This document shows positions 1 to 64,000 of a stretch of 64,000 nt of DNA, piece after piece. The notes below the pieces were generated by a model that was given only the letters and a program-made list of their open reading frames with translations, searched no databases and was not told where the DNA came from. The stretch spans positions 1 through 64,000 of the forward strand of contig NZ_JAEUMN010000035.1 in assembly GCF_016793225.1 (NCBI RefSeq). The letters are read 5' to 3'. Numbering within the stretch: position 1 is the stretch's first letter; each line of letters starts with the position of its first letter. The position numbers and the translations under genes are program-made. Origin of the DNA: Phenylobacterium sp. Lineage in GTDB: Bacteria > Pseudomonadota > Alphaproteobacteria > Caulobacterales > Caulobacteraceae.

Positions 1-128
1 CCGGTGAGCCAGCGCAGGATCTCGTCCAGCTCCGCCCTGGTGCGGCCCTTCCGCTCGGCCTTGGCGACGTAGAGCGGATAGATGCTCGCGAAGCTGGCGC
101 GATAGATCCGGTGGCCGGGTGCGGACAT
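1..128 (-). CDS. DUF2200 family protein (C-terminus beyond window)
   Basis: The minus strand reads from an ATG at 128 to the window edge without a stop, giving 42 residues. It contains [20 protein letters not shown] followed by [17 protein letters not shown], the conserved N-terminal half of DUF2200 proteins, which are normally about 110-120 residues long. Family members are small cytoplasmic proteins of unknown function. The gene lies downstream of terC on the same strand, separated from it by a 115-bp palindromic repeat, so it is probably not a simple read-through partner. The identification rests on the family motif; no function is claimed. Confidence 0.75.
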
Positions 129-139
129 GGCCGAACGCT

Positions 140-253
140 AGAGCGCATTCCGAAAGGTGGGAACCGGTTTTCGGATCGAAACGCGCTCAAGGTCTTGATT
201 CAGGGCCTCATTCTCCCGTTCAGACGGTTCCCTCTGAACGGGAGAGGCTCTGG
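140..253 (-). repeat. Composite palindromic repeat, copy 1
   Basis: Two modules sit side by side. Module B (141-188) is an imperfect 48-bp palindrome whose arms start gagcgcattccga and end tcgaaacgcgctc. Module A (about 205-253) contains a perfect 13-bp inverted repeat, 212-224 with 233-245, and an 8-nt loop. Read on the minus strand, the whole unit aligns with the plus-strand copy at 27384-27498 over about 115 bp, including the joint between modules (aatcaa...cttgagcgcgtt). It fills the gap between terC and the DUF2200 gene. This is typical of REP-like or Bru-RS-like mobile palindromes of alphaproteobacteria; the family name is an inference. Confidence 0.8.
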
Positions 254-281
254 CGCGCCCGGCCGCCCGCGCCTGCGCGCC

Positions 282-1271
282 TCACGGCGCGGCGGCCGGC
301 GCCGGCGCATTCGCCCGCGTCTTCCACAGCGACCAGCTGACGCCCGCGGCGAGCAGGGCCGCCGTGACGCCCAGCGACACCGGCGCGGGGAACTTCTCCC
401 AGCCCATCAGCTCGGCGAAGAACACCTTGCCGCCGATGAAGATCAGCAGCGCGGCCAGCGCCTGCTTCAGATAGGCGAAGCGGGCCACCACCGCCGCCAG
501 CGCGAAGTACAGCGCCCGCAGGCCCAGGATCGCGAAGATGTTGGATGTGTAGACGATGTAGGGGTCGGTGGTGATCGAGAAGATGGCCGGCACCGAGTCC
601 ACCGCGAACACCACGTCGGCCAGTTCGACCATCACCAGCGCCATGAAGAGCGGGGTCGCGAACCACACCAGCCTGCCGCCGGGCCCGGGCAGCTTCACGA
701 AGAAGCGGTGCCCGTGGAAGCCCTCGGTCAGGCGGATCCGCTTGGCGAGCCAGCGGTAGACCGGGCTGTCGTGCGGATCCTTGGGGGTCGAGTCCGCCTT
801 GAACATCTTCACGCCCATGACGATCAGGAAGGCGGCGAAGACCCAGAGGACCCACTCGAAGTTGGACACCATGGCCGCGCCGAAGCCGATCATGATCCCG
901 CGCAGCACGATCACGCCCAGCACGCCCCAGAACAGCACCCTGTGCTGGTAGGCCCGCGGCACGGCGAAGGCGGCGAAGATCGTGGCGATGACGAAGACGT
1001 TGTCGAGCGCCAGGCTCTTCTCGATCAGGAACCCGGTCACATATTCGAGCCCGGACTGCCGCCCGAGCTCGAACCAGACCCAGCCGCCGAAGGCGAGGCC
1101 CAGCGAGAGGTAGCCGGCGGACAGCAGCAGGCTCTCGCGCACGCCGATCTCGTGCTGGTCGCGGTGAAGGACGCCCAGGTCGAGCGCCAGCAGAAGCGTG
1201 ACCAGCCCCGCGAAGGCCAGCCACATCCAGAGCGGCTGGCCGAGCACGGCCGCCGTGAGAAGTTCGGTCAT
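282..1271 (-). CDS. TerC/Alx family integral membrane protein
   Basis: This 329-residue polytopic protein has about nine hydrophobic segments. It carries the acidic intramembrane motifs of the TerC family: LALDLGVLHRD near residue 30, EKSLALDNVFV near 85 and ELADVVFAVDSVPA near 218. Length and motif order match Alx/TerC proteins, which sit in the inner membrane and are linked to manganese export, metalation of exported proteins or tellurite tolerance in other bacteria. It is preceded by ydcH on the same strand (57 nt), with a 10-bp hairpin in the gap. The exact ion transported here cannot be read from the sequence. Confidence 0.92.
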   Translation of the reverse strand: MTELLTAAVLGQPLWMWLAFAGLVTLLLALDLGVLHRDQHEIGVRESLLLSAGYLSLGLAFGGWVWFELGRQSGLEYVTGFLIEKSLALDNVFVIATIFAAFAVPRAYQHRVLFWGVLGVIVLRGIMIGFGAAMVSNFEWVLWVFAAFLIVMGVKMFKADSTPKDPHDSPVYRWLAKRIRLTEGFHGHRFFVKLPGPGGRLVWFATPLFMALVMVELADVVFAVDSVPAIFSITTDPYIVYTSNIFAILGLRALYFALAAVVARFAYLKQALAALLIFIGGKVFFAELMGWEKFPAPVSLGVTAALLAAGVSWSLWKTRANAPAPAAAP

Positions 1272-1295
1272 TGTCTATTCCGGATGAGGAAAGGG

Positions 1296-1320
1296 GGAGG
1301 CGCGGCCGCGCCGCGCCTCC
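1296..1320 (-). promoter_or_regulatory. Hairpin between ydcH and terC
   Basis: A perfect 10-bp inverted repeat (ggaggcgcgg at 1296-1305 with ccgcgcctcc at 1311-1320) with a 5-nt loop lies in the 57-nt ydcH-terC gap. On the minus strand it is followed by a C/T-rich stretch without a real U-run. It could be a weak terminator or an mRNA-processing or stability element that separates terC expression from ydcH; no function is proven. Confidence 0.35.
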
Positions 1321-1328
1321 GGGCCGCG

Positions 1329-1526
1329 TCAGGCGCGGCCCATGCGGGCCGTCACCGGCACGAGACCCGCTTCCGCCATGAACAGTTCGTCCTTCACCTG
1401 CAGCTTGCGGCGCTTCAGGTCCTGGATCACCAGCTCGTCGGGATGCAGCCTGCGCCGCTCGTCCCGGATGCGCTGCTCCAGCTCCCTGTGCAGGCTGCGA
1501 AGACGCCAGATTCTGTAGTGGTTCAT
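1329..1526 (-). CDS. YdcH family (DUF465) small protein
   Basis: This 65-residue, strongly charged helical protein has the DUF465 core: a first helix with LHRELEQRIRDERRR, then DELVIQDLKRRKLQVKDEL, where the LKRRKLxxKDE segment is the family signature. Members are short cytoplasmic coiled-coil proteins of unknown role. It begins with an ATG at 1526 preceded by GGAGGAG-like purines. It lies upstream of terC on the same strand and may be cotranscribed with it. Confidence 0.8.
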   Translation of the reverse strand: MNHYRIWRLRSLHRELEQRIRDERRRLHPDELVIQDLKRRKLQVKDELFMAEAGLVPVTARMGRA

Positions 1527-1628
1527 TGTGCTCCTCCGAATGGAGGCGCGCCCGGGAGCCGGCTGGGCTGCTTAGGGGGGAGAGGCGACCAGACCAGACC
1601 CCCAGGCGCACCTGTGCGGTCCGACATC

Positions 1629-1646
1629 ACGATCGACTGCGATCGT
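1629..1646. promoter_or_regulatory. Perfect dyad in the ydcH / small-membrane-protein divergent region
   Basis: The sequence acgatcg-actg-cgatcgt is a perfect 7-bp dyad in the 278-nt intergenic region 1527-1804 between the divergent genes ydcH and the 77-residue membrane protein. It could be an operator or a leader hairpin of the ydcH-terC transcript. The rest of the region is GC-rich with no convincing sigma-70 hexamers. I looked for a yybP-ykoY manganese riboswitch, common before terC genes, and did not find its conserved segments. Confidence 0.3.
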
Positions 1647-1804
1647 CAGAGGGGCCCGGTCCCGCAGCGCCTGAGATTGGGAGGCCCTGTCGGCCCCGCA
1701 AGGCCTGCGCCGGAAAATAACCGCGCCCGCCGGGCGGCCGGCGCGGCAGGCGCGGATCGCTCCGCCCTCGACCGCGTTTCCCAGGCTCCACCCGGAGCTC
1801 CGCC

Positions 1805-2038
1805 ATGCGCACGAATCTCGCGATCGCCGCCCTGATCTTCCCCATGGTCCAGGCGGTGGTCTTCGGCGCGGCCTTCCTGGCCCTCATGGCCTCGCGCGCC
1901 CCCGACGCCCTGTTCCCGCCCGTCATCGCCGGGACCTTCGCCGTGGCCGCGCCGATCGCGGTCGCCCTGGCCCCGCGGCTGCGGTCCCGCGCCTGGCGCC
2001 GCCGCCAGGAGTACCCGGCGCTGCGGCTCGTGCGCTGA
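1805..2038 (+). CDS. Small two-helix membrane protein, unknown function
   Basis: This 77-residue ORF starts at an ATG preceded by ccggagctccgcc. Two hydrophobic segments (about residues 5-28 and 38-57, ending AVALAPRL) are followed by a basic tail containing RSRAWRRRQE, so both termini are probably cytoplasmic. I do not recognise a family. Codon third positions are GC-rich as in the neighbours, supporting real coding. It ends 68 nt before the FAH-family gene and could share its transcript. Confidence 0.6.
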   Translation: MRTNLAIAALIFPMVQAVVFGAAFLALMASRAPDALFPPVIAGTFAVAAPIAVALAPRLRSRAWRRRQEYPALRLVR

Positions 2039-2106
2039 CGTTGGCCGCAGCGGCGCCTAACCCTGCGTGGGGTTCACAGACCCGCCGGCCGGGCCTAGAT
2101 GCGCGC

Positions 2107-2793
2107 ATGGCCGATTTCGTGATCGCCCCGCCGCCGCTCGCCGTGGTCCCCGTCGCGGGCGGCCAAGGCGGCTTCCCGGTGCGGCGGATCCTCTGCGTCG
2201 GCCGCAACTACGCCGCCCACGCGCGCGAGATGGGCGCCGACACGCGCGAGCCGCCGTTCTTCTTCACCAAGCCTGCCGACGCGGTGGTCGCGCCCGGCCG
2301 CGATCCCGCCTACCCCTCGCGCACGGCCAACCTGCACCACGAGATCGAGCTGGTGGTGGCGATCGGCCGCCCCGGGCGCGACGTCGCCCCGGAAGAGGCT
2401 CTGAGCCTGGTCTACGGATACGCCGTGGGCGTCGACCTCACGCGCCGGGACCTGCAGAACGCCGCCAAGGACAAGGGCCACCCCTGGGACGCGGGGAAGG
2501 CGTTCGACGAGTCCGCGCCGATCTCCGCCATCGCCCCGGCGGGCGCCGCGCCGCCGGCCGGCCGCATCTGGCTCTCGGTGAACGGCGACGTGAAGCAGGA
2601 CGGCCGGCTGGCCGACATGATTTGGAACGTCCCCGAGATCGTGGCCGAGGCTTCGAAGCTGTGGGCGCTGGCGCCCGGCGACCTCGTCTTCACCGGCACG
2701 CCCGAGGGCGTCGGCCCGCTGCGGCCCGGCGACCGCGTCGAAGGCGGGGTCGAGGGCGTGGGAACCATCGGCTTCACGGTGGCCGGCGGATGA
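2107..2793 (+). CDS. Fumarylacetoacetate hydrolase (FAH) family protein, fumarylpyruvate hydrolase-like
   Basis: The 228-residue protein has the FAH C-terminal fold: ILCVGRNYAAHAREMG near residue 28, metal ligands E79 and E81 in HHEIELVVAIG, D110 in YGVDLT-type context (GVDLTRRDLQ), then KGHPWDAGKAFDESAP and FTGTPEGVGPL. This subgroup hydrolyses beta-diketo acids such as fumarylpyruvate or acylpyruvates using Mg or Mn. The ATG at 2107 was preferred over an in-frame TTG at 2041 because homology begins there. The stop overlaps the next start (ATGA) and that gene is a zeta-like GST, which supports a ring-cleavage role like the maleylpyruvate-to-fumarylpyruvate steps of gentisate degradation. The actual substrate is an inference; no dioxygenase is nearby. 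Confidence 0.88.
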   Translation: MADFVIAPPPLAVVPVAGGQGGFPVRRILCVGRNYAAHAREMGADTREPPFFFTKPADAVVAPGRDPAYPSRTANLHHEIELVVAIGRPGRDVAPEEALSLVYGYAVGVDLTRRDLQNAAKDKGHPWDAGKAFDESAPISAIAPAGAAPPAGRIWLSVNGDVKQDGRLADMIWNVPEIVAEASKLWALAPGDLVFTGTPEGVGPLRPGDRVEGGVEGVGTIGFTVAGG

Positions 2794-3437
2794 CCTGGAC
2801 GCTTCACTCGGCCTGGCGCGCGGGCGCGCCCTATCGCGTGCGGATTGGTCTGCAGCTGAAGGGCGCGGCCTACGACTACGCCCCCGTGGACCTGATCCGC
2901 GGCGACCAGCGCCAGCCCGGCTACCGCGCCGTGAACGCGCAGGGGCTGACCCCGGCCCTGGTCCTGGACGACGGAACCGTGCTGGCCCAGAGTCTCGCCA
3001 TCCTCGAGTGGCTGGAGGAGACGATCCCCGAGCCCGCCATCCTGCCCAGGACGCCGCTCGACCGCGCCGTGGTGCGACGGATGGCCGGCATCATCGCCTG
3101 CGACATCCACCCCCTGAACAACACCCGCGTCGCCGCCAGCCTGCGCACGCTGGGCGTCCCGGACGAGGTGGTCGTCAGCGACTGGATCCACCGCTGGATC
3201 GCCGAGGGCTTCGACGCGCTGGAGCCGCTGGTGGCCGCGCACGGCGGCGCCTTCGCCTTCGGCGACAGCCCGACCATCGCCGACTGCTGCCTCGTGCCCC
3301 AGGTCTATTCGGCGCGGCGTTTCAAGCTGGACGTCTCGCCGTGGCCCAAGCTCGTCGCCGCCGCCGACCGGGCGGTCGCGCATCCGGCGTTCGTCGCCGC
3401 CCATCCCGACAACCAGCCAGACGCGGTGCCTGCCTGA
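2790..3437 (+). CDS. Glutathione S-transferase, maleylacetoacetate/maleylpyruvate isomerase-like
   Basis: This 215-residue protein has an N-terminal thioredoxin-like GST domain beginning WTLHSAWRAGAPYRVRIGL, resembling the zeta-class active-site region, with the GSH-binding element GTVLAQSLAILEWLEE (about 61-77). A helical C-terminal domain follows, with FGDSPTIADCCLVPQ near 160. Zeta GSTs isomerise maleylacetoacetate or maleylpyruvate to the fumaryl form, the substrate type of the FAH protein encoded just upstream (4-nt overlap). The stop shares one nucleotide with the carbonic anhydrase start, so the three genes are translationally coupled. It is zeta-like by sequence; the substrate is inferred from the neighbour. 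Confidence 0.85.
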   Translation: MTWTLHSAWRAGAPYRVRIGLQLKGAAYDYAPVDLIRGDQRQPGYRAVNAQGLTPALVLDDGTVLAQSLAILEWLEETIPEPAILPRTPLDRAVVRRMAGIIACDIHPLNNTRVAASLRTLGVPDEVVVSDWIHRWIAEGFDALEPLVAAHGGAFAFGDSPTIADCCLVPQVYSARRFKLDVSPWPKLVAAADRAVAHPAFVAAHPDNQPDAVPA

Positions 3438-4063
3438 TGCCCCGATCCCTCGATGACCTGAAAGCCCGCAACAAGGCCTGGGCCGCCGGCAAGATCGCGG
3501 TGGATCCCGGCTTCTTCAAACGGCTGGAGGGCCAGCAGGCGCCCGAGTACCTGTGGATCGGCTGCGCCGACAGCCGCGTGCCGGCCAACGACATCGTAGG
3601 CCTCGACCCCGGCGAACTCTTCGTCCATCGCAACGTGGCCAACCTCGCGCCGCCGCAGGACGCCAACTACCTGTCGGTGCTCCAGTTCGCCGTCGACGTG
3701 CTGAAGGTGAAGCACATCCTGGTGGTCGGCCACTACGGCTGCGGGGGCGTGGCCGCCGCGGTCGACGGCCAGCGCCGCGGTCTCGTCGACCACTGGCTGC
3801 ATCCGATCCGCGAGGTGCACCACGAGCACCGGCACGAACTCCAGGCGCTGCCCGACGAGAAGGCGAAGTGGGACCGCCTCGTCGAGCTGAACGTGATCCG
3901 GCAGGTGCGCAACGTCGCCTCGGACGTCTTCGTGCAGGAGGCGTGGAAGCGGGGCCAGTCGCTGTGCGTCCACGGCTGGGTCTACACGCTGGGCACCGGC
4001 ATCGTCACCGACCTGAACGTCAGTGTCGCCTGCCCCGAGGACCTCGCCGAGTTCTCGGACTGA
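3437..4063 (+). CDS. can: Beta-class carbonic anhydrase
   Basis: The 208-residue protein has the beta-CA zinc site: C43, D45 and R47 in GCADSRVP, then H99 and C102 in GHYGCGG. The C-terminal region VHGWVYTLGTGIV is also conserved in plant-type beta-CAs. The enzyme interconverts CO2 and bicarbonate in the cytoplasm, feeding biotin-dependent carboxylases. Its ATG overlaps the GST stop by one base. It is the last gene of the FAH-GST-CA unit and is followed by a strong terminator at 4078-4120. Confidence 0.95.
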   Translation: MPRSLDDLKARNKAWAAGKIAVDPGFFKRLEGQQAPEYLWIGCADSRVPANDIVGLDPGELFVHRNVANLAPPQDANYLSVLQFAVDVLKVKHILVVGHYGCGGVAAAVDGQRRGLVDHWLHPIREVHHEHRHELQALPDEKAKWDRLVELNVIRQVRNVASDVFVQEAWKRGQSLCVHGWVYTLGTGIVTDLNVSVACPEDLAEFSD

Positions 4064-4077
4064 CGCGGACGGCGCGA

Positions 4078-4120
4078 GGCCGCCGTCGTCTTGACGCCGG
4101 CGGACGGCGGCCATTCTTTT
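4078..4120 (+). terminator. Rho-independent terminator after can
   Basis: A perfect 10-bp stem (4078-4087 ggccgccgtc with 4103-4112 gacggcggcc), a 15-nt loop and the trailing attctttt end the FAH-GST-can transcript. It isolates the M2 peptidase gene, which starts 54 nt later with its own ribosome-binding site. Confidence 0.8.
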
Positions 4121-4173
4121 GCCGCCAGCGGCGGGTCTGAGGCCCGCCAAGACGGAAACGCTTGGAAAGACCG

Positions 4174-5979
4174 ATGAAAGCGAAGCTCCTGGCCGCGGCC
4201 GCCGCGGCCGTCCTGATGTGCGCCGGCCACGCCGCCGCGCAATCCGCCCCCCGACCGGCCCCCGCCGAGCCCAAGGCGTTCATCGAGCGCGCCGAAGCCG
4301 AGCTCGCCGCGATGAACGAGTACGCCAACCGCGCCCAGTGGATCCGCGCGAACTTCATCACCGAAGACACCCAGTGGATCGAGGCCAAGGTGGGCGGCGA
4401 GCAGAAGGAGCTGTTCACCCGGCTCGCGAAGGAGGCCGCGCGGTTCGACGGGGTCGCCGCCGACGCCGCCACCGCGCGCAAGCTCAAGCTCCTCAAGCTG
4501 TTCCTGTCGCTGCCCGCGCCCGACCGCCCGGGCGCGGCCGCGGAGGTGGCGCAGCTCACCACCAAGCTGGATTCCATCTACTCGACCGGCAAGCTCCAGG
4601 TCGGCGGCAAGACGCTCACGCTGAACGACGCCGAGGACGTCCTGGCCGAGAGCCGCGACCCGGCCCAGCTCAAGGCCGTCTGGGAAGGCTGGCACGCCGT
4701 GGCCACGCCGATGAAGGGCGACTACGCCAAGCTCGCCGGCCTCCTCAACGAGGGCGCCCGCGGCATGGGCTACAAGGACCTCGGCGCCCTCTGGCGCGGC
4801 GGCTACGACATGGAGCCCGACGCCTTCGCCGCCGAGGAGGACCGGCTCTGGAAGCAGGTCGAGCCGTTCTACCGCAACCTGCACTGCTACGTGCGCGCCC
4901 GGCTCAACGCGAAGTACGGCGACGCCGTCCAGCCGAAGACCGGCCCCATCCGCGCCGACCTGCTGGGCAACATGTGGGCCCAGCAGTGGGGCAACATCTA
5001 CGACGTGGTGGAGCCGAAGGGCGCGTCCAGCTCGTACAGCCTGGACAAGCTGCTTCCCGAGAAGGGCTACGACGCCGTCCGCATGGTGAAGACCGGCGAG
5101 GGCTTCTACACCTCGCTCGGCCTGGCCCCCCTGCCCGAGACCTTCTGGGAGCGCTCGCTGATCACGCGGCCGCGCGACCGCGAGGTGGTCTGCCACGCCT
5201 CGGCCTGGAACCTCGACGACCGGAACGACATCCGGATCAAGATGTGCACGAAGGTGAACGCCGAGGACTTCCAGACCGTCCACCACGAGCTGGGCCACAA
5301 CTACTACCAGCGCGCCTACGCCGATCAGCCGTTCCTGTTCAAGAACGGCGCGAACGAGGGCTTCCACGAGGCCATCGGCGACTTCGTCGCGCTGTCGGCG
5401 ATCACGCCCACCTACCTGAAGCAGATCGGCGTCCTCGACACCGTCCCCGGCGAGTCCGAGGACATCCCCTTCCTGCTCAAGATGGCGCTCGACAAGATCG
5501 CCTTCCTCCCGTTCGGCCTGATGGTCGACAAGTGGCGCTGGCAGGTCTTCGACGGCACGGTGCAGCCCGCGCAGTACAACGACGCCTGGTGGGCGCTGAA
5601 GCTGAAGTACCAGGGGATCGCCCCTCCGGGCCCGCGCCCCGCCGACGCCTTCGATCCGGGCGCGAAGTACCACGTGGCCGCCGGGGTGCCGTACGCGCGC
5701 TACTTCATGGCCCACATCTACCAGTTCCAGTTCCACCGGGCCGCCTGCGCCCAGGCCGGATGGAAGGGCCCGCTGCACCGCTGCTCGGTCTATGGCGACA
5801 AGGCGGTCGGCGAGAAGTTCGACCGCATGATGCGGCTGGGCCAGAGCCAGCCCTGGCCCGAGACGCTGAAGGTCTTCACCGGCGAGACCCGCTCGGACGC
5901 CAGCGCGGTGGCGGACTACTTCAAGCCGCTGGACGCCTGGCTCGTGAAGCAGAACCGGGGCCAGCAGTGCGGCTGGTAG
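4174..5979 (+). CDS. Exported M2-family zinc metallopeptidase (peptidyl-dipeptidase A / ACE-like)
   Basis: The 601-residue protein starts with a signal peptide (positive MKAK, hydrophobic alanine-rich core, cleavage near AAAQS). The zinc site is HELGH at residues 371-375, with the third ligand E399 in GFHEAIGD exactly 28 residues after the first histidine, the same spacing as in angiotensin-converting enzyme. Bacterial M2 enzymes are periplasmic dipeptidyl carboxypeptidases that trim oligopeptides. The ATG at 4174 was chosen because the purine stretch ggaaaga lies just upstream, whereas the in-frame TTG at 4162 overlaps that stretch. The gene appears monocistronic and convergent with the response regulator (9-nt gap). 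Confidence 0.93.
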   Translation: MKAKLLAAAAAAVLMCAGHAAAQSAPRPAPAEPKAFIERAEAELAAMNEYANRAQWIRANFITEDTQWIEAKVGGEQKELFTRLAKEAARFDGVAADAATARKLKLLKLFLSLPAPDRPGAAAEVAQLTTKLDSIYSTGKLQVGGKTLTLNDAEDVLAESRDPAQLKAVWEGWHAVATPMKGDYAKLAGLLNEGARGMGYKDLGALWRGGYDMEPDAFAAEEDRLWKQVEPFYRNLHCYVRARLNAKYGDAVQPKTGPIRADLLGNMWAQQWGNIYDVVEPKGASSSYSLDKLLPEKGYDAVRMVKTGEGFYTSLGLAPLPETFWERSLITRPRDREVVCHASAWNLDDRNDIRIKMCTKVNAEDFQTVHHELGHNYYQRAYADQPFLFKNGANEGFHEAIGDFVALSAITPTYLKQIGVLDTVPGESEDIPFLLKMALDKIAFLPFGLMVDKWRWQVFDGTVQPAQYNDAWWALKLKYQGIAPPGPRPADAFDPGAKYHVAAGVPYARYFMAHIYQFQFHRAACAQAGWKGPLHRCSVYGDKAVGEKFDRMMRLGQSQPWPETLKVFTGETRSDASAVADYFKPLDAWLVKQNRGQQCGW

Positions 5980-5988
5980 CCTGACGGC

Positions 5989-6618
5989 TCAGGCCAGCTG
6001 GCGCTCCCGCACCAGGAGCGCCAGCTCGGTCCGGGACGAGACGTCGAGCTTCTCGTAGAGATTGTGCAGGTGCATCTTCACCGTGCCCTCGGAGATGCCG
6101 AGGTCGCGGGCGATCTCCTTGTTGCGGCGGCCCTGCGCCACGAGGCGGGCGACGTCGCTTTCCCGGGGCGTGAGCTCGGCGGCGCGCGCCGGCCCGCCCG
6201 CCGGCGTCGCGACGGCGGCCATGACCTGCTTCATCGCCTCGCGGTCGATCCACTGCTCGCCGTCCAGAACCCGCTCGATGCAGCGCATGAGCAGCTCGCC
6301 GCCGGCGTCCTTCAGCACCAGCCCGTCCACGCGCAGCGTCACCGCCTCCACCAGCGGTCCCTGGTCGATGCCCGCGGTCAGCAGGATCACCCGCGTCGGC
6401 CACCCCTCGGCCCGGGCCTCCCGCAGCAGATCCAGGCCGGACAGCTTCGGCATGTTCACATCGAGGATCGCCACGTCGGGCCGATGCTCGAGAATCGCCG
6501 CACGGGCCTGCAGGCCGTCGCCGCAGAGGGCGGCGAGCTCGTAGGGACCGCCCTCGAGGAGGCCGGCCACGCCCTTGAGCATCAGGGGGTGGTCGTCGGC
6601 GATCACGACGCTGGGCAT
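5989..6618 (-). CDS. NarL/LuxR-family response regulator
   Basis: This 209-residue protein has an N-terminal receiver with acidic pair D8/D9, phospho-acceptor D53 in VAILDVNMPK, T81 and K103, followed by a C-terminal LuxR helix-turn-helix: LTPRESDVARLVAQGRRNK then EIARDLGISEGTVKMHL. Phosphorylation by the adjacent histidine kinase should promote DNA binding. Its start codon shares one base with the kinase stop, so the pair is cotranscribed and coupled. Targets are unknown; the nearest divergent gene is the PEP-CTERM protein at 8501. Confidence 0.95.
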   Translation of the reverse strand: MPSVVIADDHPLMLKGVAGLLEGGPYELAALCGDGLQARAAILEHRPDVAILDVNMPKLSGLDLLREARAEGWPTRVILLTAGIDQGPLVEAVTLRVDGLVLKDAGGELLMRCIERVLDGEQWIDREAMKQVMAAVATPAGGPARAAELTPRESDVARLVAQGRRNKEIARDLGISEGTVKMHLHNLYEKLDVSSRTELALLVRERQLA

Positions 6619-8345
6619 CAGGCCATCTCCGCGATCGGAACTTCGATCGTAACGCTCGCGCCCTCGGGAGAGCTCTCGACGGTGAGCCGGCCCTGCAGCG
6701 CGCGGACGCGCTCCTGCAGCGAACGCGGCCCCACGCCCAGGGCGGCGAGCTCCTCGTCGCTGTGCAGGCCCGCGAAGCCGAACCCCTGCCCATCGTCGTC
6801 GATCTGGACCGTCAGGCCGCCCTCCGTCCCGAGCGTGGTGATGGAGACATGCGCCGCCTGGCCGTGCCGTACGGCGTTCGCCACCGCCTCGCGGACGATC
6901 CGGCCGATGTCATAGGCGGTGCGCTCGGTCACCGTCAGGGTCCGGGGAGTCACCTCGGCGGAAACGTGCGTGCTCCAGTGGCGGGACAGCCGCTGGGCCA
7001 GGGCGCCCAGCTCCTCGTCCAGCCGCACCATGATGGAGGCCTCGTCCGGACGCCGCGGACGCATGGCCGAGATGAACCCGCGAAGCTCGCGCTGCTCGTC
7101 GCCCAGGGCCACCCGGAGCGTCGCGAGCCGGGCCTGGGCCGCGTCCGGAAGCTGCCCGCTGCGAAGCATGGCCTCTAGCTGGAGGCTGGCTCCGGCCAGG
7201 AACTGCAGGACGCCGTCGTGGAGGTCGCGCGCCATGCGCATCCGCTCCTCCGAGGCGGCGCTCTCCCGGCGCACCCGCTGGGCCTGCCAGCGGCCGAGGC
7301 CGACCGAGACCTGGGCGCCGACCATCGCCCCGACGGCGAGGTCCTCGCTGGCCTGCTCCTCGTGGTCCAGAACCATGATCCAGCCGGATATGGGCTCCGC
7401 GTGCACCGGGATCACCAGGGCGTGGTCGAACGACGTCGCGCCGGTGACCGTGGCCGACAGCGGCGAGGCGCCGAGCCTCGCGAAGCCGCCCAGCCGCGAC
7501 ACCGTGCGGCCGGTGTTCCGATCGTAGAGGAAGACCGAGTCGGCCAGTTCGGGATGCACGAGCCACTCGTCCTCCGTCGGCGGCGCCCAGCGCTCGGTGA
7601 AGCCGTCGCCATCGGTCTGCACGGCCCGGACGTACGGCTCGTCGTCCTCGGCCCACAGGAAGACCCCGCGGCGCGCCCGGAACACGTTCAGCGCATGGGC
7701 GAGCCCTTCGCGGACTGGAGGGTCGGCGTCGTGCGCCGCATCGTTCATGGGATCGGAGAGCCGGGCCAGTTCCTCGACCACGCGCTCCTGGTGGCGCGCG
7801 AAGGCGGTGAGCAGGCCGATCACCACCGTGACGGTCCCCAGCCGCACCACGGTGGTCAGGGCGGCGCGGTCGCCGTCTCCCAGCGCGCCCAGCGCCGCGG
7901 GGATGAACGCGGCCACCGCGGCGGCGCCCATCGCCAGGGCGCCCCGCGAGCCCCACTGGACCGTGGCGCTCAGCACGAGGAAGAGCAGCGGGCTGAAGAA
8001 CGGACTGTCCGCGCCCTTGGTCAGGTAGAGGAGCGCGGTGAAGACGGCGAGGTCCACGCAGGCGGGCGCGTAGGGCGCGACCGTGAGCCAGTGGCTGGCC
8101 ATCCGGCTCCGCAGGGTGAGCAGCAGCGCAAGGCCGTAGACGAGGTAGAGGCCCAGCAGGAGCCGGACCAGCGCCCCGTGGTCGCCCTCCTCGAGGGCGC
8201 CCAGCGTCACCGACACCAGCAGGAAGGCGGCCAGCACCGCGCGACCCGCGGCCACCAGCCGCGCGCCCCGCACCGAATAGAGTTGCGCCCCGCTCACCCG
8301 CCAGCCCCTCGCGCACCCGGACCAAGGGACGCCTCGCCCCAGCAT
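6618..8345 (-). CDS. Membrane sensor histidine kinase, NarX/DegS type (HisKA_3)
   Basis: The protein is about 575 residues with the ATG at 8345. The N-terminal third has roughly six hydrophobic segments. A middle cytoplasmic region of about 160 residues (from LSDPMNDAAHD to VHAEPISGWIMVLDHE) resembles a GAF-like sensor. The dimerisation helix carries the phospho-accepting His (about residue 376) in RMARDLHDGVLQFLAG, and the HATPase domain has REAVANAVRHG and DDDGQGFGF. It phosphorylates the response regulator at 5989. The start is uncertain: a GTG at 8297 has a better ribosome-binding site (gagggg), and a GTG at 8405 is also open. The signal sensed is unknown. Confidence 0.9.
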   Translation of the reverse strand: MLGRGVPWSGCARGWRVSGAQLYSVRGARLVAAGRAVLAAFLLVSVTLGALEEGDHGALVRLLLGLYLVYGLALLLTLRSRMASHWLTVAPYAPACVDLAVFTALLYLTKGADSPFFSPLLFLVLSATVQWGSRGALAMGAAAVAAFIPAALGALGDGDRAALTTVVRLGTVTVVIGLLTAFARHQERVVEELARLSDPMNDAAHDADPPVREGLAHALNVFRARRGVFLWAEDDEPYVRAVQTDGDGFTERWAPPTEDEWLVHPELADSVFLYDRNTGRTVSRLGGFARLGASPLSATVTGATSFDHALVIPVHAEPISGWIMVLDHEEQASEDLAVGAMVGAQVSVGLGRWQAQRVRRESAASEERMRMARDLHDGVLQFLAGASLQLEAMLRSGQLPDAAQARLATLRVALGDEQRELRGFISAMRPRRPDEASIMVRLDEELGALAQRLSRHWSTHVSAEVTPRTLTVTERTAYDIGRIVREAVANAVRHGQAAHVSITTLGTEGGLTVQIDDDGQGFGFAGLHSDEELAALGVGPRSLQERVRALQGRLTVESSPEGASVTIEVPIAEMA

Positions 8346-8500
8346 GACCCATCCGACGGCGCCTGGGCGCCTGACCGAACGATAGGGGTCCGCTCCCGCC
8401 GTCACGCCAGATTGTTCGCGCCGGTCCGTCCCAGATAATCGGCCGCCATGCGAGGCAGCAAACTGTCTCAGTCGACGCGCCGAGGCGCGAGGGGATCAGG

Positions 8501-9280
8501 ATGTTGAAGTCTGCAAGGGTGCTTTCGGCGGCGGGGCTTGCCCTGGCCATCCTCGGCGGCGCGTCCGCATCGGCGGCGACGTTCGTGGACTTCACGAAGA
8601 AGCCCGGGTCCGGCGCCACGAACGTCCGCTGGATCAAGAACAACACCAGCGGACGGCTGATCACCGGCGGCGCGTCCGCGACGCAGCCCGTGGCCCAGGC
8701 CGTGATCTTCAACTTCCAGGAGCCGGACCTGCTGGTCGCGCTGGGCCTGTTCGGGCTGCAGGCCAACTTCGTGCTGGACGGCGCCGCGGTGAACAGCCCG
8801 GCCATGACGACCGCCGAAGGCTGGACCCAGGCCGGCGTGACCGGAACCTTCGCGTTCACGCTCAACCAGGCGCTGACGCCGACTCAGATCGCGGCCTCGG
8901 GCTGCCAGAACGCCTGCACGAACCTGCTGTCGGGGTCGTTCACGAACGGGATCATCAAGGGCCTCGGCAACGCCGGTTCGTTCACCGTGGCCGACTCGGG
9001 GACGCAGTCGGTCAGCTTCACCTCGGACTTCCTGCAGTTTCCGGGCGGCCTGGAGAACATGACGCTGACGCTGGGCTCGGTCGTCGGCTCGCCCAGCATC
9101 GGCCACCTGCCGGGCAAGGCGCTCAACACGTTCAAGGCCAGCGCGACCGGATCGTTCGGCTCCGACCCGGGCCCGACCGGGTACGTTCCCGAACCGGCCA
9201 CCTGGGGGCTGATGATCATGGGCTTCCTGGGCGCCGGCGCGATGATCCGCCGCCGACGCGCGAGCCCGGCCGCCGCCTGA
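8501..9280 (+). CDS. PEP-CTERM (PEPxxWG) sorting-domain surface protein
   Basis: The 259-residue protein has an N-terminal signal peptide (MLKSARVLSAAGLAL, cleavage near ASAA), a beta-rich, Thr/Ser/Gly-rich body without a recognised enzyme domain, and a C-terminal sorting signal: VPEPATWG (P230-E231-P232, W235), a hydrophobic helix and an Arg cluster at 250-253. In other Proteobacteria such tails are recognised and cleaved by an exosortase, and the proteins reach the cell surface or exopolysaccharide matrix. No exosortase is present in this window. Two cysteines (GCQNAC) could form a disulfide. It is divergent from the two-component system and its stop abuts that of the TSUP gene. Confidence 0.85.
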   Translation: MLKSARVLSAAGLALAILGGASASAATFVDFTKKPGSGATNVRWIKNNTSGRLITGGASATQPVAQAVIFNFQEPDLLVALGLFGLQANFVLDGAAVNSPAMTTAEGWTQAGVTGTFAFTLNQALTPTQIAASGCQNACTNLLSGSFTNGIIKGLGNAGSFTVADSGTQSVSFTSDFLQFPGGLENMTLTLGSVVGSPSIGHLPGKALNTFKASATGSFGSDPGPTGYVPEPATWGLMIMGFLGAGAMIRRRRASPAAA

Positions 9281-10036
9281 TCAGCCCGTCGTCACCGCCT
9301 TCCAGATCAGCTGGACCCCGACCGGGATCATCAGCAGGTACACCAGGGTGTAGAAGCGCTCGGCCTGGACGCGGCGGACCAGCCAGACGCCGGCGAAGGT
9401 CGAGGCGATCGCCACGGGCAGCAGGACCGCCACCGTGAGGAGGTTCTCGCGGGTGAACTGGCCGAGCGCCGCATAGGCGGGGACCTTCAGCCAGTTCACG
9501 GCGGCGAAGAAGATGGCCGTGGTGCCCACCAGCGCCCCCGGCGTCAGCCCCCGCGGCATCACCCACATCTGGAACGGCGGCCCGCCGGCGTGGGCGATCT
9601 GGCTCGTGAAGCCGGAAACGACGCCGAACAGGACCCCGACCGCCGGAGGCGAGGACGCGGGCGCCTGGACCCGTCCGCCGCGCGCGATCCACAGCCGGTG
9701 CAGCGCGAAGAGGATCGAGATCGCGCCCAGCACGCCCAGGACGGCGGCCGCCGAGACCTTCGCCGCCAGCAGGTAGCCCAGGAGGATGCCGGCCGCCGCG
9801 CCCGGCAGCATCACCATCAGCACGCCCCGGTCCCAGTCCCGGCGGAAGGCCCAGACGCTGACGCTGTCCTGCACGATCAGGATGGGCAGCAGGATCGCCG
9901 CGGCCTGCACGGGCGAGACCGCCATGGCGAGCAGCGGCATGGATACCGCGCCGACGCCGGAGAACCCGCCCTTGGCGAGCCCCATCAGCGCCACGGCCGG
10001 CACGGCGAGCGCGTAGAAGATCGGATCCTGGATCAT
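9281..10036 (-). CDS. TSUP (TauE/SafE) family sulfite/sulfonate-type exporter
   Basis: This 251-residue membrane protein has seven to eight hydrophobic segments. It shows the TSUP repeats: AKGGFSGVGAVSMPLLA near residue 22 and SGFTSQIAHAGGPPFQMW near 140, each with the glycine-rich hallmark of the family. Members move sulfur-containing or organic anions across the inner membrane. It lies 19 nt downstream of the 2OG-oxygenase gene on the same strand, and the stop codons of this gene and the PEP-CTERM gene are directly adjacent (TGA|TCA). The substrate cannot be assigned. Confidence 0.9.
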   Translation of the reverse strand: MIQDPIFYALAVPAVALMGLAKGGFSGVGAVSMPLLAMAVSPVQAAAILLPILIVQDSVSVWAFRRDWDRGVLMVMLPGAAAGILLGYLLAAKVSAAAVLGVLGAISILFALHRLWIARGGRVQAPASSPPAVGVLFGVVSGFTSQIAHAGGPPFQMWVMPRGLTPGALVGTTAIFFAAVNWLKVPAYAALGQFTRENLLTVAVLLPVAIASTFAGVWLVRRVQAERFYTLVYLLMIPVGVQLIWKAVTTG

Positions 10037-10055
10037 GCCCCGGGGCGGACGCCGC

Positions 10056-11009
10056 TCAGGTGAGCTTGATCTCCTTCAGGCGCTCCTGGAGGTAGCCGTC
10101 GGCCGTGATCGGCTCGGGGTAGCGATCGGGGTGCTCGGCGTCGATCGTCTCCGGCAGCGTCCGGATCAGGTAGTCCGAGTTGAAGTGCAGGAAGAAAGGC
10201 GTCGAGTAGCGCGGGAAGCCCCGCCGCTCGGGCGCCGGGTTGACCACCCGGTGCGTCGTGGATGGCAGCTTGTGGTTCACCAGTCGCTGCAGCATGTCGC
10301 CGATGTTGCAGACCAGGCTGCCGGCCGGCGGGTTGATGGCGATCCAGCGCCCGTCGTGGTCCTTCACCTCCAGCCCCGCCTCCTCGGCGCCGAGCAGCAG
10401 GGTGATGACGTTGATGTCCTCGTGGGCGCCGGCGCGGATGTGCGGACCGTCCTGCGGCACCGGCGGATAGTGCAGCAGGCGCAGGATCGAATTGCCCACG
10501 TCCACCTTGTCGTCGAAGAAGTGGCGCGGCAGGCCGAGGTAGACGCTGATCGCCTCCAGCACCTTCAGGCCCATGGCGTCGAGCGCGTCGTACAGCCACT
10601 GCACCGCCTCGCGGAACTGCGGCAGCTCGGCGTCGGGCCAGACGTTGTCGGCCATGTGGTCGCGGAAGCGGTGGCCGGCCGGCAGGTTGCGGCCCACGTG
10701 CCAGAATTCCTTGAGGTCGTAGTGGGTGTGGCCCTTGGCCGTCTCGATGCCGAAGGGCGTGTAGCCGCGCTGGCCGCCGACCCCCAGCTTGTACTTGAGC
10801 TTCGTCGCCTCGGGCAGGGCGAAGAACGCCTTGATCTGCCCCAGCGCGGCGTCAATCCGGTCCTGCGGCAGGCCGTGGTCGCCGATCACCGCGAACCCCC
10901 AGCGGGCATAGCTGTCGCCGAGGTTGCGGCTGAAGGTGTCGAAGTCCCTGTCGAACAGGGTGAAGGAGACGGGCTCGATAGAGTCCTGAAGGTGCAGGGC
11001 CTGGCTCAT
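10056..11009 (-). CDS. Isopenicillin-N-synthase-like 2-oxoglutarate/Fe(II) dioxygenase
   Basis: The 317-residue protein has an N-terminal DIOX_N region (RNLGDSYARWGFAVIGDHGL) and a C-terminal 2OG-FeII_Oxy domain. Iron ligands are H196 and D198 in GAHEDINVITLL and H253 in TTHRVVNP. The co-substrate RxS motif is R267-x-S269 (PRYSTPFF). Bacterial members oxidise diverse small molecules; true isopenicillin N synthase activity is not expected. It precedes the TSUP transporter (19 nt), suggesting a catabolic or export partnership for one compound. The substrate is unknown. Confidence 0.92.
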   Translation of the reverse strand: MSQALHLQDSIEPVSFTLFDRDFDTFSRNLGDSYARWGFAVIGDHGLPQDRIDAALGQIKAFFALPEATKLKYKLGVGGQRGYTPFGIETAKGHTHYDLKEFWHVGRNLPAGHRFRDHMADNVWPDAELPQFREAVQWLYDALDAMGLKVLEAISVYLGLPRHFFDDKVDVGNSILRLLHYPPVPQDGPHIRAGAHEDINVITLLLGAEEAGLEVKDHDGRWIAINPPAGSLVCNIGDMLQRLVNHKLPSTTHRVVNPAPERRGFPRYSTPFFLHFNSDYLIRTLPETIDAEHPDRYPEPITADGYLQERLKEIKLT

Positions 11010-11071
11010 GGCCGCCTTCTACACCCGGGTCCGACCGTCGGCCACTGCGGTGTCGACGCGATGGAAGGGCT

Positions 11072-11266
11072 CTACACGCGACGGTTCGGCGCGGCGGGCT
11101 CCGCGAGCTGGCTCCGCGCCAGGATGCTGATCACGCAGGCGGCGGCGGCGGCGCGGGTGGGCGCCGCGCCCTGCTCGACGCGGCCATCGTCCTTCAGCGC
11201 CCGCCACGTCCAGTGCGAGGGGCCGTCAGGGCAGATCGAAAAGGCGAAGGGCTTGAGGTCGGGCAT
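11072..11266 (-). CDS. Small conserved protein of unknown function (64 aa)
   Basis: An ATG at 11266 opens a 64-residue frame: MPDLKPFAFSICPDGPSHW, then TWRALKDDGRVEQGAAPTRA and an alanine-rich helix ending in a basic tail. The arrangement of a WxW-containing strand, a D-DG turn and an alanine-rich helix with TRAAAAACVI resembles a widespread small alphaproteobacterial family that I know only as hypothetical. It sits between the 2OG-oxygenase and the haem-oxygenase-fold protein, all on the minus strand. A longer in-frame extension to 11539 exists but overlaps the neighbour and starts without homology. Confidence 0.6.
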   Translation of the reverse strand: MPDLKPFAFSICPDGPSHWTWRALKDDGRVEQGAAPTRAAAAACVISILARSQLAEPAAPNRRV

Positions 11267-11307
11267 GCTCGTTACTCGCTTGCACAGGGGTCGGGCGCTG
11301 CGCCCGG

Positions 11308-12240
11308 TCACTCGGCTGCGTAGACCAGCGGGTGCGCGTGGGCCCAGAGGTAGGCCCGGTAGGCTTCGAAGCACTGCTCCCCGCAGATCAGCCGCATCAT
11401 CGCCCCTTCGGCGAGCGGACGCGCGCGGCGTCCGTCCTCCTCGACCAGGGGCGCGAGGGCCTCGGCGTTCCAGGCCCGCGAATGCTCGACGTCCAGGTTG
11501 GCGTGCAGCTGGAAGTACTTTCGCGCGATGGGCGGGCAATCGAGGCGCTTCAGGCCGTCGGCGATGCTGGCGACCCGCGTGGGCGCGGTCAGCTCCACGA
11601 CGCCCAGGGCCCCCACCGACTGGTAGGTGTAGCGGCGCGTCGTCGCGAGCGCGGTCATGGTGTTGGCGAGGGCCAGCGCCTGCCAGCAGGTGCCGTCGAT
11701 GTCGGGCGCCAGCTCAAGCTCCTCGACGGTCCGCTCGAGCATCGGGCCATGCATGCCGCCGGCCGCGCCGCGCCCCATCTCGTCCCAGTAGTTGCGGGCG
11801 AGCTCCAGCTTGGGCCGCTGGGGCAGCTTGACCTGGGTGTACGCCACCAGGTCGTCGAACCCGGCTTCCCCGGCCGCCTCCTGGGTGAGGAACCACTTCA
11901 TCTGCTCGCGGCTGGCGTTCGTCGCGAGCCAGTCGAACAGCGGATCCCACTGCCCCGGGCCCGAGTCCTTGAGGCTCTCGAACCAGGCGACGAAGGGTTC
12001 GGCCTGGGTGGGCACGTTGGCCACCAGCGGGGCGACGTGGCGGCGGAAGGCCTCGATGAAGGCCCCCTCCAGCCGCAGCATCTGGTGTTCCCGCTCCAGC
12101 TCAGCCTTCCAGTCGGGCGTGGGCAGGCGCGGCTCGAGCCGCTCGCGGTTCCAGTGTGCGAGGGCCCGGTGCAGGGCCTCGGCGTCGGGTACGCGGGGCG
12201 TGAACTCCCCCAGATTCGCCAGTCGCAGGGCCGGAAACAT
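11308..12240 (-). CDS. Iron-containing redox enzyme family protein (haem-oxygenase-like fold)
   Basis: The 310-residue, mostly alpha-helical protein matches the Haem_oxygenas_2 / iron-containing redox enzyme family. Acidic and histidine ligands typical of a di-iron site are spread over helices: EREHQMLRLEGAFIEAFRRH (about 58-77), EAAGEAGFDDL and HANLDVEHSRAW near 250. Some members use a di-iron centre for oxidative chemistry, while others relate to TenA or PqqC; no substrate is evident. The start ATG is at 12240 and the preceding gene (Kef antiporter) ends 80 nt upstream. Confidence 0.8.
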   Translation of the reverse strand: MFPALRLANLGEFTPRVPDAEALHRALAHWNRERLEPRLPTPDWKAELEREHQMLRLEGAFIEAFRRHVAPLVANVPTQAEPFVAWFESLKDSGPGQWDPLFDWLATNASREQMKWFLTQEAAGEAGFDDLVAYTQVKLPQRPKLELARNYWDEMGRGAAGGMHGPMLERTVEELELAPDIDGTCWQALALANTMTALATTRRYTYQSVGALGVVELTAPTRVASIADGLKRLDCPPIARKYFQLHANLDVEHSRAWNAEALAPLVEEDGRRARPLAEGAMMRLICGEQCFEAYRAYLWAHAHPLVYAAE

Positions 12241-12320
12241 GGTCGTCCTAGAGCTGCTTCGAGGGCCGGTAGAACCCCCCTGGGCACGCCTTGTTCCGAC
12301 TCTCACGGTCTCCGCGATCG

Positions 12321-14165
12321 TCAGGACGCCGTTGGCGCCGCCTCCTCTTCCTCGGCCTCCAGGCGGGCCATTTCGGTCTGGATCAGGCGCTCGAAGGTCT
12401 CGCGCGAGGCCCGGGTCGCCTCGATGTAGCGGTCCTCCTCGGCATAGGTGGGTTGCAGCCGGCGGAAGAGCGCCTCGTCGTGTTCGCGGAAGATCACCGC
12501 CGAGCGCAGCGCCCGCCGGTCCGTGAACCCGAGCCTCACCAGGGCGCGGCGCCCGAAGTTCAGCGCGCTCTCGTAGGTCTCGCGCTCCACATCGTCGGCG
12601 CCGGCGGCGAGCAGCTCGTAGGCGTGACGGCGGTCGTAGGCGCGCGCGATCACCGCCAGATCGGGGAAGGCCTCCTTGGCGAGTTCCACCACCTCCTGGG
12701 CCTTGGCGCGGTCGTCGATGGCCACGATCAGCAGCCGCGCCTTGTCGGCGCCGGCCTGGCGCAGGAGGTCCAGCCGGCTGGCGTCGCCGTAGTGGACCCG
12801 CCAGCCGAACCGCCGGATCAGGTCCAGCTGCTCGATCGAGGAATCCAGCAGGACGACCCGGAAGCCGTTGGCGATCAGCAGGCGGGTGGCGATCTGTCCG
12901 AAGCGGCCGAAGCCCGCCACGATCACCTCGGGCGCACCCTCGTCGAACGGCAGCCGCTCGGGCTCGGGCCGCGCGGTGGCCCGGCTCATCACCAGCCGGT
13001 CGTAGGCGGTGAAGGCGAGCGGCGTCAGGGCCATCGAGAGCGCGACCACCGCGGTCGCCAGCTCGGCCTCCCCGGCCGTGAACACGCGCGCGCCGGCCGC
13101 GAACCCCAGCAGCACGAACGCGAACTCGCCGCCCTGGGCCAGGGCCACGGCGACCATGCCGCATTCGCGCCGGTTCTTGCCCAGGAAGAACCCGGAGCCG
13201 AACATCGCCGCGAACTTCGCGACCATCAGGGCCAGGGTCAGGCCGAAGATGAGCACGGGCTGCGCGGCCACGAGGCCCAGGTTCAGCCCGGCCCCCACGG
13301 TGATGAAGAAGAGACCCAGGAGCAGCCCGCGGAACGGCTCGATGTCGGTCTCGATCTCGCGCCGGAACTCGCTCTCGGCCAGAACCACGCCCGCCAGGAA
13401 GGCGCCGAGCGCCGGCGAGAGGCCCACCAGCTCCATCAGGGCGGCCACCGCCACCACCAGCAGCAGGGCCGAGGCCGTGAAGATCTCGCGCAGGCGGGCC
13501 GCGGCGATGAAGCGGAACATCGGGCGCATCAGGTAGCGGCCCCCGACGACGACGATCGCCACCGCGCCGAAGGTGGCCAGCACCCGCACCCACTCCGGCT
13601 GGCCGCCCAGCACGCCGGCGTGCGCCGACGGGCCCGCCGCCGCCCCGTCGGCGCTCAGCAGGGGCAGCAGGGCGAACAGCGGGATCACCGCCAGGTCCTG
13701 GAACAGGAGGACGCCGAACGAGGCGCGGCCCACGGCCCCCTGGCGCAGGCCCCGCTCCTCCAGGTTCGACAGCACGATGGCTGTCGAAGACAGGGCCAGG
13801 ATCAGCCCGGCCGCCACGGCCACCGCCGGCGTGGCGCCCAGGGCCAGGACGATCCCGCCGATCACCGCGGCGCTGGTCGTCATCTGCAGCAGGCCCAGGC
13901 CGAAGATCGCGTTCCGCATCTGCCAGAGCAGGGCCGGCCTGACCTCGAGCCCGATCAGGAAGAGCAGGATGACCACGCCGAACTCGGCGAAGGCCATCAC
14001 GTCGGCCGGCTCGCCCACGAGGTCGAGGACGAAGGGCCCCACCAGGGCCCCGGCGATGAGGTAGCCCAGCACCGAGCCCAGCCCCAGCCGCTTGGCGATC
14101 GGCACCGAAAGCACCGCGGCCGCGAGGTAGACGAGGGCCTGGGTCAGGGCGTTGTCGGCATGCAT
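12321..14165 (-). CDS. Kef/CPA2-type monovalent cation:proton antiporter with TrkA-N domain
   Basis: The 614-residue protein has an N-terminal Na/H-exchanger domain of about twelve helices (GSVLGYLIAGALVGPF near 32, GLEVRPALLWQMRN near 95) and, from about residue 405, a RCK/TrkA-N Rossmann domain (VIVAGFGRFGQIATRLL, GDASRLDLLRQAGADK). A charged C-terminal tail of about 70 residues follows. Such proteins exchange K+ or Na+ for H+, gated by nucleotide or thiol ligands. Whether this one is a glutathione-gated KefB/C cannot be told. No ancillary KefF/G flavoprotein gene is adjacent. Confidence 0.92.
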   Translation of the reverse strand: MHADNALTQALVYLAAAVLSVPIAKRLGLGSVLGYLIAGALVGPFVLDLVGEPADVMAFAEFGVVILLFLIGLEVRPALLWQMRNAIFGLGLLQMTTSAAVIGGIVLALGATPAVAVAAGLILALSSTAIVLSNLEERGLRQGAVGRASFGVLLFQDLAVIPLFALLPLLSADGAAAGPSAHAGVLGGQPEWVRVLATFGAVAIVVVGGRYLMRPMFRFIAAARLREIFTASALLLVVAVAALMELVGLSPALGAFLAGVVLAESEFRREIETDIEPFRGLLLGLFFITVGAGLNLGLVAAQPVLIFGLTLALMVAKFAAMFGSGFFLGKNRRECGMVAVALAQGGEFAFVLLGFAAGARVFTAGEAELATAVVALSMALTPLAFTAYDRLVMSRATARPEPERLPFDEGAPEVIVAGFGRFGQIATRLLIANGFRVVLLDSSIEQLDLIRRFGWRVHYGDASRLDLLRQAGADKARLLIVAIDDRAKAQEVVELAKEAFPDLAVIARAYDRRHAYELLAAGADDVERETYESALNFGRRALVRLGFTDRRALRSAVIFREHDEALFRRLQPTYAEEDRYIEATRASRETFERLIQTEMARLEAEEEEAAPTAS

Positions 14166-14272
14166 CCCGCCACTCTAGACCGGAAAGCAGGCGGTCCGTC
14201 CCAAATCATCATTGGGTGAATTATTTTCCGCGACCGGTTCTCAATCGCGCCGTTGCGGCGTATTGGGCGGAC

Positions 14273-14983
14273 ATGGCGAACAAGGTGCGCAAGGACGCGG
14301 TCGAGGCGCTGCAAGGGCTGCTCTTCGACGGCATGACGATCATGGCGGGCGGCTTCGGGCTCTGCGGCATCCCGGAGAACCTGATCGCGGCGATCCGAGC
14401 TTCCGGGGTCAAGGACCTGACCGTGGTGTCGAACAACTGCGGCGTCGACGACTTCGGACTCGGCGTGCTGCTGGCCGGCGGTCAGATCCGCAAGATGATC
14501 TCGAGCTACGTGGGCGAGAACAAGCTGTTCGCCGAGCTCTACCTGTCGGGCAAGCTGGAGCTGGAGTTCAACCCGCAGGGCACGCTCGCCGAGCGGATCC
14601 GGGCGGGCGGCGCGGGCATCCCCGCCTTCTTCACCAAGACCGGCGTCGGCACCCTGGTGGCCGAGGGCAAGGAGGTCCGCGAGTTCGACGGCGAGCTCTA
14701 TGTGATGGAGCGGGGCCTCACCGCCGACCTGTCGATCGTCAAGGCCTGGAAGGGCGACGCCGAGGGCAACCTCGTCTACCGGATGACCGCGCGGAACTTC
14801 AATCCGATGATGGCCACCGCCGGAAAGGTCTGCGTGGCCGAGGTCGAGCACCTGGTCGAGGTCGGCGCGCTGGACCCCGACCAGATCCACACCCCCGGCA
14901 TCTTCGTCGACCGGATCCTGCAGGGGACGCACGAAAAGCGGATCGAGCAGCGCACCACGCGCAAGCTGGAAGGAGCGGCGTGA
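14273..14983 (+). CDS. scoA: 3-oxoacid CoA-transferase subunit A
   Basis: This 236-residue protein matches the alpha subunit of succinyl-CoA:3-ketoacid CoA-transferase: [19 protein letters not shown] near the N-terminus (CoA-binding glycine-rich loop), then [17 protein letters not shown] and [19 protein letters not shown]. With subunit B it moves CoA from succinyl-CoA to acetoacetate, allowing ketone-body and PHB-derived acetoacetate use. The ATG at 14273 was chosen over an upstream in-frame ATG at 14216 because homology begins there. It overlaps subunit B by one base, with an AAGGAG ribosome-binding site for B inside its 3' end. Confidence 0.94.
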
Positions 14984-15651
14984 TGGCCCAGGACAGCAAG
15001 GGTTGGACCCGCGACCAGATCGCCGCCCGCGCCGCGCGCGAGCTGCGCGACGGCTTCTACGTGAACCTGGGAATCGGCATCCCGACCCTGGTGGCCAACT
15101 ACATCCCCTCGGGCGTCAGCGTCACGCTGCAGAGCGAGAACGGCATGCTGGGCATGGGTCCGTTCCCCACCGAGAACGAGGTCGACGCCGACCTCATCAA
15201 CGCCGGCAAGCAGACCATCACGGCCCTGCCCTCCAGCTCGTTCTTCTCGTCGGCCGACTCGTTCGCGATGATCCGGGGCGGCCACATCGACCTGTCCATC
15301 CTGGGCGCCATGCAGGTGGCCGAGAACGGCGACCTCGCGAACTGGATGGTGCCCGGCAAGATGGTGAAGGGCATGGGCGGCGCCATGGACCTGGTGGCCG
15401 GCGTCAAGCGCGTGGTCGTGGTCATGGAGCACACCGAAAAGACCGGCGCGCCCAAGCTGCTGAAGGCCTGCACCCTGCCGCTCACCGGGGCCGGCGTGGT
15501 GGACCTGGTGATCACCGACCTGGGCGTCTTCGAGGTGAACCGCGGGAAATCGCCGCTGACCCTGCTCGAACTGGCCGACGGCGTGACCGTCGACGAGGTG
15601 CGCGCGAAGACCGAGGCCGCGTTCCGGGTGGCGGAGGGCGTCGGGGCCTAG
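14983..15651 (+). CDS. scoB: 3-oxoacid CoA-transferase subunit B
   Basis: The 222-residue protein is the beta subunit. The catalytic glutamate, which forms the enzyme-CoA thioester, is E52 in [11 protein letters not shown], preceded by [15 protein letters not shown]. Later conserved blocks are [19 protein letters not shown] and [11 protein letters not shown]. It forms the active heterotetramer with the product of the overlapping upstream gene. Length is normal for the family. Confidence 0.95.
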
Positions 15652-15786
15652 GGGTCAGCCGCCGGCGCGGGCATCGCGTCGATGCGCAGGCCGCATCGCG
15701 GCCTCGCTTGAAGCCTTGCGGGCGCCGTCTCACGTATTGACGCATGGACTTGCCGGACCGGCGAGACGTGAGGAATGCTGCCGACC

Positions 15787-16359
15787 ATGAAGACGCTGAC
15801 CTTTGCCGCCACCTTGGCCATCGCGGGCCTGCTGGGCTCGACCGCGACCGCCGCCACCAAGACCGCCGTGTTCGCCGGCGGCTGCTTCTGGTCCGTGGAG
15901 AAGTTCTTCGAGGCGACCCCGGGCGTGACCTCGGCCGTGTCGGGCTACTCGGGCGGCACGAGCTCGAACCCCACCTACGAGAACCACGCGGGGCACCTGG
16001 AGGCGGTGAAGGTCACCTACGACCCGGCGAAGATCAGCTACGCCCAGCTGGTCGACACCTTCTATCACAACATCGACCCCACCGATCCGACCGGGCAGAT
16101 GTGCGACAAGGGCCCGTCCTACCGGACCGCGGTCTTCACGGCGAACCGCGAGGAGCGCGCCATCGCCGAGGCGGCGCGGGTGAAGTACGAGAAGGAGCTG
16201 GGCCGCAAGATCACGGTGACGACCCGCAGCGCGGCGCCGTTCTGGACCGCCGAGGCCTATCACCAGGACTTCGCCAAGAAGAACCCGACCCACTATGGCC
16301 GCTACCGTCAGGGCTGCGGCTGGGACCGCACGCTCAGGGTGGTGTGGGGAGCCCGGTAG
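15787..16359 (+). CDS. msrA: Periplasmic peptide-methionine (S)-S-oxide reductase
   Basis: The 190-residue protein starts with an evident signal peptide (MKTLTFAATLAIAGLLG, cleavage near TATA-ATKT) and then the MsrA domain: GGCFW with nucleophile C33, SGYSGG, the substrate-pocket region GHLEAVKVTYDP, and a C-terminal RQGCGW cysteine that may act in resolving. It reduces methionine-S-sulfoxide in exported proteins. A second in-frame ATG at 15775 has its purine stretch directly abutting, so 15787 (gagga about 12 nt upstream) was preferred. The last 26 bp overlap the 3' end of the convergent GT39 gene. Confidence 0.93.
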   Translation: MKTLTFAATLAIAGLLGSTATAATKTAVFAGGCFWSVEKFFEATPGVTSAVSGYSGGTSSNPTYENHAGHLEAVKVTYDPAKISYAQLVDTFYHNIDPTDPTGQMCDKGPSYRTAVFTANREERAIAEAARVKYEKELGRKITVTTRSAAPFWTAEAYHQDFAKKNPTHYGRYRQGCGWDRTLRVVWGAR

Positions 16360-17872
16360 CCGCGTCGCGCGGCCGCGGGTCCAGGCCCTCGCCGACGAAC
16401 ATCTCGACCCGCCGCTTGCGCTTGTGGTCGAGCCGCACGCTGCCGATCTCGAGGCCCGAGGCGCGGGCGAAGTCGGCCTCCATCTCGGCGCGCCGCCAGC
16501 CCTCGTAGCTGACCATCAGCACGCGGCGTCCCAGCTCGCGCGTCAGCGGCGCGGCGGTTTCGGCCTGGTTGCGCGGGCCTTCCATCAGCAGCCAGGCGGT
16601 CAGCGGCGGCGCCCCGGCCGCGAAGCGGTCGCGGCCGTAGTAGGCGGTGGCGTAGAAGAGGAAGCGGTTGTTCACGGCGATGGCCGTCAGCCCTGGCTCG
16701 CGTTCGGCCCGGTCCAGGATCAGGTCGGCCGTCTGGCTCCAGCCGCGGAGACGCTTGAGGCCGTTGGACAGCCCCACCTTGTCGGCCAGCGCGGGCGAGA
16801 CCAGCGCCGCGAGGAAGAACGCCGCGATCGCGCCCTGCAGCGCCAGCGCCCCGACCAGCCAACTTCGCGCCCGCCAGCGGACGAGCCAGGCCGCGGCGAG
16901 CACCGAACCGGTGAGGTACCCCGCGCCCGACCAGTTGGCGTTGGCGCGGCTGATGAAGGCCTGCGCGGTGACGATCAGGAGCGGCGGCAGCGTGAAGCAC
17001 AGCAGGGTGATGTCGGCGTCCGACAGCCGCCGGCCGCGCAGGGCGAGGATCACGCCCGCCAGCAGGACGGCCAGCGGGATCGGGCCGAAGACCCCGAACT
17101 GCGAGCCCACGAACTCGGCGACCGTCGCGAGGTTGAACAGCTGGACGCCGTTCCAGGCGGCGTTGGAGGCGGTGTGCTGCACGGTGGCGAACTGGTGCGC
17201 GGCGTTCCAGAGCACGTTGGGCGCCAGCACACAGGCCAGCGTCGCCAGTCCAGCGGCCAGGGGCGCCCACCTCCAGGCGGCGCGGGCCCGCGTCGAGAGG
17301 GCGGCGTGCAGCGCAAGCCCGGCGACTGCGTAGACCGCGGCGTACTTCGACAGGAACGCGAGGCCGAGGGCCACGCCCATCGCCGCCGCGAGGGCGACTC
17401 GCCGCCGCCCGCCGGCGTCCAGGAGGTGGATGTAGGCCAGGACGGTTAGACCCAGGAAAAAGAGCAGCGGCGCGTCGGTGGCGGCCACGAGGGCCGAGAC
17501 CTGCACGCCCGGCATGAGGCCGTAGAGGGCCGCCGCGGCCAGCCCCACGGCGCCGCCGTAGAGCCGGCGGCCGATCAGGAAGACGACGAAGGTGGCCGCG
17601 CCCTGGAACAGCACGGCCGACAGCCGCACCCAAGGTTCGGCGTCGCCGCCGATGGCCGTCGTCGCCCAGATCGCCCAGGCGATCATCGGCGGCTTGGAAT
17701 AGTAGCCGAAGTCCAGCGTCCGCGACCAAAGCCAGTACTGGGCTTCGTCCGGATAGAGCTCGAGCGGCGTCAGGAACAGCGCGCCCAGCCGGGCGAGGGA
17801 CAGGCCGATCACCAGGACCGCCGCCGCGCGCAGGTCGCTCGCCGCCGCGCGGCCGGCCTCAGGCTGCGTCAT
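16334..17872 (-). CDS. Glycosyltransferase family 39 (ArnT/PMT-like) membrane protein
   Basis: The 512-residue protein has about 11-12 membrane segments. The first periplasmic loop carries the GT-C acidic motif in ELYPDEAQYWLWSRTLDFGY, followed by YSKPPMIAW, as in ArnT-like enzymes that use polyprenyl-phosphate sugars. The C-terminal soluble part is about 100 residues with a very basic end (DHKRKRR). It probably glycosylates lipid A, a lipid or a protein in the periplasm; the acceptor is unknown. The ATG at 17872 (MTQPEAG) is preferred over upstream in-frame codons. Its 3' end overlaps msrA by 26 bp. Confidence 0.88.
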   Translation of the reverse strand: MTQPEAGRAAASDLRAAAVLVIGLSLARLGALFLTPLELYPDEAQYWLWSRTLDFGYYSKPPMIAWAIWATTAIGGDAEPWVRLSAVLFQGAATFVVFLIGRRLYGGAVGLAAAALYGLMPGVQVSALVAATDAPLLFFLGLTVLAYIHLLDAGGRRRVALAAAMGVALGLAFLSKYAAVYAVAGLALHAALSTRARAAWRWAPLAAGLATLACVLAPNVLWNAAHQFATVQHTASNAAWNGVQLFNLATVAEFVGSQFGVFGPIPLAVLLAGVILALRGRRLSDADITLLCFTLPPLLIVTAQAFISRANANWSGAGYLTGSVLAAAWLVRWRARSWLVGALALQGAIAAFFLAALVSPALADKVGLSNGLKRLRGWSQTADLILDRAEREPGLTAIAVNNRFLFYATAYYGRDRFAAGAPPLTAWLLMEGPRNQAETAAPLTRELGRRVLMVSYEGWRRAEMEADFARASGLEIGSVRLDHKRKRRVEMFVGEGLDPRPRDAATGLPTPP

Positions 17873-17948
17873 ACCGCCACTCCGACAGGCCGCGGACGTT
17901 AGCGGCTGCCGCCGAAACGCACAAAGACTGATGCGTTTAGGCCGCAGT

Positions 17949-17984
17949 GTGACGGTCTCGGGCACACCGTAGCAAAACCGTCAC
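17949..17984 (+). promoter_or_regulatory. Inverted repeat and -10-like element upstream of the TonB-dependent receptor
   Basis: A perfect 8-bp inverted repeat, gtgacggt (17949-17956) and accgtcac (17977-17984), lies 95 nt before the receptor start. A GCTATAT element at 18004-18010 resembles the Caulobacter -10 consensus (GCTANAWC). The repeat could be an operator for a dimeric regulator, which is common for substrate-induced receptors, or a leader hairpin. No clear -35 box was found. Confidence 0.35.
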
Positions 17985-18078
17985 CAACAGCCCCGATTTA
18001 CGCGCTATATGGCGCCGCAAGATCCAGGGGCGCCGGAGGGGAGCCCCGTCGCAGGGATCTCTCTGAAGGGGCTACTGA

Positions 18079-20574
18079 ATGCAGATCAAACTCAGCCGCG
18101 CGCTCTGCGCGACCACGGCGCTCGCCACGGGCCTGCTGATCTCGGGCGCGGCGTTCGCGCAGTCCACCGGCACCGCGATCGTCGAGGAACTGGTCGTCAC
18201 CGGCTCTACCGGCCCGCGTAACCTCGACGGCGCCATCGTGGCGATCGAAGAGCCCAAGTCCCGTGCGGCGATCACCGCCGAGTTCATCAGCCGGCAGACG
18301 CCCGGCCAGTCGGTGCTCGACACCATCAACCTGCTGCCGGCCGTCAACTTCACCAACAACGACGCCTACGGCTCGGCCGGCGGCGACTTCGTCATCCGCG
18401 GCTTCGACTCGCAGCGGGTCGCGGTGCTGCAGGACGGCGTTCCGCTGAACGACAGCGGCAACTACGCCGTGTTCCCGAACCAGCAGCTCGAGTCCGACCT
18501 GATCGAGCGCGTGACGGTGAACCTCGGCACCACCGACGTCGACAGCCCCACGGCCGCGGCCGCGGGCGGCACGATCAACTACGTCACCAAGCGCACGACC
18601 CGCGAGTTCGGCGTCCGCGGCGAGCTGGGCTACGGCTCGAACGACATGCAGCGCTACTACGCGACCGTGAACAGCGGCGAGATCGGCCCGTTCGGGACCC
18701 GCCTCTGGATCTCGGGCATGTACCAGAAGTACGACCACTTCCGCCCGATCAACTCGCCGCTCCCGGCGCCGGGCGGCATCGAGAAGAAGCAGTTCAACGG
18801 CCGTATCGACCAGGACTTCGGCGACGTCGGCCAGGCCAGCCTGATCTTCAACTACAACGAAAACCGCAACAATTTCATCAACCGGATCAACCTGGCCACG
18901 TTCCAGCGCCAGGGCGTGACCACCGCGGGCGCGCCGGACACCTCGATCGTGTCGCCCTCGGTCTGCCTGCGTCCGACGCCGGCCGCCGGGACGGCCCAGG
19001 TGGACAACTCGGGCACGTTCACCTGCCCGAGCGGCTTCTATGAGTTCCAGATCAACCCCTCGAACACGGGCAACATCCGCGGCCTGTCGAGCTGGAACCT
19101 GACCGACCAGATCACGCTGACCTTCGACCCGTCGTTCCAGTACGTGCTGGCCAACGGCGGCGGCTCGCAGATCTTCCCCGAGAACGATCCGCAGCTGCGC
19201 GGCAATTCGACGGCGGCCGGCGTCGACCTCAACGGCGACGGCGACATCCTCGACCGGGTCTACCTGTATCGCCCGAACACGACCAACACCCGGCGCTACG
19301 GGGTCACCACCTCGCTGATCTGGAAGTTCGACGAGAACCAGAGCGTCCGCGTCGCCTACACCTTCGACCGCGCCAAGCACCGTCAGACGGGCGACGTCGG
19401 CTTCATCGACGCCAACGGCATTCCGGAGAACGTCTTCGCGGGCAAGGACGGCCAGGGCCGCCAGGTGACGCTGCCGGACGGCACCAACCTGCGTCGCCGC
19501 GACCGCCTCTCGGTCGCCATGCTGAACCAGGTGGCCGCCGAGTACCGGGGCCGCTTCCTGGAAGACAAGCTGCTGGTGAACGTCGGCGTCCGGGCGCCCT
19601 TCTTCAAGCGCGACCTGAACAACTACTGCTTCCAGCAGAACACCTTCAACGCCTACTGCACCACCCAGGTGGGCACGCCGGTCGCCGGCACCAACGACGG
19701 CACGGGCCGCCCGCTGGTGACCTTCCCGGCCGCCACGCTGAACTCCTCCGCGACGCTGCGCTACGGCAACCCGCGGTCGTTCAAGCGCAAGTACGACGAC
19801 GTCCTGCCGAACCTGGGCGTCAGCTACGACTTCACCGACAACCTGTCGGCCTACGCCAGCTACGCCGAGACCATCTCGGTGCCGCGCACCGACGACCTGT
19901 ACGACCAGATCCTGGTCGACCCGGGCCCGGAAACCTCGAAGACCTATGACCTCGGCGTCCGCTACCAGGACAGCATCTTCATGGTGTCGGCCGCGGTCTA
20001 CATGACCGAGTTCAAGAACCGCATCGAGCGGGTTCTCGACGAGCCGTCCGGCGTGGCGTTCTCGCAGAACGTCGGCGACGTGGACAACAAGGGCTTCGAC
20101 TTCCAGGTCGGCTGGAAGCCTGCCGACGAGTTCAGCTTCTACGCCTCGTACTCGTTCATCGACTCCGAGATCCAGAACGACATCCCCAACGCCGTGGCGG
20201 GCGTGCTGCCCACCAAGGGCAAGCAGGTGTACGAGACGCCGAAGCACCAGGGCGGCGCCCGCGTCCAGTACGACCCGATGGACTGGCTGAGCCTCGGCGC
20301 GCAGGTGAAGTGGGTGGGCGACCGCTACACCAACCTCGTGAACACCGAGAAATTCCGCGGCTACCAGCTCGTGGACTTCGACGTGCGCTTCAAGCTGACC
20401 AGCCTGCCGTCCATGGAAAGCGTGGGCCTGAAGGACACCTACCTGCAGCTGAACGTCCGGAACGCGTTCAACGAGCGCTACCTGGGCGACATCACGCCGA
20501 ACCTGACCGGCACGGCCCTGGGCCAGCCGGGCTACCGCCGCAGCTTCATCGCGACGCTGCACTTCGAGTTCTAG
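18079..20574 (+). CDS. TonB-dependent outer-membrane receptor
   Basis: The 831-residue protein has a signal peptide (MQIKLSRALCATTALATG, cleavage after AFAQ), a TonB box (VEELVVTG), a plug domain (SVLDTINLLPAVNF, FVIRGFDSQRVAVLQDGVP) and a C-terminal 22-strand barrel ending RRSFIATLHFEF with terminal Phe. It imports a scarce ligand using TonB/ExbBD energy. Extracellular loops hold two likely disulfides (VCLRPT...FTCPSG and NYCFQQ...AYCTTQ) and an acidic DLNGDGDILD loop at 383-392 that might bind a cation. The ligand is unknown; the agmatine-use genes downstream are separated by a terminator. Confidence 0.94.
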   Translation: MQIKLSRALCATTALATGLLISGAAFAQSTGTAIVEELVVTGSTGPRNLDGAIVAIEEPKSRAAITAEFISRQTPGQSVLDTINLLPAVNFTNNDAYGSAGGDFVIRGFDSQRVAVLQDGVPLNDSGNYAVFPNQQLESDLIERVTVNLGTTDVDSPTAAAAGGTINYVTKRTTREFGVRGELGYGSNDMQRYYATVNSGEIGPFGTRLWISGMYQKYDHFRPINSPLPAPGGIEKKQFNGRIDQDFGDVGQASLIFNYNENRNNFINRINLATFQRQGVTTAGAPDTSIVSPSVCLRPTPAAGTAQVDNSGTFTCPSGFYEFQINPSNTGNIRGLSSWNLTDQITLTFDPSFQYVLANGGGSQIFPENDPQLRGNSTAAGVDLNGDGDILDRVYLYRPNTTNTRRYGVTTSLIWKFDENQSVRVAYTFDRAKHRQTGDVGFIDANGIPENVFAGKDGQGRQVTLPDGTNLRRRDRLSVAMLNQVAAEYRGRFLEDKLLVNVGVRAPFFKRDLNNYCFQQNTFNAYCTTQVGTPVAGTNDGTGRPLVTFPAATLNSSATLRYGNPRSFKRKYDDVLPNLGVSYDFTDNLSAYASYAETISVPRTDDLYDQILVDPGPETSKTYDLGVRYQDSIFMVSAAVYMTEFKNRIERVLDEPSGVAFSQNVGDVDNKGFDFQVGWKPADEFSFYASYSFIDSEIQNDIPNAVAGVLPTKGKQVYETPKHQGGARVQYDPMDWLSLGAQVKWVGDRYTNLVNTEKFRGYQLVDFDVRFKLTSLPSMESVGLKDTYLQLNVRNAFNERYLGDITPNLTGTALGQPGYRRSFIATLHFEF

Positions 20575-20600
20575 GCTCGAAGCCGGATCGAAGCTGGAAG

Positions 20601-20630
20601 GGGCGGCCGCGGCGACGCGGCCGCCCTTTT
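20601..20630 (+). terminator. Strong rho-independent terminator after the TonB receptor
   Basis: A perfect 11-bp stem (20601-20611 gggcggccgcg with 20616-20626 cgcggccgccc) closes a GCGA tetraloop (GNRA type) and is followed directly by TTTT. It ends the receptor transcript before the agmatine operon. Confidence 0.92.
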
Positions 20631-20697
20631 CGCTGCGCGCTTGACGCAGGGGACGGCGGGGGCCATCTGCGCACGCCTTTGGGAGACGTGACCCACG

Positions 20698-21686
20698 ATG
20701 AGCTTCGTCGTTCCGCCCGAGTGGGCGCCGCACCGCGCCATGTGGCTGGGTTTCCCCAGCCACGCGGAGCTGTGGCAGGACGACCTCGCGGCCGCGCAGG
20801 GCGAGGTCGCGGCGCTGGCGCGCGCCCTGGCCGGCCCGGGCGGGGAGCGGGTGCGCCTGATGACGGGGCATCCCGACGGCGAGGCGGCGGCCCGCGCGAT
20901 GCTGGCCGGCGTCGACGGGATCGAGATCGTCCCCGGCCGCTTCGGCGACATCTGGCTGCGCGACACCGGCCCCATCTTCGCGGACGGCAGGGCGCTCGCC
21001 TTCCGCTTCAACGGCTGGGGCGGGAAGTACGCCCTGGAGCACGACGACACGGTCGCGCAGCAGATCGCCGAGGCGGCCGGCGCGCCGCTCGTCGCCCACG
21101 ACTTCATCCTGGAAGGCGGGGCGGTCGACCACGACGGCCGCGGCACGGTGCTCACCACCGACCAGTGCCTGCTGAACCGCAACCGCAACCCCGGCTGGAC
21201 CGCCGCCGAGGCCGAGGCCGCGCTGGCGCAGAGCCTCGGCGCGCGCAAGGTGCTCTGGCTGGGCGAGGGCCTTCGCAACGACCACACCGACGGTCACGTG
21301 GACAACCTGGCGCGGTTCGTCGCGCCGGCCACGGTCGCCGTGCCCGTGGCCTGGGGGCGGGGCGACCCGAACGCCGAGGCCTACGACGACGCCGCCCGCC
21401 GCCTCTCGGGCATGACCGACGCCGACGGCGAGACGCTGAAGGTGGTGCGCATCCCCTCGCCGGGCTGGATCGACGGCGAGGACGGCCCCATCCCCGCCAG
21501 CCACATGAACTTCCTCATCGCCAACGGGGCGGTGATCGTGCCGATCTACGAGAAGCAGCCGGGCGACTTCGCCGTGGGCGTGCTGAAGGAGGTCTTCCCC
21601 GACCGCGCGGTGATCGGCCTGCCCTCCTCCGCCATCCTCACCGGCGGCGGGTCCTTTCACTGCATCACCCAGCAGGAGCCGGCCTG

Positions 21687-21687
<1 letters not shown>
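20698..21687 (+). CDS. aguA: Agmatine deiminase
   Basis: The 329-residue protein belongs to the PAD_porph/agmatine deiminase family. The catalytic cysteine is C322 in GGGSFHCIT, and H200 with D202 lies in NDHTDGHVDN. The N-terminal PPEWAPHRAMWLGFPS and FGDIWLRDTGPIF are signature blocks. The enzyme hydrolyses agmatine to N-carbamoylputrescine and ammonia in the cytoplasm. Its stop shares one base with the start of N-carbamoylputrescine amidase, so the two act in sequence to make putrescine. Confidence 0.95.
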
Positions 21688-22561
<874 letters not shown>

Positions 22562-22565
<4 letters not shown>

Positions 22566-23089
22566 TCGAGACCGATCGCCTGATCCTGCGCGCCTTCCGA
22601 GAGGAAGACCGCGCGCCCATGGCCGCGATCAACGGCGACCCGCGCGTGAACGAGTGGCTGGGCGGCCCGATCGGCCGCGAGCAGTCCGACGCCTTCGTCG
22701 ACCGCGTGAACGCCCAGATCGCCGCCGACGGGTTCGGCTTCTATGCCGCCGAGCGGAAGGCCGACGGCCGGCTCATCGGCATGATCGGCATCCGCCGCAA
22801 CGTCAGCCCTCCGGCCCCCACGGCCATCGAGCTGGGCTGGCGCCTGTCGCCCGAGGCGCAGGGGACCGGTCTCGCCACCGAGGGGGCGCAGGCCTGCCTG
22901 GACTGGGGCTTCGCCAATCTCGACACCGACGAGATCCTGGCCTGGACGGCGTCCACGAACGTCCGCTCCCAGGCCGTCATGCGCCGGATCGGCATGGCCG
23001 CCGATCCCTCGCGGGATTTCGTCCACACCGGCCTGCCCGAGGGCCATCCGCTGCGCCAGCACGTGGTCTTCGCCGCCAGGCGCCCCTGA
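22562..23089 (+). CDS. GNAT-family N-acetyltransferase (RimJ/RimL type)
   Basis: The 175-residue protein begins IETDRLILRAFREED, as in RimJ/RimL-like acetyltransferases. It has the acetyl-CoA loop SPEAQGTGLATEGAQ (about 98-112) and a C-terminal NVRSQAVMRRIGM segment. It starts with an ATG overlapping the aguB stop (ATGA). This placement makes a polyamine or agmatine-derived amine a possible substrate, but the family also acetylates protein N-termini and antibiotics, so the substrate is an inference. Confidence 0.85.
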
Positions 23090-23223
23090 CGGCGCAAGCG
23101 CCGGACGGAGGGGGCCGGCCGCGCGTCGCATTTGCCGCCGAAACACGGATCGGCTAGAGGAGGCGACCTTGCCCGCAGGCCGCACGCCCGGCGCGGCGCA
23201 CAGCAGATTTTCGAAGGTTCCCG

Positions 23224-24027
23224 ATGACCACCACGACCCCGCAGGCCCCGGGCCAACTCTCCGGCAACGTCCTGTTCTATTCGAAGCCCGAGCCGCTGGC
23301 GAAGGAACTGCACTCCAACCTCGGCGTGAAGCGCATGGACGGGCCGTTCGGCTTCGCCAAGGCCGGCCACGCCATCCCGCTGACCGTGGGCGAGTTCCCG
23401 CTGGCCGCCGTCACCGGCCCGATCATCTTCGTGGGCGAGGAGAAGCTCCCGATCGCCGTCATGGGCCTGAACGCCGGCGAGAACATGTTCGTGAAGGACG
23501 ACGGCACCTTCGAGAGCGGCATCTACATCCCGGCCTACGTGCGCCGCTATCCGTTCGTCTTCGCCAACGACGAGCAGAACAAGCAGATGGTGCTGTGCAT
23601 CGACCGCAACGCCGAGTTCATCACCGACAAGGGCTATGACATGGCCTTCTTCGAGGCCAACGGCGAGCCGACCGAGTACACGAAGAACTGCATCGAGTTC
23701 TGCAACAACTTCGAGGTCGAGCGGCAGCGCACCATGAGCTTCGTGCAGCTCCTGAAGGACCTGGACCTGTTCGAGACCAAGGAAGCCACCTTCACGCCCG
23801 CCAACCCCGACGGCACGGCCGGCGAGCCGCAGAAGATCGCCGAGTACTTCGGCGTGTCGGAAGAGAAGCTGAACAAGGTGCCCGCGGCCAAGTTCGTGGA
23901 ACTCCGCGACAACGGCGCGCTCGGCCAGATCTACGCCCACATCCACAGCCTCGTGGGCTGGGACCGCCTGATCGCCCTGGCCATGACCAAGGCCGCCGAG
24001 CAGCAGCCCGCCGCCAACCTGAACTAA
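23224..24027 (+). CDS. SapC family protein
   Basis: The 267-residue protein matches the SapC family (named from S-layer gene clusters): IPLTVGEFPLAAVTGPIIFV near residue 50, NMFVKDDGTFESGIYIPAYV, RRYPFVFA, and VERQRTMSFVQLLKDLDLFE. No signal peptide is seen, so it is probably cytoplasmic. The molecular role of SapC proteins is not established; they are common near TonB-dependent receptors and tryptophan halogenase-like genes in Caulobacterales and Sphingomonadales. Here it stands alone. The ATG at 23224 is followed immediately by recognisable family sequence. Confidence 0.85.
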   Translation: MTTTTPQAPGQLSGNVLFYSKPEPLAKELHSNLGVKRMDGPFGFAKAGHAIPLTVGEFPLAAVTGPIIFVGEEKLPIAVMGLNAGENMFVKDDGTFESGIYIPAYVRRYPFVFANDEQNKQMVLCIDRNAEFITDKGYDMAFFEANGEPTEYTKNCIEFCNNFEVERQRTMSFVQLLKDLDLFETKEATFTPANPDGTAGEPQKIAEYFGVSEEKLNKVPAAKFVELRDNGALGQIYAHIHSLVGWDRLIALAMTKAAEQQPAANLN

Positions 24028-24044
24028 GGGGCCGGCCGCCCTCT

Positions 24045-24093
24045 CCCTCCAGGCTTTCGAGCGCCCCCCAAGGGCGAGGTCGAAGCCGGAGGG
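24045..24093. terminator. Imperfect inverted repeat between convergent sapC-like and maoC-like genes
   Basis: ccctccaggctttcga (24045-24060) can pair with tcgaagccggaggg (24080-24093) with two small bulges, forming a hairpin in the 70-nt gap between convergent genes. It lacks a clear T-run on either strand, so it is probably a bidirectional or Rho-assisted terminator. Confidence 0.45.
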
Positions 24094-24097
24094 GGCT

Positions 24098-24490
24098 TCA
24101 GCGCGTGAAGACGCTCCGCGTCAGGCAGGAGAAGACCAGCCGCCCGGCTTCGTCGAGCAGGTCGTGCTGGGCGATGACGATGCCCTTGTCTTCGCCCACG
24201 GGGTCCTTCGCCATCACCGTCATCCGCCCGCGGAGCAGTTCTCCGGCGGGCGGGTTGCGCATCCAGCGCAGGGCGTCCACGCCCAGCCGCTTGGTCTGGG
24301 GCCAGTCGGTCGCCGCGATCGCGTCGAGCCGCGCCCAGATCGCAAAGACCATGGCGTCGGGCGCGCCGCGGTCCGCGCTCCACCCCGGCGTGAACGCGGA
24401 CACGAATGTCTTCAGCGCCTCGGGGTCGACGGCGGCGACGCCGAGGTTCTCGACCTGGCCGATCGAGAGATCGTCGAAGGATGCAGGCAA
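24098..24490 (-). CDS. MaoC-like (R)-hydratase/dehydratase domain protein
   Basis: The 130-residue hot-dog-fold protein resembles MaoC-type proteins: FDDLSIGQVENLG at the start, DPEALKTFVSAFTP, then WARLDAIA and VDALRWMRNPPAGELLRGRM. The usual catalytic D...H pair of enoyl-CoA hydratases (D-x4-H) is not obvious, as the region reads SAFTPGWSADRGAPD, so activity is uncertain. It is divergently transcribed from dsbD. Confidence 0.65.
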   Translation of the reverse strand: MPASFDDLSIGQVENLGVAAVDPEALKTFVSAFTPGWSADRGAPDAMVFAIWARLDAIAATDWPQTKRLGVDALRWMRNPPAGELLRGRMTVMAKDPVGEDKGIVIAQHDLLDEAGRLVFSCLTRSVFTR

Positions 24491-24621
24491 CGGCGGACTC
24501 CAGCCGGGACAGGGATTCGCCGATCATGGCGGCCCCGTCTGCGCTGTCGAGCCGCTTTGCGTCCGGGCATCCGCAGGCCATATAGCGGCGGTACAATCGG
24601 GGTCCGGGCTCTGAGGTGACG

Positions 24622-26724
24622 ATGCGCTTGCTGCTGGGCGGACTTCTCGCCCTTCTCTTCTCCGGCCTCGCGCTCGCCGCGCCCGTCAACACCGGCCACC
24701 TCGTGGCCGAGCTCGTGCCGGCGACCCAGGGCGTGGCGCCGGGACAGACGGTCCACATCGCGCTTCGCCAGCAGATCCAGAAGGACTGGCACACCTACTG
24801 GCGTAACGCCGGCGATTCCGGGGAGGCGACCTCGGCCGCGTGGACGCTGCCGGCCGGCTGGACCGTCTCGGACTTCACCTGGCCCACGCCCGAGCGCCTG
24901 CCGTTCGGTCCGCTCGTGAACTACGGCTACAAGGGCGAGGTCCTGCTCCCCGTCTCCGTGACGGCGCCGGCCAACGCGCGTCCCGGCGAGACGGCCCGGC
25001 TGACCGCCAAGGTCCAGTTCCTGGTCTGCGCCGACATCTGCGTGCCCGAGAACGCCACGCTCACGCTCGACCTTCCCGTCACCGAACAGCCGGCCCCCGC
25101 CGACGCCCAGTGGGGCGGCAGGATCGCCCGGACGCTGGCCGAGGCGCCCAAGCCGGCGGGCCTGACGGCCGCCTTCCGGAAGGAGGGCGACGTCGTGAAG
25201 CTGGCCATCGTCGGACCGGCCCTGAAGGGCGCCGATGTCGCCGGGGCCTACTTCTTCCCGTTTTCGGGCTCGGTCATCGATCACGCCAAGCCGCAGGCCG
25301 TGGAGCGCGGCCCCGAGGGACTGACGCTGACGCTCACGCCCGGGTTCGCCTTCCAGACCGGCGCGCCCGACCAGATCGGCGGCGTGCTCGCGCTCGAAGG
25401 GCGCGCCTACGAGGTCGCCGCCGCGGCCGGCCCCCTGCCGGCGGCCGCCGGCGGCCTGGGTTCGCCCGCGGCGAAGCCGGACGCCCCCGACCTCGGCCTC
25501 GTGGCCGCGGCGTTCGGCGCCCTGCTGGGCGGCCTCATCCTGAACCTCATGCCGTGCGTCTTCCCGGTGCTGGCCATGAAGGCGGCCTCGCTCGCGGGGC
25601 ACGGCGGCGAACAGGCCGCGGCGCGAAGCCAGGGCCTGGCCTTCGGCGCCGGCGTGCTCACCACCTTCCTGGCGCTGGCGGGGCTGCTGATCGCGCTCCG
25701 GGCCGGCGGCTCGGCCGTCGGCTGGGGCTTCCAGCTTCAGGACCCGCCGGTGGTCGCCGCGCTCGCGCTGCTGATGCTGGCCGTAGCGCTCAACCTGTCG
25801 GGCGTGTTCGAGATCGGGACCTCGCTGCAGGGCGTGGGGTCGGACTTCGCGTCCAGGGGCGGCCTCGCCGGCTCGTTCTTCACGGGCGTGCTGGCGGTGG
25901 TGGTGGCGGCGCCCTGCACGGCGCCCTTCATGGGCCCGGCCCTGGGCTGGGCGCTGACCCAGCCGCCCGCGGCGGCCCTCGTGGTGTTCCTCGCGCTCGG
26001 CGTCGGCTTCGCCCTGCCGTTCGTGGCCCTGGCCTTCGCGCCCGCCCTGGTGCGCGCGATGCCACGGCCCGGTCCGTGGATGGACGTGTTCAAGAAGGTC
26101 CTCGCCTTCCCGATGTACGGCGCCGTGGCGTGGCTGGTGTGGGTGCTCACGGTGCAGGTGGGCCCCGACGCCGTGCCGCGCATCCTGGGCGCCGGCATCG
26201 TGCTGGCCCTGGCGCTCTGGATCGCCGGCGCCGCCCAGCGGCGGAGCGCAATCGGCGGGCGGGCCGCCGCGCTGGCGACCGGGGCGGCGGGGCTCGCGGC
26301 CGTGGCGATCGTCGGCGGCGCCTTCTGGCCCGCCTACGCGGTGGCGTCGGGCGAGCCGTCCGGCTCGGCGAAGCTCGAGGACCAGGGCTACACGCCCGAG
26401 AAGCTCGCGGCCCTCCAGGCGGAGGGGCGGCCCGTGCTGGTGAACTACACGGCGGCCTGGTGCGTGAGCTGCCAAGTCAACGACCGCGTGGCGTTGTCCA
26501 CCCAGGCGGTGTCGGAGGCGCTGAAGCGCAACAACGCCGTCTACCTCAAGGCCGACTGGACGAAGCGAGATCCGGGCATCGCCGCCGAGCTCGCCCGTTT
26601 CGGCCGCGCGGGCGTGCCGCTCTATCTCGTCTATGGCGCGAAGGGCGACGAGCCCGTAATCCTGCCCTCGCTCCTCACCGAAGGCATGGTCGTCAAGGCC
26701 ATCGACGCCGCCGGCCGGAGCTAG
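24622..26724 (+). CDS. DsbD/ScsB-family thiol:disulfide interchange protein
   Basis: The 700-residue inner-membrane protein has a signal peptide, an N-terminal periplasmic domain with CADIC (C136, C140), a DsbD membrane domain of about eight helices with redox cysteines C312 (NLMPCVFPVLAMK) and C432 (VVAAPCTAPFMG), and a C-terminal thioredoxin domain with WCVSC (C614, C617). It passes electrons from cytoplasmic thioredoxin to periplasmic partners. The ATG at 24622 is preferred; a GTG at 24616 is in frame two codons upstream. The following redoxin gene (27 nt) is a plausible periplasmic acceptor. Confidence 0.93.
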   Translation: MRLLLGGLLALLFSGLALAAPVNTGHLVAELVPATQGVAPGQTVHIALRQQIQKDWHTYWRNAGDSGEATSAAWTLPAGWTVSDFTWPTPERLPFGPLVNYGYKGEVLLPVSVTAPANARPGETARLTAKVQFLVCADICVPENATLTLDLPVTEQPAPADAQWGGRIARTLAEAPKPAGLTAAFRKEGDVVKLAIVGPALKGADVAGAYFFPFSGSVIDHAKPQAVERGPEGLTLTLTPGFAFQTGAPDQIGGVLALEGRAYEVAAAAGPLPAAAGGLGSPAAKPDAPDLGLVAAAFGALLGGLILNLMPCVFPVLAMKAASLAGHGGEQAAARSQGLAFGAGVLTTFLALAGLLIALRAGGSAVGWGFQLQDPPVVAALALLMLAVALNLSGVFEIGTSLQGVGSDFASRGGLAGSFFTGVLAVVVAAPCTAPFMGPALGWALTQPPAAALVVFLALGVGFALPFVALAFAPALVRAMPRPGPWMDVFKKVLAFPMYGAVAWLVWVLTVQVGPDAVPRILGAGIVLALALWIAGAAQRRSAIGGRAAALATGAAGLAAVAIVGGAFWPAYAVASGEPSGSAKLEDQGYTPEKLAALQAEGRPVLVNYTAAWCVSCQVNDRVALSTQAVSEALKRNNAVYLKADWTKRDPGIAAELARFGRAGVPLYLVYGAKGDEPVILPSLLTEGMVVKAIDAAGRS

Positions 26725-26751
26725 TGGCCGCCCGCGTTCCCGGAGCGAAGC

Positions 26752-27372
26752 ATGTTCGACCGCCGCGCCCTGATCGTCGCCGCCATCGCGCTGACGGCCG
26801 CGCCGGGCCTCGCGGCCGCGGCGCCCGTCCTCGGGCAGCCCGCCCCGGCCTTCACCGCCCTCGACGCCGCCGGCAAGCGCCGGTCGCTGGCCGAGTTCCG
26901 CGGCCGGACCGTGGTGCTGGAGTGGACCAACAACGGCTGCCCCTATGTTCAGAAGCACTACAACTCGGGGAACATGCAGGCGCTGCAGAAGCGGGCCACC
27001 GCGGACGGCGTCGTCTGGCTGACCATCATCTCGTCGGCCCCCGGCTTCCAGGGGTACCTCACAGGCCCGCAGGCGCGCAGGTGGAAGACCAGCGCCGGGG
27101 CCCATTCCAGCGGCGTGCTGCTGGACCCGTCGGGCGCGGTCGGGCGCGCCTACGACGCCAAGGCGACGCCGCACATGTTCGTCATCGATAAGGCCGGCCG
27201 CCTGGCCTACATGGGCGGCATCGACGACCGGCCCTCCTCGGACCCGGCCAGCCTGGAGGGCGCGAAGAACTACGTGGCCGCGGCCCTGGCGGACCTGAAG
27301 GCCGGCCGCCCGGTGGCCGAAGCCGCCAGCCGGCCCTATGGGTGCGCCGTGAAGTACGCCACGGCCGAGTGA
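26752..27372 (+). CDS. Exported redoxin / peroxiredoxin-like protein
   Basis: The 206-residue protein has a signal peptide (MFDRRALIVAAIALTAAPGL, cleavage near AAAA-PV) and an AhpC/TSA-Redoxin domain. C63 lies in WTNNGCPYVQKHYNSGNM and a second cysteine, C198, in the terminal PYGCAVKY, the pair typical of the PRX_like1 group. It may act as a periplasmic thiol peroxidase or disulfide carrier. Its place 27 nt after dsbD suggests that DsbD keeps it reduced. A 115-bp palindromic repeat follows. Confidence 0.88.
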   Translation: MFDRRALIVAAIALTAAPGLAAAAPVLGQPAPAFTALDAAGKRRSLAEFRGRTVVLEWTNNGCPYVQKHYNSGNMQALQKRATADGVVWLTIISSAPGFQGYLTGPQARRWKTSAGAHSSGVLLDPSGAVGRAYDAKATPHMFVIDKAGRLAYMGGIDDRPSSDPASLEGAKNYVAAALADLKAGRPVAEAASRPYGCAVKYATAE

Positions 27373-27383
27373 CGGCCGCCGCC

Positions 27384-27498
27384 TGGAGCCTCACCCGTTC
27401 AGACGGAGCCGTCCGAGCGGGAAAATGAGGCTCTGGAATCAATAACTTGAGCGCGTTCCGATCCGAAAACCGGTTCCCGCTCTTCGGAACGCGCTCCA
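27384..27498 (+). repeat. Composite palindromic repeat, copy 2
   Basis: Module A has an 8-bp outer stem (27386-27393 gagcctca with 27426-27433 tgaggctc) and a nearly complete inner stem (27394-27406 with about 27409-27421). Module B has a perfect 13-bp inverted repeat: gagcgcgttccga (27449-27461) and tcggaacgcgctc (27484-27496). The unit aligns with the minus-strand reading of 140-253 along its full length. It fills almost the whole gap between the redoxin gene and pgi, so pgi must be transcribed through it or from within it. Confidence 0.88.
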
Positions 27499-27513
27499 GA
27501 TCGAGGTGACCGC

Positions 27514-29082
27514 TTGAGACAGATCGACGCCGCCTGGGGGGCCCTCGCCGCCGCCGCGCGGGGCGCTGCGGACCGCCGCATCGAGGGGCTGTTCGCGACC
27601 GAGCCGGATCGGCTGGAGCGCCTGACGCTGGAGGCGGCCGGGCTCATCCTCGACCTCTCGAAGCAGCCCTGGTCGCGGGCCGACGTGGAGACGCTGCTGG
27701 ACCTCGCCCGGGCCGCTGACGTCGAAGCCGCCCGCGCGCGGCTGTTCGCGGGCGAGATCGTCAATGTGAGCGAGGGCCGGCCGGCGCTCCACATGGCGCT
27801 GCGCGCCCCCGATGGCGCGGACCTGAGGGCCGAGGGGGAGCCGATCTCGGGCGAGGTCGAGGCGGTGCGGAACGCCATGCGCGCCTTCGCCGAGGCCGTC
27901 CGGTCGGGCGCGAAGCGGGGCTGCACCGGCCGGCCGTTCCGCGCCATCGTGCACATCGGCATCGGCGGGTCGGACCTCGGCCCCCGGCTGGTGTGGGAGG
28001 CCCTGAAGCCGCTGGACCCGCAGATCGAGCTGCGGTTCGTGGCAAACGTCGATCCGGCCGAGCTCGCCCAGGCGCTGACCGGTCTCGATCCGGCCGAGAC
28101 CCTGCTGGTCACCGTCTCCAAGACCTTCACCACCCTCGAGACCCTGACCAACGCCGAGGCCGCCCGGGCCTGGCTCCGCGCGGCCCTGGGAACCGCCTCG
28201 GATTCGCACCTCGTCGCCGTCTCGGCCGCGCCGGACAAGGCCCAGGCCTTCGGCGTTCCGGCGGACCAGGTCTTCGGCTTCTGGGACTGGGTCGGCGGAC
28301 GCTATTCGGTCTGGTCGTCGGTGGGCCTGTCCTGCGCCGTGGCCCTGGGCTGGGATGCGTTCTCCGCCTTCCACGCCGGAGCGTGGGCGATGGACCGGCA
28401 CTTCCAGTCGGCGCCGCTCCCGCGCAACGCGCCGGTGCTGCTGGCGCTGGCGCACGTGTTCAACCGCAACGGACTGGGCCGCCCGATCCGGGCCGTCGTG
28501 CCCTACGCCCAGCGCCTGCGCCTGTTCGCGCCGTTCCTGCAGCAGCTCGAGATGGAATCGAACGGCAAACGGGTGACGGCCGACGGCCGGCCCGTCGCGC
28601 ACGCCACCGCCGCCAGCGTCTTCGGCGACGCGGGCACCAACGGCCAGCACGCGTTCTTCCAGCTGCTGCACCAGGGCACGGACGTCGTGCCCATCGACAT
28701 CCTGGCGGTGCGCGAGGGTTCCGAGGGCGACCCGGCCGCCCAGCGCAAGCTGCTCGCGAACGCGGTCGCCCAGGCCGAGGCCCTGATGGTCGGCCGGCCC
28801 GCCGCCGAGACCCCGGACGCCCACCGCGCCTTCCCCGGCGACCGGCCCTCCAGCTTCATCCTGCTCGACCGCCTCGACCCCGCCCGCCTCGGCGCGCTCA
28901 TCGCGCTCTACGAACACAAGACCTTCGTCGAGGGCGTGCTCTGGGAGATCGACAGTTTCGACCAGTGGGGCGTGGAGCTGGGCAAGACCCTGGCGACCCG
29001 CGTGCTGGCCGAGCTCGAGGGCGGCGCGGCGGGGGCGCACGACCCGTCCACCGCCGCCCTGATCGCGCGGTTGAAGTCCTGA
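27514..29082 (+). CDS. pgi: Glucose-6-phosphate isomerase
   Basis: The 522-residue protein has the PGI signatures: IGIGGSDLGPRLVWEAL (about 150-166), VTVSKTFTTLETLTN, WDWVGGRYSVWSSVGL and the C-terminal region KTFVEGVLWEIDSFDQWGVE. It interconverts glucose-6-phosphate and fructose-6-phosphate. The start is a TTG at 27514: it has a gaggtga ribosome-binding site 6 nt upstream and gives an N-terminus (DAAWGAL) fitting homologues, and no ATG lies near. The gene follows the palindromic repeat and is 25 nt upstream of the acyltransferase. Confidence 0.95.
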   Translation: MRQIDAAWGALAAAARGAADRRIEGLFATEPDRLERLTLEAAGLILDLSKQPWSRADVETLLDLARAADVEAARARLFAGEIVNVSEGRPALHMALRAPDGADLRAEGEPISGEVEAVRNAMRAFAEAVRSGAKRGCTGRPFRAIVHIGIGGSDLGPRLVWEALKPLDPQIELRFVANVDPAELAQALTGLDPAETLLVTVSKTFTTLETLTNAEAARAWLRAALGTASDSHLVAVSAAPDKAQAFGVPADQVFGFWDWVGGRYSVWSSVGLSCAVALGWDAFSAFHAGAWAMDRHFQSAPLPRNAPVLLALAHVFNRNGLGRPIRAVVPYAQRLRLFAPFLQQLEMESNGKRVTADGRPVAHATAASVFGDAGTNGQHAFFQLLHQGTDVVPIDILAVREGSEGDPAAQRKLLANAVAQAEALMVGRPAAETPDAHRAFPGDRPSSFILLDRLDPARLGALIALYEHKTFVEGVLWEIDSFDQWGVELGKTLATRVLAELEGGAAGAHDPSTAALIARLKS

Positions 29083-29107
29083 GCCCTCACAGGCCAATCT
29101 CCCCGCC

Positions 29108-29977
29108 ATGACCTTCGCCACGGCCGCGGCCGGCAACCGGACCGGCGCACGCGACCATATCGTGGACGTGCTGATCGCCGAGCGGGCTCCCCGGCTGTCG
29201 GGCAGCCCGGCGTGGCCGCTGCTCCGGCCGCTGCTCTACGCCCTGCTCGACTACGCCAAGGCGCGGCGGATGGCCGACGCGATCGCGCCCATGCCCGGCC
29301 GCGCCGCGCTGGACCACGTCTCGGACCTGCTGGCGCTCGACGTCAGGGCGACCGGCCTCGACCGCGTGCCCGCGGAGGGCCGGGTCGTCGTGATCTGCAA
29401 CCATCCGACCGGCATCGCCGACGGCGTGGCCGTGTTCGACGCCCTGAAGCGGTTGCGCCCCGACATCTGCTTCTACGCCAACGCCGACGCGCACCGCGTC
29501 GTCCCGCAGTTCGGCGAGGTGCTGATACCGGTCGAATGGGTCGAGTCCAAGCGGACCCGCGACCGCACGCGCCTGACGCTGCAGCTCACCAAGGCGGCCC
29601 TCGACGCCGGACGCTGCCTGGTGATCTTCCCCGCCGGGCGGCTGGCGCGCCGCGCGGCGGACGGCCGGCTGGCCGACCCCACATGGATGTCCTCGGCCAT
29701 ATCGATCGCGCGCCGCCACGAGGCCCCTGTCGTGCCCATGCACGTGGCCGGTCCCTGGTCGACGCTCTTCCACCTGTTCCACGGCCGCTCGGACGAGCTG
29801 CGCGACATCACCCTGTTCCACGAACTGCTCAACAAGCGCGGGCGCGCCTTCTCGCTCACCGCCGGTCCGCTGATCCCGCCCGTGGCGCTCGAGGGCGACC
29901 CCGTGCGGGTCACCGAGCGCCTCAAGGCGTATGTCGAGCACACGCTGCCGGCCGATCCGGCGCGGCCGTTCGCATGA
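29108..29977 (+). CDS. Lysophospholipid acyltransferase family protein (PlsC-like)
   Basis: The 289-residue protein belongs to the LPLAT superfamily. The catalytic histidine is H99 in NHPTGIADG, with D105 five residues further on, the NHPxGxxDG variant seen in hemolysin-like/OlsA-type acyltransferases rather than NHQSxxD. FPAGRLARR replaces the usual FPEG block, and PVVPMHVAGPWS follows. It probably acylates a lysolipid or ornithine-type lipid at the inner membrane. The stop overlaps tsaE by 4 nt, making it first in a six-gene coupled series. Confidence 0.85.
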   Translation: MTFATAAAGNRTGARDHIVDVLIAERAPRLSGSPAWPLLRPLLYALLDYAKARRMADAIAPMPGRAALDHVSDLLALDVRATGLDRVPAEGRVVVICNHPTGIADGVAVFDALKRLRPDICFYANADAHRVVPQFGEVLIPVEWVESKRTRDRTRLTLQLTKAALDAGRCLVIFPAGRLARRAADGRLADPTWMSSAISIARRHEAPVVPMHVAGPWSTLFHLFHGRSDELRDITLFHELLNKRGRAFSLTAGPLIPPVALEGDPVRVTERLKAYVEHTLPADPARPFA

Positions 29978-30420
29978 GGCTTCCCGACGAGGCGGCGACG
30001 TCGCGCCTGGGCGCGGCCGTGGCGGCGCGCCTTCGGCCCGGCGAGGCGGTCTGCCTCTCGGGCCCGCTGGGCGCCGGCAAGTCGACCCTGGCCCGCGCGC
30101 TGGTCCGAGCGCTCACGACCCCCGACGAGGATGTCCCCAGCCCCACCTTCACCCTCGTCCAGTTCTACGAGGGCCCGAGGCTTGCGGTCGCCCACTTCGA
30201 CCTCTACCGCCTGACCTCGCCCGACGAGGCCTACGAGATCGGGCTGGACGAGGCGCTGGAGGACGGCGCGGCGGTGATCGAATGGCCCGAGCGGCTGGAG
30301 GGCGCCCTGCCGCCGGACCGACTCGATATAGAGATCGCCCTCGCCGCGGACGGCGGCCGTGAAGCCCGGTTCGTCCCGCACGGCGCCTGGGAAGGACGCG
30401 TGGAAGGATTGGCGACGTGA
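29974..30420 (+). CDS. tsaE: tRNA threonylcarbamoyladenosine biosynthesis ATPase TsaE
   Basis: The 148-residue protein has the TsaE P-loop GPLGAGKST (residues 30-38), the SPTFTLVQFYEG block, HFDLYRL and EWPERL, all family hallmarks. With TsaB, TsaC and TsaD it makes the t6A37 modification of ANN-decoding tRNAs. Length is normal. Both flanks overlap by 4 nt (acyltransferase upstream, amgK downstream through GTGA), so translation is coupled. Confidence 0.94.
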   Translation: MRLPDEAATSRLGAAVAARLRPGEAVCLSGPLGAGKSTLARALVRALTTPDEDVPSPTFTLVQFYEGPRLAVAHFDLYRLTSPDEAYEIGLDEALEDGAAVIEWPERLEGALPPDRLDIEIALAADGGREARFVPHGAWEGRVEGLAT

Positions 30421-31505
30421 GTTCGGACCGCGAGGCCCTGAAGCGCGAGTTCCTGCGGGGCGCAGGGCTCGCCGACGCGCGCCGCGAACCCCTGAGCGGC
30501 GACGCCTCGACGCGCGCCTACGAGCGGCTGCACACGGGCCGGGGCACGCTCATCTTCATGGACCAGCCCCCGTCGCTGGAGACGGCGCCCTGCCCGCCCG
30601 ACGCCACGCCGCAGCAGCGGGCGGCGCTGGGCTACAACGCGCTCGCGCGCCTGGCCGCCGGACGGGTCGACGCCTTCATCGCCACCGCCGGGTGGTTGCG
30701 CGCACAGGGCCTTTCGGCGCCGGCCGTCGTCGCCGCCGACGCCGCGGCGGGCCTGGCGGTCCTGGAGGACCTCGGGGACGACCTGTTCGCCCGGCTGATC
30801 GAGGGCGGGCAGGACGAGGCCCCCCTGTACGATGCGGCGATCACCGCCCTGGCGCGCCTGCACGAGGCCTCGCCCCCCGACGTCCTCAGCTACGACGGCG
30901 CCGAGTGGCCGCTTCTTACCTATGACGAGACGGCGCTCGCCACCGCGGACGGCATCTTCGTCGAATGGCTGCCGAAGCTGCTTCCCCGGCTCGCCTTCGG
31001 CGCCGACGCCGTCGACGACTGGAACGCCGTGTGGGCCCCCATCCGCGCGTACGGCGCCGCCAGCGCCAGCGTCTTCTGCCATCGCGACTACCACGCCGAG
31101 AACCTCCTCTGGCTGCCCGAGCGCGCAGGCCCTGCCCGGGTGGGCCTCATCGACTTCCAGGACGCGGTGAAGGCGCACCCGGCGTGGGACCTCTCCATGC
31201 TGCTGCACGACGCCCGCCGGCAGGTGACGCCCGAGCGCGAGGCGGCCTGCCTGGAGCTCTATTTCCGGCTTCGGCCCGAGCTGGACCGGGCGACGTTCCT
31301 CGCCGACTTCCACAGCCTGGGGGCGCTCAACATCGTGCGCATCCTGGGCATCTTCGCCCGCCTCACGACCCGTGACGGCAAGCCGCGCTACGCCGCCCTG
31401 ATGCCGCGGCTCTGGGGCTATCTCGACCGCTGCCTGGCCGACCCGGCGCTGGGCGGGCTGAAGGCCTGGCTCGAGCGCCATGCGCCCGCCGAGGCGCGCG
31501 CGTGA
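30417..31505 (+). CDS. amgK: Anomeric MurNAc/GlcNAc kinase (aminoglycoside phosphotransferase fold)
   Basis: The 362-residue protein has the APH-type kinase fold: Brenner motif CHRDYHAENLLW with catalytic D224, then GLIDFQDAVKAHPAWDLSM for metal binding. With MurU it recycles cell-wall N-acetylmuramate to UDP-MurNAc, bypassing de novo MurA, as established for Pseudomonas AmgK/MurU and found in Caulobacter. The start is a GTG within the tsaE stop (GTGA), and its own stop overlaps murU. The neighbouring murU makes the assignment firm. Confidence 0.9.
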   Translation: MSSDREALKREFLRGAGLADARREPLSGDASTRAYERLHTGRGTLIFMDQPPSLETAPCPPDATPQQRAALGYNALARLAAGRVDAFIATAGWLRAQGLSAPAVVAADAAAGLAVLEDLGDDLFARLIEGGQDEAPLYDAAITALARLHEASPPDVLSYDGAEWPLLTYDETALATADGIFVEWLPKLLPRLAFGADAVDDWNAVWAPIRAYGAASASVFCHRDYHAENLLWLPERAGPARVGLIDFQDAVKAHPAWDLSMLLHDARRQVTPEREAACLELYFRLRPELDRATFLADFHSLGALNIVRILGIFARLTTRDGKPRYAALMPRLWGYLDRCLADPALGGLKAWLERHAPAEARA

Positions 31506-32236
31506 CCGCGGCGGGACCGACCACCGCCATGGTGCTGGCCGCGGGCCTCGGCACCCGGATGCGGCCGCTCACCGACACCCGGCCCAAGGCCCTCGTGCCG
31601 GTGGCGGGCAAGCCGCTCATCGACCATGTCCTCGACCGCCTGCGGGACGCCGGGGTCACGCGGGCCGTCGTCAACGTGCATCACTTCGCCGACCAGATGG
31701 AGGCGCACCTCGCCGGCCGCCGCGACCTGGAGGTGCTGATCTCGGACGAGCGGGCCCAGCTGCTGGACTCCGGCGGCGGCATCCGCCACGCGGCCGACAA
31801 GCTGGGGCGCGACCCCATCTTCCTGGCCAACATCGACTCGCTGTGGCTCAACCGCGGCCGGCCGCCGCTGGAGCTCCTCAAGGCCGCCTGGAACCCCGCG
31901 GAGATGGATCTCCTGCTGCTGCTGGTGGCGCGCGGCAACGGCATCGGCTTCGAGGGACCGCTGGGGTTCTTCATGGACGCGGCCGGGCGGCTTACCCATT
32001 CCGGCGATCCGGACGTCGTCACGCCCTACGTCAACATCGGCTTCGGCATCATGGACCCCAAGGTCCTCGACGGGGAGCCCGACGCGGCGTTTCCGATCCA
32101 CCCCACCTGGCGCCGCCTCCAGGCCGCCGGACGGCTCCACGGCGCGGTGATGGAGGCGCCGTGGATGCACGTGGGGGATCCCGCCGCCCGCGACGCCGTG
32201 GAAGCCGAGCTCGCGCGGGAGGGCGGCGTCTCGTGA
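31502..32236 (+). CDS. murU: N-acetylmuramate-1-phosphate uridylyltransferase
   Basis: The 244-residue nucleotidyltransferase begins TAAGPTTAMVLAAGLGTRMR and continues PLTDTRPKALVPVAGKPLI, the sugar-phosphate nucleotidyltransferase signature. FLANIDSLWL provides the metal-binding aspartate. It turns MurNAc-1-phosphate from AmgK into UDP-MurNAc. The GTG start overlaps the amgK stop by 4 nt and its own stop overlaps addB. Cells with this route can tolerate fosfomycin better, a known property of the pathway and not tested here. Confidence 0.92.
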   Translation: MTAAGPTTAMVLAAGLGTRMRPLTDTRPKALVPVAGKPLIDHVLDRLRDAGVTRAVVNVHHFADQMEAHLAGRRDLEVLISDERAQLLDSGGGIRHAADKLGRDPIFLANIDSLWLNRGRPPLELLKAAWNPAEMDLLLLLVARGNGIGFEGPLGFFMDAAGRLTHSGDPDVVTPYVNIGFGIMDPKVLDGEPDAAFPIHPTWRRLQAAGRLHGAVMEAPWMHVGDPAARDAVEAELAREGGVS

Positions 32237-35220
32237 CCGCCTTCTTCGAACAGCCGGGGCCACGGTGGTTCAACATCCCCGCGCACCGGCCGTTCGCGGA
32301 AGACCTGGCGCGCGGCCTGTACGAGGCGCTCATCCCCCAGGGGCCCGAGGCCCTGGCCGACGCCGTGATCCTCACGCCCACGCGGCGCGGCGCGCGCGCC
32401 CTGGCCGACGCCTTCCTGCACGCCGCCGGCGGCCAGGCCGTCCTGCCGCCGCAGATGCGCCCGCTCGGCGACCTGGAAGCCGGCGAGCCGCCGTTCGAGC
32501 CCGGGGATCTGGCGCTGGACCTGCCCGCCGCCATCGATCCCCTGCGCCGCCGCTTCGAGCTGGTGCGGCTGGTCGCCGAGCTGGCCGAGCATGTGCCCGG
32601 CGGGGTCGGCAGCGCGGGCCAGGCGCTCGATCTGGCCGACGCCCTGGGCGGCTTCCTCGACGGCCTCCAGATCGAGGAGGTGGATGTCCGGCGCGCCCTC
32701 GCCGGCGCCGCGCCCGCCGAGCTCGCCGCGCACTGGGAGGTCTCCCGGCGCTTCCTCGACCAGGCGCTGGCGCTCTGGCCCCGGCGGCTGGAGGCGCTGG
32801 GCGTCGTCGACGTGAGCGAACGGCGCGTCCAACTTCTGCGCCGCCTGGCCCAGGCCTGGACCGACCGGCCGCCGAAGGGGGTGCTCGTGGCCGCCGGCTC
32901 CACGGGGACCGCGCCCGCCACTCGCGCGCTCATGATCGCCATCGCCGCCGCGCCGCGGGGCGCCGTGGTGCTGCCGGGGGTCGACCTGAACCTCGCCGAC
33001 AGGGCCTGGGCCAAGATCGACGTCCAGCACCCGCAAGGGGCCCTGAAGCGCCTGCTGGAAACCGCGGAGGTCGCGCGGGGCGACGTCCGAACGTGGCCCG
33101 CCTCGGCGTCCGAGACGCCGGCGCAGCGCTGGCGGCGCCGGGTGGTCAACGAGGCGCTCCGGCCGGCGGAGGAGACCGCCGACTGGCTGCACGTGATCGA
33201 GGACCTGCGCCGCGAGGACAGGGACGCGGTGGCCGAGGCGCTGAGGGGCCTCTCGCTCATCGCGGCGCGCACCGAGGAAGACGCCGCGACCGCCGCCGCC
33301 CTCCTGCTGCGCGAGGCGCTCGAGACCCCGGACCGCACCGCCGCCCTGGTGACGCCCGACCAGCGGCTGGCCCGCCGGGTCACCGCCAAGCTCGCCCGCT
33401 GGGGCGTGGTCCCGGACTCCTCCGCCGGCGAGAGCCTGGCGGGCTCGCCCTGCGGCGCCCTGGCCGCCCTGCTCGCGCGCGCCGCCGTGGATCCCGTCGA
33501 CCCGGTGGTCCTGCTGGGCCTTCTGAAGCATCCGTTCAGCCGCCTGGGCGATGCGGCGCGGCTGGAGCGCTACGGCCTTCGCGGCCCGCGGGCCCGCACC
33601 TGGGACGCCCTGTTCGAGCGCCTCCGCGGCAGGGCCGACGAGGCGATCCCCCTGGCCGAGCGCCTCGCAGCCCTCGTCGGCGGCCTCGCCTGGCCCGGCG
33701 AGGTCGACGCGCCGTCGGCAGCCGCGCGCCGGATCGTCGCCGCCATGGAGGCGCTGGCCGCCGACGGGGAGGGACGCACGGGAGACCTCTGGGGCGGGCA
33801 CGCCGGCGAGGCGATGTCGCGCCTGCTCTCGGGCCTGATCCGGGAGGGCGAGGACCTGCCGCTCGTGACGCCGCGCCAGTTCGCCGATCTGCTGCAGCGC
33901 CTGATGGACGGCGAGACCGTCCGGATCGGGGGCGCGACGCACCCGCGGCTTCGAATCCTGGGCGCCATCGAGGCCCGGCTGGTGCGCGCCGACCGCCTCG
34001 TCGTGGCGGGCCTGGAGGAGGGCGTCTGGCCCGCCGCCGCGCCGACCGACCCCTTCCTCTCGCGGCCCATGCGCAGCGACCTTGGCCTGCCCTCGCCCGA
34101 GCGGCGCATCGGGCTCGCGGCCCACGACTTCGCCCAGGCGGTCTGCGCGCCCGAGGTGGTCCTGCTGCACACCGAACGGCGCAACGGCCAGCCCACCGTG
34201 AAGTCGCGCTGGCTCTGGCGGCTGGAGACCCTGGCCAAGGGTGCGGAGCTCTCCATACCCGGCCGGCCCGAGGTGATGGAGTGGGTCCGGGCGCTGGACG
34301 CGCCGGGCCCCTACGAGCCGGTGAAGCGCCCCTCGCCCAAGCCGCCCGTCGAGCATCGGCCTCGCGAGCTCTACGTCACGCGGATCGAGACCCTGACCCG
34401 GGACCCCTACGCCGTCTGGGCGCGCGACATCCTGGGGCTTCGCCTGCTGGAACGGCCCGACGAGGAGATCGAGGCCCGCGCGCGGGGCACGGCGATCCAC
34501 GCGGCCTTCGAGCGGTTCGTCACCGACTGGCCGGGCGACCTGCCGCCGGACGCCGCGGCGATCTTCCGCGATCTCTATCTGGACGAGCTGAAGGCGGCCG
34601 GCATGCCGCTCGACGCCCTGGCGCGCGAGGGCCCGCTGGCGGGCGAGGCCGCCGCCTGGGTCGCGGACCTGGAGCGCCGCCGGCGCGCCGACGGCCGCGT
34701 CCTGCACGTGGAGCGGCGGGGTCAGGCCACGCTGGACATCGACGGCCGCCCCTTCGTCCTCGCCGCCAAGGCCGACCGCATCGAGGTCTCGCCCGACGGC
34801 CTGGCGCACGTGATCGACTACAAGACGGGACGCGCGCCGACGAAGAAGATGGTCGAGACCGGCTTCTCGCCGCAGCTCACCCTCACGGCGGCCATCCTGG
34901 AGCGCGGCGGCTTCGCCGACATCGGCCGCGCGACGGCCGGAGAGCTCACCTACCTCGAGATCAGCGGCCGCCGTCCCCAGCCTGGGCGCGAGGAGGTGCG
35001 GGCGGCGCCGCATGGCGACGGCGACAAGGTGCTGGTGACCCGTCAGGCCGTGGACGACGCCGTCGAGGGCCTGGAGCGGCTGATCCGCCGCTACGACGAC
35101 CCTTCGGTCGGCTACACCTCGCGCACCGCGCCGCAGTTCGTGAAGAGCTACGTCTCGGACTACGATCACCTGGCCCGGGTCTTCGAGTGGTCCACCAGCG
35201 GCGAGGACGACGACGAATGA
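32233..35220 (+). CDS. addB: Double-strand break repair protein AddB
   Basis: The 995-residue protein is an alphaproteobacterial AddB (TIGR02786-type). It opens with a degenerate helicase-like domain (VILTPTRRGARALADAF instead of a working Walker A), continues through VAGLEEGVWPAAAPTDPFL and ends with a RecB-like nuclease, RGTAIHAAFERF and VIDYKTG with D862 and K864. With AddA it resects DNA ends to Chi-like sites and loads RecA. The GTG start overlaps murU by 4 nt and its stop overlaps addA by 4 nt, supporting equal synthesis of the two subunits. Confidence 0.95.
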   Translation: MTAFFEQPGPRWFNIPAHRPFAEDLARGLYEALIPQGPEALADAVILTPTRRGARALADAFLHAAGGQAVLPPQMRPLGDLEAGEPPFEPGDLALDLPAAIDPLRRRFELVRLVAELAEHVPGGVGSAGQALDLADALGGFLDGLQIEEVDVRRALAGAAPAELAAHWEVSRRFLDQALALWPRRLEALGVVDVSERRVQLLRRLAQAWTDRPPKGVLVAAGSTGTAPATRALMIAIAAAPRGAVVLPGVDLNLADRAWAKIDVQHPQGALKRLLETAEVARGDVRTWPASASETPAQRWRRRVVNEALRPAEETADWLHVIEDLRREDRDAVAEALRGLSLIAARTEEDAATAAALLLREALETPDRTAALVTPDQRLARRVTAKLARWGVVPDSSAGESLAGSPCGALAALLARAAVDPVDPVVLLGLLKHPFSRLGDAARLERYGLRGPRARTWDALFERLRGRADEAIPLAERLAALVGGLAWPGEVDAPSAAARRIVAAMEALAADGEGRTGDLWGGHAGEAMSRLLSGLIREGEDLPLVTPRQFADLLQRLMDGETVRIGGATHPRLRILGAIEARLVRADRLVVAGLEEGVWPAAAPTDPFLSRPMRSDLGLPSPERRIGLAAHDFAQAVCAPEVVLLHTERRNGQPTVKSRWLWRLETLAKGAELSIPGRPEVMEWVRALDAPGPYEPVKRPSPKPPVEHRPRELYVTRIETLTRDPYAVWARDILGLRLLERPDEEIEARARGTAIHAAFERFVTDWPGDLPPDAAAIFRDLYLDELKAAGMPLDALAREGPLAGEAAAWVADLERRRRADGRVLHVERRGQATLDIDGRPFVLAAKADRIEVSPDGLAHVIDYKTGRAPTKKMVETGFSPQLTLTAAILERGGFADIGRATAGELTYLEISGRRPQPGREEVRAAPHGDGDKVLVTRQAVDDAVEGLERLIRRYDDPSVGYTSRTAPQFVKSYVSDYDHLARVFEWSTSGEDDDE

Positions 35221-38200
35221 CCGTGGTCGATCTCTTCCCGCCGGAACGCGACGACCAGCTGGAGGCGGCCGACCCCACGCTGTCGGTGTTCGTCACCGCG
35301 AACGCCGGGTCGGGCAAGACGAAGACGCTGATCGACCGGGTGGCCCGCCTTCTGCTGGCCAAGGCGAAGCCCGAGACGATCCTCTGCGTCACCTACACCA
35401 AGGCCGCCGCCTCCGAGATGCAGCGGCGGCTGTACGACACGCTCGGCGGCTGGTCGGTGGCGAGCGACGCGAGGCTGCGCCAGGAACTGGGCGAGCTGCG
35501 CTCGCGCCCGCCGGCCAGCTTCGACGCCCAGGACCTCTCGGAAGCCCGCAGCCTGTTCGCCGCCGCGCTCGAGACCCCGGGCGGCCTGAAGATCCAGACC
35601 ATCCACGCCTTCTGCGAGAAGGTCCTGAAGCGCTTCCCGCTCGAGGCCGGCGTCCCGCCGGGCTTCCGGGTCATGGACGACGCCGACTCCGCGGCGGTCG
35701 CCGCCGCCGCGCGCAAGCTCGTGGCGCACCACGTGCTGAACGTGCCGGGCGACCTCGCCGACGCCTATGGCCGCCTGGCGGTCTCGCTCGACTTCCGCCG
35801 CTTCCAGGCGATGTTCGCCGAGTTCGAGGCCCGGCGCGGGGAGCTGCGCGAGTTCTTCGAGGGCCGGGGCGGCCTGGACGGCGCGGTCGCCTGGGTCTGG
35901 CGCACGGTCGACGTTCCCGAGGGCACGGATCCCGAGGCGCTGGCGGCCCAGGCGATGGCCCGCATCGACCGCGACCTCTACCGCCGCTGCGCCGAGGCGC
36001 TGCGAGGGGGCGGCAAGCCGGGCAAGCAGGATACCGACCGGGCTGCAGCCCTGGCGGCGCTCGCGGCCGCAGAGTCGCCCTCGCTGGAGGACGCCGTCGC
36101 GCTGCTGTTCACCAAGGACGACGAGCCGCGGAAGTGGGTCGAGACGGCCAAGCGCCTGCAGGACGAGCCGGCGCTGCGCACCTTCCTGCTCGCCGAGCAG
36201 GAGCGCCTGCACGCCGTCCGGGAGCGCATGCGCGCGGCCAAGGTGGGGCACGACAGCGTCGACGCCCTGAAGCTCGCCCACGCCTATCTCGAGGCCTACC
36301 GGATCGAGAAGGACGCCTGGGGCGCGCTGGACTTCGCCGACCTCGTCGAGAAGACCTGCGCCCTGCTGCGCGACAGGCCGGCCGCCGCCTGGGTGCTCTA
36401 CAAGCTGGACGGCGGCGTCGATCACATCCTGCTGGACGAGGCGCAGGACACGGCGCCGGAACAGTGGGCGATCATCGACGCGCTCACCGAGGAGTTCTTC
36501 TCGGGCGAAGGGCCGCGCGAGGCCCGGCGGGTCGACCGCGGCGTCTTCGTGGTCGGCGACCGCAAGCAGTCGATCTACTCGTTCCAGGGGGCCCGGCCCG
36601 AGCTCCTGTCCGAGAAGTACCTGGCCTACCGCGAGCGCGCGGCCGGGGCGGGGCGGCGGGTGCGGCGCATCGACCTGCTGAAGTCCTGGCGTTCCACCCG
36701 CGAGGTGCTGCGCTTCGTGGACGCGGTGTTCACGCCGCCGCACCTGTCCGACGCCGTGCAGCCGGGCGATCCCGTCCGCCACCAGGTCGCCCCGCCCCGT
36801 GCGCCCCACCACGGCTGCGTCGACCTCTGGGACATGGAGGTGGACCGCAAGGGGCCCGAGCGCGACGCCTGGGACCTGCCGCTGGACGTGGAGGCGGAGG
36901 ACAGCGCGAACAAGAAGCTCGCCCGCCGCATCGCCGGCGAGATCCGGCGGCTGATCGCCGACGGCGAGGCGGTCCACGACCCGCGCCTGCGCGAGCTCAG
37001 GCCGGCCACCGCCGGCGACGTGCTGATCCTGGTCCGCCGCCGGGGCGCCTTGTTCGAGGAGATCCTGCGCGCGCTCAAGCAGGCCGGATTGCCGGTGGCC
37101 GGCGCCGACCGGCTCTCGCTGTCCAGCCACATCCTGTTCGACGACCTGCTGGCGCTGGCGCGCTTCGCGCTCTTCCCCGGCGACGACCTGACCCTCGCCG
37201 CGCTGCTCAAGAGCCCCTTCTGCGGCCTGGACGACGACAGCCTGTACCGCCTCGCCCACGGGCGCGAGCGCCGCCTGTGGAGCACGCTGCGCGCGCGCGC
37301 CGGCGAAGACGCCCGCTGGTCCGAAGCCGCCGGCTTCCTGCGCCTGGTCCTCGACACGGCGAAGTCGGCGAGGCCGTTCGAGTTCTTCGTGCGGCTGATC
37401 GACCATGTCGGGCCGGACGGCCGCTCGATGCGGCAGCGGCTTCTGACCCGCCTGGGGCCCGAGGCGGCCGACGCGCTGGACGAGTTCCTGAGCCAGGCGA
37501 TGGCCGCCGAGGAGCGGGGCGCGCACGACCTGGAGAGCCTGGCCGACGCGCTCTCGGGTCTCGAGATCGTGGTGAAGCGCGAGATGGAGGGCGCGCGCGA
37601 CGAGGTTCGCGTGATGACCGCGCACGGCGCCAAGGGCCTGGAGGCGCCCATCGTCATCCTGCCCGAGACCAATCTCGCCAACACCCAGCGCGGGTCGCCC
37701 CTGCTGCGCGTCGACCGGGGCGCGGAGGGCGTGGGCTTCCTGTGGTGCCCCCGTTCGGCCGGCGACTGCCCGCCCACCGGGGAGGCGCGGCGCCTGCGCC
37801 GCGAGCGCGAGGAGGCCGAGGCCTACCGGCTGCTCTACGTGGCCCTGACCCGCGCCCGCGACCGCCTGATCCTCTGCGGCCGGCGGGCCGAAAGCACGAA
37901 CGAGGCCAAGCTCGCGGGCTGGTGGGGCGCCGTGCGCGACGCCCTGGGCCACGCCGGCGTCGCCGAGGAGGTGAGCGAACTGCAGCACGAGGACGGCGCC
38001 CGCTTCCGCCGTTTCGGCCCCGACCCCGAGCGCCTTCGCCCTGCGCCGGCCTCCGGGTCGTCCCTGGCCCCGGCGCCGGCCTGGACCGCCGCGCCGGCCG
38101 CGCCCGAGGCCTTCGCCCGCTACGCCTCGCCGTCGGACCTCGGCGCCGACGCCACGTCGGCCTCCGCCTCCCCCCTCGCGGAAACCGCCGGCCTGGGCCG

Positions 38201-38717
38201 TTTCCGCCGGGGCGACCTGATCCACCGCCTCCTGCAGCTCCTGCCCGACCTGCCGCCGGGCGAGTGGGCCGCGGGGGCCCGGGCCCTGCTCGCGCGGGAA
38301 GCCGATCTCACCGACCCGCAGCGGGCCGAGATGGCCGCCGCCGCCCTCTCGGTGCTCGAGGACCCCCGCTTTGCCGAGGTTTTCGGGCCGGGCTCGCGCG
38401 CCGAGGTGGCGATCGCCGGGACCGCCGCCGCCCTGCCGCCCAACCTGCGCATTTCCGGCCGCATCGACCGACTGGTCACCCTGGCCGACCGGGTGCTGGT
38501 GGTGGATTTCAAGACCAACCGGCCCTCGCCGGCGGCCATCGAGGCCGCCGATCCCGCCTACCTGCGGCAGATGGCGCTCTACGCCGCGGTGTTGTCCGAG
38601 ATCTTCCCCGGCCGCCTGATCGAGGCCGCCATCGTCTGGACCGACGGGCCGAAGCTGATGCCGGTTCCAGAAAAGCTGATCGCCGACACCCTTGCCGAGC
38701 TCCGCCGTGCCGGTTGA
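35217..38717 (+). CDS. addA: Helicase-nuclease subunit AddA
   Basis: The 1166-residue UvrD-like helicase has Walker A ANAGSGKT (about 28-35), CVTYTKAAASEMQRRL, Walker B D407-E408 in LLDEAQDTAPEQW, VVGDRKQSIYSFQGARPE, motif V VMTAHGAKGLEAPIV and motif VI LLYVALTRARDRL. The C-terminal RecB nuclease holds RISGRIDRLV and VVDFKTNRPS (D1097, K1099). It is the motor and one nuclease of AddAB. It ends the 4-nt-overlap series; trxA follows after 82 nt with its own ribosome-binding site. Confidence 0.96.
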   Translation: MTVVDLFPPERDDQLEAADPTLSVFVTANAGSGKTKTLIDRVARLLLAKAKPETILCVTYTKAAASEMQRRLYDTLGGWSVASDARLRQELGELRSRPPASFDAQDLSEARSLFAAALETPGGLKIQTIHAFCEKVLKRFPLEAGVPPGFRVMDDADSAAVAAAARKLVAHHVLNVPGDLADAYGRLAVSLDFRRFQAMFAEFEARRGELREFFEGRGGLDGAVAWVWRTVDVPEGTDPEALAAQAMARIDRDLYRRCAEALRGGGKPGKQDTDRAAALAALAAAESPSLEDAVALLFTKDDEPRKWVETAKRLQDEPALRTFLLAEQERLHAVRERMRAAKVGHDSVDALKLAHAYLEAYRIEKDAWGALDFADLVEKTCALLRDRPAAAWVLYKLDGGVDHILLDEAQDTAPEQWAIIDALTEEFFSGEGPREARRVDRGVFVVGDRKQSIYSFQGARPELLSEKYLAYRERAAGAGRRVRRIDLLKSWRSTREVLRFVDAVFTPPHLSDAVQPGDPVRHQVAPPRAPHHGCVDLWDMEVDRKGPERDAWDLPLDVEAEDSANKKLARRIAGEIRRLIADGEAVHDPRLRELRPATAGDVLILVRRRGALFEEILRALKQAGLPVAGADRLSLSSHILFDDLLALARFALFPGDDLTLAALLKSPFCGLDDDSLYRLAHGRERRLWSTLRARAGEDARWSEAAGFLRLVLDTAKSARPFEFFVRLIDHVGPDGRSMRQRLLTRLGPEAADALDEFLSQAMAAEERGAHDLESLADALSGLEIVVKREMEGARDEVRVMTAHGAKGLEAPIVILPETNLANTQRGSPLLRVDRGAEGVGFLWCPRSAGDCPPTGEARRLRREREEAEAYRLLYVALTRARDRLILCGRRAESTNEAKLAGWWGAVRDALGHAGVAEEVSELQHEDGARFRRFGPDPERLRPAPASGSSLAPAPAWTAAPAAPEAFARYASPSDLGADATSASASPLAETAGLGRFRRGDLIHRLLQLLPDLPPGEWAAGARALLAREADLTDPQRAEMAAAALSVLEDPRFAEVFGPGSRAEVAIAGTAAALPPNLRISGRIDRLVTLADRVLVVDFKTNRPSPAAIEAADPAYLRQMALYAAVLSEIFPGRLIEAAIVWTDGPKLMPVPEKLIADTLAELRRAG

Positions 38718-38799
38718 TACAGGACCTGACCCCGCCTACATGGCCGAACCTAGAGGCGGATCGGCGTTGCCGTTTCAGCCGCGCGACAGGAGTTTCCCG

Positions 38800-39129
38800 A
38801 TGAGCACCGTGAAGGTCACCGACGAATCCTTCCAGACCGACGTCCTGGCGTCCGAGCAGCCCGTGCTCGTCGATTTCTGGGCCGAGTGGTGCGGCCCCTG
38901 CAAGCAGATCGCCCCCGCGCTCGAGCAGCTCTCCGACGAGCTGGCCGGCAAGGTGAAGATCGCCAAGCTCGACATCGAGCAGAGCCCCACCACGCCCTCG
39001 CGCTACGGCGTCCGCGGCATCCCCACCATGATGCTGTTCAAGGGCGGCCAGATGGCCTCGATGAAGGTCGGCGCCATGCCCAAGCAGAAGATCCTGGAGT
39101 GGCTCACCGAAGCCGGCGTCGCGGCGTAA
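38800..39129 (+). CDS. trxA: Thioredoxin 1
   Basis: The 109-residue protein has the canonical WCGPCK active site (C31, C34), DFWAEWCGPCK and the cis-proline in RGIPTMMLFK. It reduces cytoplasmic disulfides and supplies electrons to ribonucleotide reductase, methionine sulfoxide reductases and DsbD. The ATG at 38800 has acaggag 8 nt upstream. The sequence is full length. It converges with folC, with an inverted repeat between them. Confidence 0.97.
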   Translation: MSTVKVTDESFQTDVLASEQPVLVDFWAEWCGPCKQIAPALEQLSDELAGKVKIAKLDIEQSPTTPSRYGVRGIPTMMLFKGGQMASMKVGAMPKQKILEWLTEAGVAA

Positions 39130-39154
39130 GGCGCGAAGCACTCTCCACCGTGGT

Positions 39155-39197
39155 GCGCAGGGTCCCCCTTCCCTGGTAGGAAGGCAGGGGTCTGCGC
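39155..39197. terminator. Inverted repeat between convergent trxA and folC
   Basis: gcgcag...cttcc (39155-about 39172) pairs with ggaag...ctgcgc (about 39179-39197) around a short loop, with internal mismatches. It occupies the middle of the 85-nt gap between two convergent genes and probably serves as a bidirectional terminator, although no T-run follows. Confidence 0.5.
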
Positions 39198-39214
39198 TCC
39201 GCCCTCGCCGACGA

Positions 39215-40552
39215 TCAGCTCGGCCAGGTCTCGGGGCTCATGGCGAGCACCTCGCCGGCGAAATGCAGGCCGCCGCAGATCAGGACGTGCGGCGCAGGGC
39301 CCTCGATCTCCAGCGCCCGCGCCACCCCGTCCGACACATTGGCCGCCGTCTCGGGGCTCAGCCCGGCCCGCACGGCCGCGGTGACGAGCTCGTCGGCGCT
39401 GGCCGCGATGGCCGAGTCGAAGGTGGTGCAGATCACCCGCGGCCGCATCTCGGCGAAGGGCCGGAAGAAGCCCTCCGCGTCCTTGCGGGCGAACATGCCC
39501 GTGACCAGCACCAGCGGGCGTGGGTCGCGATCGACGATCCGGCTCGCCGCCTCGGCCAGCGCCCGGCCGGCGTGCGGGTTGTGCCCCCCGTCGAGCCAGA
39601 GGTCGGCGCCGCGCGCCTTCGCCAGCTCGGCCAGCGGTCCCGCGGTCAGCCGCTGCATCCGCGCGGGCCAGACCGCGCTCGCGACGCCGCGGCCCAGCAC
39701 CTCGTCCGACAGGCTGGGGTCGAAGGTCAGGGCCGCCGCCACGGCCACGCCCGCATTGCCGAACTGGTAGCCGCCGAAGAGGCTGGGGGCCGGAAGGTCC
39801 AGCAGCCGCTCGGGCATCTGCACCAGCAGGCGCCCCCGTTCTTCCCAGGCGTCGAAGTCGCGGCCCATCAGGAGCATGGGAGCCATGCGGTCGTCGGCCT
39901 CGCGCTCGATCATCTCCAGCGCCTCGTCCATCTGGCGCGCCACCACCACCGGACGGCCGTGCTTGACGATCCCGGCCTTTTCCCATGCGATCTTCGGCAG
40001 TCCCGGCCCCAGCATCTCGAGGTGGTCGTAGTCCACCGGCGTGATGACGCTCACCGCCGGCGCGTCGAACACGTTGGTGGCGTCGAAGCGGCCGCCCAGG
40101 CCCACCTCCACCACGCAAAGATCCGCCGGCGTCTCGGCGAAGGCCAGGAAGGCCAGAACCGTGGTGATCTCGAAGAAGCTGATCGGCTCGCCGCCGTTGG
40201 CCGCCTCCACGCGCTCGGTCAGCGCCAGCAGGTGCTCGTCGGTGATGAGGTTGCCCGCCAGGCGGATCCGCTCCGCGAAGCGGACGAGATGGGGCGACGT
40301 CAGGGCGTGCACGCGCAGGCCGGCCGCCTCGCCGATGGCGCGCAGGTACGCCACCGTCGAGCCCTTGCCGTTGGTGCCGGCCACATGGATCACCGGCGGC
40401 AGCCTGCGCTCGGGATGGTCCAGCGCCGCGAGCAGCCGCTCGACGCGGCCCGTCGAGAGGTCGATCAGCGTCGGGTGATTGGCCCGCAGCCGCTGGATCA
40501 CCGCATCCGAGGCGCGGATCGGATCGTGGCCGGGGTCGGACGGAAGGGTCAT
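39215..40552 (-). CDS. folC: Folylpolyglutamate synthase / dihydrofolate synthase
   Basis: The 445-residue Mur-ligase-family protein has the P-loop HVAGTNGKGSTVAYLRA (about 54-70), LTSPHLVRFAERIRL, VVEVGLGGRFDATNV and the C-terminal WLDGGHNPHA. It adds glutamate to dihydropteroate and folates. The ATG at 40552 begins MTLPSDPG. It lies 142 nt downstream of accD on the same strand, as is common in this group (trpA-accD-folC). The spacer contains an inverted repeat. Confidence 0.95.
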   Translation of the reverse strand: MTLPSDPGHDPIRASDAVIQRLRANHPTLIDLSTGRVERLLAALDHPERRLPPVIHVAGTNGKGSTVAYLRAIGEAAGLRVHALTSPHLVRFAERIRLAGNLITDEHLLALTERVEAANGGEPISFFEITTVLAFLAFAETPADLCVVEVGLGGRFDATNVFDAPAVSVITPVDYDHLEMLGPGLPKIAWEKAGIVKHGRPVVVARQMDEALEMIEREADDRMAPMLLMGRDFDAWEERGRLLVQMPERLLDLPAPSLFGGYQFGNAGVAVAAALTFDPSLSDEVLGRGVASAVWPARMQRLTAGPLAELAKARGADLWLDGGHNPHAGRALAEAASRIVDRDPRPLVLVTGMFARKDAEGFFRPFAEMRPRVICTTFDSAIAASADELVTAAVRAGLSPETAANVSDGVARALEIEGPAPHVLICGGLHFAGEVLAMSPETWPS

Positions 40553-40569
40553 GCCGCGATCCTTCCTCT

Positions 40570-40673
40570 CTGGGGGAGGCGCAGGGCGTCGCAGGTCCGA
40601 TGGGAACGGGGTGTCGCCCCGGACGCGAGCCGCCGGGGCCATGGGCCCCCTCCCGCTTCGCGAGCTCCCCCAG
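40570..40673. repeat. Spaced inverted repeat in the accD-folC spacer
   Basis: ctgggggag at 40570-40578 and ctcccccag at 40665-40673 form a perfect 9-bp inverted repeat that frames most of the 142-nt intergenic region. It may be a REP-like palindrome or a processing element dampening folC expression. The interior is GC-rich and non-coding. Confidence 0.4.
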
Positions 40674-40694
40674 GGGGGGAGCGTTCACACGTCA

Positions 40695-41615
40695 TCACGC
40701 CGCCCTGGAACGCTCGCGCCCCATCATGAGGGTGCCGAGGATCGAGCTCAGCTTTTCGGGGATGTCCTTGCGCTCGACGACCTGGTCGATCATGCCGCGC
40801 TCCACGAGGAACTCGGACTTCTGGAAGGTCGGCGGCAGGGTCTCGCGGATCGTCTGCTCGATCACGCGCCGGCCCGAGAAGCCGATCGTGGCGTTGGGCT
40901 CGGCCAGATGGACGTCGCCGAGCATGGCGTACGAGGCGGTCACGCCGCCCGTGGTCGGATCCGTCAGCACGACCACGTACGGCAGGCCGGCCGCCTTCAC
41001 CTCGTTCAGCGCCAGGGTGGTGCGGGCCATCTGCATCAGGCTGAGCGTGCCTTCCTGCATGCGCGCGCCGCCCGAGGCGGTGAAGATCACCAGCGGGACC
41101 CCCCGCCTCACGGCTTCCTTGGCCGCCACCACGAAGGTCTCGCCCGCGGCCATGCCGAGCGACCCGCCCATGAAGGTGAAGTCCTGCACGATCACCACGG
41201 CCGGCTGGCCCTGGATGTGGCCGTAGCCGCTGGCCATCGAGTCCTGCTCGCCGGTGGCCTTCCGCGCCGCCGCCAGGCGCTCGGCGTAGGGGGTGGTGTC
41301 CGGGAACTTCAGCGGGTCGTCGGCGATCACCGGGGTCGCGATCCGCTCGTACTTGCCGTCGTCGAAGGTGTAGGTCAGGCGCAGCTTGGCGCCGATGCGC
41401 ATGTGGTTGCCCGAGGGCGTCACCCAGAGCGCCGCCTCGAGGTCGGGGCGATACAGCATCTCGCCGGTGTCCGGGCACTTCACCCAGAGGTTCTCGGGCG
41501 TGTCCTTCTTGGTCAGCCCGCGCACGCCGGGCGCGATCCGCGAGAGCCACCCCCGCCGACGCTCGGTGTTGGGCGCTCGGCCCGGCTTGTCGTTTCGCTG
41601 TTCCGCCATCGCCAT
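40695..41615 (-). CDS. accD: Acetyl-CoA carboxylase carboxyltransferase subunit beta, zinc ribbon degenerate
   Basis: The 306-residue protein is AccD: LWVKCPDTGEMLYRPDLEA then LWVTPSGNHMRI, the catalytic core VVAAKEAVRRGVPLVIFTASGGARMQEG and DPTTGGVTASYAMLGD. With AccA it moves the carboxyl group from biotin to acetyl-CoA, forming malonyl-CoA. Bacterial AccD normally carries a Cys4 zinc ribbon; here only the first cysteine (C47) remains, while the other positions are T50, T66 and G69. The start ATG at 41615 is 5 nt from the trpA stop; an alternative ATG lies at 41609. Confidence 0.95.
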   Translation of the reverse strand: MAMAEQRNDKPGRAPNTERRRGWLSRIAPGVRGLTKKDTPENLWVKCPDTGEMLYRPDLEAALWVTPSGNHMRIGAKLRLTYTFDDGKYERIATPVIADDPLKFPDTTPYAERLAAARKATGEQDSMASGYGHIQGQPAVVIVQDFTFMGGSLGMAAGETFVVAAKEAVRRGVPLVIFTASGGARMQEGTLSLMQMARTTLALNEVKAAGLPYVVVLTDPTTGGVTASYAMLGDVHLAEPNATIGFSGRRVIEQTIRETLPPTFQKSEFLVERGMIDQVVERKDIPEKLSSILGTLMMGRERSRAA

Positions 41616-41620
41616 GGTCT

Positions 41621-42448
41621 TCAGGCCGGGACCCGCCGCGCGAGGCGCACAGCCTTAGCCAGCGCACCCACTTTGGAAAGCACCCGGCCGGTCACGTCTT
41701 CGTTCAATTCCACTGCTTCGGCCACCTCGTCCACAAGCGCCGAGCCCACCACGACCGCGTCGGCGACCCTGGCGACCGCCTCGGCGCGCTCGGGCGTCTT
41801 GATGCCGAAGCCGACCGCCACGGGCAGGCCGCTGGCCTTGCGCACGCGCTCCACGTGAGGCGCCACGGCCGCCGCGTCGGCTTCCTTCACCCCCGTCACG
41901 CCCGCCACCGACACGTAGTAGACGAAGCCCGAGGTGCGCCGCACGACCACCTGCAGCCGGGCGTCGTCGGTCGTGGGCGTCGCCAGCCGGATCAGCGAGA
42001 TGTCGTGGGCGTCGAGCGCGTCGGCCAGGGGATCCGCCTCCTCGGGCGGGCAGTCGACGATGATCAGGCCGTCCACGCCGGCCGCCGCGGCGTCCCGCGC
42101 GAAGGCCTCGACGCCCCAGGTCACCAGCGGGTTCATGTAGCCCATCAGGATGACCGGCGTGTCGGCGTCGGCGGCGCGGAAGGCGGCGATGGCCCCCAGC
42201 GTCGCCTTGAGCGTCATGCCCTTCGACAGGGCCCGCTGGGCCGCGCGCTGGATCGGCGGGCCCTCGGCCATGGGATCCGAGAAGGGGAACCCCACCTCGA
42301 TGAGGTCGGCGCCGGCGGCGGGCAGCCCCTTCAGGATGGCCAGCGCCGTCTCGGCGTCGGGATCGCCCGCCATCACGTACGGCACGAACGCCGCGCGTCC
42401 TTCCGCCTTCAGGTCGGCGAAGCGCTTCTCGATCCGCGACTTGCTCAA
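41621..42448 (-). CDS. trpA: Tryptophan synthase alpha subunit
   Basis: The 275-residue TIM-barrel protein has the catalytic glutamate E51 in [20 protein letters not shown]62 occupies the position of the second catalytic acid (D60 in E. coli); the family signature allows D or E there. It splits indole-3-glycerol phosphate to indole and glyceraldehyde-3-phosphate, channelling indole to TrpB. Its start overlaps the trpB stop by 4 nt. Confidence 0.96.
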
Positions 42449-43665
42449 ATCGTCCGCCCCAGGTGCGCGGCGACGGTGTTCACGTCCTTGTCGCCGCGGC
42501 CCGACAGGTTCAGCACGACGACCCCGCCCTTGCCCACCTCGCGGGTGATCTCGGGCAGGCGCGCCAGGGCGTGCGAGCTCTCGATCGCCGGCAGGATCCC
42601 CTCCAGCTTGGAGAGCAGCATGAAGGCGTCCAGCGCCTCGGCGTCGGTGGCCGTGAGATAGGTCGCGCGGCCCACGTCATGCAGCCAGGCGTGCTCGGGG
42701 CCGATGCCGGGATAGTCCAGCCCGGCCGAGATGGAATGCGCTTCCTCGATCTGCCCTTCGCGGTCCTGCAGCAGGTAGGTCATGTTCCCGTGCAGCACGC
42801 CCGGGCGGCCCCCGTTGATCGCCGCCGCGTGCCGGCCGCTGTCCATGCCGGACCCCGCCGCCTCGACGCCGAAGATCTTCACGCCCTCGTCGTTGAGGAA
42901 CGGATGGAACATGCCGATGGCGTTCGAGCCGCCGCCCACGCAGGCGACCAGCGCGTCGGGCAGCCGCCCCTCGACCTCCAGGATCTGCTCGCGCACTTCG
43001 CGGCCGATGATCGACTGGAAATCGCGCACCATCACCGGGTACGGGTGCATGCCCGCGGCCGAGCCGATCAGGTAGTAGGTGTCGTGGACGTTCGTGACCC
43101 AGTCGCGGAGCGCCTCGTTCATGGCGTCCTTGAGGGTCGCCGAGCCGCTCGTCACCGGCCGCACCTCGGCGCCCAGCAGGTTCATGCGGAAGACGTGCGG
43201 CTTCTGCCGCTCGACGTCGACGGCGCCCATGTAGACCACGCAGGGCAGCCCGAAGCGGGCGCAGACGGTGGCGGTGGCCACGCCGTGCTGTCCGGCGCCG
43301 GTCTCGGCGATGATCCGGGTCTTGCCCATCCGCATGGCCAGCAGGATCTGGCCCATGCAGTTGTTGATCTTGTGCGAGCCGGTGTGATTCAGCTCCTCGC
43401 GCTTCAGGTAGATCTTCGCGCCGCCGAAGTGCTCGGTCAGGCGGGCGGCGAAGTACAGCGGCGAGGGCCGGCCCACGTAGTGGCTGAGGAAGCCCGCGAG
43501 CTCGGCCTGGAAGGCGGCGTCCGCCTTGGCCGCCGCGTAGGCCGCGTCGAGGTCGTGGACCAGCGGCATCAGCGTCTCGGGGACGTATTGCCCGCCGTAG
43601 TCGCCGAAGCGCCCGCGGGCGTCGGGGTAGGCGGCGTAGTCGTTCGGGCGAGTGGGCGCGTTCAT
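42445..43665 (-). CDS. trpB: Tryptophan synthase beta subunit
   Basis: The 406-residue PLP enzyme has K99 in [11 protein letters not shown] as the cofactor lysine, [15 protein letters not shown], and the phosphate-binding [13 protein letters not shown]. It condenses indole with serine to tryptophan. It is a standard TrpB1 by length and by its N-terminus ([15 protein letters not shown]). It follows trpF by 16 nt and overlaps trpA by 4 nt. Confidence 0.97.
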
Positions 43666-43681
43666 GGTCGGCGGAGGCGTC

Positions 43682-44326
43682 TCAGGCGCGGCGGACAGCG
43701 TCGAGGAACGCCGTGATCAAGGCCGGGTCCTTTAGTCCGGGACCGCGCTCCACGCCAGAGGAAACGTCGACGATGGGCGCGCCCGACGCGGTGATCGCCT
43801 CGGCCACGTTCCAAGGGTTCAGGCCGCCCGCCAGGAACCACGGCTTCTGGAAGCGTCGGCCCTTCATCAGGGTCCAGTCGAACGCCACGCCCCGGCCCCC
43901 CGGGCGATCGGCGTCCTTCGGCGGCTTCGTCTCGAACATGAGGTGGTCGACCACCGGCTCGTAGGCCGCCGCCGCCGCCAGGTCGCCGGCCTCGGCGACG
44001 GGCAGCACCTTGATCACGCCCGCGCCGGTCCGCCCGAGCACCTCGCGCACACGCCCCGGGGGCTCGTGGCCGTGCAGCTGGATCAGGTCCGGCGCCAGGT
44101 GGCGGGTGATCGCGTCGAGCTCGTCGTCGCTGGGGTCGACCGTCACGGCCACCAGCCTGACCCCCTTGGCCCGCGCCGGGGGAGCCAGGCGCGCAGCCGC
44201 GTCCGGCGCGATGTTCCGCGGGCTCCTCTCGAAGAACATGAAGCCCAGGAAGGACGTGCGCCCGTCCAGCGCCGCCTGCACGGCCTCGGGGGTCGTCACG
44301 CCGCATATCTTCGTCTGAGCCGCCAT
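43682..44326 (-). CDS. trpF: Phosphoribosylanthranilate isomerase
   Basis: The 214-residue TIM-barrel protein has catalytic C8 in [38 protein letters not shown] and the phosphate-binding [15 protein letters not shown]. It catalyses the Amadori rearrangement of phosphoribosylanthranilate. It is the first gene of trpF-trpB-trpA-accD-folC. The 64-nt gap to the divergent gene at 44391 must contain the promoters; no leader peptide rich in Trp codons is seen there. Confidence 0.95.
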
Positions 44327-44390
44327 GGGCGGGGATTAGGGGCGCGGGCGGGCGTTGCGCAAGGGCCGCGGGCGGGCCAACGTTCCGCCC

Positions 44391-44948
44391 ATGACGGGCG
44401 ATACCGGCAGCGCGGCGGCGGAAGACATCCTCTGGCCCACATGGCGGCGGCTCATACGGGCGCTGCCCGTGTCCCGCATGCCGTGGGAGTGGATCACGTC
44501 GCCCAGCATGTGGCGGCTCTTCGGGGCGGACTTCCTGACGGGCCTGCTTCGCAACCGCACCACCCGCAGCGTCTTCGCGGTGCTGGAGCCGCTCAGTCCA
44601 GGCGACCTGCGCCGGATCCACGCCCTGGCCCTCGTGAACCACCGGCGGCACGAAGCCGTGTCGCGCTGGTTCGCCATCGGCTTCGTCACCCTGCCGGCCT
44701 CGGCGGCGCTGACGCTTTCCGAGCTCGCGCCCGACACGCTGAGGGCGATCGCCGCCGCCGAGGGGCCGGCGCGCTGGTACTTCTGGATGGCCTACGCCGC
44801 CGTCGCCGTGGCGCTCTACCTGATGTTCGCCTGGCGGGCGCGCCAGCTGCTCACCCTGGTGGAGCTGATGCTGATCCAGCGGGGCGTGGACCTGCGCGAC
44901 GATGCGGCCGCCGACGAAAGCCCGATCGAGACGCCGATCGGCGGCTAG
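44391..44948 (+). CDS. Two-helix membrane protein, unknown function
   Basis: The 185-residue protein has a soluble N-terminal half rich in Trp and Arg (WPTWRRLIRALPVSRMPWEW), then two hydrophobic segments (about 101-122, FAIGFVTLPASAALTL, and about 138-156, WMAYAAVAVALYLMF) and an acidic C-terminal tail. I do not recognise the family. The ATG at 44391 is preferred over an upstream GTG-type extension that would enter the divergent trpF promoter. The hemerythrin gene follows after 51 nt. Confidence 0.6.
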   Translation: MTGDTGSAAAEDILWPTWRRLIRALPVSRMPWEWITSPSMWRLFGADFLTGLLRNRTTRSVFAVLEPLSPGDLRRIHALALVNHRRHEAVSRWFAIGFVTLPASAALTLSELAPDTLRAIAAAEGPARWYFWMAYAAVAVALYLMFAWRARQLLTLVELMLIQRGVDLRDDAAADESPIETPIGG

Positions 44949-44999
44949 GTCCGGAACAGAGCCGCCTCCGACCGGTTGTCACCGGCCACGGAGGACCAC

Positions 45000-45557
45000 A
45001 TGCAGACTCGAACCAACGGCCAGTACGGCCAACTCGCCGCCGGCGCCGCCATCGGCCTCGCCGCCGGCCTCGCGCTTCCCCTCGCCCGCAAGGCGCTGAT
45101 GCAGGCGCCCTCCGCGGCCACCGGAGACTGGGCCGAGGCGCTGAAGGCCGAGCACAGGCTGGTCGAGAAGGCCTTCGAGGCGGCGCTCGCGACCACCGAA
45201 GACGACGTGATGAAGCGCGACATGCTGCTCGCCAAGATCGCCTATGCGCTCACCAAGCACGCGATCCAGGAGGAGAACGTCATCTACCCGGCCATGATGC
45301 AGCACGGCCAGCAGGACCAGGCCCGCGCGCTCATCGAGGACCACGGCCGCATCAAGACCTTCATCTTCGAGCTGCGGAACATCGACGCCGGCGACGTGAT
45401 GTGGCGCTCGACGCTGCAGGGCTTCTACGACGACCTGCGCACCCACATCCGGGAGGAGGAGGACGTGATCTTCCCCGCCTTCCATGCCGCCCTGCCCGAG
45501 GCCGAGAGCGCCCGGCTGACGGCCATGATGAACTGGGAAGGCTTCAAGGTCGCCTGA
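45000..45557 (+). CDS. Hemerythrin HHE-domain protein with N-terminal hydrophobic segment
   Basis: The 185-residue protein starts with a glycine/alanine-rich hydrophobic stretch (LAAGAAIGLAAGLALPLARK, about 11-30), then a hemerythrin-like four-helix bundle: AEHRLVEKAFEAAL, TKHAIQEENVIYPAMM, IEDHGRIKTF and HIREEEDVIFPAFH supply His/Glu ligands for a di-iron site. Such proteins bind O2 or NO or sense iron and redox. The N-terminal stretch may anchor it to the membrane. The ATG at 45000 follows a ggagga ribosome-binding site. Confidence 0.85.
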   Translation: MQTRTNGQYGQLAAGAAIGLAAGLALPLARKALMQAPSAATGDWAEALKAEHRLVEKAFEAALATTEDDVMKRDMLLAKIAYALTKHAIQEENVIYPAMMQHGQQDQARALIEDHGRIKTFIFELRNIDAGDVMWRSTLQGFYDDLRTHIREEEDVIFPAFHAALPEAESARLTAMMNWEGFKVA

Positions 45558-45592
45558 TACCGGGCCGGAGAGGCCCGCCCGGCCCGGCCGCG

Positions 45593-46003
45593 CTACTTCG
45601 CCTTCAGGAGGTCGCGGATCTCCGCCAGCAGCGCCTCCTGGGGCGGCGGGGCCGGCGGAGCGGCTTCCGCCGGCGGCGGGGCGCGGCGCATGGCGTTGAC
45701 CGCCTTCACCAGCAGGAAGACCACCCACGCGACGATCAGGAACTTGATGCCGGCGTTGATGAGGGCGCCGTACTGGATCGCGACCAGTTCGACCGCCTCG
45801 GTGGCGGGATCGTCGGGCTTCAGCACCCAGGCCAGCTTGGAGAAGTCCACGCCCGACGTCAGCAGGCCGATCGGCGGCATCACCACCTGGTCCACCAGCA
45901 CCTTGACGATGTCGTTGAAGGCCGCGCCGACAATGACGCCGACCGCCAGGTCGACCACATTGCCGCGCGCGATGAACTCGCGGAACTCCGAGACCATGCC
46001 CAT
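45593..46003 (-). CDS. mscL: Large-conductance mechanosensitive channel, paralogue 1
   Basis: The 136-residue protein has the MscL layout: N-terminal EFREFIARGNVVDLAVGVIV (amphipathic helix and TM1), GAAFNDIVKVLVDQVVMPPIG, a periplasmic loop, TM2 (FLIVAWVVFLLVKAVN) and a charged C-terminal helix (EALLAEIRDLLKAK). Pentamers open under membrane tension during hypo-osmotic shock. It starts with ATG at 46003; a second start three codons in also fits. It lies 89 nt downstream of a second mscL on the same strand. Confidence 0.94.
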   Translation of the reverse strand: MGMVSEFREFIARGNVVDLAVGVIVGAAFNDIVKVLVDQVVMPPIGLLTSGVDFSKLAWVLKPDDPATEAVELVAIQYGALINAGIKFLIVAWVVFLLVKAVNAMRRAPPPAEAAPPAPPPQEALLAEIRDLLKAK

Positions 46004-46092
46004 GATGCGCTCCCTTGGCCGGGCGCAGGGGCGGCTCCCCTCACGCCGTTCGCCGAAACAGGAACCGCGTCGCCGGGCGCGTCAAGCCGACG

Positions 46093-46533
46093 TCAGGCAG
46101 CGGGCGGCGGGCCGCGCTCGGTCCTGAGCAGGTCGCGGATCTCGGTCAGCAGGCGCTCCTGAGGCGGCGGGGCCGGCGGGGTCACCGGCTTGCCCGACGT
46201 CTCGACCTCCCAGCGCCGCACTGCGTTCATGCCCTTCACCATCCAGAACACCACCCAGGCCACGATCAGGAACTTCAGCGAGACGTTGATGAAGTGGCCG
46301 TACTTCACCGCCACCAGTTCGTTGGCCTTGGTCAGGGGATTGTCGGCCTTCAGCACCCACTGAAGGTTGGCGAAGTCGAAGCCCGACAGCAGAAGGCCGA
46401 TAGGCGGCATCACCACGTCGTCCACCAGGCTCTTGATGATGTCGTTGAACGCCGCGCCGACGATGACGCCCACCGCCAGGTCGGCGACGTTGCCCCGCGC
46501 GATGAACTCGCGGAATTCCGTGAACACGCTCAT
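46093..46533 (-). CDS. mscL: Large-conductance mechanosensitive channel, paralogue 2
   Basis: The 146-residue protein has the same layout as its neighbour: EFREFIARGNVADLAVGVIV, GAAFNDIIKSLVDDVVMPPIG, TM2 FLIVAWVVFWMVKGMN and a longer C-terminal tail with a Pro-rich linker (PVTPPAPPPQERLL). It shares most TM1 residues with the 45593-46003 gene but differs strongly in the periplasmic loop, so the copies arose by duplication and then diverged. It is the upstream member of the tandem pair. Confidence 0.93.
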   Translation of the reverse strand: MSVFTEFREFIARGNVADLAVGVIVGAAFNDIIKSLVDDVVMPPIGLLLSGFDFANLQWVLKADNPLTKANELVAVKYGHFINVSLKFLIVAWVVFWMVKGMNAVRRWEVETSGKPVTPPAPPPQERLLTEIRDLLRTERGPPPAA

Positions 46534-46564
46534 GCGAACTTCCCCGGGTTGAGGTCAGAAGGGG

Positions 46565-46641
46565 GAACCGCGGAAATCACGAGGATCTGCGGAGGTCCCG
46601 CGCGAACGGGCCTTCCTGCGCATCTCCGCGCTCTGCGGTTC
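46565..46641. repeat. Imperfect long inverted repeat between mscL and ihfB
   Basis: gaaccgc at 46565-46571 matches gcggttc at 46635-46641, and the sequence between them continues as an imperfect palindrome (purine-rich cgcgga/ggagg tracts facing their complements). It lies in the 144-nt spacer between ihfB and the mscL pair, all minus strand, and could act as a terminator for ihfB or be another dispersed palindrome. No T-run is present. Confidence 0.4.
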
Positions 46642-46677
46642 AGGGATGGGGGCTTGCGGCGGGCGCAAGCTCGGGCG

Positions 46678-46968
46678 CTAGCGCTCGTCCTCGACGTTGA
46701 GGCGCTCGCGCAGCTCCTTGCCGCTCTTGAAGAAGGGGACGTGCTTGGCGCGGACGTCCACCGGCTCGCCCGTACGGGGGTTGCGGCCCGCGCGCGCGTC
46801 GCGAGAGCGGACCGAAAGCGCGCCGAAGCCGCGCAGCTCGACCCGGCCGCCCTCTTCCAGGGCCTGGATCATCCGCTCGAGGATCACGCCCACCACGCGC
46901 TCGATGTCGCGCTGCGTGAGGTGCGGGTTCTCCTCCGCGAGCTTCGCGATGAGTTCGGACTTGATCAT
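46678..46968 (-). CDS. ihfB: Integration host factor subunit beta
   Basis: The 96-residue HU/IHF-fold protein begins [19 protein letters not shown] and has [20 protein letters not shown] followed by NPRTGEPV, where the proline intercalates DNA at the bend, and ends KELRERLN. With IhfA it bends DNA at specific sites, including those in sigma-54 promoters. The ATG at 46968 has a GAGGGG ribosome-binding site. It lies downstream of rpsA, separated by a strong terminator, so it should have its own promoter in 46969-47090. Confidence 0.95.
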
Positions 46969-47089
46969 TATCCCCTCGAACCGGCGCGACCATGGCCGAG
47001 GCACGGTCGCGGATCAAGGCGCAAAACGGCGACTTCGCCCCTGTGGTGAAGCTTGTTCCGCGAGTTGCGTTCAACTTTCGCGCGCGAGG

Positions 47090-47129
47090 CGAAAAAGGAC
47101 ACGGCGGGCCGGTTTCCCGGCCCGCCGTG
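47090..47129 (-). terminator. Rho-independent terminator after rpsA
   Basis: A perfect 13-bp stem (47100-47112 with 47117-47129) closes a GAAA tetraloop when read on the minus strand and is followed there by tcctttttcg (47090-47099). This is a textbook terminator for rpsA, located 25 nt after its stop. Confidence 0.93.
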
Positions 47130-47154
47130 CTGGAGACGGTCTTTCGACGTCGTC

Positions 47155-48864
47155 CTATTCCTTCTGGGCCTTCTCGCGCAGCGCGGCGCCCAGGATGTCG
47201 CCCAGCGAGGCGCCCGAGTCGGACGACCCGAACTGCTCGATGGCTTCCTTCTCTTCCGCCATCTCCAGCGACTTGATGCTGAGCGAGATGCGGCGGGCGG
47301 CCTTGTCGACGTTGGTCACCTGGGCGTCGACGCGGTCACCCACGGCGAAGCGCTCGGGACGCTGGTCGGCGCGGTCGCGCGACAGGTCGGACTTGCGGAT
47401 GAAGGCCGTCATCGGCGCTTCCTCGTCGCCGAACTTCACCTCGATGCCGCCCGAGGTGACCTCGGTGACGGTCGTGGTGACGGTCTGGCCCTTGCGGAAG
47501 GTGTCGCCCTGGAGCGGGTCGCCGGACAGCTGCTTGATGCCGAGCGAGATGCGCTCCTTCTCGACGTCGACGTCCAGCACGCGCGCCTTGACGGTCTCGC
47601 CCTTGACGTACTTGGCGATCGCCTCCTCGCCGGGCGTGGCCCAGTCGAGGTCGGAGAGGTGCACCATCCCGTCGATGTCGTTGTCGAGGCCGATGAACAG
47701 GCCGAACTCGGTGGCGTTCTTGACCTCGCCCTCGACGACCGTGCCGATCGGATGCTCGGCGACGAACTTCTCCCAGGGGTTCTGCAGGGCCTGCTTGAGG
47801 CCCAGCGAGACGCGGCGCTTGGACGGATCCACGTCGAGCACAACGACGTCGACTTCCTGAGACGTCGAGACGATCTTGCCGGGGTGGACGTTCTTCTTGG
47901 TCCACGACATTTCCGACACGTGCACCAGGCCCTCCACGCCCGGCTCCAGCTCCACGAAGGCGCCGTAGTCGGTGATGTTGGTGATGCGGCCGGTGAACTT
48001 CGCGCCCACCGGGTACTTGGCTTCCACGCCGTCCCACGGGTCGGACTGGAGCTGCTTCATGCCGAGGCTGATGCGCTGGGTGTCCGGGTTGATCTTGACG
48101 ATCTGGACCTTCACCGTGTCGCCCACCGCCAGCACCTGGCTCGGGTGGTTGACGCGCTTCCAGCTCATGTCGGTGACGTGCAGCAGGCCATCGATGCCGC
48201 CCAGGTCCACGAACGCGCCGTAGTCGGTGATGTTCTTGACCACGCCTTCGCGGACTTCACCCTCTTGCAGCTGGCTGACCAGCTCGGTGCGCTGCTCGGC
48301 GCGGGCTTCTTCCAGGATGGCGCGGCGCGACACGACGATGTTGCCGCGCGGGCGGTCCATCTTGAGGATGGCGAAGGGCTGTTCCTTGCCCATCAGCGGG
48401 CCGACGTCGCGCACCGGACGGATGTCCACCTGGCTGCCGGGCAGGAACGCCGAGGCGCCGCCCAGGTCGACGGTGAAGCCGCCCTTCACGCGGCCGACGA
48501 TGACGCCCATCACCGGCTCGTTCTTCTCGTAGACGCCTTCCAGACGCGTCCAGGCCTCTTCGCGGCGGGCCTTCTCGCGGCTGATCACCGCCTCGCCCAT
48601 GGCGTTCTCGACACGCTCCAGGAACACCTCGACGGTGTCGCCGGCCTTCAGCGGCGGCTTGTCCTCGCCGGGGGCGGTGAATTCCTTCAGCGGCACGCGG
48701 CCTTCGGTCTTCAGACCGACGTCGACGATGGCGAAGTCCTTCTCGATGGCCACGACCTTGCCGTGGACCACTTGGCCTTCCATGAAATCGCGCCCGCCGA
48801 GGGACTCGTCGAGCAGCGCGGCGAAGTCGTCGCGCGAGGGGTTGAGGCTCAGATCGTCAGCCAT
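47155..48864 (-). CDS. rpsA: 30S ribosomal protein S1
   Basis: The 569-residue protein has six S1 RNA-binding repeats, seen from recurring blocks such as EGVVKNITDYGAFVDLGGID, FTGRITNITDYGAFVELEPG and VEGEVKNATEFGLFIGLDND. The first two repeats bind the ribosome and the later ones bind mRNA leaders. The start ATG at 48864 (MADDLSLN) agrees with homologues. The 150-nt leader 48865-49014 between cmk and rpsA contains a cgcggg/cccgcg hairpin (48945-48962) and may serve S1 autoregulation, known in E. coli; here it is an inference. Confidence 0.97.
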   Translation of the reverse strand: MADDLSLNPSRDDFAALLDESLGGRDFMEGQVVHGKVVAIEKDFAIVDVGLKTEGRVPLKEFTAPGEDKPPLKAGDTVEVFLERVENAMGEAVISREKARREEAWTRLEGVYEKNEPVMGVIVGRVKGGFTVDLGGASAFLPGSQVDIRPVRDVGPLMGKEQPFAILKMDRPRGNIVVSRRAILEEARAEQRTELVSQLQEGEVREGVVKNITDYGAFVDLGGIDGLLHVTDMSWKRVNHPSQVLAVGDTVKVQIVKINPDTQRISLGMKQLQSDPWDGVEAKYPVGAKFTGRITNITDYGAFVELEPGVEGLVHVSEMSWTKKNVHPGKIVSTSQEVDVVVLDVDPSKRRVSLGLKQALQNPWEKFVAEHPIGTVVEGEVKNATEFGLFIGLDNDIDGMVHLSDLDWATPGEEAIAKYVKGETVKARVLDVDVEKERISLGIKQLSGDPLQGDTFRKGQTVTTTVTEVTSGGIEVKFGDEEAPMTAFIRKSDLSRDRADQRPERFAVGDRVDAQVTNVDKAARRISLSIKSLEMAEEKEAIEQFGSSDSGASLGDILGAALREKAQKE

Positions 48865-49014
48865 GAGTTCTTTCGTTCGAAAATGATCGGGGCCCACGCA
48901 GCCTGAGGCCGGTGGTCCCTACCGGGTTGGAGGTTGAACCGAAGACGCGGGAGACACCCCGCGCGGTGACGTTTGCCCGCAGCTGTCCGAGGGAAAGGCG
49001 CGGTTGGATTTGCC

Positions 49015-49680
49015 CTACCGGCCGGACGTCCCTTCGGAAGCCTGCCAGCGAGCGCGCGCCGCCTCGACGATGCGGCGGGCCGCATCGGCGGCCTGCTCTA
49101 TAGTCATTTCGGTCGTGTCGAGCAACTCCGCGTCCGGCGCCTGGGTCATCGGCGCGGCGTCGCGGGCTCCGTCGCGTTCGTCCCGCCGCCGGATGTCGGC
49201 GAGCACGTCCGCATAGCCGACGGGCTCGCCCTGGCCCGAGAGCTGCTTCCAGCGGCGCTCGGCCCGGACCTCGGGCGTGGCGGTCACATAGAGCTTGGCC
49301 GGCGCCCCCGGGCAGATCACGGTGCCGATGTCGCGGCCGTCCAGGACGGCGCCGCCGGGCTGCCCCGCGAAGTCCCGCTGGAAGGCGAGCAGCGCGTCGC
49401 GGACCTGCTGGTGCACCGCCACGCGGCTGGCCAGTTCGCCCGCCGCCCGGGTGCGCAGCGCCGGGTCGCCGAGCTGCGCCGCGGACAGGCCCGCGGCCAC
49501 GGCCGCCGCCGCCGCCGCATCGTCGAGGTCGCCCCCGGCCCGTTCCGTCAGCACGCCCACGGCGCGGTAGAGCAGGCCCGTGTCCAGCACCGGCAGGCCG
49601 AAGAGATCCCCCAGCCGCGCCGCGACCGTCCCCTTTCCCGACGCCGCCGGACCATCCACCGCAATAACGAAGGGCGTCAT
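49015..49680 (-). CDS. cmk: Cytidylate kinase
   Basis: The 221-residue protein has the NMP-kinase P-loop VDGPAASGKGTVAARL (about 8-23), DTGLLYRAVG, AVLDGRDIGTVICPGAP and the RRWKQL region. It phosphorylates CMP and dCMP. The ATG is at 49680. It lies between aroA (58 nt upstream) and rpsA (150 nt downstream), the usual alphaproteobacterial order. Confidence 0.96.
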   Translation of the reverse strand: MTPFVIAVDGPAASGKGTVAARLGDLFGLPVLDTGLLYRAVGVLTERAGGDLDDAAAAAAVAAGLSAAQLGDPALRTRAAGELASRVAVHQQVRDALLAFQRDFAGQPGGAVLDGRDIGTVICPGAPAKLYVTATPEVRAERRWKQLSGQGEPVGYADVLADIRRRDERDGARDAAPMTQAPDAELLDTTEMTIEQAADAARRIVEAARARWQASEGTSGR

Positions 49681-49738
49681 CCTCTCCCCCCGTGCAGCGA
49701 AGCGGAACGGAGAGGGAGAGGGTTCGTCAGGCGCGGCA

Positions 49739-51064
49739 TCATGCCTCGCCGATGTCGGCGCCGAGGCCGCGCATCAGGTCCACGAAGCCCGGGAAGCTGG
49801 TGGCGATCATGCCGGGTTCGTCGACGCGCACCGGCGCCTCGGCCGCGAGACCCAGGACCAGGTGGCTCATGGCGATCCGATGGTCGCCGTGCGTGGTGAC
49901 CAGCGCGCCGCCGCCGACGCCGTGGTTGGCGCGCACGGCCCCCACCACCGTCAGCGCGTCGGGCTCCTCCTCGACGCCGGCGCCGCAGGCGGCGAGCCCG
50001 GCGGCCATCAGGGCGATGCGGTCGCTCTCCTTCACCCGCATCTCGCCGATGCCGCGCATGGCCGTGCGCCCACTGGCGAAAGCCGCCGCCACCGCCAGGA
50101 TGGGGTATTCGTCGATCATCGACGGCGCCCGCTCGGGCGGCACGTCGACGCCCTCCAGGGCGGAGTGCCGCGCGGTGACGTCGGCCACCGTCTCGCCGCC
50201 CTCGTCCCGGACGTTCGTGACCGACAGGTCCGCGCCCATCTCGCCCAGGGTGTCCAGCAGGCCGATGCGCGAGGGGTTCAGCAGCATCCCCTGCACCGTC
50301 ACCTCCGAGCCCGGGACGATCAGCGCCGCCACCAGCGGGAAGGCCGCCGACGACGGGTCGCCCGGCACATGGATCCGCGTCCCCTTCAGCGCCTGGCCGG
50401 CTGGCAGCACGATGTGACGCCCATCCTCCGCGTCCCGCACCTCGATCTCGGCGCCGAACCCGCGCAGCATCCGCTCTGTGTGGTCGCGCGTCGCCTCGGG
50501 CTCGATCACCTCGCAGCCCTGGCCGTTCAGGCCCGCCAGGAGCACCGCCGACTTCACCTGCGCCGAGGGCTCGGGCAGCGTGTAGGCGATCGGCTTCAGG
50601 TTCCCGCCCCGCAGGGTCAGCGGCAGCCGCCCGCCATCGCGGCAGATCCAGGTCGCGCCCATCTGGCCGAGCGGCTTCAGCACGCGGTTCATGGGCCGGC
50701 CGCGCAGCGAGCCGTCCCCGGTGAAGGTGGCCGCGATCGGGAAGCCTGCCGCGGCGCCCATGATCAGGCGCACGCCGGTGCCCGCATTGCCGCAGTCGAT
50801 GACGTCGGCCGGTTCGGAGAACCCGCCGCGCCCCTCCACGCGCCAGCGACCCTCGCCCAGCCGCTCCACGCCGGCGCCGAACGCCGCCATCGCGGCGGCC
50901 GTGCGGCGCACGTCGTCGCCTTCCAGCAGGCCTTCGATCTCGGTGACGCCGCTCGCCAGCGCACCGAGGATGAGCGCGCGGTGGCTGATCGACTTGTCCC
51001 CGGGCGCGCGCACGACGCCCCTCAAGGGGCCGCCCCGCCGGGCGGTCAGTTGGGCCGCCGACAT
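49739..51064 (-). CDS. aroA: 3-phosphoshikimate 1-carboxyvinyltransferase (EPSP synthase)
   Basis: The 441-residue protein has [19 protein letters not shown] near the N-terminus (substrate lysine and arginine), [18 protein letters not shown] (PEP-binding region), [17 protein letters not shown] and MRVKESDRI. The sequence [10 protein letters not shown] resembles the class II glyphosate-insensitive EPSPS pattern of Agrobacterium CP4 more than the E. coli form; this is a comparison from memory. The ATG at 51064 ([11 protein letters not shown]) was chosen; upstream codons run into the divergent FYDLN gene region. Confidence 0.96.
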
Positions 51065-51188
51065 ATCTCGAAAATGCGCCTTTCGCTGAGGGCTGGACGT
51101 GCGGGCGATTGCTTTGACAGGCGCTTCCGCGCGTGGCAAGGGACGCCGCCTTTCCGCCGAACATCCTAATCTTAGAGGGTCGCCGCCT

Positions 51189-51647
51189 TTGGCCAATCCC
51201 GAGCTGGGCACCAAGCAAATCTGCCCCACCTGCCAGGCTAAGTTCTACGATCTGAACAAGCGTCCCGCGCACTGCCCCAAGTGCCAGAGCGAGTTCGATC
51301 CCGACGAGGCCGTCCGCAACCGCCGCGTCCGCGCGCGCACGATCGTGCCCGAGGACGACCAGGTCGAGGATCAGGTCGCGGCCAAGGAGACGGACGACGA
51401 GGAAGAGGAAGAAGAGGTCGTCACGCCGGAACTGGACGAAGTGGCCGACGAGCCGCCGCTGGCCACCGACGACGACGAGGACGAGGCCGAACCCGCCGCC
51501 GCGGGCGTCGGCGAGGATCTGGGCGAATTCGCCGACGACGACGAAGTCGAGGACGCCGACGACGTCCCGTTCCTCGAGGACGAGGACGAGGACGACTTCG
51601 ACGAGTCCGAGATCGAGGGCCTTCCTGACGAAGGCGACGAGGACTGA
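51189..51647 (+). CDS. TIGR02300 (FYDLN acid) family protein
   Basis: The 152-residue protein begins with TTG at 51189, giving [20 protein letters not shown], which matches the conserved start of TIGR02300 proteins; agaggg lies 9 nt upstream. CPTC (C12, C15), KFYDLNKRP and CPKC (C29, C32) form a likely zinc ribbon. From about residue 60 the protein is extremely acidic (runs of D and E) and probably disordered. Function is unknown; the family is restricted mainly to alphaproteobacteria. A rho-independent terminator follows directly. Confidence 0.9.
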
Positions 51648-51653
51648 GCGAGA

Positions 51654-51677
51654 GGGCGGCCTGCGGGCCGCCCTTTT
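51654..51677 (+). terminator. Rho-independent terminator after the FYDLN gene
   Basis: An 8-bp perfect stem (gggcggcc 51654-51661 with ggccgccc 51666-51673), a 4-nt loop and TTTT ends the transcript 6 nt after the stop codon. Confidence 0.88.
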
Positions 51678-51717
51678 CGTTTCAGGGCCGCCCCGCGACG
51701 TGCGTCAAAAAAAGCCT

Positions 51718-51763
51718 GTAGAGCGGGCTTGATCGCGGGAACCGGTTTGAATAGGTTCCGCGC
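51718..51763. repeat. Degenerate relative of palindromic module B
   Basis: The stretch opening gtagagcgggcttgatcgcg and continuing ggaaccggttt...ggttccgcgcc keeps the tagagc start, the central gaaccggtt and the rightmost gcgc of module B, but its arms no longer pair well. It lies between the FYDLN terminator and tRNA-Ala. Relationship to the complete copies is likely but not certain. Confidence 0.4.
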
Positions 51764-51799
51764 CTTCCTGGGGCCCCGGCCTCCGGAAGACCCGACCTC

Positions 51800-51875
51800 G
51801 GGGCTATAGCTCAGTTGGTAGAGCGCTTGAATGGCATTCAAGAGGTCAGCGGTTCGACTCCGCTTAGCTCCACCA
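51800..51875 (+). tRNA. tRNA-Ala, anticodon GGC
   Basis: The 76-nt gene folds as a full cloverleaf: acceptor GGGGCTA pairs with TAGCTCC (one G-T pair), D-arm GCTC-AGTTGGTA-GAGC, anticodon stem CTTGA/TCAAG with loop ATGGCAT (anticodon GGC), and T-arm AGCGG-TTCGACT-CCGCT. CCA is encoded at 51873-51875. It reads GCC and GCU alanine codons, GCC being abundant in this GC-rich genome. It appears to be a single-gene unit. Confidence 0.97.
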
Positions 51876-51913
51876 TGGAGGCCCGCCGGCGACCCCGGCG
51901 GGCCTTCGCCGTT

Positions 51914-52603
51914 TCAGGCGGCGCCGAAGTCGCCGCGCCGGAAACGGTCGGGCATCGAGTCGCGGAACGGGTACATGTCGAAGAAGGGCTGCGCCTCGGC
52001 CAGCGCCTGGCGCACGGACGGGCGCGTCAGCAGCCGCTCGAAGTAGGCGTCCAGCGTCGCGAGCGTCTTCGGCCAGGGCGCCACCACGCCCGAATAGAAC
52101 AGCGCCGGCGCGGCCGCGCAGTCGGCGATCGTGAACGCGTCCCCGGCCGCCCACGTCCGGCCGGCGAGGCGGCCGTCCAGCATGGCGTAGGACATGGCCA
52201 GCGTCGCGCGGGCGTCCGGCAGCGCGCGGGGGTCGCGCTCGGCCTCCGGGCGAAGGATGTCGGCGACGAACGCCTGCATCGGCGTCATCACATAGGCGTC
52301 GAAGAGCCGGTCCATCAGCCGCGCCTCCAGCGCGGCCTCCGCCTCGGCGGGGATGAGGCGGGCGCCGTCCGGCGCCAGCCGCTGGGCGTACTCGAGCTGG
52401 ATGCTGGTTTCCGGGACGACCCGCTCGCCGTGCTGCAGAAGCGGGATCTTGGCGGTCGGCCAGAGCGCGGCGTAGGCCGCCCGGGCGTCCGGGTCCATCA
52501 GGTCGGGCGTGCGGGTCTCGAACGGCACGCCCAGTTCGCGCAGCCCGATGGTGAGCTTCTGGCAGTAGGACGACAGCGGGTGGAGGTGAGCGATCAGGCG
52601 CAT
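51914..52603 (-). CDS. Glutathione S-transferase family protein
   Basis: The 229-residue protein has an N-terminal thioredoxin-like domain (LIAHLHPLSSYCQKLTIGLR, with SSYCQK at the active-site position), the GSH-binding VPETSIQLEYAQRL, and a helical C-terminal domain with GDAFTIADCAAAPALFY. It resembles cytosolic bacterial GSTs of unspecified class; the substrate is unknown. The ATG at 52603 is chosen over an upstream in-frame extension through a repeat. It converges with tRNA-Ala. Confidence 0.9.
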   Translation of the reverse strand: MRLIAHLHPLSSYCQKLTIGLRELGVPFETRTPDLMDPDARAAYAALWPTAKIPLLQHGERVVPETSIQLEYAQRLAPDGARLIPAEAEAALEARLMDRLFDAYVMTPMQAFVADILRPEAERDPRALPDARATLAMSYAMLDGRLAGRTWAAGDAFTIADCAAAPALFYSGVVAPWPKTLATLDAYFERLLTRPSVRQALAEAQPFFDMYPFRDSMPDRFRRGDFGAA

Positions 52604-52677
52604 CGGCGGCCTTCCGGACGTCGCGCCGTCGCCCGGCGCTGGCCGTCCCGGTTCTGGCGCCTGCCGTCCCGCGCGCC

Positions 52678-52741
52678 TAGAGCAAGAGATCGCGTTCTCG
52701 CGGCGAACCGGCTCCCAACCTCGCCGAACGCGCCCCAGCGA
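52678..52741. repeat. Palindromic module B, copy 4, in the 52604-52931 spacer
   Basis: The sequence opens tagagcaagagatcgcgtt, has central gcgaaccggctccc and ends cgccgaacgcgcc: module B with diverged arms that still pair (gcgttc with gaacgc). It lacks module A. The rest of the 328-nt gap 52604-52931 contains no credible gene; it must hold the promoters of the divergent GST and lipoprotein genes, but I could not identify specific boxes. A 62-codon plus-strand frame there (52743-52931) is not supported. Confidence 0.6.
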
Positions 52742-52931
52742 TTTGGTCACAATCCTGGATTGCTTCTGCAACTGCAGGCTAGGCGAAGCTTGCAATCATG
52801 CTATGCAGGGTTGCCTGCGCCCAGCACCCCCCTTTTTCGCCTGGCGCGGGTCGGCCCGGGGCGCTCCGTCGGGGGAGCTCCGGGCCACGGGGAAAGACCG
52901 GCGGTTGCGCGGCCTCGACGGCGCGGACTAA

Positions 52932-53498
52932 ATGCCGGCCATGCGGACATCCCTTCTGCGCCTCGCGCCCCTTCTCGCCGGTTTCGCCGCGCTCTCGGCC
53001 TGCGACCAGCCGAAGTTCCGGGACAAGGGCGATGCGGCGACGCCGGCCGCCGAGGCTCCCGCCGCCGCCGGCGCGCCCGCGGCGCGGGTGATCCCGACCA
53101 GGGCCGAGGCGGTCCCGGCGGTCCCCGCCTGGGCTGCGGCGCACATGGGCAAGCCCCTGCGGGCCCAGTTCCCCAAGACCGGCGTCTGCAAGGGCAACAC
53201 CGACGTCGTGGATGTCCGCTTCACGGGCCAGCCGTCGGGCGTGCAGATCCTGGGCTGGGGCTGGGATGTGCCGAAGGCGGCGCGGGTGTCCCGCGTGGTG
53301 CTGGTCGACGTCGGCATGAAGATCGTCGGCGCCGGCGAGGGCGGCGCGCCCCGGCCTGACGTGCCCACCGCCCTGCCCGAGATTTCGGACCCCAACGCCG
53401 GCTGGACCGCCGTCACCCAGGCCGCGGGCCCGCTCGACGCCTATGGCGTCGTGGGCGACGGCGACGCTGTGTGCGCGCTGGGCCACATCGAATTCTGA
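52932..53498 (+). CDS. Lipoprotein of unknown function
   Basis: The 188-residue protein has a lipoprotein signal peptide with lipobox LSAC (C24). An Ala/Pro-rich linker (about 35-55) follows, then a beta-rich domain of about 125 residues with two cysteines (TGVCKGNTDVV and DAVCALGHIEF at the very end) that may form a disulfide. No family is recognised. It should be anchored in the inner or outer membrane facing the periplasm. It lies 9 nt upstream of the glycan-transfer cluster and is probably cotranscribed. A second start ATG at 52941 is possible. Confidence 0.75.
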   Translation: MPAMRTSLLRLAPLLAGFAALSACDQPKFRDKGDAATPAAEAPAAAGAPAARVIPTRAEAVPAVPAWAAAHMGKPLRAQFPKTGVCKGNTDVVDVRFTGQPSGVQILGWGWDVPKAARVSRVVLVDVGMKIVGAGEGGAPRPDVPTALPEISDPNAGWTAVTQAAGPLDAYGVVGDGDAVCALGHIEF

Positions 53499-53507
53499 TC
53501 CGCGGGC

Positions 53508-54869
53508 ATGGCGCCGCCCGCCTCAACCCGTGACGCGCTGAGCCGGGCGCCGTGGTTCGCCGCGGCGGTGTTCTCGGCCCTGGCCGCCGTCGCGTTCGCC
53601 TGGCCGAGCTGGCCGGGCTTCATGTCGTACGACAGCCTGCTGGCCTACGAGCAGGCCCGCTACGGCGTCGGCACCAGCCTCTGGCCGCCGCTGCACACCT
53701 ACATGTTCGTGGTCAGCCGCGCGGTGGGGGCCGACACCTGGGGCGTCCTCCTCTTCCAGACCTTTGCGCTGCTGTTCGGCGCGGCGCTGGTTCTGCACAG
53801 CCTGGTCGCCCGCCGGCTTCTGGCCTGGACGCTCTGGGCGCTGTTCACGGGGGGCCTCGTCTTCTTCCCGACCCTCCTGGGGTCGATGATGGCGCAGTGG
53901 CGCGACGTGCCCACCGGCGGGTTCGCCGTCCTCGGGCTGGGTCTCTGGCTGCAGGCGGCGCGCGCGCGCTCATGGCCGCTCCTCGCCCTCGCCGTCGTGG
54001 CCTTCGGGCTTTCGGTGGGGCTCCGCTACAACGCCCTGGTGCTTGTCGCCCCGGCCCTCCTCCTGATGGTCTGGCGGCCCTTCCTGGCGAACGCCGCGCC
54101 GCTGGCGGCCCGCACGGCGACGCTGGCGCTGGTCGTCGCGAGCCTGGGCCTCGCCTGGGCCTCGACCCAGTGGCGCCTTCCCGACCTGGTGCGGATGCCC
54201 GACGCCCGGAACATCGCCGGCACCCAGCTCTTCGACGTGATCGGCGTCTCGGCCTGCGCCGGGGTCAACTACCTGCCCCGCGGCGTCACCAACGGCCAGC
54301 CGATCACGGTCGCCCAGATCCGCCGCGCCTACGACCCGCGGCATCTCCTGCTCACGCTGAAGCCCAAGCCCGGGGTCCCGAAACTGATGGAAACCGACGC
54401 CGGCGGCCAGGTGGGCCGGGTCTGGACGCAGCTCGTCACCGCCGAGCCGGCCTGCTACCTGGCGCATCGCTCGGCGGTCGCCGCCGAGCAGATGGGCATG
54501 CTGAAGTCCGAGGTCTTCTATCCGGTGCACGGCGGCATCGACGCCAACCCCTTCGGCCTGCGCCTCGCACGCCCCGAGCTCGCCGCGCGGGTGTCGGGCT
54601 ATGTGGAGCGCGCCGCGCCGGAGTTTCCCCGGCGGCCGTTCTGGCTCTATCTCCTCGCGGCGGTCCTGACCCTCGCCGCGGCGCTGCGCGCCCGGGCCCA
54701 CGCGGTGCTGCTGCTCGCGATCCTGGCCGGCGCCCTGGCCTACCCGGCGCTGCTCTTCCTCGCCGGGCCGGCCGCGGACGCCCGCTACATCTTCCCGTCG
54801 AACGCGCTCGCCCTGCTCCTCGGCGTCGCGGCGCTGGGCCTCCTCGCAAGTCCGGGAGCGCGGCGATGA
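53508..54869 (+). CDS. Polytopic membrane protein, GT-C glycosyltransferase-like
   Basis: The 453-residue protein has about ten membrane segments. The first loop contains WPGFMSYDSLLAYEQARYG, with acidic and aromatic residues at the place where GT-C enzymes carry their catalytic acid; QWRDVPTGG lies in a second loop and a periplasmic domain spans about 230-370. It resembles uncharacterised GT39-like proteins. The ATGA overlap with the GT2 gene and the GtrA neighbour suggest it transfers a lipid-linked sugar made by those products. Enzymatic identity is an inference. Confidence 0.65.
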   Translation: MAPPASTRDALSRAPWFAAAVFSALAAVAFAWPSWPGFMSYDSLLAYEQARYGVGTSLWPPLHTYMFVVSRAVGADTWGVLLFQTFALLFGAALVLHSLVARRLLAWTLWALFTGGLVFFPTLLGSMMAQWRDVPTGGFAVLGLGLWLQAARARSWPLLALAVVAFGLSVGLRYNALVLVAPALLLMVWRPFLANAAPLAARTATLALVVASLGLAWASTQWRLPDLVRMPDARNIAGTQLFDVIGVSACAGVNYLPRGVTNGQPITVAQIRRAYDPRHLLLTLKPKPGVPKLMETDAGGQVGRVWTQLVTAEPACYLAHRSAVAAEQMGMLKSEVFYPVHGGIDANPFGLRLARPELAARVSGYVERAAPEFPRRPFWLYLLAAVLTLAAALRARAHAVLLLAILAGALAYPALLFLAGPAADARYIFPSNALALLLGVAALGLLASPGARR

Positions 54870-55822
54870 GCGACGCCTTGCGCACACGCCACGGCAAGAC
54901 GCTGAGCCTCGTCATCCCGATGCACGACGAGGCGCCGGTGCTGGACCTGCTGTTCCAGCGCCTCGACGAGACCCTTGGCGGGCTGGGTGTCCAGCTGGAG
55001 ATCGTCTGCGTCGACGACGGCAGCCGCGACGACACCTGGGCGCGCCTGCAGGCCCGCGCCGCGCGCGATCCGCGTCTGCGCCTGATCGGCCTCTCCCGCA
55101 ACTTCGGCAAGGAAGCGGCGCTGACGGCCGGGCTGGAGATGTGCCGAGGCGACATGGTGGCGCCGCTCGACGCCGACCTGCAGGATCCGCCCGAGCTGAT
55201 CGCCGAGTTCATCAGCCTGTGGGAACAGGGCTACGACGTGGTCTACGGCGTGCGGGCCGACCGCTCCTCCGACACCCGCGCCAAGCGCTGGAGCGCCGGG
55301 GCGTTCTACCAGCTGTTCAACGTCGTGGCCGACCAGGCCATCCCGGCCTCCACCGGCGACTTCCGCCTCATGGACCGCGCGGTCGTCGAGGCGCTGAAGC
55401 GCCTGCCCGAGCGCAACCGCTTCATGAAGGGTCTCTTCGCCTGGGTCGGCTTCCGGCAGGTGGGCGTGCCCTACACGCGGCCCCTGCGCGCGGCGGGCAG
55501 CAGCTCGTGGCCCTACCGGCGCCTGTTCCGTTTCGCCCTGGACGGCATGACGTCCTTCTCCACCGCCCCGCTGCGGGTCTGGACGCTGGTGGGCGTGGGC
55601 TCGGCCGTGGTCGCGCTGCTGGCGGCCCTGGCCATCGTGATCCGCGTGCTGGTCGTCGGCCGCGACGTGCCCGGCTACGCCTCGCTGATGGTGGTGATCC
55701 TGTTCGCCTTCGCCCTGCAGATGATCGCGCTCGGCGTCCTCGGCGAGTACATCGGGCGGATGTACCAGGAGGTGAAGGGCCGGCCCATCTACCTCGTGCG
55801 CGACCGCGTCGGGTTCGACTGA
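54866..55822 (+). CDS. Family 2 glycosyltransferase, GtrB/DPM1-like with C-terminal membrane anchor
   Basis: The 318-residue protein has the GT2 fold: LSLVIPMHDEAPVLDLLF, VCVDDGSRDDTW, PLDADLQDPPELI (DXD), STGDFRLMDRAVVEAL, then two C-terminal membrane helices (about 237-260 and 272-294). Such enzymes make undecaprenyl-phosphate-glucose or related polyprenyl sugars on the cytoplasmic face. It overlaps the GT-C-like gene by 4 nt and the methyltransferase by 1 nt. Confidence 0.92.
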   Translation: MSDALRTRHGKTLSLVIPMHDEAPVLDLLFQRLDETLGGLGVQLEIVCVDDGSRDDTWARLQARAARDPRLRLIGLSRNFGKEAALTAGLEMCRGDMVAPLDADLQDPPELIAEFISLWEQGYDVVYGVRADRSSDTRAKRWSAGAFYQLFNVVADQAIPASTGDFRLMDRAVVEALKRLPERNRFMKGLFAWVGFRQVGVPYTRPLRAAGSSSWPYRRLFRFALDGMTSFSTAPLRVWTLVGVGSAVVALLAALAIVIRVLVVGRDVPGYASLMVVILFAFALQMIALGVLGEYIGRMYQEVKGRPIYLVRDRVGFD

Positions 55823-56547
55823 TGGAGCGCCAGGTCTACGATCGGATGCGCGCGCTCGAGCAGACGCACTGGTGGTTCGCCGCGCGCCGCGACATCCTGT
55901 CGTCCGAGATCGCCCGCCTGCCGCTGCCGAGGCCGGCGCGGATCCTCGAGGTCGGATGCGGCACCGGCGGCAACCTCGAACTGCTGAAGGCCTTCGGCGA
56001 CGTCCAGGCGATCGAGCCCGACGCCGAGTCGCGCGCCTACGCGGCCGAGCGGTCGGGCGTGACCGTGCAGGGGGGGCTGCTCCCGGCCGGCCTGCCGGAC
56101 CTCGGCGGACCGTTCGACCTGATCGCCGCCTTCGACGTGATCGAGCACGTGGACGACGACGCCGGCGCCGTCGCCGCGCTCGCCGCGCGACTGAAGCCCG
56201 GCGGCGCGCTGGTCACCACCGTCCCGGCCTGTCCGTGGATGTGGAGCGAGCACGACGAGCATCATCACCACAAGCGCCGCTACCGGCTGCCGGCCTATCG
56301 GCGCCTGTTCGAGGCCGCCGGCCTGAAGGTGCGCCGCGCCACCCACTTCAACACCCTGCTCTTCCCGCCCATCGCGGCCGTGCGCGCGCTGAAGGGGGCC
56401 GCTGGGCTCAAGGGCGACGACGAGGCGCTGCCGCCGGCCTTCGCCAACCGCCTCCTGCGCGGGGTCTTCGGCGCGGAGACGGCGCTGCTCCGGCTCGGGA
56501 GCCTTCCGTTCGGCGTCTCGATCCTGCTGATCGCCGAACGGCCGTGA
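55822..56547 (+). CDS. SAM-dependent class I methyltransferase
   Basis: The 241-residue protein has motif I ILEVGCGTGGNLELL (about 41-55), the acidic post-I residue in AIEPDAES, motif II FDLIAAFDVIEHVDDD and LKPGGALVTTVPA. It probably methylates a sugar or lipid intermediate of the surrounding glycan genes; EHDEHHHHKRRY is an unusual His cluster also seen in related small-glycan methyltransferases. Overlaps on both sides (1 nt and 4 nt) place it in the operon. Confidence 0.9.
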   Translation: MERQVYDRMRALEQTHWWFAARRDILSSEIARLPLPRPARILEVGCGTGGNLELLKAFGDVQAIEPDAESRAYAAERSGVTVQGGLLPAGLPDLGGPFDLIAAFDVIEHVDDDAGAVAALAARLKPGGALVTTVPACPWMWSEHDEHHHHKRRYRLPAYRRLFEAAGLKVRRATHFNTLLFPPIAAVRALKGAAGLKGDDEALPPAFANRLLRGVFGAETALLRLGSLPFGVSILLIAERP

Positions 56548-56936
56548 CCGAAAGGCCGCTGGTCCACCAGGTCTCGCTCTTCGCCGTCGTCGGCGCCGCG
56601 GCGACGCTGATCCATGTGGCCGCCGCCCTGACGGCGCGCGAGGCGGCCGGCCTCGCGCCCCTGCAGGCCAACCTCGCGGGCTATCTCTGCGCCGTCGGCG
56701 CGTCCTACTTCGGCAACGCCTGGCTCACCTTCCGGCGGCCGGTGATGCACGGGCCGCAGTTCGTGCGGTTCCTGGTGGTCTCCCTGGCGGGCCTGGCCCT
56801 CACCCAGGCGCTGACGTGGCTGCTCGTCCAGCGTCTCGGCTGGCCGTTCTGGGCGGGTCTCGCGGTGGTGGCGGTGGCGACGCCGGCGCTGTCCTTCATC
56901 CTCCAGCGCACGTGGGCGTTCGGGCTGCGATCGTAG
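56544..56936 (+). CDS. GtrA family membrane protein
   Basis: The 130-residue protein with four membrane helices fits GtrA: VSLFAVVGAAATLIHVAAAL, ANLAGYLCAVGASYFGNAWL with TFRRP, and a C-terminal FILQRTWAF. GtrA-like proteins are proposed to flip or help export polyprenyl-phosphate sugars made by GtrB. The start is a GTG overlapping the methyltransferase stop (GTGA). It ends the four-gene chain, 43 nt before the hsp20 thermometer region. Confidence 0.9.
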   Translation: MTERPLVHQVSLFAVVGAAATLIHVAAALTAREAAGLAPLQANLAGYLCAVGASYFGNAWLTFRRPVMHGPQFVRFLVVSLAGLALTQALTWLLVQRLGWPFWAGLAVVAVATPALSFILQRTWAFGLRS

Positions 56937-56978
56937 GACCGTTGCAATTGGCCGGGCCTCATACCATCTGAACAGCGT

Positions 56979-57045
56979 CCGGTTGCACCGAGCCGATACC
57001 GGGCGGTTCGACCGGAGAGTCGCTTCTTTCGAGGACTCCGTCTGG
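56979..57045 (+). promoter_or_regulatory. ROSE-like RNA thermometer in the hsp20 leader
   Basis: The 3' hairpin spans 57017-57038. GAGUC (57017-57021) pairs with GACUC (57034-57038), G57022 is unpaired, then C57023-G57033, U57024-A57032 and U57025-G57031, with loop CUUUC. The ribosome-binding sequence GAGGA (57031-57035) is therefore fully paired, and UCGCU (57020-57024) faces AGGA (57032-57035), the UYGCU/AGGA signature of ROSE elements. Two small hairpins precede it: CGGT-TGC-ACCG (56980-56990) and CGGT-TCG-ACCG (57004-57014). Heating should melt the last hairpin and permit hsp20 translation. The ROSE mechanism is established for rhizobial small heat-shock genes; its operation here is an inference. 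Confidence 0.72.
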
Positions 57046-57468
57046 ATGAACCGTAGCCTGATCTTCGACAGTCCGTTCCTGCTGGGTTTCGAGCATACCC
57101 GAAGCCTCATCGAGCGGGCGGCCAAGGCGGCCGCCGAGAGCTATCCCCCCTACAACGTGGAGGATATCGGCGACGGCGCCCTGCGCATCACGCTGGCCGT
57201 GGCCGGGTTCGCCCCCGACCAGCTCAGCGTCACCGTCGAGGACCGCCAGCTTGTCGTCGCCGGCAAGCGGGAGGGGGCCGCGGGAAAGTCCGAGGACTCC
57301 TACCTCCACCGCGGGATCGCCGCGCGGGGCTTCGTCCGAAGCTTCGTCCTGGCGGACGGCATGGTGGTGGAGGGGGCGACCCTGGAGCACGGCCTGCTCC
57401 ACATCGACCTGGCCCGGCCGGAGCCCGAACTGCGCGTTCAATCGATCCCGATCCGAACCCGAAGTTGA
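57046..57468 (+). CDS. Hsp20 family small heat-shock protein (IbpA-like)
   Basis: The 140-residue protein begins MNRSLIFDSPFLLGFEH and has an alpha-crystallin domain from about residue 37 (YPPYNVEDIGDGALRITLAV) with AGFAPDQLSVTVEDRQLVVA and YLHRGIAARGFVRSFVLAD, then the DLARPEPE end. It holds unfolding proteins for refolding by DnaK/ClpB. The ATG at 57046 is preferred over an in-frame start at 56983 because homologues begin MN/MR...F and because the ribosome-binding site lies in the thermometer. DUF1150 follows, the standard alphaproteobacterial partner. Confidence 0.93.
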   Translation: MNRSLIFDSPFLLGFEHTRSLIERAAKAAAESYPPYNVEDIGDGALRITLAVAGFAPDQLSVTVEDRQLVVAGKREGAAGKSEDSYLHRGIAARGFVRSFVLADGMVVEGATLEHGLLHIDLARPEPELRVQSIPIRTRS

Positions 57469-57579
57469 GCTCCACCGAAGACTAGAAGCCTGGGACGCCG
57501 GAATTGCCCGGGTCCCGTCAAAGGAAAGGCAGACTGAACCAGTGGCCTTTCGAAGCGTTAGTGCCCCCCGGAGGTGGTC

Positions 57580-57837
57580 ATGATGACACCTGTTCTATCG
57601 ATGGAAGCGTTTGCCGCGCTCGGCGCCCCGAACCTGGTCTACGTCCGGCCCATCAAGGCCGCCGAGATCATCGCCAGCACACCCGCGGCGCAGATCGAGA
57701 GTTTCGAGCTCGACCCCGAGCAGACCCTTTACGCCGTGCATCGCGCCGACGGCGAACGGCTCGCCGTCCTGACCGACCGCAACGCGGCGGTGGCCGCGGC
57801 GCTGGCGCACGAACTCGCGCCGGTCTCGGTGCACTGA
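57580..57837 (+). CDS. DUF1150 family protein
   Basis: The 85-residue protein contains ALGAPNLVYVRPIKAAEI and LYAVHRADGERLAVLTDRNA, the DUF1150 core. In alphaproteobacteria this gene regularly follows hsp20 and is presumed to act with it; its function is unknown. The ATG at 57580 lies 5 nt after cggagg; an ATG at 57583 and a GTG at 57574 are alternatives. The 111-nt gap to hsp20 has no terminator-like hairpin, so cotranscription is plausible. Confidence 0.88.
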   Translation: MMTPVLSMEAFAALGAPNLVYVRPIKAAEIIASTPAAQIESFELDPEQTLYAVHRADGERLAVLTDRNAAVAAALAHELAPVSVH

Positions 57838-57843
57838 CCCGAG

Positions 57844-59706
57844 CTACCCCCCGAAGATGAGGCTGTCGGGCCGATAGCGCCCGGTCAGCCGCAGCTCCAG
57901 CCGTCGCGCCGCGCTGCGGATGTACTCGTCGCCGCCCGCCGCCAGGGCCCGGCGCACGGCCGGCAGCGCGGGGGCCGCCCCCTGGCCGAGGTCTTCGAGC
58001 GCGTTGAGCGCCTGCAGTCTGACGCGCGGCGCGGGCGCCTCGTCCAGCAGGCGCGCCAGCGCCATGGCCGCCGTCCCGGGCGCCGAGGCGCCGATGGCGG
58101 CCGCCAGGGCGACCCGCACCTGCGGGGACGGCTCGATCCGGCTGCGGGCCTCGGCCTCGGCCCGTGCGCCCCCTGCCGCCGCAGGCGCCAGCATGGCGAT
58201 CCCCAGCGCGGACCAGTAGCGAATCACCTCGTTGTCGTCGGCCAGCCCCCGGCGCAGGGCCGGCAGGTTCTTCGCGTCGCGCTGCGCCGCCGTGGCGGCC
58301 AGGGCCATGATCCGCGCCAGCGGATAAGCGCCCGGGGCGCGGCTTTCCGCGAACCCTTCCAGCGACGAGCCTTCGGGGATGAAGCCGTTGTCGTGGATGG
58401 CCAGCATGTGCGCGTCCAGCGCCCGCCGCAGCCGCGCCAGGACCCCTGCGGCGCGAGGGGACGCCGCCAGGTTCTCGAGTTCGTCGGGGTCGGCGCGGAG
58501 GTCGTACAGCTCCTCGTACGGCCGGGGCTCGAAGAAGCGTCGCGCCGCCGGCGTCAGGCGGCCCGCCAGATGCTCCGTCTCCAGCGACCTGTAGGCCGCC
58601 GACTGCCACTCGTACGCGCCGTGCCGGCCCGCGGCGAGGTGGGGCATGTAGTTGCGGATGTAGCGCCACCGTCCGTCCGTGACGGTCCGCACCAGGTCGT
58701 AGACCTCGTCCATCCGCCCGCGCATGCCGAACGCGTGGCGGCCCGCCGCCGGCGCCCGCGTCCCGAACAGCGCCGCGCCCTGCATCTGCGGCGGCGGTGT
58801 GGCGCCGGCCAGCGCCAGGACGGTCGGCGGCAGGTCGATCAGGCTCACCGCGCGTTCGACGGTCCCGCCCGGCGCGGCCGGCAGCAGGTGCGCCCACTTC
58901 GGCGGCGCCAGGACCACCAGCGGCACGCGCAGGCCGGCGTCGTGGCAGTAGCGCTTGGACCGGGGCAGCACCCCGCCGTTGTCGGCGAAATAGAAGACGA
59001 TGGTGTCCTCGGCGAGGCCGTCCGCCGCGAGCTCGGCCAGCCGCCTGGCCAGCTCGCCGTCCATCCGCTCCATCAGGTTGTAGTACGACGCGATATCCTG
59101 CCGGACCTCGGGCGTGTCGGGCAGGTGGCCCGGCACGCGCACATCCTGCGGCTTCACGCGCCCGGGCGTCGGCCGGAAGACCTGCGACTCGTGCGTCGCG
59201 CCGAAGTTGAAGACGCTGAAGAACGGCTTGCCGGGCGGCCTCGCGCGCCAATGGGCCTGCCCCCCGTGCTCGTCCCAGATGGCCGCGGGGTCGAGGTCGC
59301 AGTTGTAGTCCGTCTTGGCGTTGTTGGTGCAGAAGTAGCCCGCGTCGCGCAGCACCTGCGGGGTGGCGCGCCAGGACGCCGGCAGCCGGGCGACGGCGCG
59401 CATGTGCTGGGCCGGCGCACAGGTCTCGGGATAGGCCCCGGTGATCAGCGCGAAGCGCGAGGGCGCGCAGACCGGAGCGGTGGAGAAGGCGTTCGCGAAG
59501 CGCACGCCCCCGGCCGCGAGCCGGTCGATGGTCGGCGTGTGCGCCAGCCGGTCGCCGTAGGCGCCGACGTAGGGATTGTTGTCCTCGCTGACCAGCCAGA
59601 GGATGTTGGGCCTGGGCCCGGCCGCGTGAGCCGCCGGGCCGGAGGCCGCCGCGCCGGCGGCCGTGCCGGCCAGCAGGGAGCGCCGCGAAAGCCGACCCCC
59701 CGCCAT
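57844..59706 (-). CDS. Sulfatase with C-terminal HEAT-like repeats, Tat-exported
   Basis: The 620-residue protein begins with a Tat-type signal (LSRRSLLAG). PNILWLVSEDNNPYVGAYGD gives the metal-binding Asp, and VCAPSRFALITG holds C80 in CxPSR, the site converted to formylglycine. FYFADNGGVLP completes the metal site. From about residue 460 to 610, alanine/leucine-rich helices (VRVALAAAIGASAPGTAAMA, VRLQALNALEDLG) look like HEAT repeats. It should remove sulfate esters in the periplasm; the substrate is unknown. It converges with DUF1150 (6-nt gap). A formylglycine-generating enzyme is needed but not in the window. Confidence 0.9.
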   Translation of the reverse strand: MAGGRLSRRSLLAGTAAGAAASGPAAHAAGPRPNILWLVSEDNNPYVGAYGDRLAHTPTIDRLAAGGVRFANAFSTAPVCAPSRFALITGAYPETCAPAQHMRAVARLPASWRATPQVLRDAGYFCTNNAKTDYNCDLDPAAIWDEHGGQAHWRARPPGKPFFSVFNFGATHESQVFRPTPGRVKPQDVRVPGHLPDTPEVRQDIASYYNLMERMDGELARRLAELAADGLAEDTIVFYFADNGGVLPRSKRYCHDAGLRVPLVVLAPPKWAHLLPAAPGGTVERAVSLIDLPPTVLALAGATPPPQMQGAALFGTRAPAAGRHAFGMRGRMDEVYDLVRTVTDGRWRYIRNYMPHLAAGRHGAYEWQSAAYRSLETEHLAGRLTPAARRFFEPRPYEELYDLRADPDELENLAASPRAAGVLARLRRALDAHMLAIHDNGFIPEGSSLEGFAESRAPGAYPLARIMALAATAAQRDAKNLPALRRGLADDNEVIRYWSALGIAMLAPAAAGGARAEAEARSRIEPSPQVRVALAAAIGASAPGTAAMALARLLDEAPAPRVRLQALNALEDLGQGAAPALPAVRRALAAGGDEYIRSAARRLELRLTGRYRPDSLIFGG

Positions 59707-59712
59707 CCGCGG

Positions 59713-60177
59713 TCAGGCGGCGGGGCGGTGCGCGTCCTGGACGAGGAGCGCGTGAACGGCGTCGGCCGACCGCGCCTTGCGCAGCTGCTCGCGCAGATCG
59801 CCCTGCCGCAGCAGCCGCGACACGCGCGCCAGCGCCCGGAGGTGGTCGGCGCCCGCGTCCGGCGGGGCGAACAGGGCGAAGAGCAGGTCGACCGGCTGGT
59901 CGTCCACGGACTCGAATTCCACGGGCGCCTCGAGCCGCACGAACACGCCCCGCATCCGCTGTAGGCCCGCGAGCCGCGCGTGCGGCACCGCGACCCCGTG
60001 GCCGACCCCGGTCGAGCCCGCGGCCTCGCGCTCGGACAGGGCCTCCAGCACCACGCCCGCGTCGAGGCCGAAGTTCCGCGCCGCGATCTCGGCGATCACG
60101 GCCAGCGCCTTCTTCTTGTTGCCTGCGCTCGCGCGCATGGAGATCGCCGAGCGATCCAGCAGCTCACCGATATTCAT
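59713..60177 (-). CDS. ptsN: PTS IIA-like nitrogen regulatory protein
   Basis: The 154-residue EIIA-Ntr protein has the phospho-accepting H66 in GVAVPHARL, with STGVGHG before it and DLLFALFAPPDAGADHL after it. It is phosphorylated by PtsP/NPr and adjusts nitrogen, potassium and stress responses in alphaproteobacteria. The ATG at 60177 (MNIGELL) is standard for the family. It follows hpf by 69 nt on the same strand and ends 6 nt before the sulfatase start region. Confidence 0.94.
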   Translation of the reverse strand: MNIGELLDRSAISMRASAGNKKKALAVIAEIAARNFGLDAGVVLEALSEREAAGSTGVGHGVAVPHARLAGLQRMRGVFVRLEAPVEFESVDDQPVDLLFALFAPPDAGADHLRALARVSRLLRQGDLREQLRKARSADAVHALLVQDAHRPAA

Positions 60178-60246
60178 GGTCTTGGACAGCAACCCCAATT
60201 CCGAAGGGCCCGCCGGACGCGCGGGCCGCCTGCGGCCGCAATGCAA

Positions 60247-60882
60247 CTAGTGGGCCGGACCGGCCCCGTCTCCAGATCCGTTACGGCTCCTGGTCCGTTC
60301 CGGATCAATCCATCCGATATTCCCGTCGGGGCGGCGATATACCACCGAAAGGCCGCCGTGCGCGGCGTTGCGGAACACGATTGTTTGAGCTTCGGTCAGA
60401 TCCAGCTCCATGACCGCCCCCGAAACGGTCATCGTGCGGATCGGCTTCTCCGTCTCGGCGATGATCATGGGCTCGGGGAAGCTCTGGGCCGGCGGCTCGG
60501 CGTCGGACTCGTCCTCGTCGTCGGTCGCCGCGATCACGAAGTAGGCCGCGCTCTCGGCCTGCTTGGCGTTGGCCGCGATGGAGTGGTCCTTCAGCCGGTT
60601 CTTGTAGCGCCGGATCCGCTTCGACATCTTCTCGAGGGCGGCGTCGAACGCCAGGTGCGCGTCGTTGCCGACGCCGTGCGTCGTGAGCTGCTGGCCCGAG
60701 GCCAGGGTCACCGCGCAGTCCACCTTGAAGGCGGCCCCCTCGCGGCTCACCACGACATCGGCCCCGCCCCCGTCGCGGTCGAAGTACTTGGAGATGGAGT
60801 TGGAGAGTTCGTCGGCGACTCGGCTTCTCAGAGCCTCGCCGACATCGACGTGCTTACCGGTGACTTGGACTTGCATGGGCAT
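60247..60882 (-). CDS. hpf: Long-form ribosome hibernation promoting factor
   Basis: The 211-residue protein has the S30AE N-terminal domain (MQVQVTGKHVDVGEALRSRV, DAALEKMSKRIRRYKNRLKDH) and a C-terminal dimerisation domain (PIRTMTVSGAVMELDLTEAQ, YRRPDGNIGWIDPE). Long HPF makes inactive 100S ribosome dimers in stationary phase. The ATG at 60882 or 60876 is the start. In many alphaproteobacteria the order is rpoN-hpf-ptsN; here exoD precedes hpf by 26 nt instead of rpoN. Confidence 0.94.
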   Translation of the reverse strand: MPMQVQVTGKHVDVGEALRSRVADELSNSISKYFDRDGGGADVVVSREGAAFKVDCAVTLASGQQLTTHGVGNDAHLAFDAALEKMSKRIRRYKNRLKDHSIAANAKQAESAAYFVIAATDDEDESDAEPPAQSFPEPMIIAETEKPIRTMTVSGAVMELDLTEAQTIVFRNAAHGGLSVVYRRPDGNIGWIDPERTRSRNGSGDGAGPAH

Positions 60883-60908
60883 GACAACGCGCCTCGCTCC
60901 TAAAGGTG

Positions 60909-61532
60909 TCAAGCACCTGAAATGACCGCCCAGAAGTGGGTGAACGTGCGGACGATGATGTGGGCCGCCAGCACCAGGATCGACGCCGAGGTGATCGCCA
61001 TCGCGTAGCCCACGAGGGCGATCACGCCGTCGCGCTGGATGAGCGCGAACGAAAGCGCCGAGACCGAGAGGGCGGGCAGGATGTTGCCGCCGGGGATGGG
61101 CAGGATCAGCACCAGGGCCAGGGCCAGGCAGACCACCCCGATCAGCCGCTCGCCCAGCGGGCCGAACAAGAGGGCCAGCCGCGGCCTGGAGACCGCCTCG
61201 ACCCGACGCAGCCATCCCACGAAGCGCGGCAGGGTCTTCTTCAGGTCCGCGGTGGAGATGGTCCGGTCCTTCACCCCCGCGGGAAGCCACGGCGCCGAGG
61301 CCCCGATGATCAGCTGCGGCGCGAGCACCACCAGCGGGAAGCCGAAGATGGTGGTGGCCCCCGGCGGCAGCGGCAGCATGCAGGCGAGGCCGAAGACGAA
61401 CAGCAGCGCGCCGATCGCACGCCCGCCGAACAGCTGCGTCAGCTCCGCCACCGAGATGCGCGCGCCGTCGTGGTGGGCGACATCGGCCAGGATGGCGGAA
61501 AGGGGACGCTGCTTCTCGAATGACTCGGCCAT
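60909..61532 (-). CDS. ExoD family exopolysaccharide synthesis protein
   Basis: The 207-residue membrane protein has the ExoD pattern: ISVAELTQLFGGRAIGALLF, LPPGATTIFGFPLVVLAPQL, TADLKKTLPRF, then LILPIPGGNILPALSVSAL and a last helix of about 20 residues. ExoD of Sinorhizobium affects exopolysaccharide amount and alkaline tolerance; its biochemical activity is unknown. The ATG at 61532 (MAESFEKQ) is clear. It lies 26 nt before hpf on the same strand. Confidence 0.88.
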   Translation of the reverse strand: MAESFEKQRPLSAILADVAHHDGARISVAELTQLFGGRAIGALLFVFGLACMLPLPPGATTIFGFPLVVLAPQLIIGASAPWLPAGVKDRTISTADLKKTLPRFVGWLRRVEAVSRPRLALLFGPLGERLIGVVCLALALVLILPIPGGNILPALSVSALSFALIQRDGVIALVGYAMAITSASILVLAAHIIVRTFTHFWAVISGA

Positions 61533-61712
61533 CGGTGTTCCATCTGGCGCTTCGCCTAAGCTGCGCCAAGTGCCGGAACGCGAATTGTGACGATCCCGGT
61601 TCCCGACCTCGCGCCGCCGCTTGCGTGACGTTGGGTCGCGCGGGATCATGTGACCCCCGATAGCCGGGCCGGGGCCGGCGTCGGACACTCGACCCCCTGC
61701 AGCGGAGGCTCC

Positions 61713-62579
61713 GTGACTCAGCTCGCCTATCTCGCTCCATCCAGCGCCGAGGAGGCGGCCGCCGCGCTGGCCCGGGACGGGGCCCGGCCGCTCTCGGGCG
61801 GCACAGACCTCCTGGTGCAGCTTCGCGCCGGACGGACCCGGCCGGCGGTCGTCGTCGACCTCAAGGCCGTCGCCGGCGCCATCGGCGTCCGCGAGCAGTC
61901 GGGCGGCTTCGTCATCGGCGCGGCGACGCCGGGGGCCGTGCTGGGCGAGCACGCCGCCCTGTCGCGGGCATGGCCGGGCGTCGTCGAGGGCGCCACGCTC
62001 ATCGGCTCCACCCAGGTGCAGGGGCGCGCCAGCCTGGGCGGCAACCTCTGCAACGCTTCCCCGGCCGCCGACGGCGTGCCGGCGCTGATCGCCGCCCGCG
62101 CCACCTGCGTCATCGTCGGACCCGGCGGCCGCCGCGAGGCGCCGGTGGAGTCCATCGCCACCGGACCCGGACAGACGTCCCTGGCCCCCGGGGAATTCGT
62201 GCTGGAGTTCCGGCTCCCGCCCCGTCCGGCGCGGGCCAGCGACGCCTACCTTCGGCTCATCCCGCGCACCGAGATGGACATCGCCGTCGCCGGCGCGGGG
62301 GTGAACCTCGTCCTGGACGAGGGCGGCCGCGTGGCCGAGGCGCACGTGGCCGTGGGCGCCGTGGCGCCGACCGCGCTGCTGGCGGCCGAGGCGGGCCGGG
62401 CCCTCGTGGGCGGCCGTCTTGACGACGCCGCGCTGGCCGGCATGGAGGCGGCGGTGCGCGCCGTCTGCCGTCCGATCAGCGACAAGCGGGGCACGGCGGA
62501 ATACCGGACCCGGATCGCCGGAGTCCTGGCGCGGCGCGCGGCGCTGATCGCCTTCGAACGCGCGGGAGGCGTGCGATGA
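61713..62579 (+). CDS. Molybdenum hydroxylase FAD-binding (medium) subunit
   Basis: The 288-residue protein has the CO/xanthine dehydrogenase medium-subunit FAD motifs: LSGGTDLLVQLRAG (about 31-44), and LIGSTQVQGRASLGGNLCNA with SPAADGVPAL; the CO_deh_flav_C domain follows (AHVAVGAVAPTALLAAEAG). It accepts electrons from the 2Fe-2S subunit encoded next. The GTG start at 61713 has gcggagg 5 nt upstream. The ATGA overlap with the next gene couples translation. The 180-nt gap 61533-61712 to exoD should hold divergent promoters; no boxes recognised. Confidence 0.92.
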   Translation: MTQLAYLAPSSAEEAAAALARDGARPLSGGTDLLVQLRAGRTRPAVVVDLKAVAGAIGVREQSGGFVIGAATPGAVLGEHAALSRAWPGVVEGATLIGSTQVQGRASLGGNLCNASPAADGVPALIAARATCVIVGPGGRREAPVESIATGPGQTSLAPGEFVLEFRLPPRPARASDAYLRLIPRTEMDIAVAGAGVNLVLDEGGRVAEAHVAVGAVAPTALLAAEAGRALVGGRLDDAALAGMEAAVRAVCRPISDKRGTAEYRTRIAGVLARRAALIAFERAGGVR

Positions 62580-63061
62580 GCAAGATCCATGTGACCACCA
62601 CCGTCAACGGCGATCCCGTCGAGTTCCTGGCCAGTCCGGGCGCGACGCTGATGGACGCCCTGCGCGACGACCTGAACCTCACGGGGACCAAGGAGGGTTG
62701 CGGCTCGGGCGATTGCGGCGCCTGCAGCGTGATCGTCGACGGCCGCGTGGTCTGCAGCTGCCTGATGCTCGCCCCCGAGGCCGAGGGCCGCCGGATCGAG
62801 ACGGTGGAGGGCCTGGCCCAGGGCGGCCATCTCCACCCCCTGCAGCAGAAGTTCCTCGAGCATGCGGCCCTGCAGTGCGGCTTCTGCACGCCGGGCCTCC
62901 TGATGGCGTCCAAGGCGCTGCTCGACGCCAATCCCGACCCCACCGAGACCGAGGCGCGGTACTGGCTGGCGGGCAACCTCTGCCGCTGCACGGGCTACGA
63001 CAAGATCATCCGCGCGGTGCTGGATGCCGCCGCCGAGCTCCGCCAGGAGAGAGCCGCATGA
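62576..63061 (+). CDS. Molybdenum hydroxylase 2Fe-2S (small) subunit
   Basis: The 161-residue protein holds two [2Fe-2S] sites: plant-ferredoxin type C42, C47, C50 and C62 (EGCGSGDCGACSV) and the helical type C101, C104, C136 and C138 (QCGFCTPG, NLCRCTGY). It relays electrons from the Mo centre to FAD. It overlaps its neighbours by 4 nt on both sides. No signal peptide is seen, indicating a cytoplasmic enzyme. Confidence 0.95.
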   Translation: MSKIHVTTTVNGDPVEFLASPGATLMDALRDDLNLTGTKEGCGSGDCGACSVIVDGRVVCSCLMLAPEAEGRRIETVEGLAQGGHLHPLQQKFLEHAALQCGFCTPGLLMASKALLDANPDPTETEARYWLAGNLCRCTGYDKIIRAVLDAAAELRQERAA

Positions 63062-64000
63062 GCGAGACGCTGGAAAAGCCGGCCCCCAAGGCCGCCCTCA
63101 GCATCGTGGGCAGCCGCCCGGTCCGCCCGGACGGCGCCGACAAGGTGACCGGCCGCGCCGCCTACGGCGCCGACTTCAACATGCCCGGGCAGCTGGTCGG
63201 ACGCGTGCTGCGCAGCCCGCACGCCCACGCCCGCATCGTGTCCATCGACGCCAGCAAGGCCCGGGCCCTTCCCGGCGTGAAGGCCGTCATCACCGCGGCC
63301 GACTTCCCCGACCTCGCCTCCGAGGAGCTGGAGGGCGGCGAGGCCGCGGCCAACCTGCGCGACCTGTCGCTGAACGTGATGGCGCGCGGCAAGGCGCTCT
63401 ATCACGGCCACGCCGTCGCCGCCGTCGCTGCGGTCTCGACCGAGATCGCCGAGGCCGCGCTCGAGCGCATCAAGGTGACCTACGAGGTCCTGCCGCACGT
63501 CATCGACGTCGAGGCGGCGATGTCGCCCGACGCGCCGGTCCTGCACGACCACCTGTTCACCGAAGGGCTCGAGGCCCGGCCCGACCGGCCGTCCAACATC
63601 GCCAAGAAGCACCGGTTCGCCCGAGGCGACCTGGCCGAGGGCTTCGCCGCCGCCGACGTCGTCGTCGAGGGCCGCTACACCACCAAGGCCACGCACCAGG
63701 GCTACATCGAGCCCCACGCCTGCGTGGCGGCCTGGGGCGAGGATGGCCGCTGCGACGTCTGGAGCTCGAGCCAGGGCCACTTCATGGTCCGCACCTTCTG
63801 CGCCCGGCTCCTCGGCCTCGACATCTCCGACGTCCGGGTGACGCCGGCCGAGATCGGCGGAGGCTTCGGCGGCAAGACCACCGTCTACCTCGAGCCCCTG
63901 GCGCTGGCCCTCTCCCGCGCCAGCGGCCGGCCGGTGAAGATGGTCATGAGCCGCGAGGAGGTGTTCCGCGCCACCGGCCCCACCTCGGGCGGCATCGTGC
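63058..64000 (+). CDS. Molybdenum hydroxylase molybdopterin (large) subunit, truncated by window
   Basis: An open frame starts at the ATG overlapping the small-subunit stop and runs to the window end (314 complete codons; the family is about 750-790). It includes RPDGADKVTGRAAYGADF, LRSPHAHARIVSIDASKA, HQGYIEPHACVAAWG and the molybdopterin-binding GGGFGGKTTVYLEPLALALS. The active-site loop that separates CO dehydrogenase (AYxCSFR) from aldehyde or aromatic hydroxylases lies beyond the end. The substrate therefore cannot be assigned; an aldehyde, aromatic acyl-CoA or purine-type hydroxylase is possible. Confidence 0.93.
   Translation, partial: MSETLEKPAPKAALSIVGSRPVRPDGADKVTGRAAYGADFNMPGQLVGRVLRSPHAHARIVSIDASKARALPGVKAVITAADFPDLASEELEGGEAAANLRDLSLNVMARGKALYHGHAVAAVAAVSTEIAEAALERIKVTYEVLPHVIDVEAAMSPDAPVLHDHLFTEGLEARPDRPSNIAKKHRFARGDLAEGFAAADVVVEGRYTTKATHQGYIEPHACVAAWGEDGRCDVWSSSQGHFMVRTFCARLLGLDISDVRVTPAEIGGGFGGKTTVYLEPLALALSRASGRPVKMVMSREEVFRATGPTSGGIV

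Follow-up and report, generated by a model that had tools for sequence, protein, structure and literature searches.

What controls translation of the small heat-shock protein (sHSP) gene hsp20 in this Phenylobacterium is the question raised by the leader of that gene, which had been predicted from the letters of the DNA to act as an RNA thermometer of the ROSE class. In the window, i.e., the whole stretch of 64,000 nucleotides that was analyzed, hsp20 is preceded by a GtrA-family gene and followed by a DUF1150 gene that starts approximately 110 nt past the hsp20 stop and has its own Shine-Dalgarno (SD) sequence (Table 1). The DUF1150 protein terminates in V-S-V-H, which corresponds to V86, V88, and H89 of the LarA degron described in the available excerpts of PMC10665427. 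The locus therefore has the organization of a larA-type operon, with a DUF1150 gene located 3′ of an sHSP gene and coding for a C-terminal V-x-V-H. Judged by sequence, the DUF1150 gene looks like an orthologue of Caulobacter larA, which encodes a Lon activator, and hsp20, judged by its linkage to larA, is the counterpart of C. crescentus sHSP2. According to the same excerpts, LarA activates Lon, accumulates via sigma32 transcription, and is degraded by Lon, and the C. crescentus shsp2-larA operon is under direct sigma32 control (PMC10665427).

Table 1. Features of the hsp20-larA locus, in window coordinates
Feature	Position	Strand	Evidence
sigma32 (RpoH)-like promoter pattern TTGCAA-N16-CCATCT	56942..56969	+	Pattern conservation
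Hairpin I, one long stem-loop (UCCGGUUG...CGACCGGA), conserved apex GCC...GGGC	56978..57016	+	Two-sided changes in 10/17 pairs
Hairpin II, SD-sequestering, ROSE-like, GAGUC(G)CUU-CUUUC-GAGGACUC	57017..57038	+	Conservation, compensatory basal pair, permutation test
UCGCU anti-SD motif (ROSE U(U/C)GCU), G57022 bulged	57020..57024	+	GUCGCU in 97/97 genus leaders
Shine-Dalgarno GAGGA of hsp20, paired within hairpin II	57031..57035	+	Sequence and folding
hsp20, small heat-shock protein	57046..57468	+	Pfam HSP20, E 1.3e-15; ATG at 57046
Candidate second hairpin over larA SD and start, GGU(G)GUC / GACACC	57573..57590	+	Pairing in 69 sequences, Thr-codon bias
larA orthologue (DUF1150), putative Lon-activity regulator	57580..57837	+	Pfam DUF1150, E 1.9e-26; ends ...VSVH

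An hsp20-type match was found in all 101 Phenylobacterium genomes, four of them having a distant paralogue only and one a fragment. The leaders of the genus set numbered 97 and represented 96 of these genomes (of 101), one genome contributing two copies; the two larA-type hsp20 copies of genome G095 (L022 and L036) each have a complete leader of their own. Outside the genus, 106 orthologous leaders were examined, 19 from other Caulobacteraceae and 87 from beyond the order, the latter being the best 87 by E-value (down to 8.1e-44) among the orthologues listed, with four of already-sampled genera skipped. In families f2 to f5 of the order (95 genomes searched), only a distant paralogue was found (best E 6e-32 to 4e-22), and in one nothing. 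On these matches, a single family of the order seems to have the larA-linked sHSP, which is nevertheless common in other parts of the class.

The window reads TCGCT at 57020-57024 and AGGA at 57032-57035. When GAGUC-G-CUU / GAGGACUC (57017-57038) was folded, U57020 paired with A57035, C57021 with G57034, C57023 with G57033, U57024 with A57032, and U57025 with G57031, leaving G57022 unpaired and burying the entire GAGGA (57031-57035); the stem was extended by G57017-C57038, A57018-U57037, and G57019-C57036. The pairing of UCGCU with AGGA around an unpaired G57022, and the burial of the whole GAGGA by the last hairpin of the leader, both claimed in the original prediction, were thus borne out by letters and fold alike. 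GUCGCU is located 22-32 nt ahead of the start codon in every genus leader, and G[A/G]GUCGCUU was present in 94 of the first 96. Among 83 less redundant genus rows, four of the eight hairpin II pairs were invariant and two more varied in only one or two rows. Because hairpin II is nearly invariant within the genus, no covariation evidence is obtainable there, and the comparison was taken outside the genus.

The predicted free energy of hairpin II, −7.2 kcal/mol, falls inside the range of −4.1 to −7.6 kcal/mol given for Pseudomonas thermosensing hairpins in excerpts of PMC3669281, while 47 of the 97 genus hairpins II were more stable than this range, the extreme being −10.6. Hairpin II plus spacer had an ordinary folding energy in the window (z −0.06 versus shuffles), so that the case for hairpin II rests on conservation, not on energy. 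Nearest-neighbor folding of hairpin II alone predicted a slight opening, the SD being unpaired with a probability of 0.02 at 25°C and 0.07 at 42°C, and folding across 20-60°C likewise predicted slight opening only of the SD hairpin. For the known thermometer of E. coli ibpA, the minimum-energy fold also misses the SD hairpin given by Rfam; weak predicted melting is therefore weak evidence either way. With the coding sequence included, a fold of lower energy was available to the window leader from 37°C upward, in which GGUUC paired with GAACC past the start codon and the SD was still hidden. This long-range alternative with the first hsp20 codons was set aside, as its prerequisites (GGTTC within the final 60 nt of the leader and GAACC among the first 12 nt of hsp20) occurred in only 12 of the 97 genus leaders.

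Ahead of hairpin II, two small near-identical hairpins (CGGT-TGC-ACCG and CGGT-TCG-ACCG) had been predicted, making three in succession. The last hairpin held, and the near-identical letters are indeed present, but the two small hairpins did not stand as a conserved fold: the covariation score of these 4-bp structures was reached by 105 of 500 shuffles, and their arms form one long stem-loop instead, here called hairpin I. They are near-identical because the arms of the long stem are complementary to themselves. In alignment A3, which holds 41 leaders of equal hairpin I length and is partly selected (52 passed a fold-register filter and 11 were dropped by eye), the long stem changed on both sides in 10 of its 17 pairs. 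Taken together, hairpins I and II changed on both sides at 11 of their 25 pairs, with 46 such cells versus 14.9 in shuffles (0/500 reaching it), and 93.7% of cells were paired, compared with approximately 50% after a one-column slide. The 46 nt ahead of hairpin II folded with a mean z of −2.55 over the 97 leaders and −3.39 in the window. RNAalifold recovered both hairpins from an unselected MAFFT alignment of 96 leaders, and hairpin II alone from alignment A1 of 83 genus leaders.

The apex of hairpin I, G-N-GCC...GGGC, was found in 83 of 97 genus leaders (7% of shuffles), in 6 of 19 from other Caulobacteraceae (7%), and in 40 of 87 from outside the order (5%). Such conservation of the apex beyond pairing would fit a fixed or protein-controlled attenuator, in which the sHSP binds its own leader until aggregates titrate it and temperature acts indirectly. 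The almost invariant basal letters of hairpin II within the genus and its weak nearest-neighbor melting point the same way, and E. coli IbpA is described in excerpts of PMC10474464 as repressing its own translation through the 5′ UTR. That work, however, concerns gamma-proteobacteria, and autorepression is compatible with thermosensing. We regard an attenuator as possible, though somewhat unlikely.

Upstream of the two hairpins, the pattern TTG-N17..20-CCANN[TG] was found within 130 nt in all 97 genus leaders and in 18 of 19 from other Caulobacteraceae; beyond the order it occurred in 41 of 87, and in shuffled leaders in 69 of 1940. The sigma32 consensus in excerpts of PMC3669281 resembles this pattern closely. 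The end of the −10 element most often lies 8 nt from hairpin I (39 of 97 leaders), and this modal spacing predicts a transcript start at hairpin I or immediately ahead of it. In the window, this would place the start at approximately 56975-56977 and give a leader of approximately 70 nt between the promoter pattern and the start codon; the sigma factor acting in Phenylobacterium is presumably sigma32. A transcript start downstream of 57017, named in the original prediction as evidence that would speak against it, conflicts with both the promoter pattern conserved at 56942-56969 and the start predicted from it. For C. crescentus CCNA_03706 (shsp2), an alternative transcript start under copper stress is reported in excerpts of PMC8224329, and some transcripts may thus carry another leader.

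A position at or near the predicted 5′ end, at the modal spacing given above, and a greater stability than that of hairpin II would also suit hairpin I to blocking decay, in which case the leader would serve mainly mRNA stability and hairpin II would be secondary. Against this, no part of the leader varies less than hairpin II over the SD, and outside the genus 80 of 106 leaders still have the U[C/U]GCU/AGG[A/G] core. A leader serving mainly mRNA stability is, in our judgment, improbable.

A covariance model of the leader, R1, recognized it in every one of the 97 genus loci, the weakest match having an E of 9.2e-4; of these loci, 56 had not been used for the model. In the genome of the window, R1 matched the leader and nowhere else at E up to 1. 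R1 was also run on 34 loci from the rest of the Caulobacteraceae or from Caulobacter-like records, some of which share a genome; it found the leader in 33 of them at E up to 1, and in 17 the E was 0.01 or less. Strictly filtered genome scans with R1 outside the genus (E up to 1) gave matches in 71 of 398 genomes in the order and 23 of 289 in the class, many of them probably due to chance; because these scans were weak, the comparison was anchored on the orthologous gene instead.

The conserved arrangement was defined as U[C/U]GCU located 2-14 nt before AGG[A/G] and within 60 nt of the start. It was kept in 16 of the 19 leaders from other Caulobacteraceae and in 64 of the 87 from beyond the order, compared with 7 of 321 SD-preceded starts in the flanks of relatives, all counts being based on fixed patterns and stretches that miss shifted leaders. 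By this rule, 26 of the 106 leaders lacked the arrangement, including L310, which is truncated by the end of its contig. The hsp20 start was the only one of the 134 SD-preceded open starts in the window to have it. A control on loci L103-L112 and L202-L219 (16 of 156) was discarded because these loci had been fetched as ROSE or R1 matches, the 7 of 321 being the cleaner figure.

Pairing of the flanks was examined by a permutation test, in which the 3′ arms were redistributed among sequences and the best register was re-chosen each time. Outside the genus, 168 contiguous pairs were observed versus 83.4 (sd 8.8), a value reached by none of 2000 permutations; for the 16 Caulobacteraceae alone, 55 were observed versus 41.9, reached by 1 of 2000. 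Within the genus, all 2000 permutations (mean 363.8) exceeded the 347 pairs observed, showing no covariation. Extension of the Phenylobacterium hairpin II past its conserved pairs was rarer than in all 2000 permutations; the stem could be kept short, or this could be an effect of relatedness. At 9 of 15 Caulobacter-type loci, the basal G-C pair is replaced by A-U and the stem is lengthened to (C)GAAGUC/G[A/G]CUUC(G). The comparison with related leaders proposed at the outset thus yielded compensatory changes, namely at the basal pair, in the permutation test, and in hairpin I, and the structure is conserved together with such changes. Both hairpins, their pairing, its conservation and covariation, and the heat-shock-type promoter pattern are features established by comparison among related leaders.

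CcrM methylates GANTC, and Caulobacterales carry CcrM. In the window both arms of hairpin II are GANTC (57017-57021 and 57034-57038), and the conserved letters might serve the DNA, the GAGTC and GACTC arms being CcrM methylation sites. The same 9 of 15 Caulobacter-type leaders, however, have GAAGTC/G[A/G]CTTC, which is not GANTC, and keep the pairing, and in 9 of the 83 genus rows the 3′ arm reads GGCTC, its pairing preserved as U-G. Because Caulobacter-type leaders pair without GANTC, this explanation was rejected as very improbable. Chance pairing of the SD with upstream sequence, to which the unremarkable energy of hairpin II in the window would be congenial, is scarcely conceivable and was refuted by the conservation in all genus leaders and in the 80 outside ones against the controls, and by the permutation test. 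That a conserved RNA hides the hsp20 ribosome-binding site is nearly certain.

In excerpts of PMC3669281 and PMC10474464, ROSE-like thermometers are described as sHSP 5′ UTRs of 60 to over 100 nt with two to four stem-loops, in which U(U/C)GCU is imperfectly paired with the SD in the 3′-proximal hairpin. The hsp20 leader, with a predicted length of approximately 70 nt and two stem-loops, the 3′-proximal one having U(U/C)GCU on the SD, bears all these marks and has the compensatory changes besides. These observations support the assignment to the ROSE class, from which thermosensing itself is deduced, and the hsp20-larA leader is likely a two-hairpin ROSE-like RNA thermometer.

By description rather than by sequence, its likeness to the Pseudomonas ibpA leader in excerpts of PMC3669281 extends to two hairpins, a stable G-C rich hairpin I, U(U/C)GCU on the SD, a sigma32 promoter, and a similar energy of hairpin II. 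The Phenylobacterium leader differs in its longer hairpin I with the GCC/GGGC apex and in its operon with larA, and the Pseudomonas leaders were tested in cells, with a 3.9- to 6.1-fold rise (PMC3669281). The leader of E. coli ibpA (ROSE_2, RF01832), also an sHSP gene, similarly places UCGCU ahead of AGGAG in its final hairpin, but its 5′ hairpin is different, and RF01832 has no match on the Phenylobacterium leader. Rhizobial ROSE (RF00435) shares the U(U/C)GCU hairpin on alphaproteobacterial sHSP genes, with three to four hairpins according to the excerpts of PMC3669281, compared with two here. The same excerpts name C. crescentus, of the same bacterial family, among species with classical ROSE-type thermometers described as having three to four hairpins, possibly on the same or on the other sHSP gene; the idea of a ROSE-type element in Caulobacteraceae is therefore not new. 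A search of the literature on Caulobacter or Caulobacteraceae thermometers, DUF1150, and locus tags, by title and start of abstract and with most subscription journals outside its coverage, found no study of the leader, and the word "thermometer" is absent from the main texts of PMC8119881, PMC10665427, and PMC8224329.

The Rfam ROSE and ROSE_2 models had been suggested as a check on the leader, and here the expectation failed. ROSE (RF00435), ROSE_2 (RF01832), and ROSE_3 (RF02523) gave no gathering-level match across the window and no match over the leader at E up to 10; as a positive control, ROSE_2 found E. coli ibpA at 100.4 bits. The Rfam ROSE models were likewise silent at hsp20 in 20 orthologous loci (E up to 1), and their silence was thus not counted against a thermometer. 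Of the 101 genus genomes, 10 had an RF00435 match above the cut-off, a positive control for this model, and none of the 38 genus places listed at E up to 10 was a larA-linked leader under the stricter filters used, by which weak matches are lost; at least three of these places are just upstream of the other sHSP (G097, G010, and G030). In 241 class genomes, searched with the same loss of weak matches, RF00435 reached E 0.01 in 14 and its cut-off in none, and none of the 14 places was the larA-linked gene among the matches listed. The leader is thus outside every Rfam ROSE family as modeled.

Several further RNA elements were observed in these searches. The second sHSP gene of the genome that holds the window (L098, contig C191, 16575-17000) carries UUGCU...AAGGA in its leader, which scores below the Rfam ROSE threshold (22.4 bits, E 0.34), so that two different ROSE-like leaders, this one and that of the larA-linked hsp20, occur in one genome. 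Rfam ROSE matches are clustered in G099 (four within approximately 20 kb, C1:88674-108025) and in G033 (four, C3:82348-101638), and G022 has two on each of contigs C24 and C44; each cluster is perhaps an island of ROSE-controlled heat-shock genes. The window also has a terC RNA match over gathering at 1612-1667 on the minus strand (60.3 bits) and a tRNA gene at 51800-51872, and tRNAs were found within approximately 500 nt upstream of hsp20 in 5 of 10 Caulobacteraceae loci scanned (L224, L225, L234, L239, and L240).

A second hairpin may hide the larA start. Its pairing was found in 99.3% of 414 cells from 69 distinct Caulobacteraceae sequences; two-sided changes were looked for in these 69 sequences and none was found, and the pairing is mostly explained by SD and coding constraints. 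The third base of the Thr codon, which faces a U or C of the SD, was A or G in all 93 parsed larA starts, a count over related sequences that is not to be read as a probability, compared with 284 of 404 Thr codons ending in C or T in hsp20 of the named loci. As judged from these codons, the purine bias is beyond what SD and coding constraints explain. Ten of 103 distinct larA starts fell outside the pattern, several of them plainly hairpin-less (L191, L235, and L237-L239), 1 of the 93 parsed starts had no SD-side helix, and in context the pairs had a mean probability of 0.49 to 0.59 (107 sequences). We put forward only as a doubtful proposal that the operon has two SD-hiding hairpins, one ROSE-like on hsp20 and one on larA with its anti-SD in the coding sequence, and that the leader represents a class-wide family absent from Rfam.

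For the ROSE-like thermometer of hsp20, the following course of events is envisaged. Upon heat shock, sigma32 would make the hsp20-larA transcript, and the stable hairpin I would fold near its 5′ end, preventing mispairing of the leader and perhaps shielding the 5′ end. In hairpin II, UCGCU would lie on the AGGA of the ribosome-binding site in a short stem weakened by the bulged G and the terminal U-G pair; weak but closed at growth temperature, it would cause poor translation of hsp20, and upon warming it would open and let the ribosome bind. Temperature as the signal and hairpin I as a passive scaffold are inferred. This mechanism is already known; new are the branch, apparently uncatalogued, its breadth, and its operon.

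LarA accumulation is explained in excerpts of PMC10665427 by sigma32 transcription and proteolysis. The leader likely adds a post-transcriptional temperature switch ahead of an operon whose second gene appears to encode a Lon activator. Judging by the comparison, many Alphaproteobacteria (64 of the 87 leaders examined outside the order) appear to share a thermometer family on the sHSP gene linked to larA; annotation would overlook it, since the Rfam models tried find no such leader. If the operon does have two SD-hiding hairpins, temperature would directly gate the translation of both the sHSP holdase and LarA, in addition to the control exerted by sigma32 transcription and by Lon proteolysis.
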